Positions 1 through 58,878 of a stretch of DNA of 58,878 bases are shown piece by piece (position 1 is the stretch's first letter; each line of letters opens with the position of its first letter). Where the stretch lies: positions 1 to 58,878 of the forward strand of contig JACABD010000024.1 in NCBI GenBank assembly GCA_013377075.1, in the 5' to 3' direction. Under the pieces are notes generated by a model. That model had not been told where the DNA came from. It did not search any database and saw only the letters and a program-made list of their open reading frames with translations. The stretch is from Geobacteraceae bacterium. GTDB lineage: Bacteria > Desulfobacterota > Desulfuromonadia > Geobacterales > DSM-12255. Both the position numbers and the translations under genes were made by a program.

Positions 1-1
1 C

Positions 2-790
2 TCACTCCCCAACCACCCTCCTGGTATCCCCGATCACCGCCTTCAGAAGCACAATCGAGCTTGCAACCTGGGCTGCTACCTCTTCGGCCTTCATCCCCCG
101 CTGGTTCTCGCTGTAGCATCTGTTGGCCAGAGCGATCGAGGCGTTGGCGATTTTGGCGATCTCCCTTTTCAGATCATCTTCCGAGGAGACCTTGATGCTG
201 TTGGCCATGCGCGCCTTGCCTATTGCCGGCATGATCTCGTCGAATCTGTTGTCAAAGGCGCCATGGACCTCTTTGGGGCCTGCCCATGAACCTTCCTTGG
301 GATATGCCTTGCCGTCGCTTGCCGGTTCGTTCATGTAGGGGAAGTTGTGCAGGGGCTGGGAGAGGTCGCCGATGAGGTGGGAAATGGTCATCAGGGCGTA
401 GTTGTATTCAGACGGGAACTCAGTTGCCTTCAGCTTACGGTAAAGATCGACTATTTTCCAGTAGAGAACCCCTGAATCTGCCGGAACCATTATTTCAAGC
501 GGCTTCGCACCCGGATCGCCCTTGGGGATATACTCCCTTTTGCTGACAGTATACTGATCGATGTACTGCGGAGTTACGACCGTCCCCGGTGCAGCGTTGT
601 GATAATGAAACTGCACCAGAAGGTTATAGTTGTCATAGCGGGCAGCATCGGTAATGCAGGCGGTATCCGGGCTGGAGAGCCCTGCCTGATGGGCGATAAA
701 GCTGTGGGTCGGGCATGACCAGCCGTAACTCAGCCCTGTCCAGGTGAAAAGCGTCACTGTTACTGCCAAAGCCTTGATGTAAATCTTCAT
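2..790 (-). CDS. Exported S1/P1-nuclease / zinc phospholipase C-like hydrolase
   Basis: Predicted secreted zinc-dependent phosphodiesterase-type enzyme of 262 residues. The N-terminus is a signal peptide (Lys near the start, a hydrophobic run, then LSYG before the mature W-S-C-P-T-H). Metal-ligand signatures of the S1/P1 nuclease and zinc-phospholipase C superfamily are visible: the N-terminal Trp with a nearby His, HYHN around residue 62, and a central HLIGDLSQPLHNF segment (H-x3-D-x4-H), followed by HGAFDNRFDE. Substrate (nucleic acid or phospholipid) cannot be told from sequence. I start it at the ATG at 788-790, five codons inside the longest frame, because GGGGGAG lies just upstream. That ATG shares an ATGA overlap with the stop of the upstream amidohydrolase, so the pair is probably translationally coupled. 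The stop codon falls at the window's left edge, so the gene is complete. Confidence 0.8.
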   Translation of the reverse strand: MKIYIKALAVTVTLFTWTGLSYGWSCPTHSFIAHQAGLSSPDTACITDAARYDNYNLLVQFHYHNAAPGTVVTPQYIDQYTVSKREYIPKGDPGAKPLEIMVPADSGVLYWKIVDLYRKLKATEFPSEYNYALMTISHLIGDLSQPLHNFPYMNEPASDGKAYPKEGSWAGPKEVHGAFDNRFDEIMPAIGKARMANSIKVSSEDDLKREIAKIANASIALANRCYSENQRGMKAEEVAAQVASSIVLLKAVIGDTRRVVGE

Positions 791-2022
791 TGTGTCTCCC
801 CCCACAAAAACCGCTCTGCATTCACCCGGCAGAGGCTCTCCTTTTCCGCAATATTCAGATAGCCAGTATCCCTGAACAGCTCCAGGTAGCAGTTGTACGA
901 CTCCAGATCCAGCAGGTTGATCATGAAATCGCTGCCGAAGAGGAGCCGCTCCAAAAGAATGGGGTGTTCGTTGCAGAGGGTCTTGAGTTCCTGATAGTAA
1001 GCGTCACTCTGGGCAACGTAGGAGATGTCGGCATGGACATTGGGGAAGCGCCCCATGAGGGCAATGATCCGGTCGCGCCAGTCGTGGCGTTTGATGAAGA
1101 AATAGTCCTTTTTGCTCTGGCTCCCGAGGTGGGCAAAGTTGAGTTTCAGCCTGGGGTATTTTTCCAGCACCTGCTCCCAGCGGGCCGGGTTGGTAAAGTC
1201 TTCCGCATCCTTGACCAGCACGAAGCCGCCGTCATTGCAGTGGGTCGTGACCGGGATGTTTTTGTCACAGCAGAAACTGTAGAGCGCCTCCACCTTTTCC
1301 CGCTTGTCGCTCTGATCGGGCCAGGGGTCGAAACCGATGGGGGGATAGAGCTTGATCCCGGCAAAGAAGTTGCTCCCCATGGCAGCCAGGTCACCGTCGA
1401 ATTTGCCCAGGTTGGCGCGGAAGTCGTCATAACAGCCACGGTAACCGCTGAAATATTTGTTCAGCAACCTGGTGACAGTGGGCCCATCTTCATAGTTTTC
1501 GGTGTTGAGGCCAAGAAAAGGATATATCTCGAAGATCGGCCTGGATTGGCGGAGAATCACCTTGTAATCGTCACTGCCGTCGGCCTTGGTAACCTTGACC
1601 AGTTCGCTGGCGCAGTAGGCGGCGATGCCGTTAAAAACATCCTCCACCTGCTGTTTGATTGGTTTCTGTGGAGGAATTTTGTAAAAGGTCTCGGTGCGGA
1701 TGTTCTTATCACCAAAATCCATCATCAGCGGGGTCATTACAATGGTGTCGTAACTGCCTGGACCTATGATCAGCTTACCATCCTGCACCGTCCCTTGGCT
1801 CTTCAGGCAATACTCCACCAGCATGAAAAAACCACCGATGTCGTTCTCCATGACAGAGAGCAGGTTCATGACTCTGTCGATCTTCTTCTTGCCAAGGAAG
1901 GCGGCCAGTGGAGCCAGGGGCGAGGCGAGCAGCAGGGCCTGCCAGTGTATCCGCTGCATAAAGGCAAGAATGTTGGGATGGGCCAGGGTCATTGCGTGAA
2001 AATGACTGTCGTAGAATCTCAT
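787..2022 (-). CDS. Amidohydrolase family (TIM-barrel metal-dependent hydrolase)
   Basis: 411-residue amidohydrolase-2 type protein. Residues 5-9 are D-S-H-F-H, the HxH metal site at the end of strand 1. Further candidate ligands are His in VTTHCNDGG, His in LNFAHLGS and Asp in LLFGSDFM near the C-terminus, matching the usual His/His/Asp layout. No signal peptide, so cytoplasmic. The substrate is unknown; relatives include decarboxylases and lactonases. The start at 2022 is preferred over one 12 codons upstream because AAGGAGGA sits correctly before it. It overlaps the next gene (secreted S1/P1-like hydrolase) by ATGA and follows the small hypothetical gene by 36 bases, suggesting a three-gene transcript. 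Confidence 0.82.
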   Translation of the reverse strand: MRFYDSHFHAMTLAHPNILAFMQRIHWQALLLASPLAPLAAFLGKKKIDRVMNLLSVMENDIGGFFMLVEYCLKSQGTVQDGKLIIGPGSYDTIVMTPLMMDFGDKNIRTETFYKIPPQKPIKQQVEDVFNGIAAYCASELVKVTKADGSDDYKVILRQSRPIFEIYPFLGLNTENYEDGPTVTRLLNKYFSGYRGCYDDFRANLGKFDGDLAAMGSNFFAGIKLYPPIGFDPWPDQSDKREKVEALYSFCCDKNIPVTTHCNDGGFVLVKDAEDFTNPARWEQVLEKYPRLKLNFAHLGSQSKKDYFFIKRHDWRDRIIALMGRFPNVHADISYVAQSDAYYQELKTLCNEHPILLERLLFGSDFMINLLDLESYNCYLELFRDTGYLNIAEKESLCRVNAERFLWGETQ

Positions 2023-2058
2023 CTTTTCCTCCTTAGATGTTCTCCTGCCTCCTGTCAA

Positions 2059-2361
2059 TCATGCCTGGGGTCCTGTAATTTTATTCCTCACCACTGCAAG
2101 GTTTCCCGCCTCTTCTTCGCTGAGGAAACAGATTGGTTTGCCGTTCCAGTCGAATGCCACGGCAACATAGTTTCCCGGAGGCAGCACCATATCGTTGACA
2201 GTATTGAAGCTGTCCACACGGAGCGGTATTGTATTGGTTGTCATACTACATGCTGCCAGAGCGACTCTCCAGTTAGGGTCATCTTCTGCACCGATATACA
2301 AATAGAATGATTTCCCCTGATCCTTTAGTGCCGACGCAGATTGATTAGATGATTCGATCAT
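2059..2361 (-). CDS. Hypothetical 100-residue protein
   Basis: Unrecognised small soluble protein. It has no signal peptide or membrane segment, a mixed alpha/beta-looking composition, and a central V-L-P-P-G-N-Y-V segment. A good Shine-Dalgarno (GGAGG) precedes the ATG. It lies directly ahead of the amidohydrolase gene on the same strand and is probably the first gene of that transcript. No function is proposed. Confidence 0.6.
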   Translation of the reverse strand: MIESSNQSASALKDQGKSFYLYIGAEDDPNWRVALAACSMTTNTIPLRVDSFNTVNDMVLPPGNYVAVAFDWNGKPICFLSEEEAGNLAVVRNKITGPQA

Positions 2362-2454
2362 TTAATATTCCTCCAAAACCGCATAATGTGCGCCCACCCC
2401 GATTTACAACAGCTCCAGCCAGACGCCTTCGTAATTCTTAAGCTCCTAAAACGC

Positions 2455-2495
2455 AAAAAACCGCTCCGTCAATTTTATCACCTGACATCAAGCGG
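2455..2495 (-). terminator. Terminator-like hairpin in the leader of the 2361 operon
   Basis: Reading the minus strand, CCGCT (2495-2491) pairs with AGCGG (2465-2461). An inner GTCA/TGAC pairing extends the stem, and six T follow immediately (2460-2455). It lies about 95 bases upstream of the start codon of the downstream gene, so it could be an attenuator rather than an end-of-gene terminator. No aptamer was recognised in front of it. Confidence 0.4.
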
Positions 2496-2740
2496 ATTAT
2501 TATTTATCTGATAGTCCGGCATGAGGTAACATTACCCCTCCCGAGACGCTTTGTAGGCGCCAAAACATGCACTTGATTTAATTAACAAATATACGTTATC
2601 CAAGTATGAGTGCCACCTTATTACACCGCATTTACCGTTTGTCAACTTTTTATTGCAGTACCACAAAAATATTGCTGAAAATGGCATATAATGGCATTTA
2701 CCGACAGTTTTCAGGACTAATTACCGTTTTTTTGGTTTAC

Positions 2741-2793
2741 AAAAAAACGGGGCAAAGCACTTATGCGCCCTGCCCCGCTAACTATACTTTTTT
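2741..2793 (-). terminator. Intrinsic terminator of the dus-ntrBC operon
   Basis: CGGGGCA (2748-2754) and TGCCCCG (2771-2777) form a seven-pair GC-rich stem. On the minus strand it is followed by an uninterrupted run of seven T (plus-strand A at 2741-2747). It lies about 40 bases beyond the stop codon of the NtrC-type regulator. A looser T-rich stretch on the other side means it may work weakly in both directions. Confidence 0.8.
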
Positions 2794-2831
2794 CATATAA
2801 CAGCCTGTTATTTAGGCTCTCATTTTAATCG

Positions 2832-4271
2832 TTAATCTTTTTTCAGCTCAATCCCCAGTTCGGCGATTTTCTTACGTAGCGTATTGCGGTTAATGCCAAG
2901 AATACTGGCGGCACGAACCTGGTTCCAGCGGGTTTTTTCGAGGAGGAACTTGATAAGCGGCCTCTCAACCTGCTCTATGACCATATTATAGAGCTCACCG
3001 CTCTCAAGTTTTTCCACATTCACAAAGGAGACCCTCAGCTTTCTGTCTACCAGAAATTCCAACGAGACATCGTCACCTGAAAGCGCAGCTCCGTCTGGTG
3101 CAGCCAGCACAGGAAAATCATCGACCGTGAGGAGCGGATCTGAAGAGAGAATAACCGCCCTCTTGATTGAGTTTTCAAGCTCCCGCACATTGCCCGGCCA
3201 TGAATTGGCAGAGAGCTTCTCCCGCGCTCTCTTATCGATCTGCTTCATCGGGATGTCAAGCTCAATGCAGGTCTTTTGCAGGAAATGATCGACAAGCAGC
3301 AGGATATCCTCACGCCGTTCCCTGAGCGGAAGAAGATTGATCGGAACGACATTAAGACGATAGTAGAGATCTTCCCTGAAAAGCCTCTGCTGGACCAGTT
3401 GCAACAAATCCTGGTTGGTGGCAGCAACAATCCTGACATCAACGGTTATGTTCTGACTGCCGCCGGTACGGGTCAGTTCGCGCTCCTGCAAGACCCTGAG
3501 TATCTTGGCCTGAAGATCAAGTGGCATATCGCCGATCTCGTCAAGAAAGATTGTGCCTCCGTTTGCCTGTTCGAACTTACCGAGCTTGCGCTCACCAGCT
3601 CCGGTGAAGGAGCCCTTTTCATGACCGAACAGCTCTGACTCAAGGAGCTCTTTGGGGATGGCGGCGCAGTTCATGGCAATGAAAGGTTTCACCAAACGCT
3701 TTGAGTTGTAGTGGATCGCTTTTGCAATCAGCTCCTTTCCGGTTCCAGACTCACCCTGGATCAGGACAGTCATGTCGCTTGGTGCGACCTTGCCAATGGT
3801 CTTGTAGGTTTCTCGCATTGCTGCGGAATTGCCTATTATTCCATTTTCAAGAAGATAGCGCTCTTTAAGCTCGTCTTTGAGGGTAGCCACCTGCATGGTC
3901 ATCTCCCGGGCCCGGTCTGCCTTCTCAATGATTGCGTCCATGACATCAAGGTCAAAGGGCTTTGTCAGGTAGTCGTAAGCCCCTCTCTTCATTGCCTCGA
4001 CAGCATTTTTCATCCCAGCTTCGGCGGTCATGATAACGACGAGCAGATCGTTTTTCAGCTCTCGGACTTTGTCCATGAGATCAAGGCCGGAAATGCCTGG
4101 CATCTTGATGTCAAGGATTGCCAGGTCGTAGCTCTCGCTCCTGATCAGACGCATAGCCTCCTCTCCGTCACGGGCAAGATCAACGGTAAAGCCCTTTTTG
4201 CGCAATGCCTTTGAAAGCACCCAGCGCATACTCTCTTCATCGTCAGCTACCAGAATCCTCTTTATTGACAT
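2832..4271 (-). CDS. ntrC: NtrC-type sigma-54-dependent response regulator
   Basis: 479-residue enhancer-binding activator. The receiver domain occupies residues 1-120, with phospho-acceptor Asp54 in LAILDIKMPG, an acidic pair at residues 10-11 and the conserved Lys104 in YLTKPFD. The central AAA+ domain has a Walker A GESGTGKE (173-180), the sigma-54 contact loop as GSFTGA (220-225, a Ser variant of GAFTGA) and a Walker B IFLDEI (241-246). A Fis-type helix-turn-helix occupies the last 45 residues (ASILGINRNTLRKK). The start at 4271 begins the receiver exactly and has GAGG upstream; the longer frame adds 15 non-homologous residues. It lies 7 bases after the paired kinase gene, and gene order dus-kinase-regulator matches the nifR3-ntrB-ntrC operon known from other proteobacteria. 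Assignment as NtrC itself is likely but inferred from that context. Confidence 0.85.
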   Translation of the reverse strand: MSIKRILVADDEESMRWVLSKALRKKGFTVDLARDGEEAMRLIRSESYDLAILDIKMPGISGLDLMDKVRELKNDLLVVIMTAEAGMKNAVEAMKRGAYDYLTKPFDLDVMDAIIEKADRAREMTMQVATLKDELKERYLLENGIIGNSAAMRETYKTIGKVAPSDMTVLIQGESGTGKELIAKAIHYNSKRLVKPFIAMNCAAIPKELLESELFGHEKGSFTGAGERKLGKFEQANGGTIFLDEIGDMPLDLQAKILRVLQERELTRTGGSQNITVDVRIVAATNQDLLQLVQQRLFREDLYYRLNVVPINLLPLRERREDILLLVDHFLQKTCIELDIPMKQIDKRAREKLSANSWPGNVRELENSIKRAVILSSDPLLTVDDFPVLAAPDGAALSGDDVSLEFLVDRKLRVSFVNVEKLESGELYNMVIEQVERPLIKFLLEKTRWNQVRAASILGINRNTLRKKIAELGIELKKD

Positions 4272-4278
4272 ATCAACC

Positions 4279-5367
4279 TCACTGTGTAAGGGGCAAAAGT
4301 ACCGTGAAAAGCGCACCGCGTCCCGGCTGGGACTCTACACGGATCATTCCGTTATGTTCTGCAACTATCTTCTGACAGATGGCAAGGCCAAGCCCGGTAC
4401 CACGCTCTTTTGTGGTGTAGAACGGAGTGAAGAGGCGTTCCATTACTTCGGTCGAGATTCCGGTGCCGCTGTCAGCAACTTCGATGGCAACCATGCGCGA
4501 AGGACGTTCCCCACGCTGGCTGAGGCTGTACTCTGAAACAATCCGGCTGGAGATCTCGACAGAGCCTCCTTCTCCGGCAGCTTCAACTCCGTTTTTAATG
4601 AGATTAAGAAAAAGCTGGGTCAGCTTCCCTTCATCACCACGCACCGGAGGAAGACTGGGGTCGAGATTACGATGAAAAACTATACGTTGTCCGTCGGTGG
4701 CCTGCTGCTGCAAAAAGACTATGTGCGCCAGGATCTTGTGCAGATTTACCCCTTTGAGATCAAGAGCACGTGGTGCGGAGAGATCAAGGAGTTCCTCAAC
4801 GATCCGGTTTACCCGCTGCACCTCTTTGAGCACTACCTGGGTACATTCACGCAGTTCGTCATCTGCTGCAAGCTCCATTTCCAGAAGCTGCGCCGCTCCT
4901 CTGATGCCGCCCAGAGGGTTCTTGATCTCGTGGGCAAGGCCTGCTGCAAGGGTTCCCAGTGCTGAGAGCCTGTCCGCCTTGCGCACCGCTTCTTCTAGTT
5001 CACGGATATTTGTGAGATCCCGCAGAAGGACAATGGTTCCGGCCCGCACCCCGTCAGCCAGAAGAAGCGGCGAGGCGGTGACACTTAGCGGAATGCTCCT
5101 TGTTCCACGTCTTAGAACGATATTTTCATGATCTGAAATAGACATCCCGGTATCAGAGGATTTTTGCGCCATGGCGACAAGCTCCTCATCAGCCTTGAAG
5201 ATATAACTGAAAGGCTGGCCAGAGCTTGTCCGTCGGGAAACCCCTGAAATCTCCTCTGCAACAGGATTCATAAGGACGACGCACCCGTTCCGGTCGATAA
5301 CGATAACACCGTCGCCGACGCTGTCAATTACGTTTGCATAAAACTCTGGCAGATTTTCACGATTCAT
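4279..5367 (-). CDS. ntrB: NtrB-like PAS sensor histidine kinase
   Basis: 362-residue soluble kinase. A PAS domain covers roughly residues 8-120, a HisKA domain has the phospho-acceptor His146 in LAHEIKNPLGG, and a HATPase domain shows the N box (LFLNLIKNGVEAA), D-S-G-T-G-I and T-G-L-G-L-A-I. No membrane segment is seen, as expected for NtrB. I chose the ATG at 5365-5367; a GTG two codons upstream is also possible. The start lies inside the last codons of the dus gene (overlap about 11 bases), implying coupling. The regulator gene follows after 7 bases. Function as the nitrogen-status kinase is inferred from family and operon structure. Confidence 0.82.
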   Translation of the reverse strand: MNRENLPEFYANVIDSVGDGVIVIDRNGCVVLMNPVAEEISGVSRRTSSGQPFSYIFKADEELVAMAQKSSDTGMSISDHENIVLRRGTRSIPLSVTASPLLLADGVRAGTIVLLRDLTNIRELEEAVRKADRLSALGTLAAGLAHEIKNPLGGIRGAAQLLEMELAADDELRECTQVVLKEVQRVNRIVEELLDLSAPRALDLKGVNLHKILAHIVFLQQQATDGQRIVFHRNLDPSLPPVRGDEGKLTQLFLNLIKNGVEAAGEGGSVEISSRIVSEYSLSQRGERPSRMVAIEVADSGTGISTEVMERLFTPFYTTKERGTGLGLAICQKIVAEHNGMIRVESQPGRGALFTVLLPLTQ

Positions 5368-6337
5368 GGTCACTCTGCATAAAAAACTCTCTCATTGCCG
5401 CCTCGATCTCCATCCTGCTTTCAATCTGATTGACATATCCTCTGAAGCGCGCTGCACCGCTCAGTCCCCGTGCATACCAGCAGAGGTGCTTGCGCATCTC
5501 ATTCAAGGCAATCCTTTCGCCACATTCAGAGACAAAAAGCTGCAGATGCTTAAAGGCTGTGTCAAAACGCTCCTGTGGCGAAGGGGCTTGTGGAGACAGG
5601 CCGCACTGTAGTGAAAGTGACTCCCTGAATATCCACGGATTACCAAGTGCCCCCCTGGCAATCATCACCCCGTCGCAACCGGTCTGTTCCAGCATCGCCA
5701 TGACATCACCAGCCGTAAAAAGATCGCCACTGCCAAGCACCGGAATCTTAAGGCATTTTTTCAGTTCGGCGAGATGTGACCAGTCAGAATGGCCTTCGAA
5801 CATCTGTGCCCTTGTCCGTGGATGAAGGGTCAAGGCATCGGCCCCCTCGTCCTCGGCAATCCGGCCGACAAGCAGATAATTAAGACTGTCAGAGGACCAA
5901 CCGGAGCGGATTTTCACGGTAAAGGGGAGCTTTGTAGCTGCCCGCACCCGGCGGACAATGGCCCTTACTTTCTCGGGGTTTTGCAAAAGAGCACTTCCGG
6001 CGCCGCTGCCAACCACCTTCTTTACCGGGCAGCCCATGTTAATATCGATAAGATCGGCATAACCTGCGGAGAGCTCTGCCCCAAGTGCAAGCAGCTCAGG
6101 ATCATCCCCGAAAAGCTGAACCCCCAGGGGCCTGTCATCCGCGGTGCTGCGCATCAGATCAAAGCTTTTCCTGCCATCCCTGACAAGGCCGTTGACACTG
6201 ACCATCTCGGTAAAGCAGAGCGATGCCCCCTGCTCTCTGGCAAGAAGTCGCATGGGAAGATTGGTAATCCCTGCCATTGGTGCAAGTAGCAAGTTGTCTG
6301 CCAGTTCCAGTGAACCTATTTTCAGTTTTGTTTTCAT
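5357..6337 (-). CDS. dusB: tRNA-dihydrouridine synthase (DusB/NifR3 type)
   Basis: 326-residue FMN-dependent tRNA uridine reductase. Hallmarks are L-A-P-M-A-G-I-T-N at residues 18-26 (FMN loop), D-I-N-M-G-C-P-V-K-K with catalytic Cys103, V-K-I-R-S-G-W, and G-D-L-F-T with G-V-M-I-A-R-G-A-L-G-N-P-W near the phosphate-binding end. Length and order fit DusB. It is the first gene of an operon with the NtrB-like kinase and NtrC-like regulator, the arrangement originally called nifR3-ntrB-ntrC. The ribosome binding site is weak. Confidence 0.88.
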   Translation of the reverse strand: MKTKLKIGSLELADNLLLAPMAGITNLPMRLLAREQGASLCFTEMVSVNGLVRDGRKSFDLMRSTADDRPLGVQLFGDDPELLALGAELSAGYADLIDINMGCPVKKVVGSGAGSALLQNPEKVRAIVRRVRAATKLPFTVKIRSGWSSDSLNYLLVGRIAEDEGADALTLHPRTRAQMFEGHSDWSHLAELKKCLKIPVLGSGDLFTAGDVMAMLEQTGCDGVMIARGALGNPWIFRESLSLQCGLSPQAPSPQERFDTAFKHLQLFVSECGERIALNEMRKHLCWYARGLSGAARFRGYVNQIESRMEIEAAMREFFMQSDHES

Positions 6338-6452
6338 TGTTTATGGCTGCTGAAGGGTTTATTTTACTGCTTTTAGCTAGAGTCTGGAAAAGATGAAAGA
6401 AACTGCCCGGAAAGCAGGTGCTGCTTTATTTGGCAACATCAAGAATATTGCC

Positions 6453-6481
6453 TATATTTTAAGCTTTACAGGGATCGTCAA
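6453..6481 (-). promoter_or_regulatory. Candidate promoter for dusB-ntrB-ntrC
   Basis: Minus-strand TTGACG (6481-6476) is followed after 17 bases by AATATA (6458-6453), about 115 bases upstream of the dus start codon. The -35 is close to consensus and the -10 is poor. This is the best match in the gap between the dus start and the preceding gene. Confidence 0.35.
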
Positions 6482-6499
6482 CACTGATGCTATCAAAAG

Positions 6500-7234
6500 C
6501 TATTTACGCCTGAAACAGCCGAGGAACTCCTCTTTTGTCAGCTCCTTTTTTCTCACAAGAGACTCTACGCTTCTGCTCATTGCAATTCTCTCTCCCTCCT
6601 TGGTGGTATCTTTAAGAAGAACAAAGAAAGGGATATTGCGCGTCTGCGGGTAGAGCTTCAACCTCTCCTGAAATTCGAATGCCGAGCTGTCCGGAAGCAT
6701 GAAAGATGTAAAAATCAGAAAAGGGTGATTGATGGTTGCTATGGCGACACCCTCTTTTGCAGAGTAGGCATTAAGCAGAGTGAAGCCGATGTCAGTCATT
6801 GCCTTCCCGAAAACCTCATCCCCCTTTCGGGTAACAAGCATTGCCTGAAGATCGTACTCGTCAGCATCCTCGGAAAGCCCCATGACAGCCAGCTTCTCGG
6901 CCAGATGATCCGTATTTATCGGCGTGAGAAAAAATCCGGCAACAGGGAATGCACCGCCTATCCGCCCCCTTTCGCTGAGGAAAACCGGCAGCACCGGGAT
7001 GTCTCTGCTTTCCGGAGAACTCTTGAGTGCAGCAAGGATACCCCATCCGTCCTGGGAGTAGGGGGATATGTCCAGTACAATCCCCAGAGGCCTTGCTGTC
7101 GAAAGTTCCTCAATCTTGGCCGTACGAGCCCGGTAGCCTGCCTCTGCAAGATAGCTGCAGACCACCGCCCCCCTGTCAATTCTTTCGCCGAGTCCAAGTA
7201 TCCAGAGTTCACGTTCCGGGCTATTAGTTTCCAT
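6500..7234 (-). CDS. Tandem receiver-like (CheY-fold) protein, second domain degenerate
   Basis: 244-residue cytoplasmic protein that looks like two consecutive response-regulator receiver folds without an output domain. In the first half Asp55 in G-I-V-L-D-I-S-P-Y stands at the phospho-acceptor position. In the second half the corresponding strand reads F-L-I-F-T-S-F-M-L-P with no Asp, so phosphorylation there is unlikely. The long frame starts 47 codons further upstream, but those residues are not receiver-like. The ATG at 7232-7234 begins a natural N-terminus. It may act as a phosphorelay intermediate or protein-interaction module. It is divergent from the DUF362 gene across about 140 bases. 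Confidence 0.6.
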   Translation of the reverse strand: METNSPERELWILGLGERIDRGAVVCSYLAEAGYRARTAKIEELSTARPLGIVLDISPYSQDGWGILAALKSSPESRDIPVLPVFLSERGRIGGAFPVAGFFLTPINTDHLAEKLAVMGLSEDADEYDLQAMLVTRKGDEVFGKAMTDIGFTLLNAYSAKEGVAIATINHPFLIFTSFMLPDSSAFEFQERLKLYPQTRNIPFFVLLKDTTKEGERIAMSRSVESLVRKKELTKEEFLGCFRRK

Positions 7235-7329
7235 TGTTTTACACCTGTCATAATGAGAATTGTCTATATGAGTTTCATAACATATTTTCAGCCAATGGCA
7301 ATAATTGTTTGATCTTTTTCGTGAGCAGG

Positions 7330-7335
7330 TATAAT
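7330..7335 (+). promoter_or_regulatory. Candidate -10 box for the DUF362 gene
   Basis: A perfect TATAAT lies 39 bases upstream of the start codon. The -35 is poor (TTGTTT with a 19-base spacer, or TTGATC with 15). It sits in the divergent gap between the receiver-like gene and the ferredoxin-like gene. Confidence 0.4.
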
Positions 7336-7374
7336 CAGTGACATCTTTATCGAAAGGCAAAAGAGGAGGCCACA

Positions 7375-8481
7375 ATGAGTAGCACCGTATATTTTACCGA
7401 CATGAGAGCAGGCCACAAGGAGAACCTTTTTGACAAGCTTGCCGGGCTTCTCGGTTGCTGCGAGCTTGACAAACTGATCAGAGGAGGTGACCTGACTGCC
7501 GTCAAGCTACACTTTGGAGAAAAGGGGAATCATGCTTTTGTCCGCCCGGTCTTCATCAGAAAGATTGTCGAAGAGATCAAGAAATCAGGTGGCAAACCGT
7601 TCCTTACCGACTCATCAACCCTTTATCCCGGTGAGCGGAAAGAAGCTGTATCAGCGCTACAGTGCGCCATAGAAAACGGCTTTGCCTATGCATGCGTCAA
7701 TGCCCCGCTTATCATGTGTGACGGCATCAAGGGGCAGAACGCAGTCAGTGTGCCGGTAAACGGCGAACTGCTGAAAAAGGTCAGCATCGGCTCGGAAATT
7801 GTCGAGGCTGACGCCCTTGTCACCGTCTCACACTTCAAATGCCACGAACTGACCGGATTTGGCGGCGCGCTCAAAAATCTGGGAATGGGCTGCTCAAGCC
7901 GTGCAGGCAAGATGCAGCAGCACTCCACAGTTGCCCCAAAGGTCTCAGAAAAGTTCTGTAACGGCTGTGCCATCTGCCTTGAGTCGTGTGCTCACGATGC
8001 CATTGCCATTACCGACAGGAAAGCAGGTATCGATCCCGGAATCTGCGTCGGCTGCAGCAGATGCATCACAGCCTGCCCCCAGAAGGCGATCAATGTGCAA
8101 TGGAACGAGAGTTCATCACTTGTCATGAAAAAAATGGCCGAGTACGCTACCGGTGCCCTCTCGGGCAAGTCGGGCAAGTCCGTTTTCATAAACTTCATCA
8201 CCCAGGTTTCTCCGGCCTGCGACTGCTACGGACACGCGGACGCTCCGGTGGTAAATGACATCGGCATCTGCGCCTCCACCGATCCGGTTGCCATCGATCA
8301 GGCCTGCGCAGACCTGGTAAACAGCGCAAAGGGCAATGTCGGCACAGCGCTGGCAAACGGCCATGAACCGGGGGGCGACAAGTTTCGTGGGGTATATCCT
8401 CAAATTGACTGGGAGGTTCAGCTGGAACATGCTCAAAAGATGGGGATAGGGAGCAGGGAGTACGAACTGGTAAAGATTTAA
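7375..8481 (+). CDS. DUF362-domain protein with two 4Fe-4S clusters
   Basis: 368-residue iron-sulfur protein. Residues 1-175 and the C-terminal part belong to the DUF362 fold (K-L-H-F-G-E-K-G-N-H, S-H-F-K-C-H-E-L-T-G-F-G-G-A-L-K-N). Between them sits a bacterial ferredoxin insert with two C-x2-C-x2-C-x3-C motifs (C-N-G-C-A-I-C-L-E-S-C and C-V-G-C-S-R-C-I-T-A-C-P). No signal peptide, so cytoplasmic. The reaction is unknown; the family is common in anaerobes and presumed to be redox-active. AGAGGAGG precedes the ATG. The 3' end overlaps the convergent histidine kinase gene by four bases. Confidence 0.85.
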   Translation: MSSTVYFTDMRAGHKENLFDKLAGLLGCCELDKLIRGGDLTAVKLHFGEKGNHAFVRPVFIRKIVEEIKKSGGKPFLTDSSTLYPGERKEAVSALQCAIENGFAYACVNAPLIMCDGIKGQNAVSVPVNGELLKKVSIGSEIVEADALVTVSHFKCHELTGFGGALKNLGMGCSSRAGKMQQHSTVAPKVSEKFCNGCAICLESCAHDAIAITDRKAGIDPGICVGCSRCITACPQKAINVQWNESSSLVMKKMAEYATGALSGKSGKSVFINFITQVSPACDCYGHADAPVVNDIGICASTDPVAIDQACADLVNSAKGNVGTALANGHEPGGDKFRGVYPQIDWEVQLEHAQKMGIGSREYELVKI

Positions 8482-9974
8482 ACTCCTTTCAGCTCGACAA
8501 TGAAGATGCTCCCGCCTCCGGGGGCGTCTTCAACCCAGGCCAGACCGTTATACGTTCTGGCGATTTTCTGAACTGTGGCAAGGCCGATACCGGTGCCTGA
8601 GACAGACCGGCCTGTTGACCCCCTATAGAAAAGCTCGAATATACGTGACTTTTCATCATCCGGAACTCCACAACCATGATCCCTGACCATAAGCCGTACA
8701 ATAGAACCATTGCGCTGGCCCGATATCTCTATCTGCTTGCCAGCCGCATAATTAGAGGCATTGCCGACAAGGTTGTCGAGCAGCTGAAGATACAGTGTCT
8801 TTGGAATCATCATATCCGGAATCCAGGAGCAGACAATCGCCGCATCCTCTTCAGGAAGCCCTGGTGAAAAGCGCATCATCACCTCCCTGAGCACCTCATC
8901 CCCGGATACAAGCTGTGCAGGAGACTCCACTTTACCGACAGTAGCAAGAGTCAGCAGATCCTCAAGCATGAGATGCATCCTCTCACCCTGGCTCAACACC
9001 TCGTGTAACATCTCTTTCAATGCGTCAGGCAGATCTGACTCATAATGCTCCAGAATGAACTGTACATAGCCTATGACAGGGGTCAAAGGAGATCTGAGGT
9101 CATGGGAGACCGTATGGACAAAGGCATCAAGCTCCCTGTTCGTCCGCAAAAGCTGCTCTTCAAGCTCCTTTCTGAGACTGATATCCTGAACAAGTGCGAT
9201 TGCATAAGCCGGACGTGAATCCCCGCCAAGTACACAGGCAACTGAGACATGCCCCCACACTGAAGTACCGTCCTTGCGAACATAGCACCTCTCGCAAACG
9301 AATGAGCCGGATTTCAGTGAAAAGAGATCATCATACATGGAGATTACCTTATCCCTGTCATCGGGATGGGTTATCTCAACCATATTTCTGTTTAAAAGTT
9401 CTGCTTCCTCATAGCCGATGAAGGCGGCAAAGGACGGGTTTACCTGAACAATGTTCTTGTTTGTTGAGAGAACAACCATTCCGGCAGCAGCTGTCTGGAA
9501 AATTGACCGGAAACGCTCCTCACTCTCCCTCAGGGCATCCTCAGTCAGTCTCTGCCTGACAACATACCCCCACTGCTGTAGAGCCCTTTCAACTGTCTTG
9601 GCGATATTTGCCAGCGCATCAGGAGTTTTTGAAACATAATCCATTGCACCTGCCTTAATGGCGCCTACAACATCAACCTCGTTCCCCGGATCAACTGTAA
9701 AAATGATCGGAAAGTGTGCACTCCCCCTGTCAAACGGCAAAAGAACAGTACCTCGGCCATCAGGAAGATTGAGATCGGCAATTACCAGATCAGGAGTATT
9801 GTCATCAAGCCAGGCTCTTGCATCGGCTATGGAAGCAACTTCAGTTACAATGTAAACCGTTTCTTTAACGGCGAGAGCATCTGTTATAAGCCCGGCGACA
9901 GCAGCTGACCCCTGAACAAGCAAAAGGTTTATCTGCATCTGTCTGGGCATATTTATTTCAGTAGCTGGATCCAT
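8478..9974 (-). CDS. Receiver-PAS-histidine kinase (soluble hybrid sensor)
   Basis: 498-residue kinase with an N-terminal receiver. The receiver covers residues 14-130 with Asp67 in L-V-I-A-D-L-N-L-P and Lys116. A PAS domain with its PAC segment spans 150-270. A HisKA domain has phospho-acceptor His291 in V-S-H-D-L-R-S-P-L-T-P, and a HATPase ends with G-T-G-I-G-L-A-T-V. No membrane segment. An N-terminal receiver fused to a kinase suggests it is itself controlled by an upstream phosphodonor. The start at 9974 follows AGAGGGGGG and avoids 22 extra residues of the longest frame. No cognate regulator lies next to it. Confidence 0.82.
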   Translation of the reverse strand: MDPATEINMPRQMQINLLLVQGSAAVAGLITDALAVKETVYIVTEVASIADARAWLDDNTPDLVIADLNLPDGRGTVLLPFDRGSAHFPIIFTVDPGNEVDVVGAIKAGAMDYVSKTPDALANIAKTVERALQQWGYVVRQRLTEDALRESEERFRSIFQTAAAGMVVLSTNKNIVQVNPSFAAFIGYEEAELLNRNMVEITHPDDRDKVISMYDDLFSLKSGSFVCERCYVRKDGTSVWGHVSVACVLGGDSRPAYAIALVQDISLRKELEEQLLRTNRELDAFVHTVSHDLRSPLTPVIGYVQFILEHYESDLPDALKEMLHEVLSQGERMHLMLEDLLTLATVGKVESPAQLVSGDEVLREVMMRFSPGLPEEDAAIVCSWIPDMMIPKTLYLQLLDNLVGNASNYAAGKQIEISGQRNGSIVRLMVRDHGCGVPDDEKSRIFELFYRGSTGRSVSGTGIGLATVQKIARTYNGLAWVEDAPGGGSIFIVELKGV

Positions 9975-10011
9975 ACACCCCCCTCTTATCCCTCGATAAA
10001 AAAAACTTTTC

Positions 10012-10020
10012 TGATATACT
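10012..10020 (+). promoter_or_regulatory. Extended -10 promoter element for the MBL-fold gene
   Basis: T-G-A-T-A-T-A-C-T fits the TGn-TATAAT extended -10 pattern (TATACT at 10015-10020). It lies 32 bases before the start codon, with no good -35. Confidence 0.45.
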
Positions 10021-10052
10021 ACATACAAAATACAGCCCAAAAAGGAGTAGTG

Positions 10053-10910
10053 ATGAGGAAAAAATTGCTCTCACCTCTAATTATATTAATTTTATCTGTT
10101 TTCACAGCTTTTTCATCAGCTGCAAGCGAAAAAACTGAAATAACCTGGCTTGGGCAATCAGGCTTTCGCATCATAACTCCCACCGGCAGAGTACTCTTCA
10201 TAGACCCTTGGTTCACCAATTCCGCATATCCGAAAGGCAAAGAGCAATTAGAATCCCATATGAGAGCCGATCTCATTTTCGTCACCCATGGGCATGGGGA
10301 TCATGTCGGCAACAGTGCCGAACTCGCCAGAAAAACAGGCGCAAAGCTTGTTGCCACCCAGGAACTTGGCAGAGCAATGATAAAATATGCTAATTTTCCG
10401 GAAAAGCAGTTCAGTCAGGAAACTGCTGGCAACATCGGCGGGGACATAACACTGCTTGATGGAGAAATCAGGGTTGCCTTTGTCCCTGCAGTCCACAGTT
10501 CAAGCATTGAGACAGACCGTGTCAGCCAGAATGTAAAAAATATCGCCTATGCCGGACAGGCCATCGGTTTTGTAATCAACATCAAGAACGGACCGACCAT
10601 CTACCATACCGGTGATACCGATCTTTTCAGCGACATGGCTCTTGTCAGGGATTACGGGGAGATCGATATAATGATGGTCTGCACCGGCGACAAATTCTCA
10701 ATGGGGGCAAGACGTGCTGCAAGAGCCGTCGCCCTGGTCGATCCGCTCATGGCCATCCCGATGCATTATGTCCCGATCCCTGCCTGGACAAGCGCATCAG
10801 ACACCTTTTCACTGGAAACCAGAAAACTTCTGAAAAAGGATATCTCCAAAGCCCTTGCACCAGGCGAAACCTTCACCTGGGAGCAACCAACCGCGACACA
10901 GAGAAAGTAG
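10053..10910 (+). CDS. Exported metallo-beta-lactamase-fold hydrolase (UPF0173-like)
   Basis: 285 residues with a clear signal peptide (M-R-K-K, a hydrophobic run, A-F-S-S-A-A). Downstream are the MBL metal motif T-H-G-H-G-D-H (His79, His81, Asp83, His84) and a Y-H-T-G-D-T-D segment supplying further ligands. The pattern is closest to the UPF0173 / L-ascorbate-6-phosphate lactonase-like branch, but the export signal is unusual for that branch. Substrate unknown. AAGGAG precedes the chosen ATG; a GTG one codon upstream is possible. The next gene follows after three bases, so the two are probably one transcript. Confidence 0.8.
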   Translation: MRKKLLSPLIILILSVFTAFSSAASEKTEITWLGQSGFRIITPTGRVLFIDPWFTNSAYPKGKEQLESHMRADLIFVTHGHGDHVGNSAELARKTGAKLVATQELGRAMIKYANFPEKQFSQETAGNIGGDITLLDGEIRVAFVPAVHSSSIETDRVSQNVKNIAYAGQAIGFVINIKNGPTIYHTGDTDLFSDMALVRDYGEIDIMMVCTGDKFSMGARRAARAVALVDPLMAIPMHYVPIPAWTSASDTFSLETRKLLKKDISKALAPGETFTWEQPTATQRK

Positions 10911-10913
10911 CCG

Positions 10914-11348
10914 ATGAAGTTAAAAAACCACCTCATAGCCACAACACTGGTCGCCTCACCCATACTGGCATTGAGCAGCCCGGTAGAAACGGCAGCCTTC
11001 TGCGTCGGCAGCGTCCTCATCGACTTCGACCATCAGATTTATTACACCCTGAAAACTGGCAGATATGACATTGCTGGGATGTTTCGATTCTTCAGGGAGG
11101 CTATTGACGAGCATCTTTACTCAATTCCGTACATTGGGGTCTGCATCTTCCACACCGCTGAATTTTTTCTGACAGTGGCCATACTCTCTATCTTTTTCCC
11201 ACTCCTCAAATACCTGCTGGCAGGGCTTATCTTTCATATCATGCTGGACATTTTTGATCTTATCCGTCTGAAAGTCCCCTTCATTCGGGCATACTCGCTA
11301 GTGGAACACCTCATAAGGCGGCGTATGAACGGCTATCCGTTTGTCTGA
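10914..11348 (+). CDS. Small multispanning membrane protein, H/D-rich (YdjM-like)
   Basis: 144-residue protein with about three hydrophobic segments (residues 8-35, 70-105, 105-118). Paired acidic/His sites, L-I-D-F-D-H near 38-43 and H-I-M-L-D-I-F-D around 113-120, resemble the layout of the LexA-regulated membrane-bound metal-dependent hydrolase family. The similarity is weak. It starts three bases after the exported MBL-fold gene, so the two may act together at the membrane. Confidence 0.6.
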   Translation: MKLKNHLIATTLVASPILALSSPVETAAFCVGSVLIDFDHQIYYTLKTGRYDIAGMFRFFREAIDEHLYSIPYIGVCIFHTAEFFLTVAILSIFFPLLKYLLAGLIFHIMLDIFDLIRLKVPFIRAYSLVEHLIRRRMNGYPFV

Positions 11349-11370
11349 AACGGACGGATTCAGATCACCA

Positions 11371-12318
11371 TTACCTCACCAGCTGCAAAGCCAGGGATCT
11401 GATATGCCGTTCGTCTGTACCGCAGCATCCACCGAGAACTTTCAGCCCCAACTCCCCATGCAGTGCGGCAACAGAGGCACCGAAAGAGACAGGCTCCTCC
11501 TCCACTAAAGTATCGCTCTCGTCGAGCTCTTCAGGGGTTAGTGCTGCCGTATTGGCCAGCAGGCCCATAACCCGCTGCCGCACGATGCCTGAAGAGTTGG
11601 TTTCATGGAGCAGCGCCGACCTGGCAAATGAGGCGTGGGTGCAATTGATCATATAGGCAAAGGGGCGGGGATTGACACTGGCGTCGATGGCGGCTATTGC
11701 ATCTTTCAGCGGCGTCCCGTCAAGCAGCGTTCCCTCCGGTCGGACGACAAAGCTGACACTGTAGGGTTTGCCGGTGGCAGCAAGGGCATGGGCGAGACCG
11801 GTGGCTTCACTAAGGGCAGGCAGGGTGGCGGCAAAGAGGAAATCAACCCCTGAATCGGCCAGCTTTCCGGCCTGCCAGCAGTGGAACTCCTGTGCCTCCT
11901 GGACAGCCAGCGCCTCTGCGGGCAGGTAGGCATTGCCGCGGCAGCTCATCAGACCGCAGACCATAACCTTCTTCCCGTATTCTCCATAGCTTTTCACCAG
12001 TTCATGGAGAAACCTGGCATTGTCGCCGTTGACATCCTTCCCACCATAACCGGCAGCCTCAATCCGCTCCCGGCTCGCCCGCCAGGTCGGGGTAGAGAGA
12101 AGCAGCGGCAGGCCGGATTCACGCCCGATCTCCAGGTACTGGCGATAGATACTCTCCAGAGCCGCACGCTTCCCGGCTTCATAGACAAAGGCCGAATTAA
12201 CCAGATATGGATCCAGCTCCAGGCGACTATGGCGGCGCAGCCGCTCGATGACTGCCCCCTCGCCGAGGATGCAGGGGTAGTTGTCAAAAAGTTTCGTAAA
12301 AGAGAGATAGTCACTCAT
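11371..12318 (-). CDS. Homocysteine S-methyltransferase family protein
   Basis: 315-residue zinc-dependent methyltransferase-type TIM barrel. The zinc Cys ligands are visible in A-Y-M-I-N-C-T-H and G-G-C-C-G-T-D-E-R-H-I near the C-terminus, and A-F-V-Y-E-A-G-K-R appears near residue 45. Relatives (MmuM/YbgG) transfer methyl from S-methylmethionine to homocysteine, but some family members act on other methylated compounds, so the substrate is open. AAGGAA precedes the ATG. It ends 22 bases from the convergent membrane-protein gene and follows the flavin-binding gene by 53 bases. Confidence 0.8.
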   Translation of the reverse strand: MSDYLSFTKLFDNYPCILGEGAVIERLRRHSRLELDPYLVNSAFVYEAGKRAALESIYRQYLEIGRESGLPLLLSTPTWRASRERIEAAGYGGKDVNGDNARFLHELVKSYGEYGKKVMVCGLMSCRGNAYLPAEALAVQEAQEFHCWQAGKLADSGVDFLFAATLPALSEATGLAHALAATGKPYSVSFVVRPEGTLLDGTPLKDAIAAIDASVNPRPFAYMINCTHASFARSALLHETNSSGIVRQRVMGLLANTAALTPEELDESDTLVEEEPVSFGASVAALHGELGLKVLGGCCGTDERHIRSLALQLVR

Positions 12319-12371
12319 ATTTGCATTCCTTGCGCAACTCCGTGGAATCTGGCCTGACAGCTTTTACCAGA

Positions 12372-12833
12372 CTATCTCCGTGCTTTGCCGCTGATATGTC
12401 CGATGTCTATCTTGAAGACCCTGGTAGCACTATCTTTCTGTTCAATATACTGTTTCCCCTCTTCCATATAATCGCCGCAGTATTTCTCCAGAAGCCAGAG
12501 CAGGGCATCATAGCGCTCAGCACCGCTCACTTCCGAGGCTACGCCGAATGCCACGGCACTCTCGTACTCGGTACCGAACTTCTCCGGCAGAACTTTTGTA
12601 CAGCCGACAGCGCAGAAGGAAACCTTTGAATTATAGCCGATATTTTCCAGCTTATGGCCGCTGATGGCGCAGTGGAAATAAATGCAATCATTTCTGAAGA
12701 CAAAACTCAAAGGGATGCCATAGGGCTGCCCATCAAGCCCGACGGTAGACAGCACCCCGTATTCAGCTCCCACCAGTATGGCTTCTGCCTCTTGCCGGGT
12801 TATCTCCCGGTCACTCCTGCGGATCGGTCTCAT
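12372..12833 (-). CDS. Pyridoxamine 5'-phosphate oxidase-related, NimA-like flavoprotein
   Basis: 153-residue split-barrel flavin-binding protein. The N-terminus M-R-P-I-R-R-S-D-R-E-I-T, the segment Y-G-V-L-S-T-V-G-L-D-G-Q-P-Y-G-I-P-L-S, and I-Y-F-H-C-A-I-S-G-H-K are characteristic of the NimA/FMN-binding branch. Members bind FMN or haem, and a few reduce nitroimidazoles; the native role here is unknown. AAGGAGC precedes the ATG. It lies 79 bases after the riboswitch-controlled gene and could be on the same transcript. Confidence 0.8.
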   Translation of the reverse strand: MRPIRRSDREITRQEAEAILVGAEYGVLSTVGLDGQPYGIPLSFVFRNDCIYFHCAISGHKLENIGYNSKVSFCAVGCTKVLPEKFGTEYESAVAFGVASEVSGAERYDALLWLLEKYCGDYMEEGKQYIEQKDSATRVFKIDIGHISGKARR

Positions 12834-12912
12834 TTTGGGCTCCTTTAGACAATTGTAGTCATTATGTTGCCACAGTGTCTACAGCCACATCAACCATAAT
12901 AGCTGAACTTCC

Positions 12913-13761
12913 TCAGCCAATGGCAGCCTGAAACACCGGCACAACACGGTCATCTTCAACCATGACCTCATGGGCGCAATGTTCAATCAGTTCATACAGA
13001 TGAAGATACTTGGCAATTTCTGCCGCCTGTCCACATTTTCTGCCGTAATACTTACCCGGCTGGGAATAAACATCGGTGACACTTCTGTCGTCATAGACGG
13101 CAAAATCAAAGGAGCTGTTGGTATCACGTCCGCTGATGTCAATAGTTGGTGGCAACTCCTCACGAAACGCCAGTCGCACATCAATGTCGTCCTGTTGATG
13201 TGCAAGCAGCACCTTCTGAACATCCGTATCAAGCAACCCATCCCTGCTGGTAACAAAAATTCTGGTAATCTGCACCCCACGATCAAGAGCACGCAGGTTT
13301 GCCTGATAGAAATTAACCAAAGCACCTCGATTAAACCATCCGGACGTTAACGGTGAAACCGCCTTTATCTGACGGGTCGACTGATTACTGAGCCTGGCCC
13401 CCTCATGGTAAAACTCCATCTCATCTAGCGGGATATACCCCTCCTGTAGCAGACTGATACTCTTAAGGGTAGCGGCAACAAGTTCATCGGCCTTTGCCTT
13501 GCACTCACTGTCACTGATCTGCGCCAGAGCAAGGGGGATTTCGTGGACATGGCGAAATTGATCTGCCAAGTGAACCTTTGATTTTTCAATATCCTCCCTG
13601 ATCAGATATGTTACCAGAGACAGCAGAATGCCCAACGCAAATACCAGATAGGCGGCAACTTCGTTTTTCAGCACCATGTGAAAGAAAATCGCTAATCCCG
13701 AACCGACCAGAAACTCGATAAATACAGCCAGTTCGTGGATTTTTTTATTAATATTTAGCAT
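12913..13761 (-). CDS. Riboswitch-controlled membrane-anchored protein of unknown function
   Basis: 282 residues. Two adjacent hydrophobic segments (about residues 8-30 and 32-53) are followed by a soluble region of about 225 residues, probably cytoplasmic. The soluble part contains a helical linker (55-105) and an alpha/beta domain (about 110-270) with A-V-S-P, R-A-L-D-R-G-V-Q-I-T-R-I-F-V-T and F-D-F-A-V-Y-D-D-R-S-V. The last pieces recall phospholipase-D-like folds, but no HxK catalytic motif is present, so I do not assign an activity. The ATG at 13759-13761 is preferred over the longer frame because AGAGGAG lies upstream and the longer frame would run through the riboswitch terminator. Transcription should depend on the GEMM-type leader at 13817-13930. 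Confidence 0.7.
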   Translation of the reverse strand: MLNINKKIHELAVFIEFLVGSGLAIFFHMVLKNEVAAYLVFALGILLSLVTYLIREDIEKSKVHLADQFRHVHEIPLALAQISDSECKAKADELVAATLKSISLLQEGYIPLDEMEFYHEGARLSNQSTRQIKAVSPLTSGWFNRGALVNFYQANLRALDRGVQITRIFVTSRDGLLDTDVQKVLLAHQQDDIDVRLAFREELPPTIDISGRDTNSSFDFAVYDDRSVTDVYSQPGKYYGRKCGQAAEIAKYLHLYELIEHCAHEVMVEDDRVVPVFQAAIG

Positions 13762-13816
13762 CGACACTTCTCCTCTTTTATATCTATACAAGTTGCAATC
13801 TGTCTGAAGCAGCAAT

Positions 13817-13866
13817 AAAAAAAGCCGGGTTACCGGAATATCGCCTGATATTTCGGTAACCCGGCT
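13817..13866 (-). terminator. Riboswitch expression-platform terminator
   Basis: Twenty-base arms (13847-13866 and 13823-13842, one G/T mismatch) close on a four-base loop. On the minus strand seven T follow immediately. The 5' arm of this stem is the 3' strand of the riboswitch aptamer, so aptamer folding and termination are mutually exclusive. Confidence 0.9.
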
Positions 13867-13930
13867 GTCTCGTTGAGACCCTATGGGCTTCTGCCCCATC
13901 TTCACAGATGGTTTAGTATTGTCGTATATC
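13847..13930 (-). ncRNA. GEMM-I (probable GEMM-Ib, 3',3'-cGAMP) riboswitch aptamer
   Basis: Minus-strand leader RNA ahead of the 282-residue membrane protein. P1 is GATAT (13930-13926) with ATATC (13851-13847). Then comes A-A-T-A-C-T-A-A-A-C-C-A, and a six-pair hairpin CCATCT/AGATGG capped by a GTGA GNRA tetraloop (13911-13896). The G-C-A-G-A-A-G-C-C joining region follows, then a GTCTC/GAGAC stem (13879-13867) and finally A-G-C-C-G-G-G-T-T-A-C-C-G. These are the conserved blocks of the cyclic-di-GMP-I class. From memory, the CAATACTAAACC strand matches the Geobacter variants that prefer cyclic AMP-GMP. Its 3' strand also forms the terminator arm, so ligand binding should switch the gene on. 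The class call is strong; the ligand choice is inferred. Confidence 0.85.
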
Positions 13931-13957
13931 TGCTGCTTTTTGATTATCGTGTCACTG

Positions 13958-13987
13958 TTGATAACATCAACGCGACGGCAATGTCAA
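13958..13987 (-). promoter_or_regulatory. Candidate promoter of the riboswitch transcript
   Basis: On the minus strand a consensus TTGACA (13987-13982) and an 18-base spacer precede TATCAA (13963-13958). The predicted start lies near 13951, about 20 bases before the aptamer P1 stem. Confidence 0.45.
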
Positions 13988-14139
13988 GCAAAAACTTGCC
14001 AACACCGATGCTAAGCAGCTTGAATTACTGGCTTTTTACCTGCACCAACATAACAATGAGCCAAGTTCTTTTTGATTGATAAAGATGACTGATCCCGGTT
14101 TAGAATTCCTTTGGGTCTCCGCCTCTTTACGTTAAATCA

Positions 14140-14168
14140 CTGCTGTTTTAAGATAGGGCTTTGCCCTA
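14140..14168 (-). terminator. Weak terminator hairpin at the end of corA
   Basis: TAGGGC (14168-14163 reading, including the corA stop codon) pairs perfectly with GCCCTA (14159-14154) around a three-base loop. The T-run after it is interrupted (TCTTAAAA), so efficiency is doubtful. Confidence 0.35.
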
Positions 14169-15230
14169 CAACCACCGCTTTTTCCTGAAGAAAATCAGCA
14201 TCCCTATTGTCACCCCTGCCATCAGCACAAGCACTATAGGGTACCCCAATGGATACTCCAGTTCAGGCATATGCTTGAAGTTCATGCCGTAGAGCCCGGC
14301 AATGAAGGTGAGGGGCATGAAAATGGTGGCAATAATGGTCAGTACCTTCATGATCGCGTTCATCCGGTTGCTGACGCTGGAGAGGTAGATATCAAGCATG
14401 CCGGAGAGCATGTCCCGCAGGGTCTCGGTGGTCTCGATGACCTGGATGGTATGATCGTAAAGATCCCGCAAATAGGTGACCGTTGTCTCCTTGACAAGGG
14501 GTGACTCCCTGCGGATGAGGGCACTGACCACCTCCCTGAGAGGCCAGATGGACCGGTGCAACAGTAGCACCTCCCGCTTCAGTCGATAAAGCCTGGCGAG
14601 GGTTTCAGGAGTCGGCATATTCATCAGCTCTTCTTCCAGATCCTCTATGCGGTTGGCGATATCCTCCAGCACCAGGAAGTAGTTATCAACCACAGCATCA
14701 ATCAGGGCATAGCAGAGATAATCAGCCCCCCTTGTCCTGAGCCTGCCGTCAGGGTTCTTCAGCCGATCCCGTACCTGGGCAAACGGATCGCCGTCAAGCC
14801 CCTCCTGAAAGGTGACCAGCCAGTTACTCCCCAAGAGAAGACTGATCTGCTCGGAGAGAGTCCCTTCGTTGGAGGGGGTGAACATCTTCACAACCATGAA
14901 AAGGTAGGTCTCGTAGTCCTCGCTCTTTGGCCGCTGATCGGTGTTGACGATATCTTCCAGCACCAGCGGGTGGAAGCCGAAACCTGCACCGATCTTCTCC
15001 ATGAGCGGCAGATCGCTGATCCCCTCCACATCGACCCAGGTAACTACGGGCTCAGGTGCAACCCGCAGTTTCAGGTTTTCCGGATCGAGCCGCCGTGTCT
15101 CAATCTTCTCATTGCCATACTCGGCAACCGTGAGCGTCGTGGCACTCTGCCTGACCTCGCCGACATGAACCAGAGTCCCTGGCGAGGCCCCTGCTTTCAG
15201 CCCCTTACGGGGTTTGATGATTTTTTTCAT
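14166..15230 (-). CDS. corA: CorA-family magnesium/cobalt channel
   Basis: 354-residue inner-membrane divalent cation channel subunit. A large cytoplasmic alpha/beta domain is followed by a long stalk helix. Two C-terminal transmembrane helices are separated by the selectivity loop Y-G-M-N-F-K-H-M-P-E-L (GMN signature). The last residues are basic (R-K-K-R-W-L). CorA homologues work as pentamers and carry Mg2+ or Co2+; the exact ion cannot be told here. It starts 12 bases after the polA stop, with AAGGG upstream, and is likely co-transcribed with polA. Confidence 0.9.
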   Translation of the reverse strand: MKKIIKPRKGLKAGASPGTLVHVGEVRQSATTLTVAEYGNEKIETRRLDPENLKLRVAPEPVVTWVDVEGISDLPLMEKIGAGFGFHPLVLEDIVNTDQRPKSEDYETYLFMVVKMFTPSNEGTLSEQISLLLGSNWLVTFQEGLDGDPFAQVRDRLKNPDGRLRTRGADYLCYALIDAVVDNYFLVLEDIANRIEDLEEELMNMPTPETLARLYRLKREVLLLHRSIWPLREVVSALIRRESPLVKETTVTYLRDLYDHTIQVIETTETLRDMLSGMLDIYLSSVSNRMNAIMKVLTIIATIFMPLTFIAGLYGMNFKHMPELEYPLGYPIVLVLMAGVTIGMLIFFRKKRWL

Positions 15231-15242
15231 ATGCGAATACCC

Positions 15243-17966
15243 TTAATGCGCCTCGCTCCAGTTGGCGCCATGGTTAATATCCACCTTCAGTGGCACGGAA
15301 AACTCCACCGCGCTCTCCATTTCATGGGCCACGAGCTGCTCCATATGGATCAGTTCTTCTTCCGGCACTTCAAAGACCAGTTCGTCATGGACCTGCATGA
15401 TAAGGCGGCTGGTAAGCTTTTCCGCCTTGAGACGCCTGTCGATCCGTACCATTGCCTGTTTAATGATATCCGCCGCTGATCCCTGAATCGGGTAGTTAAT
15501 GGCGTTGCGCTCGGCATAGCTCTTGACGTTAAAATTGCTGCTGGTGATATCGCTGATTGGGAGCCTGCGGCCGAGAACCGTGGTGACAAAACCATGCTCG
15601 CGGGCGTGGACAATGCAGCTCTCCAGAAACTCCATGGCTCCTGCATGGCGCAGCTTGTAGTTGTCGATGAACTCTTCAGCTACCTTGCGGGAGACGCCGA
15701 GCTGTTTTGCCAGGCTGAAAGCGCTCTGGCCGTAAATGACACCGAAGTTGACGGTCTTAGCCTGTCGCCGCATCTCAGGAGTCACCAGCCCGGGGAGGAT
15801 GTCGAACACCTCGCTTGCGGTGCGGGTATGAATATCCTCGTTCTTGGAAAAAGCGTCGCAGAGCACCCTGTCACCGGACAGATGGGCCAGCACCCGTAAC
15901 TCGATCTGGGAGTAGTCGGCGGAGAGGATCTTGTGTCCGTCTTTGGCAATGAATGCCCGCCTGATGAGCCGCCCCTCGACACTGCGGATCGGGATATTCT
16001 GCAAATTAGGATCGGAGGAGGAGAGTCTGCCGGTGTTGGTTACAGCCTGGTTGTAGGAGGTGTGAACCCTTCCTGTTGACCGATCCACAAGCTTTGGCAG
16101 GGCATCGGTGTAGGTGGACTTCAGCTTCGTCACGCCTCGATATTTGACCAGCAGGGCAGCAATCTCGTAGCCTGCCTCGGCAAGCCGCTCCAGCTCCTCC
16201 ACATTGGTTGACCAGCCACTCTTGGTCTTGGTCTTCTTCCCCGAAGGGAGCTGCATCTTGTCAAAGAGGATCTCACCCAGCTGCTTCGGTGAGTTGATAT
16301 TGAACGGCTCCGGAGCAAGGGCGCAAATGGCGGCTTCAAGGGAAGCCATTTCAGTGCCGAATCGGGCGGAGAGCTTGAGAAGAAGCGGCAGATCGAGGCG
16401 GACGCCGGTCAGCTCCATCTCGGCAAGGATAGTGAGAAGGGGCATTTCCAGATTGTGAAAAAGCCCGTCCATAGCGGCTTCACTGACTTTCGGCATCAGT
16501 ATTTCGTGAATCAGGAATGTGGCGTCCGAATCCTCGCAGGAGTAGCGGCTTGCTTTCTCGATAGCCACCTCGGCAAAGCCGATCTGTTCCTTCCCCTTGC
16601 CGGTCAGCTCCGAGTAGCTGATCATTTTATGGTCAAGCAGTTCTACGGCCAGGGAGTCAAGCCCCTGGCTCTGGCGCGAGGGGTTATTGAGGTAGGCGGC
16701 CAGCATGGTGTCGCACCAGATATTGGCAATGGTCAGATCGTAGCGGCGCAGCACCTGGTAGTCGTACTTGATGTTCTGGCCGATGATTTTATTGTCTGGA
16801 TCTTCGAGGAGCGGTTTCAGCTCTGCCAGCACCTGCTCCAGCGACAACTGACCCACGATGAGCGCTGGCGGCGTGTTCTGGGCAAAGAGCCCCTCCCCTT
16901 TGCTGACAGGCTCGCAATGTCCGACAGGAATATAGAACGCCTCGTGGGGCTTGAATGACAGGGAAATGCCTACTATGGCGGCTTCGCGGACATTGAGGCT
17001 GGTGGTCTCAAGGTCGATGGCAAATTTCCCGGCAATAGACAACTCCTGGAGCACGGCTCTGAATGCGGTTTCGTCGGTGATTGTCCGGTAACTCTGGCTG
17101 CTCAGGGTCGAGCTGCTGGTAAGCTCTTTCATCAGGGTAGTGAAGCCGTAGCGTTTGAAAAGCTCTGTCAGGGCAGAATTATCAGGGGGTGAAAGGGTAA
17201 AGTCATCGAGCCTGTAGCTGATCGGCACATGGTCATCAATGGTCGCCAGCCTGCGTGACAGCCTGGCCTGATCGGCAAATTCCTGCAAGCGCTCGCCGGT
17301 CTTACCCTTCACCTCGTGAGCCCGCTCCAGAAGGGCATCCATGGAGCCGAACTCCTGTACAAGCTTAATTGCCGTCTTTTCGCCGATCCCCGGCACTCCG
17401 GGGATGTTGTCGGAAGAGTCACCGGCCAGACCGAGAATATCGATGACCTTTGCCGGTTCAACGCCGAAGCGCTCCAGAACATCGGCAATACCGCTCTCCT
17501 TCTCCTTCATGGTATCGAGCAGGGTGACATTGTCAGCAACGATCTGCATCAGATCCTTGTCACCGGTGACCACCACGGTCTTGAGCCCACGCTCCCGACA
17601 ATCGCGGGCAATGGTGCCGATTATGTCGTCGGCCTCGTAATTGGTCAACTCCAGCGCCGGGATATTGAACGCCCGGACCATTTCTTTGATAGGCTCGATC
17701 TGCTGGCGCAGGTCATCGGGCATGGCAGCCCGATTCGCCTTGTATTCCGGATATAGTTCAGTTCTGAAAGTAACTCTGCCGGCATCGAAAATCACTGCGA
17801 CATGTTCGGGTTTACGCTCTTTAAGCACCCGCAAGAGCATCTGGGTAAAGCCGTATATGGCGTTAGTAGGTGAACCGGTCGGTGAAGAGAGGTGACGGAT
17901 AGCAAAGTAAGCACGGTAAATGTAGGAGGAGCCGTCAATCAGGTAGAGGGTTTCGGGGTTTTTCAT
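15243..17966 (-). CDS. polA: DNA polymerase I
   Basis: 907-residue replicative/repair polymerase with all three domains. The 5'-nuclease spans about residues 1-290 (L-I-D-G-S-S-Y-I-Y-R-A near the start, D-K-D-L-M-Q at 137-142, G-D-S-S-D-N-I-P-G at 182-190). The 3'-5' exonuclease retains Asp318 and Glu320 (A-I-D-L-E-T-T), so proofreading looks intact. The polymerase domain has motif A (A-D-Y-S-Q-I-E-L-R), motif B (R-R-Q-A-K-T-V-N-F-G-V-I-Y-G) and motif C (Q-V-H-D-E-L-V-F). Length is normal. Its ATG overlaps the stop of the preceding exported-protein gene as ATGA, and AAGGA lies just upstream. Confidence 0.95.
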   Translation of the reverse strand: MKNPETLYLIDGSSYIYRAYFAIRHLSSPTGSPTNAIYGFTQMLLRVLKERKPEHVAVIFDAGRVTFRTELYPEYKANRAAMPDDLRQQIEPIKEMVRAFNIPALELTNYEADDIIGTIARDCRERGLKTVVVTGDKDLMQIVADNVTLLDTMKEKESGIADVLERFGVEPAKVIDILGLAGDSSDNIPGVPGIGEKTAIKLVQEFGSMDALLERAHEVKGKTGERLQEFADQARLSRRLATIDDHVPISYRLDDFTLSPPDNSALTELFKRYGFTTLMKELTSSSTLSSQSYRTITDETAFRAVLQELSIAGKFAIDLETTSLNVREAAIVGISLSFKPHEAFYIPVGHCEPVSKGEGLFAQNTPPALIVGQLSLEQVLAELKPLLEDPDNKIIGQNIKYDYQVLRRYDLTIANIWCDTMLAAYLNNPSRQSQGLDSLAVELLDHKMISYSELTGKGKEQIGFAEVAIEKASRYSCEDSDATFLIHEILMPKVSEAAMDGLFHNLEMPLLTILAEMELTGVRLDLPLLLKLSARFGTEMASLEAAICALAPEPFNINSPKQLGEILFDKMQLPSGKKTKTKSGWSTNVEELERLAEAGYEIAALLVKYRGVTKLKSTYTDALPKLVDRSTGRVHTSYNQAVTNTGRLSSSDPNLQNIPIRSVEGRLIRRAFIAKDGHKILSADYSQIELRVLAHLSGDRVLCDAFSKNEDIHTRTASEVFDILPGLVTPEMRRQAKTVNFGVIYGQSAFSLAKQLGVSRKVAEEFIDNYKLRHAGAMEFLESCIVHAREHGFVTTVLGRRLPISDITSSNFNVKSYAERNAINYPIQGSAADIIKQAMVRIDRRLKAEKLTSRLIMQVHDELVFEVPEEELIHMEQLVAHEMESAVEFSVPLKVDINHGANWSEAH

Positions 17967-18820
17967 TTACCATCCTTGGGAGCGCCATTTCCAAAAACTT
18001 TCCACTCGCGTTTCTCAAGAGGAGCTATCTCTTCTTGGGGTCTGGTGAAAAGCATGACTTTCAGGGTAATGTCTTTCAGTTTTTCGCCTTTTTTAAGGGT
18101 AACCGGAAGCGGCTCAAACTCTTTGGTAGTGTTAAGATACTCACCGGCAGCAGGCTTACCACCACCAATAACACTGCGGACCTTGAGATAAAACGTGCCG
18201 CCATCATTGGTGCGAAGCTGATAGCGCCCTTTTTTGTCGGTTCTATCTGAGATGAATATTGGCCGTCCCTGCCCCACCGGATTGTAATAGGCAAGCACGA
18301 CTGCCCGCTCAACAGGTTTACCTTCAGTGTCGACGACAACTCCTTCAACGGCGGTAATACCCTTGTCTCGCTGCACTATATCGGGTGTCCAGAGGAATGC
18401 CTTGAGTCTGCCAAGATTCAGTCCTTTGTTGTTTACAATTTCCAGAGGAGTGGCATTGCCGTCAGAATCCCCGTGAAAGTAGAAATACTCCTTGTCAATC
18501 GCAGGCCCTATTTCAGCTTTGGGATTCTTCTGGGAAAACTGCAGGTAATAAGTCCCATCCACAACCTCAAGAGAAAATTTACCATCTTTACCGAGTGGAG
18601 TTATCAGGTCAGGAACCCGCCAGTATCTGCCCATTGAAGGGGGCGGGCCCAGGTTCTTGTCGAATAGGAGAATAACTCCGTGGGACATGGGTGTCTTTGC
18701 GTCAATCATGATCTGACCGGAGATGGTTGCAGGCAGATCAGCCTTTTTGCCATCGCCTTCATCAGCTGCGTATGCAGTCGCGCCAAACAATAAAAAGAAA
18801 ATGAGTGTAATTGCTTTCAT
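17963..18820 (-). CDS. Exported carboxypeptidase-regulatory-like (beta-sandwich) protein
   Basis: 285 residues with an N-terminal signal peptide ending near T-A-Y-A-A-D. The mature part has two beta-sandwich modules of the transthyretin-like carboxypeptidase regulatory type: one near 30-110 (I-S-G-Q-I-M-I-D) and a clearer one near 155-265 (V-E-G-V-V-V-D-T-E-G-K-P-V-E-R-A-V-V-L-A-Y). Probably periplasmic or surface-attached; no enzyme motif is seen. AGAGGG precedes the ATG. The stop overlaps the polA start as ATGA, an odd partner for a DNA polymerase. A promoter and palindrome lie just upstream. Confidence 0.7.
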   Translation of the reverse strand: MKAITLIFFLLFGATAYAADEGDGKKADLPATISGQIMIDAKTPMSHGVILLFDKNLGPPPSMGRYWRVPDLITPLGKDGKFSLEVVDGTYYLQFSQKNPKAEIGPAIDKEYFYFHGDSDGNATPLEIVNNKGLNLGRLKAFLWTPDIVQRDKGITAVEGVVVDTEGKPVERAVVLAYYNPVGQGRPIFISDRTDKKGRYQLRTNDGGTFYLKVRSVIGGGKPAAGEYLNTTKEFEPLPVTLKKGEKLKDITLKVMLFTRPQEEIAPLEKREWKVFGNGAPKDGK

Positions 18821-18861
18821 CGAAAATACCCTCTTAATGCTTTGGTGTTACTCTGTTGGTG

Positions 18862-18891
18862 ATAATATGGCATTTGACTCTCAAATGCCAA
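18862..18891 (-). promoter_or_regulatory. Promoter of the 17963/polA transcript with embedded palindrome
   Basis: On the minus strand TTGGCA (18891-18886) is followed after 18 bases by TATTAT (18867-18862), placing the start about 35 bases before the first gene. The spacer and the end of the -35 are occupied by a perfect nine-base inverted repeat with a five-base loop: TGGCATTTG at 18868-18876 and CAAATGCCA at 18882-18890. A palindrome in this position is typical of a repressor operator. No T-run follows it, arguing against a terminator. Confidence 0.5.
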
Positions 18892-18945
18892 AATTAATTC
18901 GCTGCCCGCCCTGAAGCTTTTGGCACGAAAAAGTGACATTGTCCG

Positions 18946-20865
18946 CTATTTCGGGAAGTATTTTGTCAGCAAAATTTCGAAACGGCCATCAATTCTCACC
19001 GGAGTCAGTTCTTCGTCGCCCATAATTCCGGAAAAGTTATTAAACCCTCTCTGCAATGAGGCCTCAAGCCAGGCAAGCGATGCCGTGGTATCTCCTGCAA
19101 TTGCCTCCAGACGCGCCAGTTCGTATGCATTGAAGGGATCGCACCTTTTCTGCAGCTCTTCGATTCGCAGGTAGGTGGTACGCGCTTCGCCAATCCTGCC
19201 AAGAATGAGCTGGAGGTTGCCGATCTTCTGATATATCTGAACCGCGTCCGGCTGCAGTGAAAGAGCCTTTCTGTAGCGGGATTCGGCCTCAGAGTAGTCA
19301 GAATGCCTCAGCGCCAGATCCCCAAACGCGGCCCACCCCATAACATCTTCCGGGGACCGCCTGAGTAGCTCCCTGAATGTCCCGTCGGCATTGGCATAAT
19401 CGTTCAAAGCAGTATACGCCAGCCCAAGATTGTAGCGGCAAATGTTCGAGTCCGGCTTCAACTCGAGCTCCTTCCTGTATGCGCTGGCAGCTTCTGCAAG
19501 CCTCGGCCGTGGTGAGTTATGCAGAGCCTGTCCCAACAGACCCCAGGCAACCGGACTGGCGGGTGACTTCCTGACGGCATCGCTCCAGAGAGTTTCTGCG
19601 TTCTTCCAGACAGCAATCCGTTGAAAAGAGAGTCCGGACAACGCTCCTAAAATAATCCAGAGTGAGGCAACGAAAACCGTCTGCCAGCGTTCTCTGCCCA
19701 AAAGTATTCTGAAGAGGCAGGCAGAAAGACCGGCAACACCGACCATCGGGAAGTAAAGATAGCGGTCGTTCATCAGGGTTATAAGTGGCACAATCTGCGA
19801 AACAGGCAGGATGGCAACAATGGCAACTGAAGGCCAGAAGGCAATCTGCCTGTCAAAACGGTACCAGCGGCAGATGAGCAGTATAATTGCTGCAAGAAAC
19901 AGCAATGCTGCCAACACCTGGAGGTTCAGATTCTGGTAAATAGCCGGAGCGTAAAAGGCGCTGAGATTGATCGGCCAGACAATCATTCGGATATAGCTGC
20001 AAAAGACCGGAAGCATGGTCAGAAACGTCGCCACCGGCCCCCCGCCATAATAGCCGGAACGCCCACCCCCGGCACCCCAATGGCTGTAATCAGGGGTCTG
20101 GCTGAGGATTGCCAGAACAGATGCTGCCACAGCGACGAAAAGATAAGGAATCTTATCCAGAAACCTGGGGTGCACCTTTTCCGAAGGATAACAGTGGTCA
20201 AAAATAACCATCACCATGGGAAAGATGACGGCGGCTGATTTTGAGAGGAGCGCCAGCATAATGGTTACCAGTGAAGCAGCGTAAAAAAAATGTTTCTTTC
20301 TGACATCCCCGTCCCGGTAGACAATATAGAACTCCCAGGCAAGGAGGAAGAAAAACATCGCCAGCAGATTTTTTCTCTGGGATATCCAGGCAACAGATTC
20401 GACCTGAACAGGATGGAGTAAAAACAGCGCTGCCCCTATCCAGGCAGCCTGCCGGCCAATGAGCCTCAGGAACAGCCGGTAGAGAAGCAGCCCGTTGCAG
20501 ACATGAAGTGCAAGATTGGTCAGGAGATACCCTCCTGCCCATAAGCCCCAGACCGCATGATCAAACATGTATGAGATCATCTGGACCGGAGCATAATTTC
20601 CGACATAATAGGAGGAGAAAACCACTCTGATCCTGTCCCAGGAGAAACCCTGTACATCCTGATTTTCCAGAACGTACTTGTTATCATCCCAATTAAGGAT
20701 AAAGTTATGCCCCAGAACTCTGCCGTATACCGCAAGGGTCGCAACGACAAGCAGCATACATGGTAGCAGGTGGGGCCTGAATCTCTGCCAGCAGTCCGTT
20801 ATTTTGGCTCTATCCAGAAAAATAGCGTTAGCCATTGCCCCCTGCTTGCTGCCAAGACGAATCAT
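18946..20865 (-). CDS. TMTC-like multispanning glycosyltransferase with TPRs (paralogue 1)
   Basis: 639-residue membrane protein. About eleven hydrophobic segments (residues 30-440) are followed by roughly three to four tetratricopeptide repeats (445-570). The first exported loop has W-D-D-N-K-Y-V, the acidic pair typical of GT-C enzymes. L-H-P-V-Q-V-E-S-V-A-W-I-S-Q-R-K and M-N-D-R-Y-L-Y-F-P-M correspond to conserved segments of eukaryotic TMTC O-mannosyltransferases (GT105). Predicted to move a sugar from a polyprenyl-phosphate donor to an extracytoplasmic acceptor; that activity is inferred. The ATG overlaps the preceding gene's stop as ATGA and has AAGAGGG upstream. An internal ATG ten codons in also has a good ribosome site. 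Last gene of the 36550-18946 block. Confidence 0.75.
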   Translation of the reverse strand: MIRLGSKQGAMANAIFLDRAKITDCWQRFRPHLLPCMLLVVATLAVYGRVLGHNFILNWDDNKYVLENQDVQGFSWDRIRVVFSSYYVGNYAPVQMISYMFDHAVWGLWAGGYLLTNLALHVCNGLLLYRLFLRLIGRQAAWIGAALFLLHPVQVESVAWISQRKNLLAMFFFLLAWEFYIVYRDGDVRKKHFFYAASLVTIMLALLSKSAAVIFPMVMVIFDHCYPSEKVHPRFLDKIPYLFVAVAASVLAILSQTPDYSHWGAGGGRSGYYGGGPVATFLTMLPVFCSYIRMIVWPINLSAFYAPAIYQNLNLQVLAALLFLAAIILLICRWYRFDRQIAFWPSVAIVAILPVSQIVPLITLMNDRYLYFPMVGVAGLSACLFRILLGRERWQTVFVASLWIILGALSGLSFQRIAVWKNAETLWSDAVRKSPASPVAWGLLGQALHNSPRPRLAEAASAYRKELELKPDSNICRYNLGLAYTALNDYANADGTFRELLRRSPEDVMGWAAFGDLALRHSDYSEAESRYRKALSLQPDAVQIYQKIGNLQLILGRIGEARTTYLRIEELQKRCDPFNAYELARLEAIAGDTTASLAWLEASLQRGFNNFSGIMGDEELTPVRIDGRFEILLTKYFPK

Positions 20866-22715
20866 TTAAGTCCCTCTTGCGAAAAATACTGCTGAATAAG
20901 CATGGCAAACCGTGGATCGTTCGAGAGGTTTTTCAGAAATTCGCTGTTCCCCAGCTCTGCATACCCCCTGAACCCTCTCTGAAAGGCATTGTTCAGCCAG
21001 AAAAGAGCCTCATCATTACGGCCGTCAAGGGCCTCAAGACAGGCCAGCTGATAAGCGAGAACCGAGTTGTATGGATCCCTGACAGCTACCTTGTTAAAAT
21101 AGTTGCGAGCCAGGCCGGTATTGCCACGCTGCAGTTCAAGGCTCCCCAGGTGAAGATAGACGATAAACGCTCCCGGCTGGATCTCAAGAGAGCGTTTATA
21201 AGCCTGGTCAGCACCGGTATAATCCTTTCTCCTGAGACGGTTATCTCCAAGGATCAACCAACCGGTAGCATGATCAGGTTTTACCTGAAGCAGCTGCAAG
21301 AGGATACGGTTACCCGCCTCCAGGTCGCCCTGTTCAGTCAGGAAATTGCCTAATCCGCTCAGAGCAATGGGGCTGACCGGATTTACTATTAATGCACTTT
21401 CGTAGGTCTTTTTGACCGACTCAACATCTCCTGCCATACGGTAGGCATCTGCCAGCAGCGCCCAGCCCCGGTCACTGGCAGGGGTCTTCTGCACTACATC
21501 TTTGAACAAAGAGATGGAATCTCTCCATATCAAAGTCTGGCTGTACGAGATCGCAGCCAACCCACAGAGCAAAACCATTGCTGCAACAGCAGCCAAGGTG
21601 GCAAATCTGCCGTCATGCAGCCGGGACAGCCGCGAAAAGGCTCCCCCCCCAAAAGCGGCCACTCCGATTATGGAGATATACAGATACCGGTCATTGATCA
21701 ATGAAAGCATCGGCACAATCTGGGAAAGGGGTAGCAGTCCGACCCAGAAGAAGCAGATCCAGTATCCGAGGCGTCGGTCATATCTGAACAGCAGGAAACC
21801 GCATATGGCTGTAATCGCGAGCAGAATCCCTGCAAAGACAACCTCCCCTGCAACTGTCGTATAAATGGTCGGAGCATACTCGGCGGTCAGGCCAAACGGC
21901 CAGAACAGCATTTTCAGATATTTGCAGAAAACCGGCAGCATGGTCAGAAATGTTGCCCAGAGACTTCCGCCATGGAAACCGGTTCGTCCGCCGCTGCCGA
22001 TATCCGGACGTTCACTGTAAATTGCCATAAACCCAACAGCAACAGCAGCCAGAACATATGGCAGTTTGTCCAGATACCGCTTTTTTCCGTCTGGCTGATG
22101 GAAACAGACTTCATGCATTACCAGCATGAGTGGAAACACTACTGTCATTGATTTGGCAAGTAGTGAACAGACAAAGGCAACCACCGACGCCAGATAGATA
22201 AGACGGCGTTGCGTCGGCTGTGCGTTACGATACCGGCAATACGCCTCCCAGGCCAGCAGAAGAAAGAAGAGAGCCAGTAGATTTTTCCTCTGGGATATCC
22301 ATGCCACCGACTCCACCTGAACCGGGTGCAGAAGAAAAACAGCTGTGGCAAAAAGCGCAAGTACACGGTCGTTGTGCCATTGAGACAGGAGCCGGTAAAG
22401 CAGAAGGCCGTTCAGGATATGAACGCAGATATTTGTAAGAAGATAGCCAAATGGATTCAATCCCCAAAAGCTGTAGTCGAACATATAGGAAAGTATCTGG
22501 ACTGGGGCATAATTCCCGATGTAAAAGCTGGAAAACGCGGCCCGGATATTCTGCCAGGAGAATCCCCAGGAATCCGGATTTTCAGTTACATAGAAATTAT
22601 CATCCCATGTAACCAGAAAATCATGCCCGAGGATACCAGCATACACGACAGTGGTTGCCACAACTATTAGCAGCAGTGGCAGCAGATTAGGTCTGAACCT
22701 CAGCCAGGAGTTCAT
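20862..22715 (-). CDS. TMTC-like multispanning glycosyltransferase with TPRs (paralogue 2)
   Basis: 617 residues, close sister of the genes on both sides. The layout is the same: N-terminal membrane helix, W-D-D-N-F-Y-V in the first loop, L-H-P-V-Q-V-E-S-V-A-W-I-S-Q-R-K-N, S-L-W-A-T-F-L-T-M-L-P-V-F-C-K-Y, I-N-D-R-Y-L-Y-I, then a soluble C-terminal TPR region from about residue 430. Several positions near D-I-G-S-G-G-R-T-G-F-H-G-G match its sisters and may form an exported loop. The start is ATGA-coupled to the upstream gene with AGGGG just ahead. Function is inferred from family resemblance only. Confidence 0.75.
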   Translation of the reverse strand: MNSWLRFRPNLLPLLLIVVATTVVYAGILGHDFLVTWDDNFYVTENPDSWGFSWQNIRAAFSSFYIGNYAPVQILSYMFDYSFWGLNPFGYLLTNICVHILNGLLLYRLLSQWHNDRVLALFATAVFLLHPVQVESVAWISQRKNLLALFFLLLAWEAYCRYRNAQPTQRRLIYLASVVAFVCSLLAKSMTVVFPLMLVMHEVCFHQPDGKKRYLDKLPYVLAAVAVGFMAIYSERPDIGSGGRTGFHGGSLWATFLTMLPVFCKYLKMLFWPFGLTAEYAPTIYTTVAGEVVFAGILLAITAICGFLLFRYDRRLGYWICFFWVGLLPLSQIVPMLSLINDRYLYISIIGVAAFGGGAFSRLSRLHDGRFATLAAVAAMVLLCGLAAISYSQTLIWRDSISLFKDVVQKTPASDRGWALLADAYRMAGDVESVKKTYESALIVNPVSPIALSGLGNFLTEQGDLEAGNRILLQLLQVKPDHATGWLILGDNRLRRKDYTGADQAYKRSLEIQPGAFIVYLHLGSLELQRGNTGLARNYFNKVAVRDPYNSVLAYQLACLEALDGRNDEALFWLNNAFQRGFRGYAELGNSEFLKNLSNDPRFAMLIQQYFSQEGLK

Positions 22716-24583
22716 TTCGGCCCCTTGTCTGTAAAGAATCTGGTTTGCAAAGTGACAAAAAGCGGCTCATCTTTGAGTCTGGAAAGCTCTTTTCTGCTGT
22801 GAATCTCTTTTACATCGCGGTATCCACGCTGAAATGCCACTTCAAGCCATGACAGGGCATTGCCCGAATTCCCCTGCCGCGCTTCAAGACAGGCAAGTTC
22901 AAATGCAATTTCCCCATCCTGCACCTCTTTTTCCACCCGAAGGAAACTGTTTCGGGCTTGCTGCAGATCTCCCCGATCAGCATAAAGTTTACCAAGGACA
23001 ATGGACACCTGCAGAGCCTCCGGCTGCAAGGACTGCGCCTGAAGAAGGCATGACAGGGCAGCATCCCTCTCCCCCAAAAGCCGGTACATGTCACCCAGAG
23101 CGGTAAGGCCCATTACATTGTCAGGTCGCAGGGCAATAAGCATTTCGAAATGAGACAGGGCTTTACTGTAATTGCCTCGCTGTTGCTCTGCTTTACCAAG
23201 AAGATAGAGTGTCGAATCCATTGGCACGACTTCCATCGATTTTTCAAAAGCAGCGATAGCTTCAGCTTTACGGTTGTCGGGTGAAGCTTGCAAGGAAAGC
23301 CCCAGATTCTGCCAGACCTCTGCTTTCCCCGGCGCCTTTTTCACCGCATCCTGCCAGAGAGTGATGTCATCGCTCCAGACCCCTGCCCGCACATAGGAGA
23401 GTATCGAAAAAATAATGATGACCAGAGTGGGTACCCAGACTACTCTTGAGCCATACTTCTCATTAATACTTGCGACTGCAAGACCGAAAATTCCGGCAAT
23501 ACCTATCATCGGGAAATAGAGATAGCGGTCATTCATCAGGGTGACTATCGGGATCAGCTGCGAAACCGGAATGAACGCAACAACAGAAAAAAGCACCCAG
23601 AATCCTGACCGTCTGTCACGCGTTAAGAGTCTCCACGAGAGTACCCCCAGAAGCAGCAGTATCATAAATGACAGAATCACCGGCAGAGAGACAGAGGTAT
23701 AGACCGGGGGGTCGTAGAGCACACTCAGATTAACCGGCCAGATAATCATCCAAAGATAGCGACAGATGACCGGTAGCATGGTCAGAAATGTTGCCCATGG
23801 GCTCCCGCCATGATAAGCAGTGATGCCTCCGGCAGACGGACTTCCCCACGTTGCTGTGTCAGGCTGCTGACTTGACATTGTTATCAGCACCAGCAGTATT
23901 GACAGGGCAAAATAAGGGATCTTGTCAAGCCAGTGTTTACGGGCTGTCGTCGGCGGGAAACAGAAATCGTAGAGGATGAAAACCAGGGGAAGGATGACAA
24001 CGACAGATTTACTTAGACCGGCAAGAACGAACAGAGTGAGGGATGCAAAATACCATAAGCCTCGATTGTAGCCTTTGTCCCTGTAGTAACGATAGCACTC
24101 CCAGGAAGCAAGAAAGAAAACCATGGACAGAAGACTTTTGCGCTGAGATATCCACGCCACCGACTCAACCTGAACCGGATGAAGCAAAAAGATTGCGCTC
24201 CCCCACAAAGCTGGATAATTTTTCGTGAACAATCGGAGAAACAACCGGTATACCAATAGTCCGGTAAACAGATGCAGTAAAAGATTTGTCAGCAGAAACC
24301 CGGTCGGGTTCAACCCCCATAATGCAAAGTCTGCCATGTAAGAGAGCATCTGCACCGGCGCATAATTACCGAGATAATAGCTGCTGAAAACCGCCCGTAT
24401 ATGTCCCCAGGAGAAACCCTGGATGTCAAAATTGTTGGTTACGTAGTTGAAATCGTCCCAGGAGTAGATAAACCGGTGCCCAAGGATTCTTCCGTAGAGA
24501 GCAAAAACAATTATCAGGAGAATCAGAATTTGTACTCGATGGGGACTAAGCTCGTGAAGTAGTTTCTTTATGCACTCTGGCAT
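22712..24583 (-). CDS. TMTC-like multispanning glycosyltransferase with TPRs (paralogue 3)
   Basis: 623 residues, first of three tandem paralogues. It carries Y-S-W-D-D-F-N-Y-V near residue 37, L-H-P-V-Q-V-E-S-V-A-W-I-S-Q-R-K-S, an exported glycine-rich loop, M-N-D-R-Y-L-Y-F-P-M-I-G, and at least three TPR units between about 440 and 570. Sequence is clearly related to, but not identical with, its two downstream copies, so the duplication is not recent. It follows the radical-SAM gene by 13 bases and continues the same transcript. Donor and acceptor are unknown. Confidence 0.75.
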   Translation of the reverse strand: MPECIKKLLHELSPHRVQILILLIIVFALYGRILGHRFIYSWDDFNYVTNNFDIQGFSWGHIRAVFSSYYLGNYAPVQMLSYMADFALWGLNPTGFLLTNLLLHLFTGLLVYRLFLRLFTKNYPALWGSAIFLLHPVQVESVAWISQRKSLLSMVFFLASWECYRYYRDKGYNRGLWYFASLTLFVLAGLSKSVVVILPLVFILYDFCFPPTTARKHWLDKIPYFALSILLVLITMSSQQPDTATWGSPSAGGITAYHGGSPWATFLTMLPVICRYLWMIIWPVNLSVLYDPPVYTSVSLPVILSFMILLLLGVLSWRLLTRDRRSGFWVLFSVVAFIPVSQLIPIVTLMNDRYLYFPMIGIAGIFGLAVASINEKYGSRVVWVPTLVIIIFSILSYVRAGVWSDDITLWQDAVKKAPGKAEVWQNLGLSLQASPDNRKAEAIAAFEKSMEVVPMDSTLYLLGKAEQQRGNYSKALSHFEMLIALRPDNVMGLTALGDMYRLLGERDAALSCLLQAQSLQPEALQVSIVLGKLYADRGDLQQARNSFLRVEKEVQDGEIAFELACLEARQGNSGNALSWLEVAFQRGYRDVKEIHSRKELSRLKDEPLFVTLQTRFFTDKGPK

Positions 24584-24596
24584 TTTGTCTACTTAC

Positions 24597-25490
24597 CTAA
24601 AAAAGTATTTCTACAGAAGTGTGGCCAAATATCTGAAAACGATCCGTCTTCAGCTTGACATCACACGGATTACAGAATCCGAAACAGTCGCAATATCTGA
24701 AATCATTTGAGATGACAAGATCTGGATCAAGTATATTGCCAAGCGCAGCTCGCCCTTCGTAAAGATCGCTGTGACACCTGTAGACTCCGCCGCCCGGCCC
24801 AATTAGCAGTTCGGTTGTTCTGCATTGGACCTCCTTCCTGACGTTACGGTCGCAGGCATCAATATAGGAATAATGTCCAGACATCACGCCTTCATGCTCG
24901 CCGAGAAACTCCTTTGTCCGGAAGTCGATACCGAGTTCCTGACAGTACCTCTGTGCTCGGAGCACCTCCGCGGCCCAGATCGGATGCAACACCCCCCAGA
25001 TGCCAATGCTATAACCAGCATCAAGAAAGAACAACACCCTGGCAGCCAGCGCCTCGATCTTCATTGTTTCAGGGTGATAGCTGACCCGAATTGAAGCATA
25101 CGGAGCATCTCTTTTCAACCGTTCCGGAGATATCTTCTCCATGAACCGTTGCGGATGTACTTCGAGATTGGTCAGAAGGTCGATATTCAGGTCTGATCGT
25201 ATTCCGTTCACGACACGATAGAAATCAGGATGGAGAGTAGGCTCCCCCCCCTGAAGAGTCAAAGGGAGATTCTCCGCAGAAACGAGACGATTGATCCCAG
25301 CCAGCCATTCATCGCCTGAAAGGAGTTTTACTGGATCCGCAAGTTCACCGAACCTGTTGATACAGTAACTGCACCCAAGATTGCATTCAAGAGTCAGAAA
25401 TACAGCAATATAGTTATAACTATCTGGCAGAACAATTTTGGGCAATTGTTCAGTGAGGATATGTCTCTGTTCTGCAATAGGTGAGATCAT
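24597..25490 (-). CDS. Radical SAM enzyme with C-terminal Cys cluster
   Basis: 297 residues. The AdoMet-binding 4Fe-4S motif is C36-x3-C40-x2-C43 in L-E-C-N-L-G-C-S-Y-C-I-N-R. L-Q-G-G-E-P-T-L-H-P follows at about residue 78 (GGEP motif), and a late Cys-rich region (C-H-S-D-L-Y-E-G, then C-D-C-F-G-F-C-N-P-C) suggests an auxiliary SPASM/twitch-type cluster. Substrate unknown. Placement among a transketolase, an epimerase and glycosyltransferases suggests a sugar or sugar-linked substrate, an inference only. The ribosome binding site is weak. The upstream GT2 gene ends 25 bases away. Confidence 0.8.
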   Translation of the reverse strand: MISPIAEQRHILTEQLPKIVLPDSYNYIAVFLTLECNLGCSYCINRFGELADPVKLLSGDEWLAGINRLVSAENLPLTLQGGEPTLHPDFYRVVNGIRSDLNIDLLTNLEVHPQRFMEKISPERLKRDAPYASIRVSYHPETMKIEALAARVLFFLDAGYSIGIWGVLHPIWAAEVLRAQRYCQELGIDFRTKEFLGEHEGVMSGHYSYIDACDRNVRKEVQCRTTELLIGPGGGVYRCHSDLYEGRAALGNILDPDLVISNDFRYCDCFGFCNPCDVKLKTDRFQIFGHTSVEILF

Positions 25491-25515
25491 TTATTTGCTG
25501 ACACCATATGAAAAA

Positions 25516-26316
25516 TCATTTGTTTCTTTTAGATATTCGACGGAGTACGAGTCCAAACAAAAAATGAGCAGCTGAAACTATATTTCTTGCAGTGAGCGAA
25601 TTGGATGTCCCGTGCTGGCGCTCCCCACATACGGTCGCAACTTCTACATAAGATCTCCCTTGATCCAGTAACCTTGTTATCAGGTCTGCCTGAAAGTCGA
25701 AACCGTAGGAGTTTATATGCCATCGCATCACATCGTAGCGCAGATGAACAGAGCAGCCGTTGTAATATTTGATCCTGTATCCACTTATTGTGTTCACCAG
25801 AAAGGTGAAAAACCGCGACAAGAGCCTTCTAAAGAGCGTTCTGTTGCTCCCCTGAGTATGTGTCGGGATCAAAATGTCTGACTCACCAATATGCTTGAGT
25901 ATTGATTCGATCTGATAGCTATCCTCAACATTATCCCCGTTAATCAGACGATAATATCTGCCGTTACCAAGGAATGACGCCTCTATGAAGTTTTGTGCTA
26001 GGCCACGATTTTTCGCCAATGTGACAAGAACAAGCGGATAATCGGGATGATTTGCCATGTATTTTTTGATGATCGGAACAGAGCTATCTGTTGAAGCATC
26101 ATCTATGATGATTGCCTCCCATGAAAAATCCAGTCCGGACATTGCTTTTGACACCTCATCAAGGGTGCCGGTAATATTATCTTCTTCGTTATAGCAGGCT
26201 ATAAAAAGGGTAAGGTCCAGAGATGACCCGGTCAAAGCAGCAAGTCGCATCTCTGAAGAACTGTATACTTTTGCATCCTCAACAACCTCTAAAACCCCTT
26301 CAAAAAGTTTCTGCAC
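25516..26316 (-). CDS. Glycosyltransferase family 2 (DPM-like)
   Basis: 266 residues, GT-A fold. Motifs are L-T-L-F-I-A-C-Y-N-E-E-D-N-I near residue 34, I-I-I-D-D-A-S-T-D-S-S, an R-L-I-N-G-D-N-V-E-D segment in place of the usual DxD, and R-L-L-D-Q-G-R-S-Y. No C-terminal membrane helices. The general family transfers sugars from nucleotide donors to lipid or glycan acceptors, and DPM-type members charge polyprenyl phosphate. I accept the GTG at 26314-26316 with GGAG eight bases ahead; an ATG 23 codons in is the alternative. Same-strand neighbour of the epimerase and radical-SAM genes. Confidence 0.8.
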   Translation of the reverse strand: MQKLFEGVLEVVEDAKVYSSSEMRLAALTGSSLDLTLFIACYNEEDNITGTLDEVSKAMSGLDFSWEAIIIDDASTDSSVPIIKKYMANHPDYPLVLVTLAKNRGLAQNFIEASFLGNGRYYRLINGDNVEDSYQIESILKHIGESDILIPTHTQGSNRTLFRRLLSRFFTFLVNTISGYRIKYYNGCSVHLRYDVMRWHINSYGFDFQADLITRLLDQGRSYVEVATVCGERQHGTSNSLTARNIVSAAHFLFGLVLRRISKRNK

Positions 26317-26364
26317 CTACTCAGCTCCCATAATAATTAGAATTTCTATCTGGATATTTTTTGA

Positions 26365-27228
26365 CTATGCTCGCGTAATTGCGAACTTTTTGAGATTTTC
26401 AATTACAGTCAATGGTGAATATTGGAAATGCTCCATTGCGAATCTGTTTGATATCATGAACGAATTATCAGTAATGCCGTCATTTTTTTTATTTGAGCAT
26501 GAACCGGTGGCTTTAATTATTTCAGCAACAACATCTCCTATCGAAATCGGATTTTCAGATGCTATCGGGAATGCATTAAATCCGGAAAAACCCTTTAAAA
26601 CAAGGCGCTTTACAAAATCAAGCAGATCATCAGTGTGAACAAGGTTGTTAAAAAGCCGCTTTTCATTGAAAACAGGTATATCGTCTCCGTTAACCGCATG
26701 GGAGAGAACTTGTGCCAGCCAGCAAGCGTGTGCTCCGCGACCGACAACTCCGCATAACCGCAAAGAAACTGTCGGGAAGGAATTCTTATTATACTCGAAA
26801 ACGGTCTCACACAGATACTTTGAAACTCCATAACGCGACGGATTAATCCGGTCACTGTTTTCATCCAGCAATCCGCTCCGGACGTCACCATTGAGATTGA
26901 CGCTGGAGGTGTAGATGACCCCTCTGGCGCTGACTCTTTGAGCAAAGAGAGCAATGTTTTCAGCCATTGCCAGGTTTCTACCGATGAATTCACTGGTCGA
27001 CAACGACTCGGAATCCGGGAGCGCAGCAGTGTGTATGATGTAATCAACCGGATCCAGAGCAGGAATTCCCAGCGAAAGATCACAGACCATCCAGGTTACA
27101 CCCGGCGCAGCTTTTGGAGGGACATCTCTCCGGCAGAGGCCAACAACCTCGTGACCACCGTCTGATTGCAGCCCCTCGGCAAGTATACGCCCGATAAAAC
27201 CGCCGGCACCGGTAACAAGTATCCTCAT
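26365..27228 (-). CDS. NAD-dependent epimerase/dehydratase (extended SDR)
   Basis: 287 residues. N-terminal Rossmann motif V-T-G-A-G-G-F-I-G (residues 5-13), V-C-D-L-S, and the catalytic Y-G-V-S-K (Tyr-x3-Lys) with an upstream S-S-V segment. Length is slightly short for a UDP-glucose 4-epimerase (about 330), so the C-terminal substrate domain is reduced. It may be a nucleotide-sugar reductase or epimerase. It lies 15 bases after a radical-SAM gene and just before the GT2 gene, consistent with making the sugar the cluster uses. Confidence 0.8.
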   Translation of the reverse strand: MRILVTGAGGFIGRILAEGLQSDGGHEVVGLCRRDVPPKAAPGVTWMVCDLSLGIPALDPVDYIIHTAALPDSESLSTSEFIGRNLAMAENIALFAQRVSARGVIYTSSVNLNGDVRSGLLDENSDRINPSRYGVSKYLCETVFEYNKNSFPTVSLRLCGVVGRGAHACWLAQVLSHAVNGDDIPVFNEKRLFNNLVHTDDLLDFVKRLVLKGFSGFNAFPIASENPISIGDVVAEIIKATGSCSNKKNDGITDNSFMISNRFAMEHFQYSPLTVIENLKKFAITRA

Positions 27229-27243
27229 AGTATTTGCGCCATT

Positions 27244-28314
27244 CTAGACAAAATCGATATGTCCGGCATCGGCATCGAGATATTCGAGGATCTGCCGGTT
27301 ACTTGAATCAACCACGCAGTGGTGATTGCATACTGCCGATGGATCTATCTTGAAAAACCGGCTTTTATCTGCCTGCCACATCGCTTTGAAGCTTTTGTCA
27401 CGGATTGAACCAAGCAGTCCGTCGGTCAGGTTGTACGCCTTGTCATGGCAGGAATATACGTTCTGATCAGCACCGATGACCGGTGATATCTGCAAATACG
27501 GACACCAGTGGTAGTTCTTTTCAAAAGATTCCAGCTGAGCATGGAACGAGTCAAAGATTTCGATACCTTTTCCGCAGAACTCAGTCATTGCCCTCGCGGT
27601 CTGCTCTTTGACAATTGAAAAGATCGGTTCATGGTAGTGGTTGTTCTCAGTAGCACTGTTGCTGACAATACAGGGCGCAACCTTGACACTGTCAACGCCC
27701 GCAGCATGCAGCTTACTGATAAGCTCGAAAATATGGCCGCAGTTGCGACGGTCAACGACAATACAGGCACCGAGATAGCACGAACCGTCAAGTTTTGTGA
27801 AGTTTTCAATGTTCTTCATAACCCGGCTGAATTCACCATCCGGACAGCCACGATAGGCGCTATAGCTTGCATCATCCCAGCCATCAATGGATATCCGCAA
27901 CCAGGTGGCATGTTTGGCAAAAGCATCGGCCAGACGGCCGTCAAGCAGCGAGCCGTTTGTCAGCGCAGCGAATTTCACTCCGGTTCCGGCAAGCTTTTCA
28001 ACGGTGTCCAGTAGATAGGGATAACAGAAAGGATCACCACCGCCGCTGAACGTTATCGCCTTAACCCCCATCGCAGCTATATCATCAACCATCTCCAGCA
28101 TCTTCTCCCGGGGGATGAAATCCTGCAGATCCATATCCTCTCCAAGTTGGAGATTTTCAGCCCGGTACGCACAGTAGCTACAGTTATGGTTACAGACATT
28201 TGTCGGCTTTATTCTGACGTTGACTGGGGGGAGAACTGCATCGGACGCCATTGAAAGCGACTCGAGTTTTTCCCTGAAGTGAAAAATCTTCATTCTTGTA
28301 TACAAAAGCCCCAT
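27244..28314 (-). CDS. Radical SAM / SPASM-like enzyme
   Basis: 356 residues. AdoMet cluster Cys41-x3-Cys45-x2-Cys48 in N-V-C-N-H-N-C-S-Y-C-A-Y-R, then T-F-S-G-G-G-D-P-F-C-Y-P. A C-terminal Cys region (Y-S-C-H-D-K-A-Y-N, then V-C-N-H-H-C-V-V-D) reads like a reduced SPASM auxiliary-cluster domain. The chain ends in G-H-I-D-F-V, echoed by G-H-V-N-F-I at the end of the other radical-SAM gene at 30719. Substrate unknown. GGGGAG lies ahead of the ATG. The methyltransferase gene is 23 bases upstream. Confidence 0.82.
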   Translation of the reverse strand: MGLLYTRMKIFHFREKLESLSMASDAVLPPVNVRIKPTNVCNHNCSYCAYRAENLQLGEDMDLQDFIPREKMLEMVDDIAAMGVKAITFSGGGDPFCYPYLLDTVEKLAGTGVKFAALTNGSLLDGRLADAFAKHATWLRISIDGWDDASYSAYRGCPDGEFSRVMKNIENFTKLDGSCYLGACIVVDRRNCGHIFELISKLHAAGVDSVKVAPCIVSNSATENNHYHEPIFSIVKEQTARAMTEFCGKGIEIFDSFHAQLESFEKNYHWCPYLQISPVIGADQNVYSCHDKAYNLTDGLLGSIRDKSFKAMWQADKSRFFKIDPSAVCNHHCVVDSSNRQILEYLDADAGHIDFV

Positions 28315-28337
28315 CCTGATCTCCCCGACTGATAATC

Positions 28338-29000
28338 CTAAACGAAGTAAATGAACTCGTAATCGCCGCTATAACCGAATTCGTTAAAGAGCCAGATCCA
28401 CTCTTCCGGAGAAAGGAAAACGGCACAGGTCAGTGCCCAGCACTGCAGATTAAAGAGTTCCTGTTCGTTGCGATACCCTTCAACCACCAGATAGCTGTTT
28501 TTCCCGACTCTTTCTATCTCCTGCAAAGCGGACTTCAAATCGGGTAATATAAGGTTATGCAAAGTAGTTAGCGAAATTACCAGGTCAAACTCTTTATCGG
28601 CATAAGGATACGAATCCTGGGCGCGGTGAACAAAAAGCCGGTCAGAGATCTCGGTCTTGGCATTGACAATGGCGTAGTCAGATATATCAAAACCACAGAC
28701 TCTTGCTTTTGGCAAAAGCTGTTGCAGTTCATAGAGAAGAAAACCCTTGCCGCAACCGACAGCCAGAATTGCAGCATCATGGCGAAGGTTATATGTCTCA
28801 ACAAGTTTCTCTGCAACCAGCCGCCACCTGCCGTCATATCTATAACCGCCATAGCCGTAACGGCGGTCGCCATCCCAGAAATCCTCATCATAGCGCCGGG
28901 CAACCTGCATGCATTCAACCTTGGCATCCACCATTCTTGCCAGATAGTCGCGACTGGTTACAGTGTGCAGAGGTGTAACAATATTTCTGAGACAGCCCAC
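28338..29000 (-). CDS. SAM-dependent methyltransferase
   Basis: 220 residues, class I Rossmann methyltransferase. The AdoMet loop V-G-C-G-K-G-F lies at residues 81-87, followed by C-G-F-D-I-S-D-Y-A and a V-I-S-L-T-T-L-H-N motif IV-like segment. The first 75 residues are an extra tyrosine- and glycine-rich helical cap. The start is a GTG with GGAGGGG upstream. Only two bases separate it from the transketolase C-half. Likely methylates a sugar or a carrier intermediate (inference). Confidence 0.8.
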   Translation of the reverse strand: MGCLRNIVTPLHTVTSRDYLARMVDAKVECMQVARRYDEDFWDGDRRYGYGGYRYDGRWRLVAEKLVETYNLRHDAAILAVGCGKGFLLYELQQLLPKARVCGFDISDYAIVNAKTEISDRLFVHRAQDSYPYADKEFDLVISLTTLHNLILPDLKSALQEIERVGKNSYLVVEGYRNEQELFNLQCWALTCAVFLSPEEWIWLFNEFGYSGDYEFIYFV

Positions 29001-29002
29001 AA

Positions 29003-29920
29003 CTATCCCCTCCGTAATGACGCAACAGTATTGGCAATATCAGCGGTAGCAATACCGAAAGACCTGCGTAACCCTTCAGTGCTGTTGACTTCATGAATAA
29101 AACCGGGTGGTATCCCCATCAGGGTAAGTCCCCAGCTGACAGGATGTTCCGACCTGACGCGGGCCAGCATACTGCCGAGCCCACAATTGACAAAGTGCTC
29201 TTCAACACTGACGACATGATCTACCATAGAGAGCATTGTCAGGAGAGCAGCAACATCGAGCGGCTGCACGGTCGGAACAGAAATGACCAGCGGACTGAAG
29301 CCGCTTTCTTCCAGCAAATCAACTGCAGCCATGACCTCTGCGGCGATTGACCCGTAAAACACGATTGCAGTGCCACTGCCGTCTCTGACAATATGTGGGG
29401 AGGTGATATTTAAAGGGACAGTACGACTGAAAGTCGGTTCGCCGCGCTTCGCCAGCCTGACATAGACTGGACTCAAGCTATCCAGTGAATAGAGGGCTGC
29501 CACTGTTGCTTCTACCGGATCCATCGGGGAGATCGTTACAAGATTGGGAAGTGTCTGTACAACCCCGATATCCTCTACCGAGTAATGACTCATCCCCATC
29601 GGCGCATAGGTTATACCGCTGCCCACCCCGGCAAGGACTATTGGCAGCTCCTGATAGCAGATGTCGTTGCGGACCTGCTCATAACATCGATAAAGTACGA
29701 AGGGGATAATATTGTAGACAATCACTTTGTAACCGGTCATAGCCAGCCCGGCAGCAAAACTGATGGCATTCTGTTCCGCGACTCCCATGTTACGAAAACG
29801 GTTCGGGTACTCTTCCTTGAATTGATCGAACACACCCAGACCGGCATCTCCGCTGAGAATGAATATATCATCCCGAGTCTTGCAGGCTTCGATAATGGTA
29901 TTGATAAACGAGTTTCTCAT
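29003..29920 (-). CDS. Transketolase, C-terminal subunit (pyrimidine-binding + C domain)
   Basis: 305-residue half of a split transketolase. G-V-A-E-Q-N-A-I-S-F-A-A-G carries the Glu that activates thiamine pyrophosphate. A substrate region A-P-M-G-M-S-H-Y-S-V-E-D-I and a typical C-terminal domain (V-S-V-E-E-H-F) follow. It needs the N-terminal subunit encoded immediately upstream, whose stop overlaps its ATG as ATGA, so the two are made in equal amounts. Classical transketolases move two-carbon units between sugar phosphates. Its place among glycan genes suggests building or shortening a specialised sugar. Confidence 0.85.
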   Translation of the reverse strand: MRNSFINTIIEACKTRDDIFILSGDAGLGVFDQFKEEYPNRFRNMGVAEQNAISFAAGLAMTGYKVIVYNIIPFVLYRCYEQVRNDICYQELPIVLAGVGSGITYAPMGMSHYSVEDIGVVQTLPNLVTISPMDPVEATVAALYSLDSLSPVYVRLAKRGEPTFSRTVPLNITSPHIVRDGSGTAIVFYGSIAAEVMAAVDLLEESGFSPLVISVPTVQPLDVAALLTMLSMVDHVVSVEEHFVNCGLGSMLARVRSEHPVSWGLTLMGIPPGFIHEVNSTEGLRRSFGIATADIANTVASLRRG

Positions 29921-30708
29921 CCGATCTCTTCCAACGCCCTTGCTCTGTGCTCTGCCGTCACGATGTAATAGTGCCAGATCAGCTCATTCTCCATGAAAGA
30001 GACACCTTTCCCCTTGATTGTCCGGGCAACAACAACTTTTGGCCTGCCGCAGCTATCTTCAGCGAAGGCCGCAAGCAGCGCACCATGGTCATGGCCGTCT
30101 GCTTCGCAGACCTGCCAGCCAAAAGCTCGCCACTTCTCTGCAACAGGCTCAAAACTGCAAACTTCTGTAGGTCTGCCATACCCCTGCAGATTGTTGCAGT
30201 CAATGATTGCCGTAAAGTTATCCAGCCCCATAGTTGGAGCAAACAGTGCGCCTTCCCAGATAGAGCCTTCCTGTGTTTCGCCATCACCAACCAGCGCATA
30301 GACCCGGCGAGCGGATCGCTGCTGCTTGAACCCGTACGCCATGCCAAGCCCGATATTGAAACCGTGACCTAAAGAACCGGCTGAGCACTCAATTCCGGGA
30401 GCAACTGTCATATCCAAGTGAGCTGGCAGACAACCACCAGGCTTGCAGTATGTGGCAAGCAAATCACGGTGCATGATCCCTTTGGCAGCAAGTGCGGCAT
30501 ACAGTGCCGTTGACGCATGGGCCTTACTCAGTATGAATTTATCGCGGCTATCCCACGGATCAAGCTTAAGTATGCCTGAATAGAGTACTGTCAGGATATC
30601 GGCACAGGAAAGAGCGGAACCGACGTGCGGGGCAGATGAGGAGTATGCCATCTCGATAATATCGCGCCTTATGCTGCGCGCCATGTCTGACATCTGGTCC
30701 GAATGCAT
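29917..30708 (-). CDS. Transketolase, N-terminal (TPP-binding) subunit
   Basis: 263-residue TPP-binding half. The cofactor motif is G-D-G-E-T-Q-E-G-S-I-W-E, followed after the usual spacing by I-I-D-C-N-N. Also visible are S-K-A-H-A-S, G-S-L-G-H-G, and an H-V-G-S-A-L segment. Length fits archaeal-style split transketolases. AAGGAACAG precedes the ATG. It is ATGA-coupled to the C-half and follows the radical-SAM gene at 30719 by 10 bases. This pair is not the only conceivable transketolase of the cell; it is probably a dedicated copy. Confidence 0.87.
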   Translation of the reverse strand: MHSDQMSDMARSIRRDIIEMAYSSSAPHVGSALSCADILTVLYSGILKLDPWDSRDKFILSKAHASTALYAALAAKGIMHRDLLATYCKPGGCLPAHLDMTVAPGIECSAGSLGHGFNIGLGMAYGFKQQRSARRVYALVGDGETQEGSIWEGALFAPTMGLDNFTAIIDCNNLQGYGRPTEVCSFEPVAEKWRAFGWQVCEADGHDHGALLAAFAEDSCGRPKVVVARTIKGKGVSFMENELIWHYYIVTAEHRARALEEIG

Positions 30709-30718
30709 TCTGTTCCTT

Positions 30719-31795
30719 TTAAATAAAATTTACGTGCCCGCCAGGATGGGTAAGTTCCCAGAGGTAAAGATTGATTTCGTCCATCCGGCAATTAGTGCGG
30801 CAGCAGTCACTATTTAGTTCACAAGCAACAAATTCAAGCGATTTTGAGCGTTTTTCCCCTTCCCATATACGCTTAAAATCTTCCTCGTAAATATTCCCAT
30901 ATAGAAAACGCTCATCCTCCAGAAATGCACTGCATCCCCACACATTTCCGCCAGCATCAATATACGACCAGAAAGGGAGAGCAAGGCAGCGTTCATAGCC
31001 CCGCTCAACATTCTGCATCTTGTTAATAGGGTTGCTACGAAAAATAACCCTGAAGTCTTCATCGTTAAAAGAGTCAAGTTTTTCGGACAGATGGAGCAAT
31101 GGTGAGTAATCAATTTTTTCATACGTGCGAGTAAGGCTTTTATGATGTTGAGAATACGGTTTTATCACCAGATATTCTCCACCTGCCTCTTTTACAAGCA
31201 TGGCAAGCTGCTCCATCTCTGAGGCATTTTCAGGGAGCAGTACCGCCTGCACACCAAGGGTACACGTCAAACCACTACTCTTGATAAACTGCGCAGCAGA
31301 AGCAATGTTGGAAAGAACCTGCTGAAAATCCTCCGGTAGGGTCCGGTGAATAGCAGAATATGTTGCAGGAGTGCCGGCATTGACACTGACCTTGATCCAT
31401 TTCAAAGAGGGAAGAATCTGTTCTGCCAGGGCAGATGTCAAAAGGGTTCCGTTTGTCGATAGTGCCGTGTCAATTCCGGCAGCACAGGTCTCCTGTATGA
31501 TCCCTGCAATATCAGGGTGAAGAAGAGGTTCCCCCTCGCCACCATACAGGACTGACTTTACTCCGAGGGATCCGAGTTCTGTAAGCCTTAGTCCGATAAG
31601 TTCTTTATCAAGGAAGCGAGGCTTGTATCCGGCGAAATCCAGCGCACAGAAGGTGCAGCGGTGATTACAGCAACCGACAGGAGATATCTCCATGTAAACA
31701 GGATAAATATTACTGCCGGCAAGCCACTGTGCAACACGATGGGGATGAAAGATTAGCTTATGACTGTCAATTCTGAATAGATCGGTATGCGACAT
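30719..31795 (-). CDS. Radical SAM / SPASM-like enzyme
   Basis: 358 residues. AdoMet cluster Cys43-x3-Cys47-x2-Cys50 in G-C-C-N-H-R-C-T-F-C-A-L-D, then L-Y-G-G-E-G-E-P-L-L-H-P. Auxiliary Cys positions lie late in the chain: W-G-C-S-A-F-L-E-D, then C-E-L-N-S-D-C-C-R-T-N-C-R. The C-terminus G-H-V-N-F-I mirrors the 27244 protein, suggesting the two share a fold and perhaps a substrate class. No signal peptide. The ribosome binding site is weak. Reaction unknown. Confidence 0.82.
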   Translation of the reverse strand: MSHTDLFRIDSHKLIFHPHRVAQWLAGSNIYPVYMEISPVGCCNHRCTFCALDFAGYKPRFLDKELIGLRLTELGSLGVKSVLYGGEGEPLLHPDIAGIIQETCAAGIDTALSTNGTLLTSALAEQILPSLKWIKVSVNAGTPATYSAIHRTLPEDFQQVLSNIASAAQFIKSSGLTCTLGVQAVLLPENASEMEQLAMLVKEAGGEYLVIKPYSQHHKSLTRTYEKIDYSPLLHLSEKLDSFNDEDFRVIFRSNPINKMQNVERGYERCLALPFWSYIDAGGNVWGCSAFLEDERFLYGNIYEEDFKRIWEGEKRSKSLEFVACELNSDCCRTNCRMDEINLYLWELTHPGGHVNFI

Positions 31796-31827
31796 GTGGA
31801 CAAGATAACATCACTGCAAATAATACG

Positions 31828-32766
31828 TCAATCGCTCTCTCCCTGAGTCATGAGACGCTTAACAGAATCAAAAACAGTTGTTGCAGCGATATAATCAATA
31901 CAGTGAGTCTCCTGGGAGCAGTCCTGTTCGATACAGGGGATGCAAGGACGATTGAGATCAGGGAAAAGGGCCTCACCTCTGCCGTAAAAACAGGTCTCGT
32001 TTGGGTTGGTCGGACCGTAGAGGACAACTATCTTTTTCCGTAACGCGAGGGCGATATGCAGGCCAAGGCTGTCATTGGTTACGAGCAGACGACAGGAGTT
32101 TATCCAGTCCATGTACGCATACAGGTCATCCATCCCCTGCTGCATGGAGTAGCTGTAACTGCCGTCCATCAGGGTCTTGAGTTCATCCCACCCCCCTTTT
32201 GGCCATGATTTATTATGCCATTTAGAGCCAACGGCCCAATTAAGGCCGACGTCATAGATTTCCGAGCTCTTCGGTTGATAGCCAAGGATGTATTCCTGTC
32301 CGTCCCATTTTGCGCCAACTATCTGCAACAGGGACTCCTGCCAGCTCCCCTGATAAGTTCTTTTCAGATCACCATCCTTGCACAGGGAAAAAACCTTTTC
32401 GCAGCCATCATATGCTTCGGCAACGCCATGCATCTCATCAAACCTGAAACCGTAACGCCGCCAGGCAGATATGGAGTCAGCCAGTGCGCAAACGCCAGGT
32501 ACTTTTTCAAGATTGATGACCGTATCAAAACGCTCTCGCTGCAACTGCAGGACAGAGGAAAGATCGTAGGTCAGAATGCGATTAACCAGTGGATTCTCTT
32601 TCAGTAGCGGATACGCCTGTTCATCCACCAGCCAGGTGACATGATCGTCAGCAAACGGGTAAAGGATAACCGTTGTCCGCAGAACATCACCAAGACTTGT
32701 AACCTTACCGATACCTGCATCAATTGTCTCGGAGTAGCCGAGCTTTATTATCAGGACTTTTGACAT
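31828..32766 (-). CDS. Glycosyltransferase family 9 (heptosyltransferase-like)
   Basis: 312 residues. N-terminal K-V-L-I-I-K-L-G-Y-S-E-T, V-T-S-L-G-D-V-L-R-T, and a late donor-site segment T-N-D-S-L-G-L-H-I-A-L-A followed by V-V-L-Y-G-P-T-N-P are typical of ADP-heptose transferases of lipopolysaccharide core assembly. The acceptor is unknown. AAGGGA precedes the ATG. It lies 11 bases after the B12-type radical-SAM gene. Confidence 0.8.
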   Translation of the reverse strand: MSKVLIIKLGYSETIDAGIGKVTSLGDVLRTTVILYPFADDHVTWLVDEQAYPLLKENPLVNRILTYDLSSVLQLQRERFDTVINLEKVPGVCALADSISAWRRYGFRFDEMHGVAEAYDGCEKVFSLCKDGDLKRTYQGSWQESLLQIVGAKWDGQEYILGYQPKSSEIYDVGLNWAVGSKWHNKSWPKGGWDELKTLMDGSYSYSMQQGMDDLYAYMDWINSCRLLVTNDSLGLHIALALRKKIVVLYGPTNPNETCFYGRGEALFPDLNRPCIPCIEQDCSQETHCIDYIAATTVFDSVKRLMTQGESD

Positions 32767-32777
32767 TAATTTATCCC

Positions 32778-34793
32778 TTAAGAGTTGCCCCCAGATGGAG
32801 AGACTTCCCTGAAATATTCGCGAATCTTTGGATTTTTACTTATTATTACTGCATAGCCCTGAAGGCCAGCTTCCATTAGAGCATTCATTTCAGATGCGAA
32901 GCGTTTATGCTTGGATGTTGAAGAAAGATTCAGTTCAATTTTTTCATTCAGCCTGCATTCAAGAGGAGATATTTGAAATCCTGACTCCACAAGTTTGTAG
33001 AAATCGTAATGAAATTCACCGGTTCTTTCTTCACTGATCGACATGGGATTCTGTTTGCGGAGTAGATCAAAACGTTTCAACTGATCGAGGTAGTCACCGA
33101 TCTCAGAATTCATAACCCCTGAAAGCTGTAGCTGCCTCCCTGCAATTTCATACGCAATATCAATGAGCGTCTCCATCGTCTCGAACAGGGCCAGAGCTTT
33201 GTATGCAAGCTGCTCGTTTCGCCCCAGTTCTCCATTTTTGTAACGTTCTAGCACTCCAGGCTCTTGCAGAAAGGCATTCAGCTCCTCGCGGCTTGTCCAC
33301 AATTCCTGAGTATCTGCCATAAAGCCTGCATAAAGTTCTGCAAGCACAGGATTATCCCACACACACCTGTTTATCTCCATGACAAAAGCCGAGATACAGA
33401 TACCCTGCTGTTTGAGCAGAGTATGAAGCTCCGCAAAGACACCGTTATTATAGAATGTCTCGACAGTCAGATCAAAGCAGCGGCACTTCAGGTAATTCTG
33501 AAAGCTCATGGAGTTACTGGCAACGCAAATTTCATCAACTTCAGGAGCATAAAATGTCTCCCCAAAGAGAGAATACGGGTTAACCGTATTGTGTATAACG
33601 CGAAATCTTGTCTCCAGACCGTATTTTTTGCGACTTTCAGCTGAAGAGAGTTCAGCGCCCGGCAACATTATCAGCTGATGGGAGCGAACCACATGAATTC
33701 CTGCATCCATGAGATCCGCAGCTGACTTGCAGTGTGCGGCGAAAGTGTCGCCGGGCAATGCTACAATTATTTCGGAAAAGCTGTGTGCCTGTTGGAGGTC
33801 ATGTTCAGATGCAGATTCAATCAGGTCGCTGACAGAAACATTGTGACGCTCTATGTTCTGTAGCACTTCCGGGTCTGATGACTGGATTGCCGCACTGAAC
33901 ATACCACCACGAATAGTTGCAGCAGTTTTGAGTACAAGCTCTTTGTTATTTTTGCCGGAAATACTGACAACAAACTCAGGCCATGAGTGCTGTTCCTGGA
34001 CCATTGCCATTTCTTGTGCAGTCACCAGATCCTGCTCATACATACCAAAGTTGGAGTCCGCAAGAAACAGCGTAGATGAAGCGGCTCTTGCGCCGATATA
34101 CCTCAGTTCATCGCGTATCCTGCCATCGCTGTAGCGCCTGACCGGCGTAAAGTAATCTGCGCCGTCCTGGCAATAAGTACAGCTAAAAGGGCAGCCACGA
34201 ACAGTCTGCATAACAGCTGAGTTCCCCGCGTCAAGAAACCTGTCGCAAAGGCCTGTCAAGTAAGGGGAAGGCAATGAATCAAGAGGATCAATCAAGGGGA
34301 GCGGAGAGCCGGCGATCAGCAACCCGTCGTGATAATAATGGCAGCCAGGGACAGAAATTAGCAGCGACTTCAGACGTTGTATGTCAAAAGCAACTTCACG
34401 TAAAGCCTGATATAGCCCAACAAATGAAGCCTCTCCTTCACGATACACAAAAAAATCGATTTCAGGGTTCTCTTGCAGAAAATCCAATTGCCGGGCAGGG
34501 TCAATCGGATAATTCGGACCACCGAAAATTGTTATGCAGTTGGGATACCTCGCTTTAATCCGCCCGGCAAAAGCTCTGGATATTTCATAATTCCAGACAA
34601 ATGTTGAAAAACAGACAATACCAGGCTCAGACGTCAGTAGCATTTCGGCAAACTCGACAGGATTTATCACCAGTTCGACCGAAATTTCACAACCTATCTT
34701 CTCTAGGGCATTTGCTGCCACAAGTGAAATCCCGTATGGGACTGCGTTGCAGTTATGACCGGAATGAGTAAGATCTGCAAAGATGATCTTCAT
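32778..34793 (-). CDS. B12-binding-domain radical SAM protein
   Basis: 671 residues. An N-terminal Rossmann-like cobalamin-binding region (about 1-140; I-T-I-F-G-G-P-N-Y-P) is followed by a radical SAM core with Cys201-x3-Cys205-x2-Cys208 in R-G-C-P-F-S-C-T-Y-C-Q. The remaining 450 residues include a TIM-barrel end and a helical extension of no recognised family. Such enzymes often methylate carbon or phosphorus centres or rearrange carbon skeletons; the substrate here is unknown. It lies 56 bases after the first TMTC-like gene of the block. Confidence 0.8.
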   Translation of the reverse strand: MKIIFADLTHSGHNCNAVPYGISLVAANALEKIGCEISVELVINPVEFAEMLLTSEPGIVCFSTFVWNYEISRAFAGRIKARYPNCITIFGGPNYPIDPARQLDFLQENPEIDFFVYREGEASFVGLYQALREVAFDIQRLKSLLISVPGCHYYHDGLLIAGSPLPLIDPLDSLPSPYLTGLCDRFLDAGNSAVMQTVRGCPFSCTYCQDGADYFTPVRRYSDGRIRDELRYIGARAASSTLFLADSNFGMYEQDLVTAQEMAMVQEQHSWPEFVVSISGKNNKELVLKTAATIRGGMFSAAIQSSDPEVLQNIERHNVSVSDLIESASEHDLQQAHSFSEIIVALPGDTFAAHCKSAADLMDAGIHVVRSHQLIMLPGAELSSAESRKKYGLETRFRVIHNTVNPYSLFGETFYAPEVDEICVASNSMSFQNYLKCRCFDLTVETFYNNGVFAELHTLLKQQGICISAFVMEINRCVWDNPVLAELYAGFMADTQELWTSREELNAFLQEPGVLERYKNGELGRNEQLAYKALALFETMETLIDIAYEIAGRQLQLSGVMNSEIGDYLDQLKRFDLLRKQNPMSISEERTGEFHYDFYKLVESGFQISPLECRLNEKIELNLSSTSKHKRFASEMNALMEAGLQGYAVIISKNPKIREYFREVSPSGGNS

Positions 34794-34849
34794 TTAAAGA
34801 TTGACTCCTGTGGTTTTACCGTAGGCACTACAGCAAAAAAGTTTTTCAT

Positions 34850-36550
34850 TCAATCAGGAGAAGTCTCTGGCGGGAACCAGTACATCTGGCCGGTCGCATT
34901 GCCTGCTCTACGAAAAGACTCAACAGCCTCGGATTGCATCCCCAGGCCCTGAAGCGCCAGACCACGGTGGTAAAAATACAATCGATGCGGAAATCGCGCA
35001 ATAGCAAGATCGATATCTGCGAGCGCATCAGAATATAGTCCTGACTTGATCAGGGCCTCTGCCCTGAAAGCATAAAAATTGAAACTATCCGGAGAGCTGT
35101 CCCGCTGTGCTATCTGCAGGCAGGTAGAATAATCTGCAACAGCTGCTGCGTAATCTCCGGAGTCTACGTAATAGAGAGCTCTGTAGAAATAAGCCTTATC
35201 AAATGATCGTTTTTTTATAACCTTCGACCACATAGCACCTGAATTCTTCCAGTCAGCTATAAGTCGTTGTGTCTCAACCACATAGAATGAAATGAGTAGG
35301 CTAAACACTAAAGTCAGCGCCAATTTCATCCACCGTTTCCAACGCAATGCTACTTTTTCATAGCCAATTGCAACCATTGCAGCAGCAGCAACAGAAATCA
35401 ACAATGACGGCAGATAAGTGTACCGAGGAGTGATAATTACCTGAGCCCCTCCGGCAAAAAAATGTAGCGTCGGAATTATGGGTATAACAAATGAAATTAC
35501 GGACACCGCCAGAAGCGGCATTCTGTAACGCCAGTATATAATTCCACTGAGAAAAAAGCAGACGCTGATTGCCTTTAAGATAAATATCGGAGGAATCTGT
35601 TTCGGGAGATCATAATAAGGAAGAATACCTATAGGAAAGAGCATAATACGCAAATAATCGAAAACAGCATTTCCGGCAGCGATCGCCCGAATACTGAGAG
35701 GGAACTCCCGTAAAGGGTTAAAACCGTCTGCCTTCGAATGAAGCAATATGGTGTAGGAAATTACTATGACTGCAAAGAGAAAATATGGCAGCTTTTCAAA
35801 GGTTACCCGTTTCCAATTATCTTTAAGCAGGCGTTTTAACGGATACCAGTCCAGAACCAGCAACATTCCCGCCATGGGAATGCTTGTTGGTTTAGCCATA
35901 AGAGAAAGCAGAAAGAGGCTCAAGGAAAGAACATAGTTGCAATATAGCACAGCTTTTGCCTGACTTTTTTCAATGCAGTCAACATACCGCAGGTAAAAGT
36001 ATATTGAAGAAAGGCTAAACATTCCATTTAGCACCGCCCTTCGCTCAGTCACCCACACAACCGCCTCCACCTTTGTCGGGTGAATTCCGAACAGCAATCC
36101 GGCAAGAATCAGCAAAGTTGAATAGAGCTTTTTATTCTGTAACAATCGTTCATGATCACTCAGTATCTTTCTGAAAAGAGCGTCAGCTATTAAAACTACC
36201 AGTCCGGTATTTATTGCATGAAGCAAAATGTTAGTCAGGTGGAAACCTAACGGCTTGAGCCCCCAGAAATAATAGTCAATAGCAAAAGATATATAAGTCA
36301 GTGGCAGCCAGAAAGAATTAACTGGAGTAGAGGTAAATGCCCAGATGAGGAAATCCATGTCCAGATATCTGATTGACTGATTGTTAAGAACGTAGTCCTG
36401 ATCCTCCCAATTAACAAAATCGCATGATAGTGCCCGCAGATAAACAACAAAGCAGACTATGGCCACTGTTAAGACAATCGGTAACAGATCAGGAAAACTC
36501 TCGCGCGCCTGATCACCCTTTTGAGTGCAATTACGGTAACGACCCAGCAT
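34850..36550 (-). CDS. TMTC-like multispanning glycosyltransferase with TPRs (paralogue 4)
   Basis: 566 residues. Around ten hydrophobic segments, the first loop W-E-D-Q-D-Y-V, I-H-P-T-K-V-E-A-V-V-W-V-T-E-R-R and I-I-T-P-R-Y-T-Y-L-P-S-L. About three TPR units lie in the last 120 residues, ending F-R-R-A-G-N. It belongs to a second subfamily with the 38464 and 42123 genes, shorter and more divergent from the 18946-24583 triplet. AAGGGG precedes the ATG. As the first gene after the promoter at about 36610, it opens the long minus-strand block. Confidence 0.72.
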   Translation of the reverse strand: MLGRYRNCTQKGDQARESFPDLLPIVLTVAIVCFVVYLRALSCDFVNWEDQDYVLNNQSIRYLDMDFLIWAFTSTPVNSFWLPLTYISFAIDYYFWGLKPLGFHLTNILLHAINTGLVVLIADALFRKILSDHERLLQNKKLYSTLLILAGLLFGIHPTKVEAVVWVTERRAVLNGMFSLSSIYFYLRYVDCIEKSQAKAVLYCNYVLSLSLFLLSLMAKPTSIPMAGMLLVLDWYPLKRLLKDNWKRVTFEKLPYFLFAVIVISYTILLHSKADGFNPLREFPLSIRAIAAGNAVFDYLRIMLFPIGILPYYDLPKQIPPIFILKAISVCFFLSGIIYWRYRMPLLAVSVISFVIPIIPTLHFFAGGAQVIITPRYTYLPSLLISVAAAAMVAIGYEKVALRWKRWMKLALTLVFSLLISFYVVETQRLIADWKNSGAMWSKVIKKRSFDKAYFYRALYYVDSGDYAAAVADYSTCLQIAQRDSSPDSFNFYAFRAEALIKSGLYSDALADIDLAIARFPHRLYFYHRGLALQGLGMQSEAVESFRRAGNATGQMYWFPPETSPD

Positions 36551-36589
36551 TTTGCCCCTTCATCATAAGAAGTAATTCCAATTTGATGC

Positions 36590-36617
36590 TTGTAAAGAAA
36601 ATGATCGTCATTATATT
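36590..36617 (+). promoter_or_regulatory. Candidate promoter of the 36689-38453 pair
   Basis: Plus-strand TTGTAA (36590-36595), 16-base spacer, TATATT (36612-36617). It overlaps the opposing -10 box. The start would fall about 65 bases before the epimerase start codon. Confidence 0.4.
36610..36615 (-). promoter_or_regulatory. -10 box of the 36550-18946 transcript
   Basis: A perfect TATAAT reads on the minus strand, 60 bases ahead of the first start codon of the block. No convincing -35 at normal spacing was found (best TTGCCC, spacer about 20), so an activator may be needed. The overlapping plus-strand box at 36612-36619 makes the two promoters face-to-back in one 138-base gap. Confidence 0.5.
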
Positions 36618-36688
36618 ATGTTATTTTTTTGCCTTGGGCAAAGAAAACAACCGAAAAAGGTAGCGCAAACTAATTCTCAAGGAAATCG

Positions 36689-37753
36689 ATGAAAATACTG
36701 GTCACAGGTGGAATCGGGTTTATCGGCAGCCACATAGCCGAATACCACGCAGCCAAAGGCGATGAGGTCGTGGTAATTGACAATCTGAGCAGGGGAACGC
36801 TCCTCGGCAAGCCGGTTTTTAATTACGATTACACCATCAATCACCTGGCGGAATATAAAAACATACGATTTGTTAAAGCCGACATACGAGATTTTAAAGT
36901 GCTTTCCGAAGCTGCTGCCGGATGCGACCTGATATTCCACGCAGCTTCTCAGACCGCTGTAACTGCCTCACTGCTCAACCCTGCCGAAGACTTCACCTCC
37001 AACGTTGTGGGCACCTTCAATGTCCTTGAAGCAGCCAGGACAAATGGGGTCGGCACGGTTGTATACTGCTCCACCAATAAAGTATACGGCAATAACGTCA
37101 ACAATGTCGGCATTGTCGAGAACAGTACCCGCTACGTTTTCGAAGATGCCTATCGAAATGGCATTCCAGAGACCTTCCCGATTGACCGTTGCGAACATAC
37201 CCCCTATGGCTGTTCCAAGCTTAGCGGAGACATCTATTGCCAGGAATACGCCCATCGCTACGGGATCAGAACCTGCAACCTGAGGATGTCCTGCATCTAC
37301 GGAACAAGGCAGTTTGGTGTCGAAGACCAGGGGTGGGTCGCCTGGTTGGTTTATGCCACGTTGCGTGGTCTGCCAATAACCATTTACGGAGATGGAAAGC
37401 AGATCAGAGACCTATTGTTCATCAGTGATCTGGTTGATCTCTATGCGCGATTTCTAGTGTCAGAAATTCCTAACGGCGTTTTTAATGTTGGCGGAGGACG
37501 GGAATTTACGGTAAGCATCATCGAACTTCTCGACATCCTGTACAACGTTACTGGCAAGAGATCGGCAGTAACTTTTGCAGAGTGGCGACACTCTGACCAG
37601 AAGGCATACGTATCCGACATCGGCAAAGCCTCTACTGAACTACAGTGGCAACCGCAGATATCTCCTCGTGAAGGTATCGACCGGCTCGTTAGTTTTATCT
37701 CGGGCTGTAGTCTTCTCGAAGGGATCGATGCATCTCTGCCCGGCAAACACTGA
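36689..37753 (+). CDS. NAD-dependent epimerase, CDP-paratose 2-epimerase-like
   Basis: 354 residues, extended SDR. V-T-G-G-I-G-F-I-G-S-H at residues 5-15, V-I-D-N-L-S-R, the segment S-T-N-K-V-Y-G-N-N typical of CDP-tyvelose epimerases, catalytic T-P-Y-G-C-S-K, and R-M-S-C-I-Y-G-T-R-Q. Length fits the family. CDP-paratose epimerization needs upstream 3,6-dideoxyhexose enzymes that are not in this window, so another nucleotide sugar may be the substrate. AAGGA precedes the ATG. It is followed one base later by a GT2 gene. Confidence 0.82.
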   Translation: MKILVTGGIGFIGSHIAEYHAAKGDEVVVIDNLSRGTLLGKPVFNYDYTINHLAEYKNIRFVKADIRDFKVLSEAAAGCDLIFHAASQTAVTASLLNPAEDFTSNVVGTFNVLEAARTNGVGTVVYCSTNKVYGNNVNNVGIVENSTRYVFEDAYRNGIPETFPIDRCEHTPYGCSKLSGDIYCQEYAHRYGIRTCNLRMSCIYGTRQFGVEDQGWVAWLVYATLRGLPITIYGDGKQIRDLLFISDLVDLYARFLVSEIPNGVFNVGGGREFTVSIIELLDILYNVTGKRSAVTFAEWRHSDQKAYVSDIGKASTELQWQPQISPREGIDRLVSFISGCSLLEGIDASLPGKH

Positions 37754-37754
37754 C

Positions 37755-38453
37755 ATGCCCCTTCCGCCACTCGTCAGCATTGTCATTCCCGCTCGAAACG
37801 AACAAGACTCTCTAGGGAAAGTCCTTGACGAACTGTTAGAAACCATTGGGACATTGAATAATTACCAGTTCGAAGTAATAGTAGTTGACAATAACAGCAC
37901 TGACAACACCGCTGTCATTGGTCTTGCCAAAAGAGCAAGAGTCCTGAAAGAGGTGCGACCAGGGAAAGGATTCGCACTGGCAAAAGGGTTTGAAGCTGCT
38001 ACCGGCGATATAATTGTCATGCTGGATGCCGACTACTCCCATTCGGCAAAAGAACTCCCCTGCTTTCTTGAAAAAATGGAGCAAGGGTTCGGTCTGGTCA
38101 TCGGCTCCCGGCAACTGGGGCAAAGCGATGAATACACACCGACAAGAAAGTTCGGGAACCTGTTTCTAACCAGCGCTTTCAGGCTACTCTTTGGCTATCA
38201 TCTGACTGATGCACTAAATGGCTTCAAGGCTTTCAGAAGTGACGTAGTCAAAAAGCACACTTGCACATCCAAAGATTTCGAAATAGAAATCGAGCTGATT
38301 TATTATGCGTTGATAGAGAAAATGGGCGTAGGAGAAGTAAAGAGTCATGAAAGAGAGAGATTCGGCGGCAGGATGAAGTCGATCGCCCTGATACATGGCC
38401 CGAAGTTTCTGGCAGCAATCATCAAATACGGAATCAGGTATCGACTTTCATAA
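37755..38453 (+). CDS. Glycosyltransferase family 2 (DPM-type)
   Basis: 232 residues. Starting at the ATG at 37755, just after the epimerase stop, gives a compact GT-A enzyme: V-S-I-V-I-P-A-R-N-E-Q-D, E-V-I-V-V-D-N-N-S-T-D-N-T, V-M-L-D-A-D-Y-S-H-S, I-G-S-R-Q-L-G-Q and N-G-F-K-A-F-R. This is the pattern of dolichol/polyprenyl-phosphate mannose synthases. The longest open frame begins 60 codons earlier inside the epimerase and is not homologous. A DPM-type enzyme could load the lipid carrier used by the TMTC-like proteins (inference). It converges on the TMTC-like gene at 38464 with a 10-base gap. Confidence 0.82.
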   Translation: MPLPPLVSIVIPARNEQDSLGKVLDELLETIGTLNNYQFEVIVVDNNSTDNTAVIGLAKRARVLKEVRPGKGFALAKGFEAATGDIIVMLDADYSHSAKELPCFLEKMEQGFGLVIGSRQLGQSDEYTPTRKFGNLFLTSAFRLLFGYHLTDALNGFKAFRSDVVKKHTCTSKDFEIEIELIYYALIEKMGVGEVKSHERERFGGRMKSIALIHGPKFLAAIIKYGIRYRLS

Positions 38454-38463
38454 CATAGAGTTT

Positions 38464-40068
38464 CTAGTATTCTATCTCTCCTCTTTCCTGACCAGCAGAG
38501 CGGAAATCTTCTTCTGCCTCCTGTAATTTCCCAAGTCTTTTTTGTGCCAAACCACGATGGTAGTAATAGACCGGTCGCGGATTCAGCCTGATTGCGACCG
38601 AGAAGGTCTCTACCGCCTCCCTGTAGAGTTCAGCTTTTATGAATGCGCCACCACTCATTGCAACATATTTGAATGCCTCGGGGTTTCCAGCCTGAACCGC
38701 CTTATCAGCGGCCATCCTGAAGTCGTCTGCTGCCGCTGAATAGTATCTGTTTTCCATGAAATACAACCCTCTATAACTATAGGCACGCCCCACTGGATTT
38801 AATTCTATCACCCTTGTCCAGACGGTACCGGCGTTCTTCCAGGAGCTGATAAGGTGCTCTGTCATACCGATGAAACTAATGCTAACGGCAGCAAGCAGAG
38901 CATATGCAAGAGTCCGCTTGGTTATTCCAGGTATTTTCCCGAAAACCTGAAAAAGAATAAATACAAGCACAATGGTTGGCACAACTGATGGGAGATAGGA
39001 GTGTCGCGGAGAGTAGGCAACATCGACCCCTACCTGAAAAAACGGTAATGTCGGCAGCAAAGGGATGAGAAACGCAAGACAGACAGCAGTGACAGACGGC
39101 TTTCTTTTATTGATGCAGAGAGCAAAGCCGATAACAGCCAAAACAATGACAGTTCTGGCATATGCGGGAACTGGATCGGCAAGAACAGGAGCTATTGTGT
39201 TAAAAATGTGAATGCCGATCGGATAGAAAAACAAACGGCAAAATTCGACAATCGAATAACCTGAAACTACAAGCCTGTCTGAAAATGAGAACTGGGCGTA
39301 CGCGTAGGGAGCACTGGTAAGGCTCATATTGAAAATTGTCAGCCAGGTTGTCATTGCCGCGAGCACAAAAAAAGGGACTTTTTCCGCAAGAACTTTTACG
39401 AAGCGTCCCTTGTGGAATCGGCACAAAGGGTACCAGTCTGCCACCAGAAGAAGCATGGGGACAAAGACGCTCGTCGGTTTTGCCATCAATGCCAACAGAA
39501 ATAATATAAGCGATAAGAGATAGTATCTTCTGCTACCGGTTTCTTCCGTTTGTGCATCCTTCAGATAACAAAGAATCGAACCAAGAGCCAGCATCCCATA
39601 AAGCACGTCCTTTCGTTCAGAAACCCAGGTAACTGATTCGACCCTTAATGGGTGTATCGCCCAAAACAGTCCAGCAAAGAAGAGCATGGCAGGATACCGA
39701 TACCCCTCCGCCGGAGATTCCCAGCGGTCTTTCAGTAATCTGTCTGCCAACAGCACAACAAGCCCGGCATTGACTGCATGGATTACAATATTGACCAAGT
39801 GGTAGCCGGTAGGATTAAGCCCCCAGAAATGATAATCTATAGCAAATGAAATCCAGGTCAACGGTGCCCAGTAATCATCTGAGAACTGGTGGGTCAATGC
39901 CGTGATTATCATCTGAAAATCCAGCGTTCTTATGCCGCTATTGTGTATGACAAATCGGGCGTCATCATAATCGATAAAGTCGCAGGCCACAGATCGCAAG
40001 AAAACCAGAAAGCATGTGATGCCGGTAATCAGAGCGACATTGACCGCTGCATCTTTTCTAATATTCAT
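38464..40068 (-). CDS. TMTC-like multispanning glycosyltransferase with TPRs (paralogue 5)
   Basis: 534 residues, second-subfamily member. First loop Y-D-D-A-R-F-V, I-H-P-L-R-V-E-S-V-T-W-V-S-E-R-K, A-Y-S-P-R-H-S-Y-L-P-S-V, and about three TPR-like units in the last 110 residues ending D-F-R-S-A-G. Ribosome binding is weak (GGGTGA a little far from the ATG). It follows the 40131 gene by 62 bases and probably shares its transcript. Confidence 0.7.
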   Translation of the reverse strand: MNIRKDAAVNVALITGITCFLVFLRSVACDFIDYDDARFVIHNSGIRTLDFQMIITALTHQFSDDYWAPLTWISFAIDYHFWGLNPTGYHLVNIVIHAVNAGLVVLLADRLLKDRWESPAEGYRYPAMLFFAGLFWAIHPLRVESVTWVSERKDVLYGMLALGSILCYLKDAQTEETGSRRYYLLSLILFLLALMAKPTSVFVPMLLLVADWYPLCRFHKGRFVKVLAEKVPFFVLAAMTTWLTIFNMSLTSAPYAYAQFSFSDRLVVSGYSIVEFCRLFFYPIGIHIFNTIAPVLADPVPAYARTVIVLAVIGFALCINKRKPSVTAVCLAFLIPLLPTLPFFQVGVDVAYSPRHSYLPSVVPTIVLVFILFQVFGKIPGITKRTLAYALLAAVSISFIGMTEHLISSWKNAGTVWTRVIELNPVGRAYSYRGLYFMENRYYSAAADDFRMAADKAVQAGNPEAFKYVAMSGGAFIKAELYREAVETFSVAIRLNPRPVYYYHRGLAQKRLGKLQEAEEDFRSAGQERGEIEY

Positions 40069-40130
40069 TTTGATAAGTCACCCGTTCCCCTAAATGAACT
40101 ACCGACCGTCACAAAACCCGGCTAAAGCAA

Positions 40131-42113
40131 TCAACGGCGTTCATTGTTTAAAACTTTTTCTCCGACATGCAAAGAAAGTATTCGACTTATTTCCGTGTCG
40201 TCCAGCTTGTAACCAAGCTCGCGCGCCTTTAACAGGTCACCCCTTGCAAGGCCAACAGAACCTTTCGCCACATACGCTAGGCCTCTATTGTAGTAGGATT
40301 CAGCAGAACCCTGATCCAGCCTCAATGCCTCTTCAAATTCACTAATTGCCTGCATGAACCGACCCTGCCGATAGTATACAAGGCCCCGGTTGGCATGACC
40401 CTGAAAGTTTTCCGGTTCGAGCCTTACCACCAGGTCAAGATCTAGAGCAGCTCTGGCATGATCGCCCTTAAGTTCAAGAATGGAAGCTCTAAGAAGAAGA
40501 TTTTGAACATCGAGTGGGCCTTTGCTGACAATATGGTCTGCATCTGCAAGGGCCTCATCAAGTCGTCCTGCAAATTTATATGCAACAGCTCTATTCTTAT
40601 AATAGTCCATGCGCCATGGACGAATAATGATAGAACGATCGAAGTCTGTGAAGGCCCTGTCTAATTCCCTGCGTTTCAGGCTGATTATGCCGCGATGATG
40701 CAGCGCATCCGCCTCATCGGGTTTAATCCTCAGCGAACTTTCAAGGTCAGCCATAGCAAGATCGTCCTCGCCAGCATTAGAATAATAGGCCGCACGGTTA
40801 CTGTATGCGAACCAACTGGCCGGATTCCTTGATATGATATCAGTGAACAGAGTCTGGTTGTTCTGATAGACCTTCCCCTGCTGCCATGTCAACAGGCAAC
40901 AAATAATTATAATGGCACTGAAAATGACCTTGTCAGCATGCACAAACGTTGATGGCAGTTTCTTGTTCAGCTGGCTAAAACCGACACAGAAAAGGGTAAT
41001 AACGCCAAAGTTGGCAATATAATAGTAATGATCTGCTACAAATGAAAAACGGAATGAATATACATTCAAAAAGCCGAGAACAGGGAAGTTTGTCCCGATT
41101 ACGAACAGACATGCAGCAAGTGGCCCTCGACCGATCTTTCCTTTGTAGAGCCATAGGAGCAGGAGTACGACTATGACAGAGATCGGGAAAAAATATTGCC
41201 CCCATTGGCTGGCATCCAGATGCCATCGCGGGTAGTTGAATACCAGTGGGTGGGGCCATAACATCTTACCGATATGGAACCAGGTTGCCCGTCCAGCAAT
41301 GAGCAAGCGCTCAGTAATGGTGAAGGCCCACTCAGGTCCTTTTGCCAGCAGATAATCCGCCTCGACCTTCATTGTCAGAAGGCCTAAAACAACAGAAAGA
41401 AGGAAAAACGGTGCCACTTGAAGAACGTCTTTGCGTCTGATCCGACCGTTTTCCCACCATGCGAGAAGAAGCAGTACTGCCGGCAGGGTGCAGGTGACTG
41501 TCTTGCTTAAAAGGGCGAAGCAGAAAAAGATTAATGATGTCACGTAATACAATCCGGTCATTCTGCGATTGCCGAAGTCACTGCAATTGCTAACAGAATA
41601 TCTCCGATAGCTGATAAATGCCAGAAGGTAAAAGAATGCTGAGAGGATATTCTTGAGTTCAGTAATCCAGGCAACAGATTCAACATGAACCGGATGAACT
41701 GCAAAGATGCAGGCTGCCCAGAAAGCGCGGGGAATATCCAGTAATGTCAGACAGTACCAGAACAGCAGGGAAACCCCTGCGTGCAAAACAATATTTACCA
41801 GGTGAAAGTAGAAAGGGTCCAGCCCCCAAAGGTGAATCTGTCCCCAGAAAACCGTGAATACCAGTGGATAGAACTGAATCGTCGTCCCGGGTACAAACCA
41901 GATTTTTAGCAGCCCGCCAAAGGAAGCGAGCTGTTCGAGACTGAGCACGTGTGCATCATCATCCCAGATAAAATCTGCCGTAAAGACCGATGAATACGAT
42001 AATACTGTCAGGCAGGTAATAACAAGCAGACCTATCCAGATCGATCGCCGGGAATTGGCCAGCGTTTTACTCTCTCCGGCCTTAAGTTCATCCGTTGTCA
42101 TCTCATTACTCAA
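40131..42113 (-). CDS. TMTC-like glycosyltransferase with six or more TPRs (paralogue 6)
   Basis: 660 residues, the most divergent member and the most TPR-rich. First loop I-W-D-D-D-A-H-V, V-H-P-V-H-V-E-S-V-A-W-I-T-E-L-K closest to the animal TMTC wording, F-V-A-D-H-Y-Y-Y-I, then about six TPRs from about residue 430 to 640. The start is a TTG at 42111-42113 with an AGGGGGG run immediately ahead; an ATG four codons inside is the alternative but has worse spacing. It lies 9 bases after the 42123 gene. Confidence 0.72.
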   Translation of the reverse strand: MSNEMTTDELKAGESKTLANSRRSIWIGLLVITCLTVLSYSSVFTADFIWDDDAHVLSLEQLASFGGLLKIWFVPGTTIQFYPLVFTVFWGQIHLWGLDPFYFHLVNIVLHAGVSLLFWYCLTLLDIPRAFWAACIFAVHPVHVESVAWITELKNILSAFFYLLAFISYRRYSVSNCSDFGNRRMTGLYYVTSLIFFCFALLSKTVTCTLPAVLLLLAWWENGRIRRKDVLQVAPFFLLSVVLGLLTMKVEADYLLAKGPEWAFTITERLLIAGRATWFHIGKMLWPHPLVFNYPRWHLDASQWGQYFFPISVIVVLLLLWLYKGKIGRGPLAACLFVIGTNFPVLGFLNVYSFRFSFVADHYYYIANFGVITLFCVGFSQLNKKLPSTFVHADKVIFSAIIIICCLLTWQQGKVYQNNQTLFTDIISRNPASWFAYSNRAAYYSNAGEDDLAMADLESSLRIKPDEADALHHRGIISLKRRELDRAFTDFDRSIIIRPWRMDYYKNRAVAYKFAGRLDEALADADHIVSKGPLDVQNLLLRASILELKGDHARAALDLDLVVRLEPENFQGHANRGLVYYRQGRFMQAISEFEEALRLDQGSAESYYNRGLAYVAKGSVGLARGDLLKARELGYKLDDTEISRILSLHVGEKVLNNERR

Positions 42114-42122
42114 GAAGCCCCC

Positions 42123-43736
42123 CTATTCAAACCAGCTAATCGGACCGGATTCGGGGCCAGCACGGCGGAAATCCTCTTCTGCGTCTACGGCTCTGCCCAT
42201 TGATTTCAAAACCAGACCACGATGATAATAATATACGGGATGCTGATGGAGTGAAATCGCTGTCGTAAAGTCGCTTAACGCTTCGGAATGCTTGCCCCCC
42301 TGGCGGAAAGCCTCGCCCCGGAAAGCGTAAAAGTTGTATTCATACGGCCTCAGCGTTGGAGTTACCCTGTCAAGAGCGGCAGAGAAATCGGACACGGCCT
42401 CATCGTAACGGCGGGACGCAAGATACAGTTTACCCCGCTCCTTGTAACTTATTGCCAGCGGTTCTATCTGGATTACTCTTGTCCAGAAAGATTCAGATGT
42501 TCGCCAAATCTTCTGCTGCTTGACCGTTGATATCATCAATACGACCATAATTGCGAAAAGCAAAGCAATTGCCGGATAGTGACTGGAGACCTCTTGTGTA
42601 GAGCGAACTCTCATGCAAAGAAACAGCGCCAGGAAAACAGCCGGTAAAAGCGATGGCAAGTAGGTGAACCGGTCTGCAAAAGACTGATCACCATTCTGGA
42701 AGATTGCCAGCACAGGCAGGAGTGGCAAGAGAAAGCCGAGAAGACATACAGTCAGGAGCGGAAACTTCTTCCATCCGTAAATAGCCCCCCAGACAAGTAC
42801 CAATGCCGAAAAAACGGCCTTAACCACATATGAGACTGGCACTGGATCTGGAATGACATCGAAGGGGCTGAGTCCGATCGGGAGTGCCAGCATCCGGACA
42901 TATTCCCAGAGGGCATTTCCTGAGACCGCCACCCGCTGGGGCAGCGGAAAAGCCTCATACGAAACGAGATGCCGGCTCTGAGCTGCGAAGAAAAAGGTTG
43001 AGAGTATTACGACGATTGTAGCCAGCCAGTAAGGCCACTTCTCAAAAATGAGTCTGCCAAGCGAACTCTCCTGTAGCCGCCCCGAAGCCCAGTCAAAGAG
43101 GACCAGAAGCGCAGGAAGGACTACGCTCACTGACTTGGACATGAGCGAAAAGACAAAGCAGAGGAACGACAACAGGTACAGCAAGCGGGTGCCGCTGGAA
43201 GTCCCCCCTCTTCTTCGTCCTGCGTACTGCAGATAAAAAAGTATGGACAAAAAAACAAACAGACCGTTAAGGACATCCTTTCGCTCGGTCACCCAGACAA
43301 CCGACTCCACCCGTAGCGGATGAATCCCGAAAAAAAGCCCGGCAATAAGCAGAATCACCGGATAGAGATAACCTTCACGTCTTGCCCCAGCCCGAAGCTT
43401 TACAAACCTGTCGGCAATCAGCACGACAATGCCAGTATTTACAGAATGTAGCAGAATATTGGTCAAGTGATAACCGACCGGGTTCAATCCCCAGAAATAA
43501 TAGTCTATAGCCAGGGATAACCAGGTAAGCGGCATCCACCAGCCGGCATAGGGAGAGAAAAACATCCTGGACAGGCTTTCAAAACTGATCTGCCGGATAA
43601 GCGGATTATCCAGCACATACGCAGGATCATCAACGTTTACAAAGCCGCACTTGAGCGCAGGAAGAAATATCAACAGACAGATCATTGCTGTCATCAGAGC
43701 AACCGGCAGCGGGGATATTTCACTTTTATTGAGCAT
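42123..43736 (-). CDS. TMTC-like multispanning glycosyltransferase with TPRs (paralogue 7)
   Basis: 537 residues, second subfamily. First loop V-D-D-P-A-Y-V, I-H-P-L-R-V-E-S-V-V-W-V-T-E-R-K, F-A-D-R-F-T-Y-L-P-S-L, and about three TPR units in the last 110 residues ending F-R-R-A-G. Ribosome site weak. It is downstream of the FKBP gene (83-base gap) and starts the three-gene run 42123-40131-38464. Confidence 0.7.
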   Translation of the reverse strand: MLNKSEISPLPVALMTAMICLLIFLPALKCGFVNVDDPAYVLDNPLIRQISFESLSRMFFSPYAGWWMPLTWLSLAIDYYFWGLNPVGYHLTNILLHSVNTGIVVLIADRFVKLRAGARREGYLYPVILLIAGLFFGIHPLRVESVVWVTERKDVLNGLFVFLSILFYLQYAGRRRGGTSSGTRLLYLLSFLCFVFSLMSKSVSVVLPALLVLFDWASGRLQESSLGRLIFEKWPYWLATIVVILSTFFFAAQSRHLVSYEAFPLPQRVAVSGNALWEYVRMLALPIGLSPFDVIPDPVPVSYVVKAVFSALVLVWGAIYGWKKFPLLTVCLLGFLLPLLPVLAIFQNGDQSFADRFTYLPSLLPAVFLALFLCMRVRSTQEVSSHYPAIALLFAIMVVLMISTVKQQKIWRTSESFWTRVIQIEPLAISYKERGKLYLASRRYDEAVSDFSAALDRVTPTLRPYEYNFYAFRGEAFRQGGKHSEALSDFTTAISLHQHPVYYYHRGLVLKSMGRAVDAEEDFRRAGPESGPISWFE

Positions 43737-43819
43737 ATGGGTATGTGTCTGAAATCATCCGTACAGCATCAAAGAGCAACATGCATGTCAACGGAATGGA
43801 TTATGTACCTTCTTCGTTA

Positions 43820-44494
43820 TTATTTCTTTAACTCAAGCAGCTCGACATCAAACACAATAGTAGAATCTGGCGGAACAATTCCATTACCTTCCTTACCCAG
43901 GGCAATCTCAGGTGGGCAGACCAGCTTCGCCTTACCTCCCTGCTTCATCAGTTGTACCCCCTCGGCTAGACACTTTGTAACCTCTTCAACCACAAACTCC
44001 CCCGGCTCACTCTTGTAGGTACTCTCCATCTCTTTCCCGTCAATGAGTGAACTCCTGAAATGAAGCTTGACTTTGTCAGTCGGTTTTGGGAATTCACCCT
44101 CCCCTTCCCTGAGTGACTGAAAAATGAGCCCGGAGGCTGTCGTAACAGCTCCTTCCCGCGCCGCTTCATGCGCAATGAACACAGGAACCCTAGAAGCAAG
44201 TTTCTTTCCGTGGGCATCCCGCCTGGTAGTCGCAAGTTCCTGAGATTTTTTACTATAAGTAGCAAAGTCTGCTTTAGGTTTCCTCCCTTTGGCGGCATCA
44301 TTAAGACCTCGCTTGACAATCCGCAACTCAGCCGGGGTCAGATCGAACACTTCCAGCTGCCTCGCCAGAACAAGTCCGACCGCATACAGTGACTTCTGCT
44401 CTTCGGTCAACGGTCTGTTGACAGGCTTCTTCTTGGCAGCATACGCCGGAAGAGACAATAAAAAGACCATTGCCACAACAATTATTTTTTGCAT
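43820..44494 (-). CDS. Exported FKBP-type peptidyl-prolyl isomerase
   Basis: 224 residues, FkpA/Mip type. A signal peptide (hydrophobic run then A-Y-A-A-K) leads into a helical N-terminal domain (L-A-R-Q-L-E-V-F-D-L) and a C-terminal FKBP domain with V-K-L-H-F-R-S-S-L-I-D-G and L-V-C-P-P-E-I-A-L-G. Likely periplasmic and involved in folding of exported proteins. The ATG at 44494 is preferred over one three codons upstream because AAAGGTGG precedes it. Unusual amid glycan genes; its own promoter suggests independent expression. Confidence 0.85.
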   Translation of the reverse strand: MQKIIVVAMVFLLSLPAYAAKKKPVNRPLTEEQKSLYAVGLVLARQLEVFDLTPAELRIVKRGLNDAAKGRKPKADFATYSKKSQELATTRRDAHGKKLASRVPVFIAHEAAREGAVTTASGLIFQSLREGEGEFPKPTDKVKLHFRSSLIDGKEMESTYKSEPGEFVVEEVTKCLAEGVQLMKQGGKAKLVCPPEIALGKEGNGIVPPDSTIVFDVELLELKK

Positions 44495-44554
44495 AAAAAC
44501 CACCTTTATCTGATTTTATTTTACTCTGCCTCGTGCGCACTTAATTCCAGGGTT

Positions 44555-44583
44555 ATTATATGGATGTTCAAAAACAGGAGCAA
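44555..44583 (-). promoter_or_regulatory. Promoter of the FKBP gene
   Basis: Minus-strand TTGCTC (44583-44578), 17-base spacer, perfect TATAAT (44560-44555), placing the start about 54 bases before the ATG. A short inverted repeat CACCAT/ATGGTG (44591-44611) lies just upstream and might be an operator. Confidence 0.5.
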
Positions 44584-44677
44584 GTGCAATCACCATATTG
44601 TAACCATGGTGAATACCTGTCAAAAGAGCGAATGTCACGACATTTTTAAACCAGTTGTCAACGAAAACAACTTAAGG

Positions 44678-45955
44678 TTATCTGCCTGATTTATCAACTG
44701 ATGGCACAACGTCCTTAGGCCTTAGCTGCTCGGTTCCGACAACCTCTTTGCAAAAAAAACGCTTAAGCCTGAGAAAATGTTTTTCAAAAAGGTGCCATAG
44801 CACCCATGAAACCAACAGCGATCCGTTGATTGAAAGGATGAAATAGCTGATCGATGCAGGGAAATATTCCCATTGATACTGCTCAAGCAGCTTTATCCAG
44901 ACGATAGTATTAACTAAAGGGTGGAAAATATAAATTGCATAACTATGCTTGCCGTAAAGTCGAAAGACTTTATTATCAAATACCGTAAGGAACAGATGAC
45001 CTCTCGGTAAAAAAAGAATCACATTTATTACAGCAGCAAACATGACGGCAAACAGAGTATAGCCAAAAGTATTTGTTGCCGGGCTTTCCTTAAACACAAA
45101 AGTTGCATCAATAATTATCACAGTCAGACATAATACAACTGCAGCAAAGAGAAGTTGTAACCGCCATTTCTCCAACCATGGTCTCAGTTGAGACCTTAAA
45201 CATATCGCCAGCAAGGCACCAACAAGGATTGAATCCATCCGGCAGAAAGTCCATGAGCCAACCCGTATAAGTTCAATATCACTGAAAACAAGAACCGCAC
45301 TTCTGAAAAACATTGTAAACAACAGCAAAAATATTGTTACCGACCTTAAACGGCGTAGCCCCTTGCCTCTATCAGAAGTGGCTTCTGTGCCACCACTATT
45401 GCTTAGGACACAACCCCAGACAATCAGGGGCCAGACCAGGTAGAAGTGCTCTTCAACAGCAAGAGACCACAAATGCCCGAGGAGGTGCTGCAAAAGTCCG
45501 TTACTGTTTATATCGTTCCAGAAATTTTGCAGATAACAGTAATAGGAAATATAGTAATATGAGGGGATTTCGCCTCTGACATTATTAACAAAAAATGGCA
45601 CAAGAAAAAAGATCACCGAGATATACAAGTAATAAAGAGGAGAAATTCTCAATATGCGCCTTGCATAAAAATTAGTGAAATAACGCCTGGAATGTAATGC
45701 CTTAAGAAGAATTCCTGTTATAAGAAAACCAGACAGGACAAAGAAGAAATCAACGCCAAGAGAACAGTATGCTATCAAGTGCCTGAAAATATACTCAATC
45801 CTGCTTAACTCTGAAGCAGATTCGGTCTGAATATGTCCAAATAACGGGTCTGTAAAAGCATGACATAGCAACACCATTACAATAGACCACCCTCTGACAC
45901 CATCGAGAGCTGGAATATAACCATCTATATGCTCTATGTAGCGGTTATCATTCAT
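44678..45955 (-). CDS. Acyltransferase-3 family membrane protein (copy A)
   Basis: 425 residues, OafA/YrhL-type O-acyltransferase with about ten membrane helices. Family signatures are A-L-D-G-V-R-G-W-S-I near residue 17 with V-L-L-C-H-A-F (catalytic-type His), and F-F-F-V-L-S-G-F-L-I-T-G around 75. It probably adds acetyl or another acyl group to a surface sugar. The start at 45955 matches the aligned start of the sister gene at 48775; the long frame adds 25 residues without support. It overlaps the upstream gene's stop by 8 bases. Confidence 0.82.
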   Translation of the reverse strand: MNDNRYIEHIDGYIPALDGVRGWSIVMVLLCHAFTDPLFGHIQTESASELSRIEYIFRHLIAYCSLGVDFFFVLSGFLITGILLKALHSRRYFTNFYARRILRISPLYYLYISVIFFLVPFFVNNVRGEIPSYYYISYYCYLQNFWNDINSNGLLQHLLGHLWSLAVEEHFYLVWPLIVWGCVLSNSGGTEATSDRGKGLRRLRSVTIFLLLFTMFFRSAVLVFSDIELIRVGSWTFCRMDSILVGALLAICLRSQLRPWLEKWRLQLLFAAVVLCLTVIIIDATFVFKESPATNTFGYTLFAVMFAAVINVILFLPRGHLFLTVFDNKVFRLYGKHSYAIYIFHPLVNTIVWIKLLEQYQWEYFPASISYFILSINGSLLVSWVLWHLFEKHFLRLKRFFCKEVVGTEQLRPKDVVPSVDKSGR

Positions 45956-47423
45956 ATACAGATCTTGAGCTACCACTCCCCCCGATATCAAAAAGGACCC
46001 AATCATTCTCAAGAATAAAAGCTTGCACACCGAGGGTCTGAGAAAGAGTACTCATAAAAGAACGATTACCTTCATTGTTAAGACAGAGTACGTATCTGGT
46101 ATTGAATCGCTGACGGATAAGATTCGCAGTATCAGGAGGAGGTTCATGAGTGAGTCTGAACCAGAGTCGATACATGTCAGGATCCTTCTCATAAAAATAC
46201 CTGGGGTTCAAAGCAACGACAAAGCGCAGTTCGGGCAATGCCATCATCAGCGTACCGGTAAATATCCACTCTGGAGAAAATACCAGCACACCCTTTGGGA
46301 TAGTTCTTCTGAGAAATTCCGCTGATGCCGTTGGCATATCATCCTGCCGCCTTGTCATAGCAACGATATAGTCGGCATTAAGGGTGACTGTATAGACCAC
46401 TGACATCAGCACTACAATAATCGGTAAGAAGCGCCATGGCCGGTGACGCATGGCAAGAGCAAATGCAACAACCGAAAGCGGCACAAAGTATTCGACAAAC
46501 TTGTAGGATTTGACCGTAAGCACCCCAAACGAAAGGGCAGATAAAACAAATACAAGCGTAACTACATCTTTTTTGCGGTTACGCCAGGCAATAATAGTGG
46601 CAATCGCAAGCATGATAACTGTGAGAAGAAGACAATGAGTCCAGATATCAATCGTCGTCGGAGACAGCTCTATTCCTTGTTCGAAACCAGACTCTTTCCC
46701 CCAACTGGATCGGAAAAGTACGCCAACAATTTCTATCCATGTCAGGCGAATCAGGTTTAGAGTGTTAGGATGCAGCAAGAGTCCTGTAGTAATCCCGGCA
46801 ATGCTGACAGCCATAGGCTTCCAGCGAAGACAGCCGACTGAGACCCATCGAGCGGTTTCGACAATTGCGACCAATATCACCGGCAAATGCCAAGCTACAT
46901 AGGACCATGGATAGAGTGCAGAGACTACAGCCAAAAGAGTGAGCCGTTCCCTCACTGCTGACCAGAGCACTACAAATGCCAACGAAATAGAAAAGAGAAA
47001 CGGTCGGACAAGCGCAAAACGGTAGAGAAATTCAAACGAAGCAGTCAGCGGTATAAGTGCCCAGAGCCATGGAGCATACACCTTCTCAGCACGCAAAATA
47101 AGAAACATGGTAACTAGAACTGTAGCTCCCGCAACTGTTCCGATAATTTGAGCAGCAGTAGTCCAGCTTATTCCCATCAAAGCAAAAGGTACAAATAGCA
47201 GATGAAAAATCAGCTCCTTGTCAGCATAATGATCAGCAAACCAGCTGTACGGTGTCCAGGGAAAAGAGTAGAGAATCCCATGCTGGCTTATAAGCCGTCC
47301 GACAGCAGCGTGATATGCAGTGTCGGCATCAAGCGGATAAGTTAAAGATAACTGAATAGCTGCGACGACAAGAATAAAGACAAGAAGACAAACTGGAGTT
47401 GACCAACGGAATGTTACAGGCAT
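45948..47423 (-). CDS. Putative GT-C-type membrane glycosyltransferase
   Basis: 491 residues, about ten to eleven hydrophobic segments. The first exported loop has Y-P-L-D-A-D-T-A-Y-H-A-A-V with H-Y-A-D-K-E-L further on, an acidic pattern like other GT-C sugar transferases. No TPRs. The final 90 residues are hydrophilic and probably periplasmic. Sits between two duplicated acyltransferase genes. Function inferred only from topology and loop motif. Confidence 0.6.
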   Translation of the reverse strand: MPVTFRWSTPVCLLVFILVVAAIQLSLTYPLDADTAYHAAVGRLISQHGILYSFPWTPYSWFADHYADKELIFHLLFVPFALMGISWTTAAQIIGTVAGATVLVTMFLILRAEKVYAPWLWALIPLTASFEFLYRFALVRPFLFSISLAFVVLWSAVRERLTLLAVVSALYPWSYVAWHLPVILVAIVETARWVSVGCLRWKPMAVSIAGITTGLLLHPNTLNLIRLTWIEIVGVLFRSSWGKESGFEQGIELSPTTIDIWTHCLLLTVIMLAIATIIAWRNRKKDVVTLVFVLSALSFGVLTVKSYKFVEYFVPLSVVAFALAMRHRPWRFLPIIVVLMSVVYTVTLNADYIVAMTRRQDDMPTASAEFLRRTIPKGVLVFSPEWIFTGTLMMALPELRFVVALNPRYFYEKDPDMYRLWFRLTHEPPPDTANLIRQRFNTRYVLCLNNEGNRSFMSTLSQTLGVQAFILENDWVLFDIGGSGSSRSVYE

Positions 47424-47527
47424 GATGCAGGATATTTCAATGTTGGCAAGGAATCAAGTTTTCTAAGCACCATATACCGACCATTGCACAAATATGGATT
47501 TGATTTAAACAGGAGCAACAGAAGAAA

Positions 47528-48775
47528 TCATAGTTTTAGTGATTTAATCGAATCTTTCTTAAGGCTCACCTCAAAAAAACGTTTGAGTTCCAGAAAATGT
47601 CTCTCAAAAACATGCCAGATTATCCATGAAACAAGCAGTGATCCTGCCAGGGAAAGAATAAAATAGACGATGGCACCATGAAAGTATCCCCACCGACAAT
47701 ATTGGAACATAGTGCCACAGATAACAGCATTCACAAGTGAGTGTGTCAGGTAAATGGCATAGCTGTGCTTTCCATATAGACGAATCACCCGGTTATCGAA
47801 TAACTTCAGGAACAGGTTGTCCCTTGGTAAAAACAGAATTAAATTTAATACACACGCAAAGAAAACAGCAAATACGGTATAACCAAATGAATTTGTAGCC
47901 GGACGGTCTTTAAAAACAATAGTTGCATCTATAACTACCATAGTCAAACATAACGTAAACGAACCAGATAAAAGATAAAATCGCCATTTCTTCAAAAACA
48001 ACATTGTTGGTGTCCTCAAGCTTATGGCTAAAAGAGCGCCAATCAGTATTGAATCTGTCCGGCAGAATGTCCAGCAACCTGACCAGTAACTATCAATATC
48101 CGTAAGAATAAACACGTAGCACCTTAAAGACAAAGAAACAAGAATGAGAAATACAGTAACTGCTCTTAAGTACTTAAAACCGTCCACGCCATATGAATAG
48201 TTCTCCTCGTGGGACATTCTTCTTGCCACACAAAACCAAATTATTGCGGGCCAGACAAAATAGAAGTGCTCTTCAACTGCAAGAGACCACATTGGCCCGA
48301 GCAGTCTCTGAAGCAGTTCATTGGCACTTGGATCAGTCCAGAAATTTTGGAAATAGCAGTAGTAGGAGATATAGTAAAATGAAGGTATTGTGCTACTGAA
48401 GCTAGCAATGACTATGGGAAATAGAAAAAAAACTGAAGAAATATACAGGTAGTAAAGAGGAAAAATCCTCAAAGTACGCCTAGCGTAAAAGTTTATGAAA
48501 TAACGCCTGTGTTGCAACGATTTCAACAATATTCCCGTAATCAGAAAACCAGACAGTACAAAAAAAAAGTCAACGCCTAAAGACCCATAAGCCGCTAATT
48601 TCTTGGCAATAAACTCTGTTTGACTTACCTTCGAAGCATTATCAGCGAGATATTGTCCAAAAACTGGGTCAGTAAAAACATGGCAAAAAAGAACCATGAT
48701 AATCGCCCACCCCCTGACTCCGTCAAGCGCCGGGATATAAGAATCTATCCGCTCAATGTATCGTTTTTCGTCCAT
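47528..48775 (-). CDS. Acyltransferase-3 family membrane protein (copy B)
   Basis: 415 residues, sister of the 44678 gene. The same motifs are present: A-L-D-G-V-R-G-W-A-I, V-L-F-C-H-V-F, F-F-F-V-L-S-G-F-L-I-T-G. Short DNA stretches are nearly identical between the copies (for example around 45447-45470 and 48268-48291), so the pair arose by duplication and has since drifted. The start at 48775 is the ATG that aligns with copy A; two upstream starts are possible. The ribosome site is poor. Confidence 0.8.
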   Translation of the reverse strand: MDEKRYIERIDSYIPALDGVRGWAIIMVLFCHVFTDPVFGQYLADNASKVSQTEFIAKKLAAYGSLGVDFFFVLSGFLITGILLKSLQHRRYFINFYARRTLRIFPLYYLYISSVFFLFPIVIASFSSTIPSFYYISYYCYFQNFWTDPSANELLQRLLGPMWSLAVEEHFYFVWPAIIWFCVARRMSHEENYSYGVDGFKYLRAVTVFLILVSLSLRCYVFILTDIDSYWSGCWTFCRTDSILIGALLAISLRTPTMLFLKKWRFYLLSGSFTLCLTMVVIDATIVFKDRPATNSFGYTVFAVFFACVLNLILFLPRDNLFLKLFDNRVIRLYGKHSYAIYLTHSLVNAVICGTMFQYCRWGYFHGAIVYFILSLAGSLLVSWIIWHVFERHFLELKRFFEVSLKKDSIKSLKL

Positions 48776-48861
48776 ACAAAATATATCCATTTTATAATAA
48801 CTAATCACAGAATATTTGCAAAATTCTCTGTCATCACCTTACGAACAGCTTAATTCTCACA

Positions 48862-50826
48862 CTATTTGCCAATTACACCACTCCAAACAACACTTTTCGT
48901 AAAACTAACCCCCAGCTTTCTTGCATTATCCAAAGCCTCCGGATTAGCCTCCATAAAATAGCCATCTCCTACCCCACGATAATAGTTTTCAATTGAATCT
49001 TTCATTGATAGCTTGATTTGCTTCATCTCTAGATACTTGTCCGCAGACCAGTGATCTGCAAAGCTGACAAAACAGGCAATCCAGAAAACAGACAAAAATA
49101 GTATCTTGCCCCTGGCAGATCTTAATACAACCCACCAGGCAGCAGAAACGGCAGGTATCAGAAACATTCCAAACTCTGCGTATCGCGAATGTTTCGAAAG
49201 ACTGTATCCGGCACGCCCCATACTAATAGCCGCAAGAGTTAGTATCAAAAAAGTTATAATAGCAATCAGCTGCCATGTATACGCTTCTGAACGCCTCTTG
49301 CAGTCTGTCAACAGCATAATAGTCGGAGCAATCGTAATAAAAAGGATAACTACTCCCGGGACCACATTTTCAGACTCGAAACCAAATCCCAAACTTAGTA
49401 CATTCATAAAAAACACCCAGAATTCCTTCTGTGAGGGCAATGTTAATGGCAACGTTCCAGGATCCAGATATCCATAATAATAGTTTCCTGGCTCCCCCAT
49501 TATTTTAAGCAAAGCACCTCTTCCTGGCTCAAAATATCCTTTAAACCAGAACCCCACGCCGACGCCCACCAGCACCCATCCCGTTGCAATAGAGATGTAC
49601 CCGGCGACAGATCCAATCAGTTTATCCTTTATACTAATTCCCAGATAGATTGATCTTATGATTAAACATACCAAAGCAAGTACAAGGCCTGACGAGAATG
49701 AATAAATCGCAAATAGTGTAAAAACAGTAAAGATGAAAGTAGCGCGAAGTAACTTCTTTAAGTCAAAGGCAAACTGAAGAGCAATGATTGAAAACAGTAG
49801 TCCCAGGTGGATCTGCGATTGAAACCCCCAAATATGATTCTCCCAATTGAGCGGTGACAGCAAAAAGATCATAAATGCTGGCAAAAACAGTGATCCTTCC
49901 TTGGTGAAATATTTTCGTAAAAACTGGTAAAACAGAAGCAGCAGCCCAATGAAAATGAAGAAATTAAATATTGTCTGCACAACAAAGTTAAGATGAAACA
50001 GTTTAAGGTTCAACCAAGCAAGTAAGTATGTGAATACAATCCTGTGTTCAAAGTGAAAGCTAAACAACCATTTCAAATTGAGGCCGTTTATCAAGGCACC
50101 GGACTTGAAATATACCCATTCATCAAAATAGGGAACATCCACCGAATACCTGTAAATCAAACTAAATTGATAGCCAATGAGTGCAAAAACCGTCAACCAC
50201 AGCACCCTGGAACAGAACAGACGACGCCACTCACAACCCTGGCCAGAAGGAAGCGCAGCTTTCAACCAAAAAACAGCCAATGCAAACAACAGTGCAGATA
50301 TTGCAGCCAATCCGCCCCGCTCACTCTTGGACCGAAACATCCCCCTTTCAGTGATACTGGTTATGACTATCGACCCATCGCTCTTCACACTCAACTCAGG
50401 AAACTCTCCTGAGCATACATCCTCAGGCTGCGAAACAGTTCGCCGTAGTTTTTGGGTACATACACCATCACTATCCCAGCGGTAACTTATTTCATCACCG
50501 GTAAGCATTATCCTGTCAACAGCATAACTCCCAACATTTGCAACTGGCAGAACTTGTAGCGATTTAACACTCATTGCCGGGAGCTCAACAACATAGATCG
50601 ACTGGTTCCCTGTCGCATCTTTTATCTGAAAACTCTTACTGATACTCTTTCCTGTTCCTACAGGCTCAATAAGAATTCTCCCAGTTCCGACCTCCAGAGA
50701 CTTAGCCAGTATAATCAGCGTATAATTTTTTCTCTCGCAGAGATTGTAGACTAGCCCCCCTACTGAAAAAACCAGAACAAATACGACTATTTTTGCAAGC
50801 AATGATTGCAATATCTTTCCTCTCAT
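48862..50826 (-). CDS. Putative GT-C-like membrane protein with periplasmic N-terminal domain
   Basis: 654 residues. An N-terminal membrane helix (10-27) is followed by a beta-rich probably periplasmic domain (30-165), then about ten membrane helices. After the second helix comes V-P-Y-F-D-E-W-V-Y-F, then F-E-H-R-I-V-F-T-Y-L-L-A-W-L-N and L-L-S-P-L-N-W-E-N-H-I-W-G-F-Q-S-Q. The C-terminal segment has Y-Y-R-G-V-G-D-G-Y. The membrane core is clearly homologous to the 53827 protein, which lacks the first 200 residues. Family not recognised; GT-C activity is a guess from the acidic first loop. Confidence 0.6.
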   Translation of the reverse strand: MRGKILQSLLAKIVVFVLVFSVGGLVYNLCERKNYTLIILAKSLEVGTGRILIEPVGTGKSISKSFQIKDATGNQSIYVVELPAMSVKSLQVLPVANVGSYAVDRIMLTGDEISYRWDSDGVCTQKLRRTVSQPEDVCSGEFPELSVKSDGSIVITSITERGMFRSKSERGGLAAISALLFALAVFWLKAALPSGQGCEWRRLFCSRVLWLTVFALIGYQFSLIYRYSVDVPYFDEWVYFKSGALINGLNLKWLFSFHFEHRIVFTYLLAWLNLKLFHLNFVVQTIFNFFIFIGLLLLFYQFLRKYFTKEGSLFLPAFMIFLLSPLNWENHIWGFQSQIHLGLLFSIIALQFAFDLKKLLRATFIFTVFTLFAIYSFSSGLVLALVCLIIRSIYLGISIKDKLIGSVAGYISIATGWVLVGVGVGFWFKGYFEPGRGALLKIMGEPGNYYYGYLDPGTLPLTLPSQKEFWVFFMNVLSLGFGFESENVVPGVVILFITIAPTIMLLTDCKRRSEAYTWQLIAIITFLILTLAAISMGRAGYSLSKHSRYAEFGMFLIPAVSAAWWVVLRSARGKILFLSVFWIACFVSFADHWSADKYLEMKQIKLSMKDSIENYYRGVGDGYFMEANPEALDNARKLGVSFTKSVVWSGVIGK

Positions 50827-50833
50827 AATCCTG

Positions 50834-52309
50834 TCACCCTCGAAACAGCTTCAGCGCACCTTGCAATTTTGCCCTGAATTCATGCCATGTACCTGTGGCC
50901 AGGGCACTTCGCCAGATGTACTTCGGACGGAGATAGAACCTGAGATAAGCCTCTTTTTGGAGATCCAAAAGATTTTTTATCGGAATATGCTCCTCCCAGT
51001 GATCAATATAAAAATTCCTGGCAGGAATACAGGCAAAATCCTGCCATCTGCTTTTCTCTACCAACCCCTTCTTTACGGCATCGGCAAACAACTCGGTATT
51101 CGGAAAGAGTGACAGTATCGAAATCTGGGCATAATCCGGATCAATCTCCAGCATGAAGTCTATATTACGCCGAACGTCATCGGCACTCCTTTCAAAAGGC
51201 AGCCCGATCATAAAGTCGGCAATGGTAAGCATCCCCAGCTCGCGGCACCACTTGAAAACCTGCCTGATCTCGGCAACGGTACACCCCTTCTTCAATAGCC
51301 TCAACCCCTCGTCGCTGCCAGTCTCCACCCCGAATGAAATCATCCTGCAACCAGCAGCTTTGGCTCTCAGGAGAGACTCTCTCGTAACGCCGTTAACCCT
51401 GCCGCGAAAGTCCCAGTTAAACCTGTAGCCGCGCCTCTCTATCTCATCACAAAAAGCAATCACCCGCTCCGATGATATATTAAAAAGATCATCGTAAAAG
51501 TGAATCTCATCATATCCCATTGCCAGACAGCTACCGATTTCGTCAGCAATGGAGTTGATGGAACGCTGCCGGTACTTCTTGTATGGCACATCACAGAATG
51601 TACAGGAACATGGGCAGCCGCGGCTGCTTATCATGGTTGCAAGCCGCTCCGAAGCACCGACAATGCTATGATACTTCAGGTGGCTGATAACGGAACGATC
51701 AGGCGGTTCCAGGGAATCCAGCTCATCAATATAAGCAGGAGGAGGCATGTTCCGGGTCAGATACCTGTCATCCTCTAGCATGTCTCCCTGAAAACAGCGG
51801 ATCGACTCGGCGGTATACACCCCCCTGATACCGGTAAATCTTTCCCCCGCAGCCAGCGCTTTTGCCAAAGCAGGAAATGCTACTTCCCCCTCACCTACTA
51901 CGACCGAATCGAACTCCGGCAGTGCTGCTGCTTCAAATGGAAAAGCAATCGGGTGATGCCCACCGAGACAGATATGAACTGTCGGAACCTGAATCCTTAT
52001 GCTGCGTGCGGCAAGACAGACATCGTACATTGAGACCGTGAAACTGGTGACGCCTACCAGATCAGGTTTCATTGCAGCAACCCTGTCTCCAAGCTCCGTA
52101 TGTCCAACCTTTTCAGCAATGCAATCTAGAAAGAAGATCTCATTTTCAGGAGTCTGTTTCTTCAGAGCAGAATAGATATATAAAAGCCCAAGGGGAGGGA
52201 ACTTTCCAAAATCCCCTGTCTCCAGCAAACCCTTGTCTGATGGGTTGTCAGGATCAATGTACTCACGTGCGGTAAACTCTGCCGGTGGATTAAGGAGCAG
52301 TATGCGCAT
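50834..52309 (-). CDS. B12-binding-domain radical SAM protein
   Basis: 491 residues. N-terminal cobalamin-binding fold (R-I-L-L-L-N-P-P-A-E, V-G-V-T-S-F-T-V, L-G-G-H-H-P-I at residues 115-121, V-V-G-E-G-E), then the AdoMet cluster Cys232-x3-Cys236-x2-Cys239 in R-G-C-P-C-S-C-T-F-C-D and a normal radical SAM barrel. The domain order is that of hopanoid and other methyl-transferring B12 enzymes; the substrate is unknown. AGGGAGA precedes the ATG. Its first 20 bases overlap the end of the methyltransferase gene. Confidence 0.83.
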   Translation of the reverse strand: MRILLLNPPAEFTAREYIDPDNPSDKGLLETGDFGKFPPLGLLYIYSALKKQTPENEIFFLDCIAEKVGHTELGDRVAAMKPDLVGVTSFTVSMYDVCLAARSIRIQVPTVHICLGGHHPIAFPFEAAALPEFDSVVVGEGEVAFPALAKALAAGERFTGIRGVYTAESIRCFQGDMLEDDRYLTRNMPPPAYIDELDSLEPPDRSVISHLKYHSIVGASERLATMISSRGCPCSCTFCDVPYKKYRQRSINSIADEIGSCLAMGYDEIHFYDDLFNISSERVIAFCDEIERRGYRFNWDFRGRVNGVTRESLLRAKAAGCRMISFGVETGSDEGLRLLKKGCTVAEIRQVFKWCRELGMLTIADFMIGLPFERSADDVRRNIDFMLEIDPDYAQISILSLFPNTELFADAVKKGLVEKSRWQDFACIPARNFYIDHWEEHIPIKNLLDLQKEAYLRFYLRPKYIWRSALATGTWHEFRAKLQGALKLFRG

Positions 52310-53036
52310 CTTTTCTCCCTAACACCTGTACTGAAAGACCAAACGGCAATCCCCATCGACCAGCAATGCTGGCCTCAAGAGTGAACCACCAGATCATCAT
52401 CAGGTTAACCGGTCCCCAAGTCCTACTCAACTCCCCGCCAGAATGACCGACCAGCTTCAACAGCTTTTTCAAATATCTAACAATCCAGACAACCGGCAGC
52501 AGCAAGGCATATGCATAAGTACTGTGAAACACCTTTATCCCTGCTCCGTGAAACAGTTCAACAAGCTCACCCTTATTAAACCGCCTCGCACCGTGAGCGA
52601 TTCTGTCATGGTGCGAATAACAGGCAGCATAGGCAGAATCAACTACAACAAGATAGCCTCCGGGCTTCAGTACTCTGGCACACTCCGCCATCACCTTATG
52701 AAGATCTGCAATATTCCGGTGATAAAGAACCTCTCCGACGAATACAAAAGAAAAGTAGCCGTCAGAAAACGGCATGGAGCTACAATCACCGTCAAAGAGT
52801 TCACCTGCAAAGTGTGATCTGGCCATTTCAAGCGCAGCAGGATAACAGTCCAGACCGGTCACTTCACCATATCTACCAAGATAATGAAGCATCGCTCCTG
52901 GGCCACACCCTGCATCGAGAACCCGTTCTGCTTCAGGGACATCTCTCAGTAGGACATCAAGAAAACGCATTCTGCTTAAATGCCACCAATGGTCCCCTTG
53001 AAGACGAAATATCTGTTCATAAAGAGAGTGTTCCAC
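52290..53036 (-). CDS. SAM-dependent methyltransferase
   Basis: 248 residues, class I. W-W-H-L near residue 20 and L-D-A-G-C-G-P-G-A-M-L (41-50) with a D-G-D-C-S-S-M-P-F segment. Resembles methyltransferases beside polyprenyl-linked glycan enzymes. A GTG start immediately follows the GT2 stop codon, with GGAAAGGG upstream. C-terminal hydrophobic patches may attach it to the membrane. Confidence 0.8.
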   Translation of the reverse strand: MEHSLYEQIFRLQGDHWWHLSRMRFLDVLLRDVPEAERVLDAGCGPGAMLHYLGRYGEVTGLDCYPAALEMARSHFAGELFDGDCSSMPFSDGYFSFVFVGEVLYHRNIADLHKVMAECARVLKPGGYLVVVDSAYAACYSHHDRIAHGARRFNKGELVELFHGAGIKVFHSTYAYALLLPVVWIVRYLKKLLKLVGHSGGELSRTWGPVNLMMIWWFTLEASIAGRWGLPFGLSVQVLGRKDAHTAP

Positions 53037-53810
53037 TTATACCCTTTCCAGTCGCAGCTTCCTTAGCTCAATGATTGTGGCAATGTATTTACGTCCACGG
53101 CGTAGATAGTGCAGCAGATTGGTGCCGGTTTTGGAGATACCGCTCCGACGGGGTTGCATAACATATGGCAGCTCCACCACTGAAAACCGTTTTTCCAGAA
53201 TAATGCGATAGATTAGATCGACGAAGTACTCTCCGTAGTCTCCACGAAGCCTGATATCCCGAAACACCTCGCGGCGGGCAGCAATGAAGCCGCTGGTGTA
53301 GTCCGTAAAAGAGGGGGACAGCAGATAGCGGAGCGAGTAATTAAGGCATCTGCTCAAAAAAAGATGCAGGCCGGAACCGTCACCGGTGCGGTTTTCTCCG
53401 CCGCCAGGCAGGTAACGGGAGTTAACCGCAACGTCAAACCCTTCCCTGAGCTTCTCAAGAAGTTGGGGGATGAACTCGGGCGGCTGGGAAAAATCGCAGT
53501 CCAGCCAGACTATTACATCTTTTTCGGCGATCGAAATGGCATCATTCAAAGATGGGGTAAGACCGCGGTTCTCCATCCGCCGAAGCACCCTGACCGTTGC
53601 CCCGGAAATTATCGTCGCTTCGGCAATCTGCCAGGTGAGATCAGGGGAGTCGTCATCAGCAACAATAACTTCGATGTCGTTTAGACCGCAACCTCTGACG
53701 CATTCAACCACTGCCCGCATTAACTCGGCAATATTGCCTGCCTCATTGTATGTAGGCATAATAATCGAGACTGAGTCCACAGGAGGTCTGTTTTCGGTTC
53801 CATTAGTCAC
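53037..53810 (-). CDS. DPM1-type polyprenyl-phosphate glycosyltransferase (GT2)
   Basis: 257 residues using the GTG start at 53810 with AGGATA ahead. The longer frame would overlap the previous gene by about 100 bases and adds non-homologous residues. V-S-I-I-M-P-T-Y-N-E-A-G-N, V-I-V-A-D-D-D-S-P-D, V-W-L-D-C-D-F-S-Q-P-P-E, N-S-R-Y-L-P-G-G and S-G-F-I-A-A-R-R are the pattern of dolichol-phosphate mannose synthase type enzymes without C-terminal membrane helices. Predicted to make polyprenyl-phosphate sugar, the donor type that GT-C proteins use. Confidence 0.85.
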   Translation of the reverse strand: MTNGTENRPPVDSVSIIMPTYNEAGNIAELMRAVVECVRGCGLNDIEVIVADDDSPDLTWQIAEATIISGATVRVLRRMENRGLTPSLNDAISIAEKDVIVWLDCDFSQPPEFIPQLLEKLREGFDVAVNSRYLPGGGENRTGDGSGLHLFLSRCLNYSLRYLLSPSFTDYTSGFIAARREVFRDIRLRGDYGEYFVDLIYRIILEKRFSVVELPYVMQPRRSGISKTGTNLLHYLRRGRKYIATIIELRKLRLERV

Positions 53811-53826
53811 GGTATCCTGTCTATCC

Positions 53827-55212
53827 TCACTTTGTTTCAAGTTGCAGTTTTTCTGAAAAGTCTGATCCACTAGAAAAACCGACCCGCAAAAGTTTTGCCC
53901 TGTCCAGAAAGCCATTGATCGGCTGATCATAGGTCATGGGACAAATCCCGTCGCCAGAACCAGCGTAATACTGAGAAATACATTCCAGTGCAGATTTTCT
54001 CTGTGACCGCACCTGATCATATGAAGAAAAAGATTGTCTGTCAAAATAACCGACCAGACAGAATAACCAAAATAGCGATAAAATCGTGGTTCGCAAACTC
54101 TTTTGTTGTACAGCCAACCACCAGGAAAGAGCAGCAAGTGGAACCAGCATGACGGCAAACTCATTGTAACGGGAGACTGTAGGCACCTCAATTTCAGCCC
54201 TGGCCATGGAAATTGTGGCGAGCAGAACAAGCGTAGCTGTAGTACCTGACATTACCGTCCAGGTAGATGGTAGCCAACGCTTTTTTTTGTCAGCAAAGAG
54301 AAGCAGCACCGGGAACAGTACACTAATCAGGCTGATACCACCGATCAGGCGCCCTGCCGCCATGGACGGTGGACGGTAACCGAAACCGAAACCGGCTAAT
54401 CCGAGGAAAAAATCCAGAAAAACCGTGCTGAACGGTGTAACCAGTTCCGGATGAAGAGGCGGCTTTCTATACCCCTGGAACCAGCAGAGAAGCGCGATGC
54501 AGATAATGGCAGACATAATGGCTGACTGGAAAAGCAGTCTGCTTTTTATCCCCGAATCTCCGAGGCAGCTCTTCGCGATATATGTCAGGACAAAACCAGT
54601 ACAGACAACGGCAAAGATCACTCCAGCGGAAAAAGAGTAGATTGCCAGTACCACAGGAATGACAAAACTGAGCATAGACAATCCGCTCAGACGTTTCGGG
54701 AATGCGCTAATCAGCGCCAGAATAAAGAAGATCATAACCAGATGGAACTGTGACTGGAAGGCCCAAAGATGATTTTCGTAATTAAGTGGGGATAGCAGAA
54801 ACAGCATAAATAGAGGGAAAAGGTGAAATCGGTCTTTCCCGGCTATTCGCACCTTGAGAAAAAAGACTGCGGCCAGAAGGCAGCCATAAATACCGAAATT
54901 GAAGATCTGCTGTCTAGCAAAATTCAGACCGAAAATCTTCAGGTTCATCCAGGCCAGCAGCTTGGTGAAGACGATCCGGTGCTCGTTATGGAACTTGAAC
55001 AGCCAGTGCCAGGTCAGGCCAGTAGGCAATGCATCGGCAGTAAAGTACTCCCATTCGTCCCAATATGGCACGTTAACACTGTATTTCCAGATCATCGTAA
55101 ATGTATGGATGTAGAGTAAAACGAGTAGACCCCAGCTAAAAGCTAGAGAAGCTTTTCTGATAATACCGGAAGGCCGGTTACTGGACAGATCTTTCTGAGT
55201 TATTTCTAACAT
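53827..55212 (-). CDS. Putative GT-C-like membrane protein (short paralogue)
   Basis: 461 residues, about ten hydrophobic segments. First loop V-P-Y-W-D-E-W-E-Y-F, then H-N-E-H-R-I-V-F-T-K-L-L-A-W-M-N, L-L-S-P-L-N-Y-E-N-H-L-W-A-F-Q-S-Q, and near the C-terminus Y-Y-A-G-S-G-D-G. Homologous over its length to the core of the 48862 protein. Together they define a family I cannot name. GGAGTG precedes the start codon. Confidence 0.6.
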   Translation of the reverse strand: MLEITQKDLSSNRPSGIIRKASLAFSWGLLVLLYIHTFTMIWKYSVNVPYWDEWEYFTADALPTGLTWHWLFKFHNEHRIVFTKLLAWMNLKIFGLNFARQQIFNFGIYGCLLAAVFFLKVRIAGKDRFHLFPLFMLFLLSPLNYENHLWAFQSQFHLVMIFFILALISAFPKRLSGLSMLSFVIPVVLAIYSFSAGVIFAVVCTGFVLTYIAKSCLGDSGIKSRLLFQSAIMSAIICIALLCWFQGYRKPPLHPELVTPFSTVFLDFFLGLAGFGFGYRPPSMAAGRLIGGISLISVLFPVLLLFADKKKRWLPSTWTVMSGTTATLVLLATISMARAEIEVPTVSRYNEFAVMLVPLAALSWWLAVQQKSLRTTILSLFWLFCLVGYFDRQSFSSYDQVRSQRKSALECISQYYAGSGDGICPMTYDQPINGFLDRAKLLRVGFSSGSDFSEKLQLETK

Positions 55213-55242
55213 TGGTTTTCACTCCAGACACGCAAGCTCGGT

Positions 55243-57075
55243 TTAATAAAGAAAGCGTCGACCTATACCCTCGGGTTGGCGATTTTTTTCTTTATCAGCA
55301 AGAGCAGACTGGTACCAGTTCAACAGCTCAAAATGAACCTGTTCAGGAAAGAGCCTATACCAACCAAGCTCTTTACGCAGTTCGAGGGCGCCACACGATT
55401 TCCTGAAATTATCCAGTTGATCCGGGGCCTCTACAGAGAGAAAACTCAGGGCTTTATCCTTCTTGTAGCGGGCATGTTCATAATCGCCCAATTCCATGAA
55501 AAAAGCCATGGAATCAACCATTGAGCTAAGTATTTCAAAATTGACTTCATAGTTTCTGGCAACAAATGTTGCCTGCGGATTTTGGGCTACAACCTTCTGA
55601 TACGCCTGCTCTCCACGACTGCCTGCTCTCATCAGAAACATATTCGTCACCAGCGCCACCATGGCAATTGAGGCAAGACCAAATCCGAAACGTTTTTCAG
55701 GATCTATGAAACTACCAAGCTTTAAACCTGCTAAAATCACCAGGGAAAAGAGGGGCCACAACCAGAAGAGGTCAACGTGTTTCGGGAAAATTGCCGTCAG
55801 CAATATCTGCTTACAAAACATCGGAAAGTAGGTGGCCAATACGTGAAACATGCGTGACACATGGACCGGCATCAAAAAACCGCTGACATCACCCGGAAAG
55901 GGCCACTTCACCCCATATGCCGCCCATAGGAATAAAGCCCAAATTGTACAGGCAACACAAACGGTGAGAAGCCAGTAGAAATGCCTCTTCGACAAGTCGA
56001 ACAACCGGGACAGAAAGAGAACGAAACAGGGGAACCCGACAAGGAACCAGCGCTGACCGAGTGAGTGCCCAAGTTCCCCATTCCAGAAGATGATAGTCCC
56101 GCAGATTATCGACAGAAAAAGCAATAACACGAACATGGCATGATAAATCGGCGAGTTTTTTCGCAAGCTTACAACATACCCGAGCAACGCTATCAAAAGA
56201 ACTGGCCAGAAAACAAACAGACCATTGCGTGCACCAAACAGCATCAGATAGGATTTAGATAAATTTGCCAGATCCATCTGTATCGAATAGGAGTTGCCCA
56301 TTTGCCCAAAAATTATCTGTTTGATAAGGATTCCAGGGAGAACAAATGACATTGCTCCAATCCCCACCCAAAAGATTCTTTTTGAGATTTCCTGCCAGGG
56401 GTTGTTTTCAGGCCTGTCACTGCTGTAAACAGCCCATACAAGCGGGACCAGCCATACTGCAAACTCAAGTCTTACAAAAGTGCCGAGTCCGAAAACAGCT
56501 CCGACAAGCACCCATGAGAACTTATTTTGTTTGTTTGAGAAGTGAAGAGTGTAGAGGAGCAGAGATGCCAGGAATGCAGCAGGGAGATTAGTATTGCAGG
56601 GATAGAATACCGTGTAGAGGAAAAGCGGCCCGCCGAAGACGCAGAAGAGCAGTGCGGCAATGACCGACGCTTTGCCGTGATTGAGGCGTGCCACCCGGTA
56701 GATCATGAGGCAGGAGAGCATTGCCAGCAGATACGTGACACAGCCGAGCCACAGACCTTCATGGTAGCCGATATCGTAGAAGCGTGGCGGCATGCCTTGA
56801 ATCCCTATTGCGCCGATATGAGTTCCAACAGCCAACAGTGACGCAGGCAGAATGAAGAGCACGCCGCCGATATTCTGGTGGATTGGCGCATGGTGTGTTC
56901 TGGTTATCTGGGTGGGGACTTCGAGGGGAAGTGTTTCGGGAAGGATATTCAATGTCCCATTTTCGACGATGCTGTGGGATACGGCAAGATACACATCGCC
57001 GTCCGGTCCGGCAACGGTGGCATTATGACAAAAAAGAAAGGGAATTATTGCCAGTAAAAACCATCTGATCTTCAA
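55243..57075 (-). CDS. Multispanning membrane protein, GT-C-type glycosyltransferase candidate
   Basis: 610 residues with about ten to twelve membrane helices and a C-terminal hydrophilic domain of about 120 residues. The N-terminal loop reads A-G-P-D-G-D-V-Y-L-A-V-S-H-S-I-V-E-N-G, resembling the acidic loop of PMT-type enzymes, followed by T-H-H-A-P-I-H-Q-N-I-G-G-V-L-F. The start is a TTG at 57073-57075 with AATGAG ahead; no better start exists. No TPR. Function inferred. Confidence 0.6.
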   Translation of the reverse strand: MKIRWFLLAIIPFLFCHNATVAGPDGDVYLAVSHSIVENGTLNILPETLPLEVPTQITRTHHAPIHQNIGGVLFILPASLLAVGTHIGAIGIQGMPPRFYDIGYHEGLWLGCVTYLLAMLSCLMIYRVARLNHGKASVIAALLFCVFGGPLFLYTVFYPCNTNLPAAFLASLLLYTLHFSNKQNKFSWVLVGAVFGLGTFVRLEFAVWLVPLVWAVYSSDRPENNPWQEISKRIFWVGIGAMSFVLPGILIKQIIFGQMGNSYSIQMDLANLSKSYLMLFGARNGLFVFWPVLLIALLGYVVSLRKNSPIYHAMFVLLLFLSIICGTIIFWNGELGHSLGQRWFLVGFPCFVLFLSRLFDLSKRHFYWLLTVCVACTIWALFLWAAYGVKWPFPGDVSGFLMPVHVSRMFHVLATYFPMFCKQILLTAIFPKHVDLFWLWPLFSLVILAGLKLGSFIDPEKRFGFGLASIAMVALVTNMFLMRAGSRGEQAYQKVVAQNPQATFVARNYEVNFEILSSMVDSMAFFMELGDYEHARYKKDKALSFLSVEAPDQLDNFRKSCGALELRKELGWYRLFPEQVHFELLNWYQSALADKEKNRQPEGIGRRFLY

Positions 57076-57428
57076 CTCATTATCCAGTTATCCAGAGATT
57101 ATTCCATCCGCCAGCATCACCTTGCAAGGGACTGAACCACATCAAAATTGGAGCGACTCTATCAGCACTGCAGTAGCTTCGATCTGGTCATGCCGTATCC
57201 CGACACCAGAGTGGAGACAGAAACCGGCACCATTAAGCCAAACAATCTAGTTAATATCACAAAACAGCGCGAATGACACTCCGGAACGGAAGGGATCTTC
57301 CTGAGCCCGTATGCCAGGGCGCGAACAGGAATAGCCAAAAAGGTTTCCTCCCCAGAAGGATGCATGTATGATGCTTGGCAAAAGAGCTGAAGCACTCGCA
57401 GGGCTACGCGCGTACAGGCAGAACTGCC
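57076..57428. other. Non-coding interval (about 350 bases)
   Basis: Divergent gap between the 55243 gene and the SGNH hydrolase gene. I see no credible gene, no recognised RNA and no clear terminator. The best plus-strand promoter element is a TATGAT at 57367-57372 without a good -35. Confidence 0.5.
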
Positions 57429-58517
57429 ATGAAACTTAAAAATATATTTTCAAATATCACCATTTCTTTTATATCGCTATCAATATCAATAGCTCTTTGT
57501 GAGCTCATATTGTCATATCTGAACCCGAATCATGAATCAATTGAACGCAGTCTGCTATTCAGTTCGCCAACTTTCAAATTATATTCAAGTGGCTCGGTAA
57601 GATATTATCCTCATCAACACATAAGAGAAATAGCTGTTTACGACAATAAAATAGTTTACGATGTAAAGTTCAAAACTAACAACCTCGGATTGATTGATAC
57701 AAAGGACTATAATAAAGAATCGATTAAAGGAAAGAGTTATTATGCGTTTGTCGGTGATTCATTCACGGCAGGTATTCACGGCGGGGAACCTTGGGTCCCA
57801 AAACTGCGTGAACGCATTAATAATCAAGGAATTGAACTATATAATCTTGGAGTTGAGGGCACAAGCTTCGAACATTTTTATCGGTTGTTGATAGATTTAA
57901 AAAGGCATATCGATATCACTTCTATAGTTATAGTGGCGATTTCAGATGATTTCAATCGTCCTTGCTGGTATCCGGTTATTGATAAGGAAGAAATTTTCTT
58001 TTATTTTTGCGGATATATAGACTTGGCTGTAGGGAGAATCGTGCCGATAGACATCTCCAACGATGAGATACTTCGTATCTCAAAAGAAATCGTCAATAAT
58101 AAAAATCAGCCCCCAGTGAATGGCCAGGCAAACGTGTCTTCACGGCTATTCAGGTTATTGGGCAAATCACAATTATTTCAATATGGCAAAAAGGCTCTCG
58201 GAACATTTTCAGCTAATTCCGACAATTCGATTAATATAGATAACGCTTTGACCAATTTAAAAGCAATTAAAGCAGAGTTCCCATCGGCTGAAATGCATCT
58301 GATTCATCTACCTGCAAAAAACGAAGTCGAAAACAAACGATACATGACAAGTAATATTGCCGCTGAAATTGAGCCGTTGGGAATCCGTTATTACCCTGCC
58401 TTGGAGAAATGCACATGGGAAAGCACCATGTTTTATGATCAAGATGGACATCCGAACGCTACCGGGTATGAAAACGTATCGAAATGTGTCTCACAGTATC
58501 TCTTTGGGACTCATTGA
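57429..58517 (+). CDS. SGNH/GDSL-like hydrolase, membrane-anchored
   Basis: 362 residues. One hydrophobic N-terminal segment (about 8-30) probably anchors it with the rest exported. Block I reads A-F-V-G-D-S-F-T-A-G (catalytic Ser), Y-N-L-G-V-E-G-T-S-F fits block II, and D-Q-D-G-H-P-N-A-T-G-Y carries the Asp-His pair at the C-terminus. Likely a sugar O-acetylesterase or acyltransferase (inference). It is visibly more AT-rich than its neighbours, pointing to later acquisition. The ATG at 57429 is chosen over one 18 codons upstream that adds non-hydrophobic residues. Confidence 0.7.
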   Translation: MKLKNIFSNITISFISLSISIALCELILSYLNPNHESIERSLLFSSPTFKLYSSGSVRYYPHQHIREIAVYDNKIVYDVKFKTNNLGLIDTKDYNKESIKGKSYYAFVGDSFTAGIHGGEPWVPKLRERINNQGIELYNLGVEGTSFEHFYRLLIDLKRHIDITSIVIVAISDDFNRPCWYPVIDKEEIFFYFCGYIDLAVGRIVPIDISNDEILRISKEIVNNKNQPPVNGQANVSSRLFRLLGKSQLFQYGKKALGTFSANSDNSINIDNALTNLKAIKAEFPSAEMHLIHLPAKNEVENKRYMTSNIAAEIEPLGIRYYPALEKCTWESTMFYDQDGHPNATGYENVSKCVSQYLFGTH

Positions 58518-58554
58518 GGTCATCTGACCAAATCATATAAACTTCCGACCTGTA

Positions 58555-58878
58555 TCACTTTAAGACTGCACATCGTTTTTGCCGCCAGGAACTGACAACC
58601 GCGTGAATACCACACAACAGCAGTAATAACACTCCAGAAACGGAAATGTATTTCCCAACCCTGTACGACAGTGGATCATACCTGAACCGTACCGAATGGT
58701 TCCCCGCAGGGACGATAACACCCCGGTAGGCATAATTTGCCCGGTACAACCTCGCCGCTTGTCCGTCAACTTCTGCCTGCCAATCCTTGGTATAAAGATC
58801 GCTGAAAACCAGAATCCCCGTTTGGGCGATATCAACCCTGATCGTCACCTCACTGTCTGCATATCTGACAACTTCCGC
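58555..58878 (-). CDS. C-terminal end of a YfhO-like membrane protein (cut by window edge)
   Basis: The open frame continues past the window edge with no start, so only about 107 C-terminal residues are seen. V-F-S-D-L-Y-T-K-D-W-Q-A-E-V-D-G, Y-R-A-N-Y-A-Y-R-G-V-I-V-P-A-G-N-H-S-V-R-F-R-Y-D-P and a closing membrane helix are the recognisable tail of the YfhO family, multispanning GT-C-like proteins linked to cell-surface sugar transfer. The short ATG/GTG frames inside it are not separate genes. Confidence 0.75.
   Translation of the reverse strand, partial: AEVVRYADSEVTIRVDIAQTGILVFSDLYTKDWQAEVDGQAARLYRANYAYRGVIVPAGNHSVRFRYDPLSYRVGKYISVSGVLLLLLCGIHAVVSSWRQKRCAVLK

Follow-up and report, generated by a model that had tools for sequence, protein, structure and literature searches.

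The cGAMP-riboswitch class was reportedly founded by two PNAS papers in 2015. The c-di-GMP-I riboswitch Vc2 has the same fold, GNRA tetraloop and conserved blocks as the element described here, which carries A versus G at position 20, and we take G20 of Vc2 to be the ligand-specificity position. The pilM switch of Geobacter metallireducens combines a GEMM-I aptamer for cGAMP with a mutually exclusive terminator, a G of which takes the ligand-pairing C; binding is lost at transcript 102, as C75 pairs with G102, and the switch follows ON logic (PMC9262584). The GEMM-Ib regulon of G. sulfurreducens comprises several GEMM elements, some of them in tandem, with Hypr GGDEF proteins in the same genome (PMC6456294, PMC8835794), and the pilMNOP genes, a published cGAMP-switch locus, are part of it (PMC6456294). 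The available portions of these two papers name no output gene resembling the one reported here.

We analysed a 58,878-nt stretch of DNA (the window) from a Geobacteraceae bacterium, in which an original prediction, made from the sequence letters, had placed a GEMM-type riboswitch, probably cGAMP-sensing, ahead of one gene. The search of Rfam GEMM models, which that prediction had proposed as a check, returned RF01051 (c-di-GMP-I) at 13927-13852, with 41.5 bits and an E value of 9.6e-5. The match covers the full length of the covariance model (positions 1-87) and exceeds its gathering score of 35 bits, which places the element in GEMM-I; it is the sole Rfam match at gathering score within the window. 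P1, the GTGA-capped hairpin, the 3' strand and the run of seven T were all found on the minus strand as predicted, and the downstream gene likewise has its start codon at 13761 and a stop ending at 12913. A complete riboswitch leader lies at 13930-13817 on the minus strand, with the following features in and around it.

13958 to 13987, minus strand: candidate sigma-70 promoter, read by eye (TTGACA at 13987-13982, an 18-nt spacer, TATCAA at 13963-13958).
13847 to 13930, minus strand: GEMM-I aptamer including P1, from the RF01051 match and the P1 strands.
13930 to 13926 and 13851 to 13847, minus strand: the two strands of P1, GATAT and ATATC.
13917, minus strand: A at the ligand-specificity position, placed by the Infernal alignment on the model's unpaired G, position 11.
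13896 to 13911, minus strand: P2 hairpin with a GTGA (GNRA) tetraloop, CCATCT-GTGA-AGATGG.
13866 to 13854, minus strand: aptamer 3' strand, AGCCGGGTTACCG.
13856, minus strand: C equivalent to C75, the Watson-Crick partner of the ligand; its partner in the terminator is G 13833 (register mapped by hand).
13823 to 13866, minus strand: strong intrinsic terminator hairpin that cannot coexist with P1 or the aptamer 3' side (predicted fold; hairpin plus tail, -31.2 kcal/mol).
13817 to 13823, minus strand: terminator T run, 7 T.
13770 to 13774, minus strand: Shine-Dalgarno-like AGGAG, read by eye, 8 nt before the start codon.
12913 to 13761, minus strand: controlled gene; the predicted structure of its 282-aa product shows a pair of long N-terminal helices and, C-terminally, a PLD-like fold that lacks the HKD motif.

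The 121-nt leader folded to -47.8 kcal/mol, compared with -25.5 ± 3.3 kcal/mol for shuffled sequences (z -6.8), none of 200 of which reached so low a value. The terminator with 20-base arms and seven T that was said to reuse the aptamer 3' strand is present in the minimum-energy fold, in which the arms at 13866-13847 and 13842-13823 form 19 pairs and one mismatch; the output of a consensus terminator scan of the window did not contain the 13866-13823 hairpin. The 5' arm of the terminator (13866-13847) takes in the 3' sides of both P3 and P1, together with the ligand-pairing C 13856. In the cGAMP riboswitch, it is C75 that forms the Watson-Crick pair with the ligand (PMC9262584, PMC6274999), and in our predicted fold its equivalent is captured by the terminator as the pair C 13856-G 13833. 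Minimum-energy folds of a growing transcript, computed in 4-nt steps with lengths counted from 13934, contained P1 from 88 nt up to 100 nt; in the 104-nt fold, its place had been taken by a partial terminator.

These predictions suggest how the switch would operate. RNA polymerase would start approximately 20 nt upstream of the aptamer, judging from the candidate promoter. Binding of cGAMP after completion of the aptamer, and before completion of the terminator, would hold P1 and C 13856 in the aptamer, so that the terminator is blocked and RNA polymerase can proceed into the gene at 12913-13761; in the unliganded state, the 13842-13823 arm would capture the 3' strand, and transcription would stop at the T run. 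Since bound aptamer and terminator exclude each other, ligand should mean ON, and the predicted capture of the strand with the ligand-pairing C, as in the published geometry of the G. metallireducens pilM switch (PMC9262584), argues by analogy for the direction originally proposed. A homologous aptamer can work the other way, with ligand promoting termination, as in Cd1 of C. difficile (PMC9262584). We regard an OFF switch of this kind as scarcely credible here, because the terminator requires the aptamer's own 3' strand (13866-13847) with its ligand-pairing C, and cannot coexist with the bound aptamer. We are thus strongly inclined to read the element as a transcriptional ON riboswitch of the GEMM-Ib (3',3'-cGAMP) subclass, in which ligand and direction are both inferred. 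It resembles the pilM switch of G. metallireducens in its GEMM-I aptamer for cGAMP, the mutual exclusion of aptamer and terminator, the terminator G that takes the ligand-pairing C, and the ON logic, here as predicted. Unlike the pilM switch, it controls a different gene, pilMNOP in this genome having its own paralogue of the element, and its ligand is deduced from sequence.

The putative ligand was examined further through the bases expected to contact it. The base at 13917, the G20/A14 position, is A, as in GEMM-Ib, and A was found there in 26 of 26 aligned leaders and in all 27 rows of the alignment that holds the 7 paralogues. In the crystal numbering of the cGAMP riboswitch this position is A14, and the other ligand contacts are G8, A9, A11, A12, C15, G40, A41 and C75 (PMC6274999). 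By hand mapping, all eight are identical in the window element (G 13923, A 13922, A 13920, A 13919, C 13916, G 13891, A 13890 and C 13856). The element is a real riboswitch of the GEMM-Ib type, and a further example of this known class.

The genome from which the window derives (3.7 Mb in 126 contigs, 95.5% complete) contained eight RF01051 matches, and the GEMM-I elements had A at the specificity base in eight of eight cases. As in G. sulfurreducens, several GEMM elements, some in tandem, thus occur alongside Hypr GGDEF proteins, with eight GEMM-I elements found here versus 17 stated for G. sulfurreducens (PMC6456294, PMC8835794). One paralogue lies upstream of a 71-aa ORF that appears by eye to be helix-turn-helix-like, followed by pilM, pilN, pilO and pilP, at approximately 410 nt from the pilM start. 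Tandem pairs of A-type elements precede an RCC1-repeat protein (G000:C1:62461-62744) and a 64-aa protein (G000:C13:21515-21756), and single elements precede a 1494-aa MBG-domain protein (C39) and a 280-aa protein that, by eye, seems to carry a signal peptide (C76). The genome also gave 18 GGDEF matches in 17 proteins, three of them Hypr-like and 14 further. The Hypr signature is a Ser at 348 with GGDE[F/Y] (PMC6456294), and the Hypr variant GSU1937 has GGDDF (PMC8835794). The Hypr serine was present in L105 (GS/GGDEF), L107 (GS/GGDEY) and L114 (AS/GGDDF; serine read by eye), which makes these three proteins of the genome candidates for cGAMP synthesis. Two of the features mentioned are located as follows.

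L120 4613 to 4828, minus strand: 71-aa helix-turn-helix-like ORF between a GEMM element and pilM.
G000:C116:72341-72649: L114, GGDEF protein with the variant GGDDF motif.

The specificity A, the eight contact bases, the pilMNOP paralogue and the three Hypr GGDEF proteins together support the cGAMP-type (GEMM-Ib) assignment that had been proposed, as far as a ligand can be read from sequence. We consider it improbable that a switch of the same architecture and ON logic, with this A-type aptamer, answers mainly c-di-GMP in the cell. The RF01051 family is named for c-di-GMP, cGAMP riboswitches can bind it (PMC9262584), and the omcST switch of G. sulfurreducens, which is not known to be A-type, answers both cGAMP and c-di-GMP (PMC6456294). 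Several predicted cGAMP-activated genes of G. metallireducens showed increased expression in a strain with raised c-di-GMP and lowered cGAMP (PMC12285248), and the 14 further GGDEF proteins in the present genome would also fit this reading. Against it, the specificity A is found in every GEMM-I element of the genome, which also encodes the Hypr candidates, and relatives carry G, so that the base is free to differ: in 16 of 16 RF01051 elements hand-picked from relatives' high-scoring matches, each read in register, the specificity base was G, a sample that is biased towards the family's G type and establishes no more than variation of this base within the order.

Conservation of the leader was assessed across the alignment. 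All 26 aligned leaders had a TTGAC box within the 100 nt that precede them, compared with 2.48 expected from mononucleotide shuffles; a consensus promoter scan did not return the 13958-13987 site and reported a different one at 13970-13943. The aptamer helices were 95.2% paired over the aligned leaders, and the short P1 was paired in 81.7% of cells. For P1, the strands were read by eye for L010, L013, L014, L004, L005, L006 and L008 and by script for the remainder of 27 rows, of which L003 and L018 lacked a typical P1. For the aptamer helices, neither paired cells nor covariation score rose above those of column shuffles (reached by 305 and 287 of 500, respectively), whereas the number of cells with a two-sided change did (six, reached by 9 of 500 shuffles). 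Because helix covariation is weak in this set of closely related leaders, the identity of the aptamer is taken from the Rfam model. The terminator stem covaries: among the 13 pairs of its outer stem, 4 carried two-sided changes across 26 leaders, a count that none of 500 shuffles reached. Two of these four changes occur in the window's own leader, whose terminator has U-A and A-U where most other leaders show C-G and G-C.

The same comparisons bear on whether the locus could be a decayed GEMM element, its hairpin now a plain constitutive terminator or attenuator. The window element ranks seventh of the eight in its genome by Rfam score, its leader lacks one of the A residues that the other 25 leaders have after P2, and leaders before some homologues look decayed by eye. 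Such decay is nonetheless very unlikely in our view, given that the mapped contact bases are retained and that the window-specific terminator changes are two-sided, which argues that the stem is maintained.

The protein encoded by the controlled gene had no family above cut-off in Pfam or NCBIfam, and 4 of its 48 aligned relatives touched DUF6879 in searches against family models (best E 5e-4). A profile search of solved-structure sequences gave nothing convincing, with 2 sequences up to E 10 and a best E of 0.059. A structure predicted from the single sequence was set aside as a poor model (pLDDT 44.7). Prediction from 48 aligned sequences gave a mean pLDDT of 85.6 and a pTM of 0.67, and this model comprises two long N-terminal helices and an alpha/beta domain resembling the PLD-family fold. 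Residues ~105-268 of the model share the fold of the PLD-superfamily structures NucT (6ehi; Z 15.7), Nuc (1byr; Z 15.6) and TrmB/TrmBL2 (2f5t, 5box; Z 14.8 for TrmB), with Z scores of 14.8-15.7 and an rmsd of 2.3-3.0 over 124-140 residues at 9-12% identity; Foldseek E values went down to 1.4e-8, for TrmBL2. The matches to NucT and Nuc place the predicted domain among PLD-like folds. Unlike the PLD superfamily, the protein has long N-terminal helices and lacks the HxKxxxxD catalytic motif, which was found in none of the 48 aligned members; a classical PLD enzyme is therefore improbable, and the protein's role may be binding instead of cleavage. We read residues 4-80, the two N-terminal helices, by eye as a membrane hairpin or anchor in the model. 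The output of the switch is thus probably a membrane-anchored, non-catalytic PLD-like protein. More tentatively, and with somewhat less than even confidence, we suggest that cGAMP signalling in Geobacterales has this protein as a conserved main output, which would bind a phosphate-rich ligand or a partner at the membrane.

To see how regularly switch and gene occur together, homologous loci were collected. In a protein search, the controlled protein was found in 54 of the 141 genomes of the order, its own genome included. The best-scoring 29 homologous loci of the order besides the window's own were all scanned, and 25 of them had an aptamer upstream on the same strand. The four without one were L021, where two elements lie downstream of the gene, L028, L035, and L037, where the opposite strand carries one downstream of the gene. 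Searching named genomes yielded 59 loci, 57 with a readable gene start and 2 impossible to judge; an element within 400 nt upstream was detected in 34 of the 57 and not in the other 23, using the leader-built model R1, which derives from an automatic RNAalifold structure of the leaders and does not include P1. Since 25 of the 29 order loci recur among the 59 named loci, the two sets are not independent. Rfam at gathering score, applied to 16 of the 23 negative loci, likewise detected no element ahead of the gene. The 23 include all five Nitrosomonas loci; for L066, L070 and L073 there was no Rfam match up to E 1, an R1 scan gave one weak match among 8 loci (L066, 16.9 bits, E 0.055), and a predicted leader fold of the three sequences had one two-sided change in 39 pairs. 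By eye, these three loci share a common leader at ~3830-3970 that looks like a decayed GEMM element. At L082, L084 and L086, also by eye, a hairpin and then a T run precede the homologous gene, with no Rfam match upstream.

The pairing of switch and gene is common, strongest among the closest homologues and far from universal. CorA, PNPOx and the methyltransferase, encoded next to the controlled gene in the window, were searched for in the 59 named loci, with flanks of up to 4 kb and a positive control, and none was matched at E 1e-10; at 1e-5, two short PNPOx matches appeared (38 and 40 residues, E ~1e-6). The pairing is accordingly not simple synteny, the pair having been kept while its surroundings changed.

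What is new here is the frequent pairing of a GEMM-Ib-type switch with an unnamed protein family of PLD-like fold, which adds one output to a young second-messenger pathway. A limited literature search found no paper joining cGAMP riboswitch, phospholipase D and Geobacter, and we do not claim that the pairing is unpublished. Provided that our reading of the switch holds, cGAMP would control this unnamed family, whose members are probably membrane-bound, in many of the 54 genomes, the cGAMP regulon would extend beyond the metal-respiration genes of G. sulfurreducens, and the switch would offer a direct handle on the family's function. Should the protein indeed be a main output, cGAMP would also act on an envelope process outside the known cytochrome and pilus genes.

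Further GEMM elements, one or two per locus, were observed just downstream of the homologous gene at L021/L049, L025/L053, L026/L052, L027/L054, L029, L064, L069 and L097, those of L029 falling under the Rfam subtype RF03167 where one or two may be present. At L049, L053, L064 and L069, the next gene encodes a protein of 481-895 aa that appears lipoprotein-like by eye.
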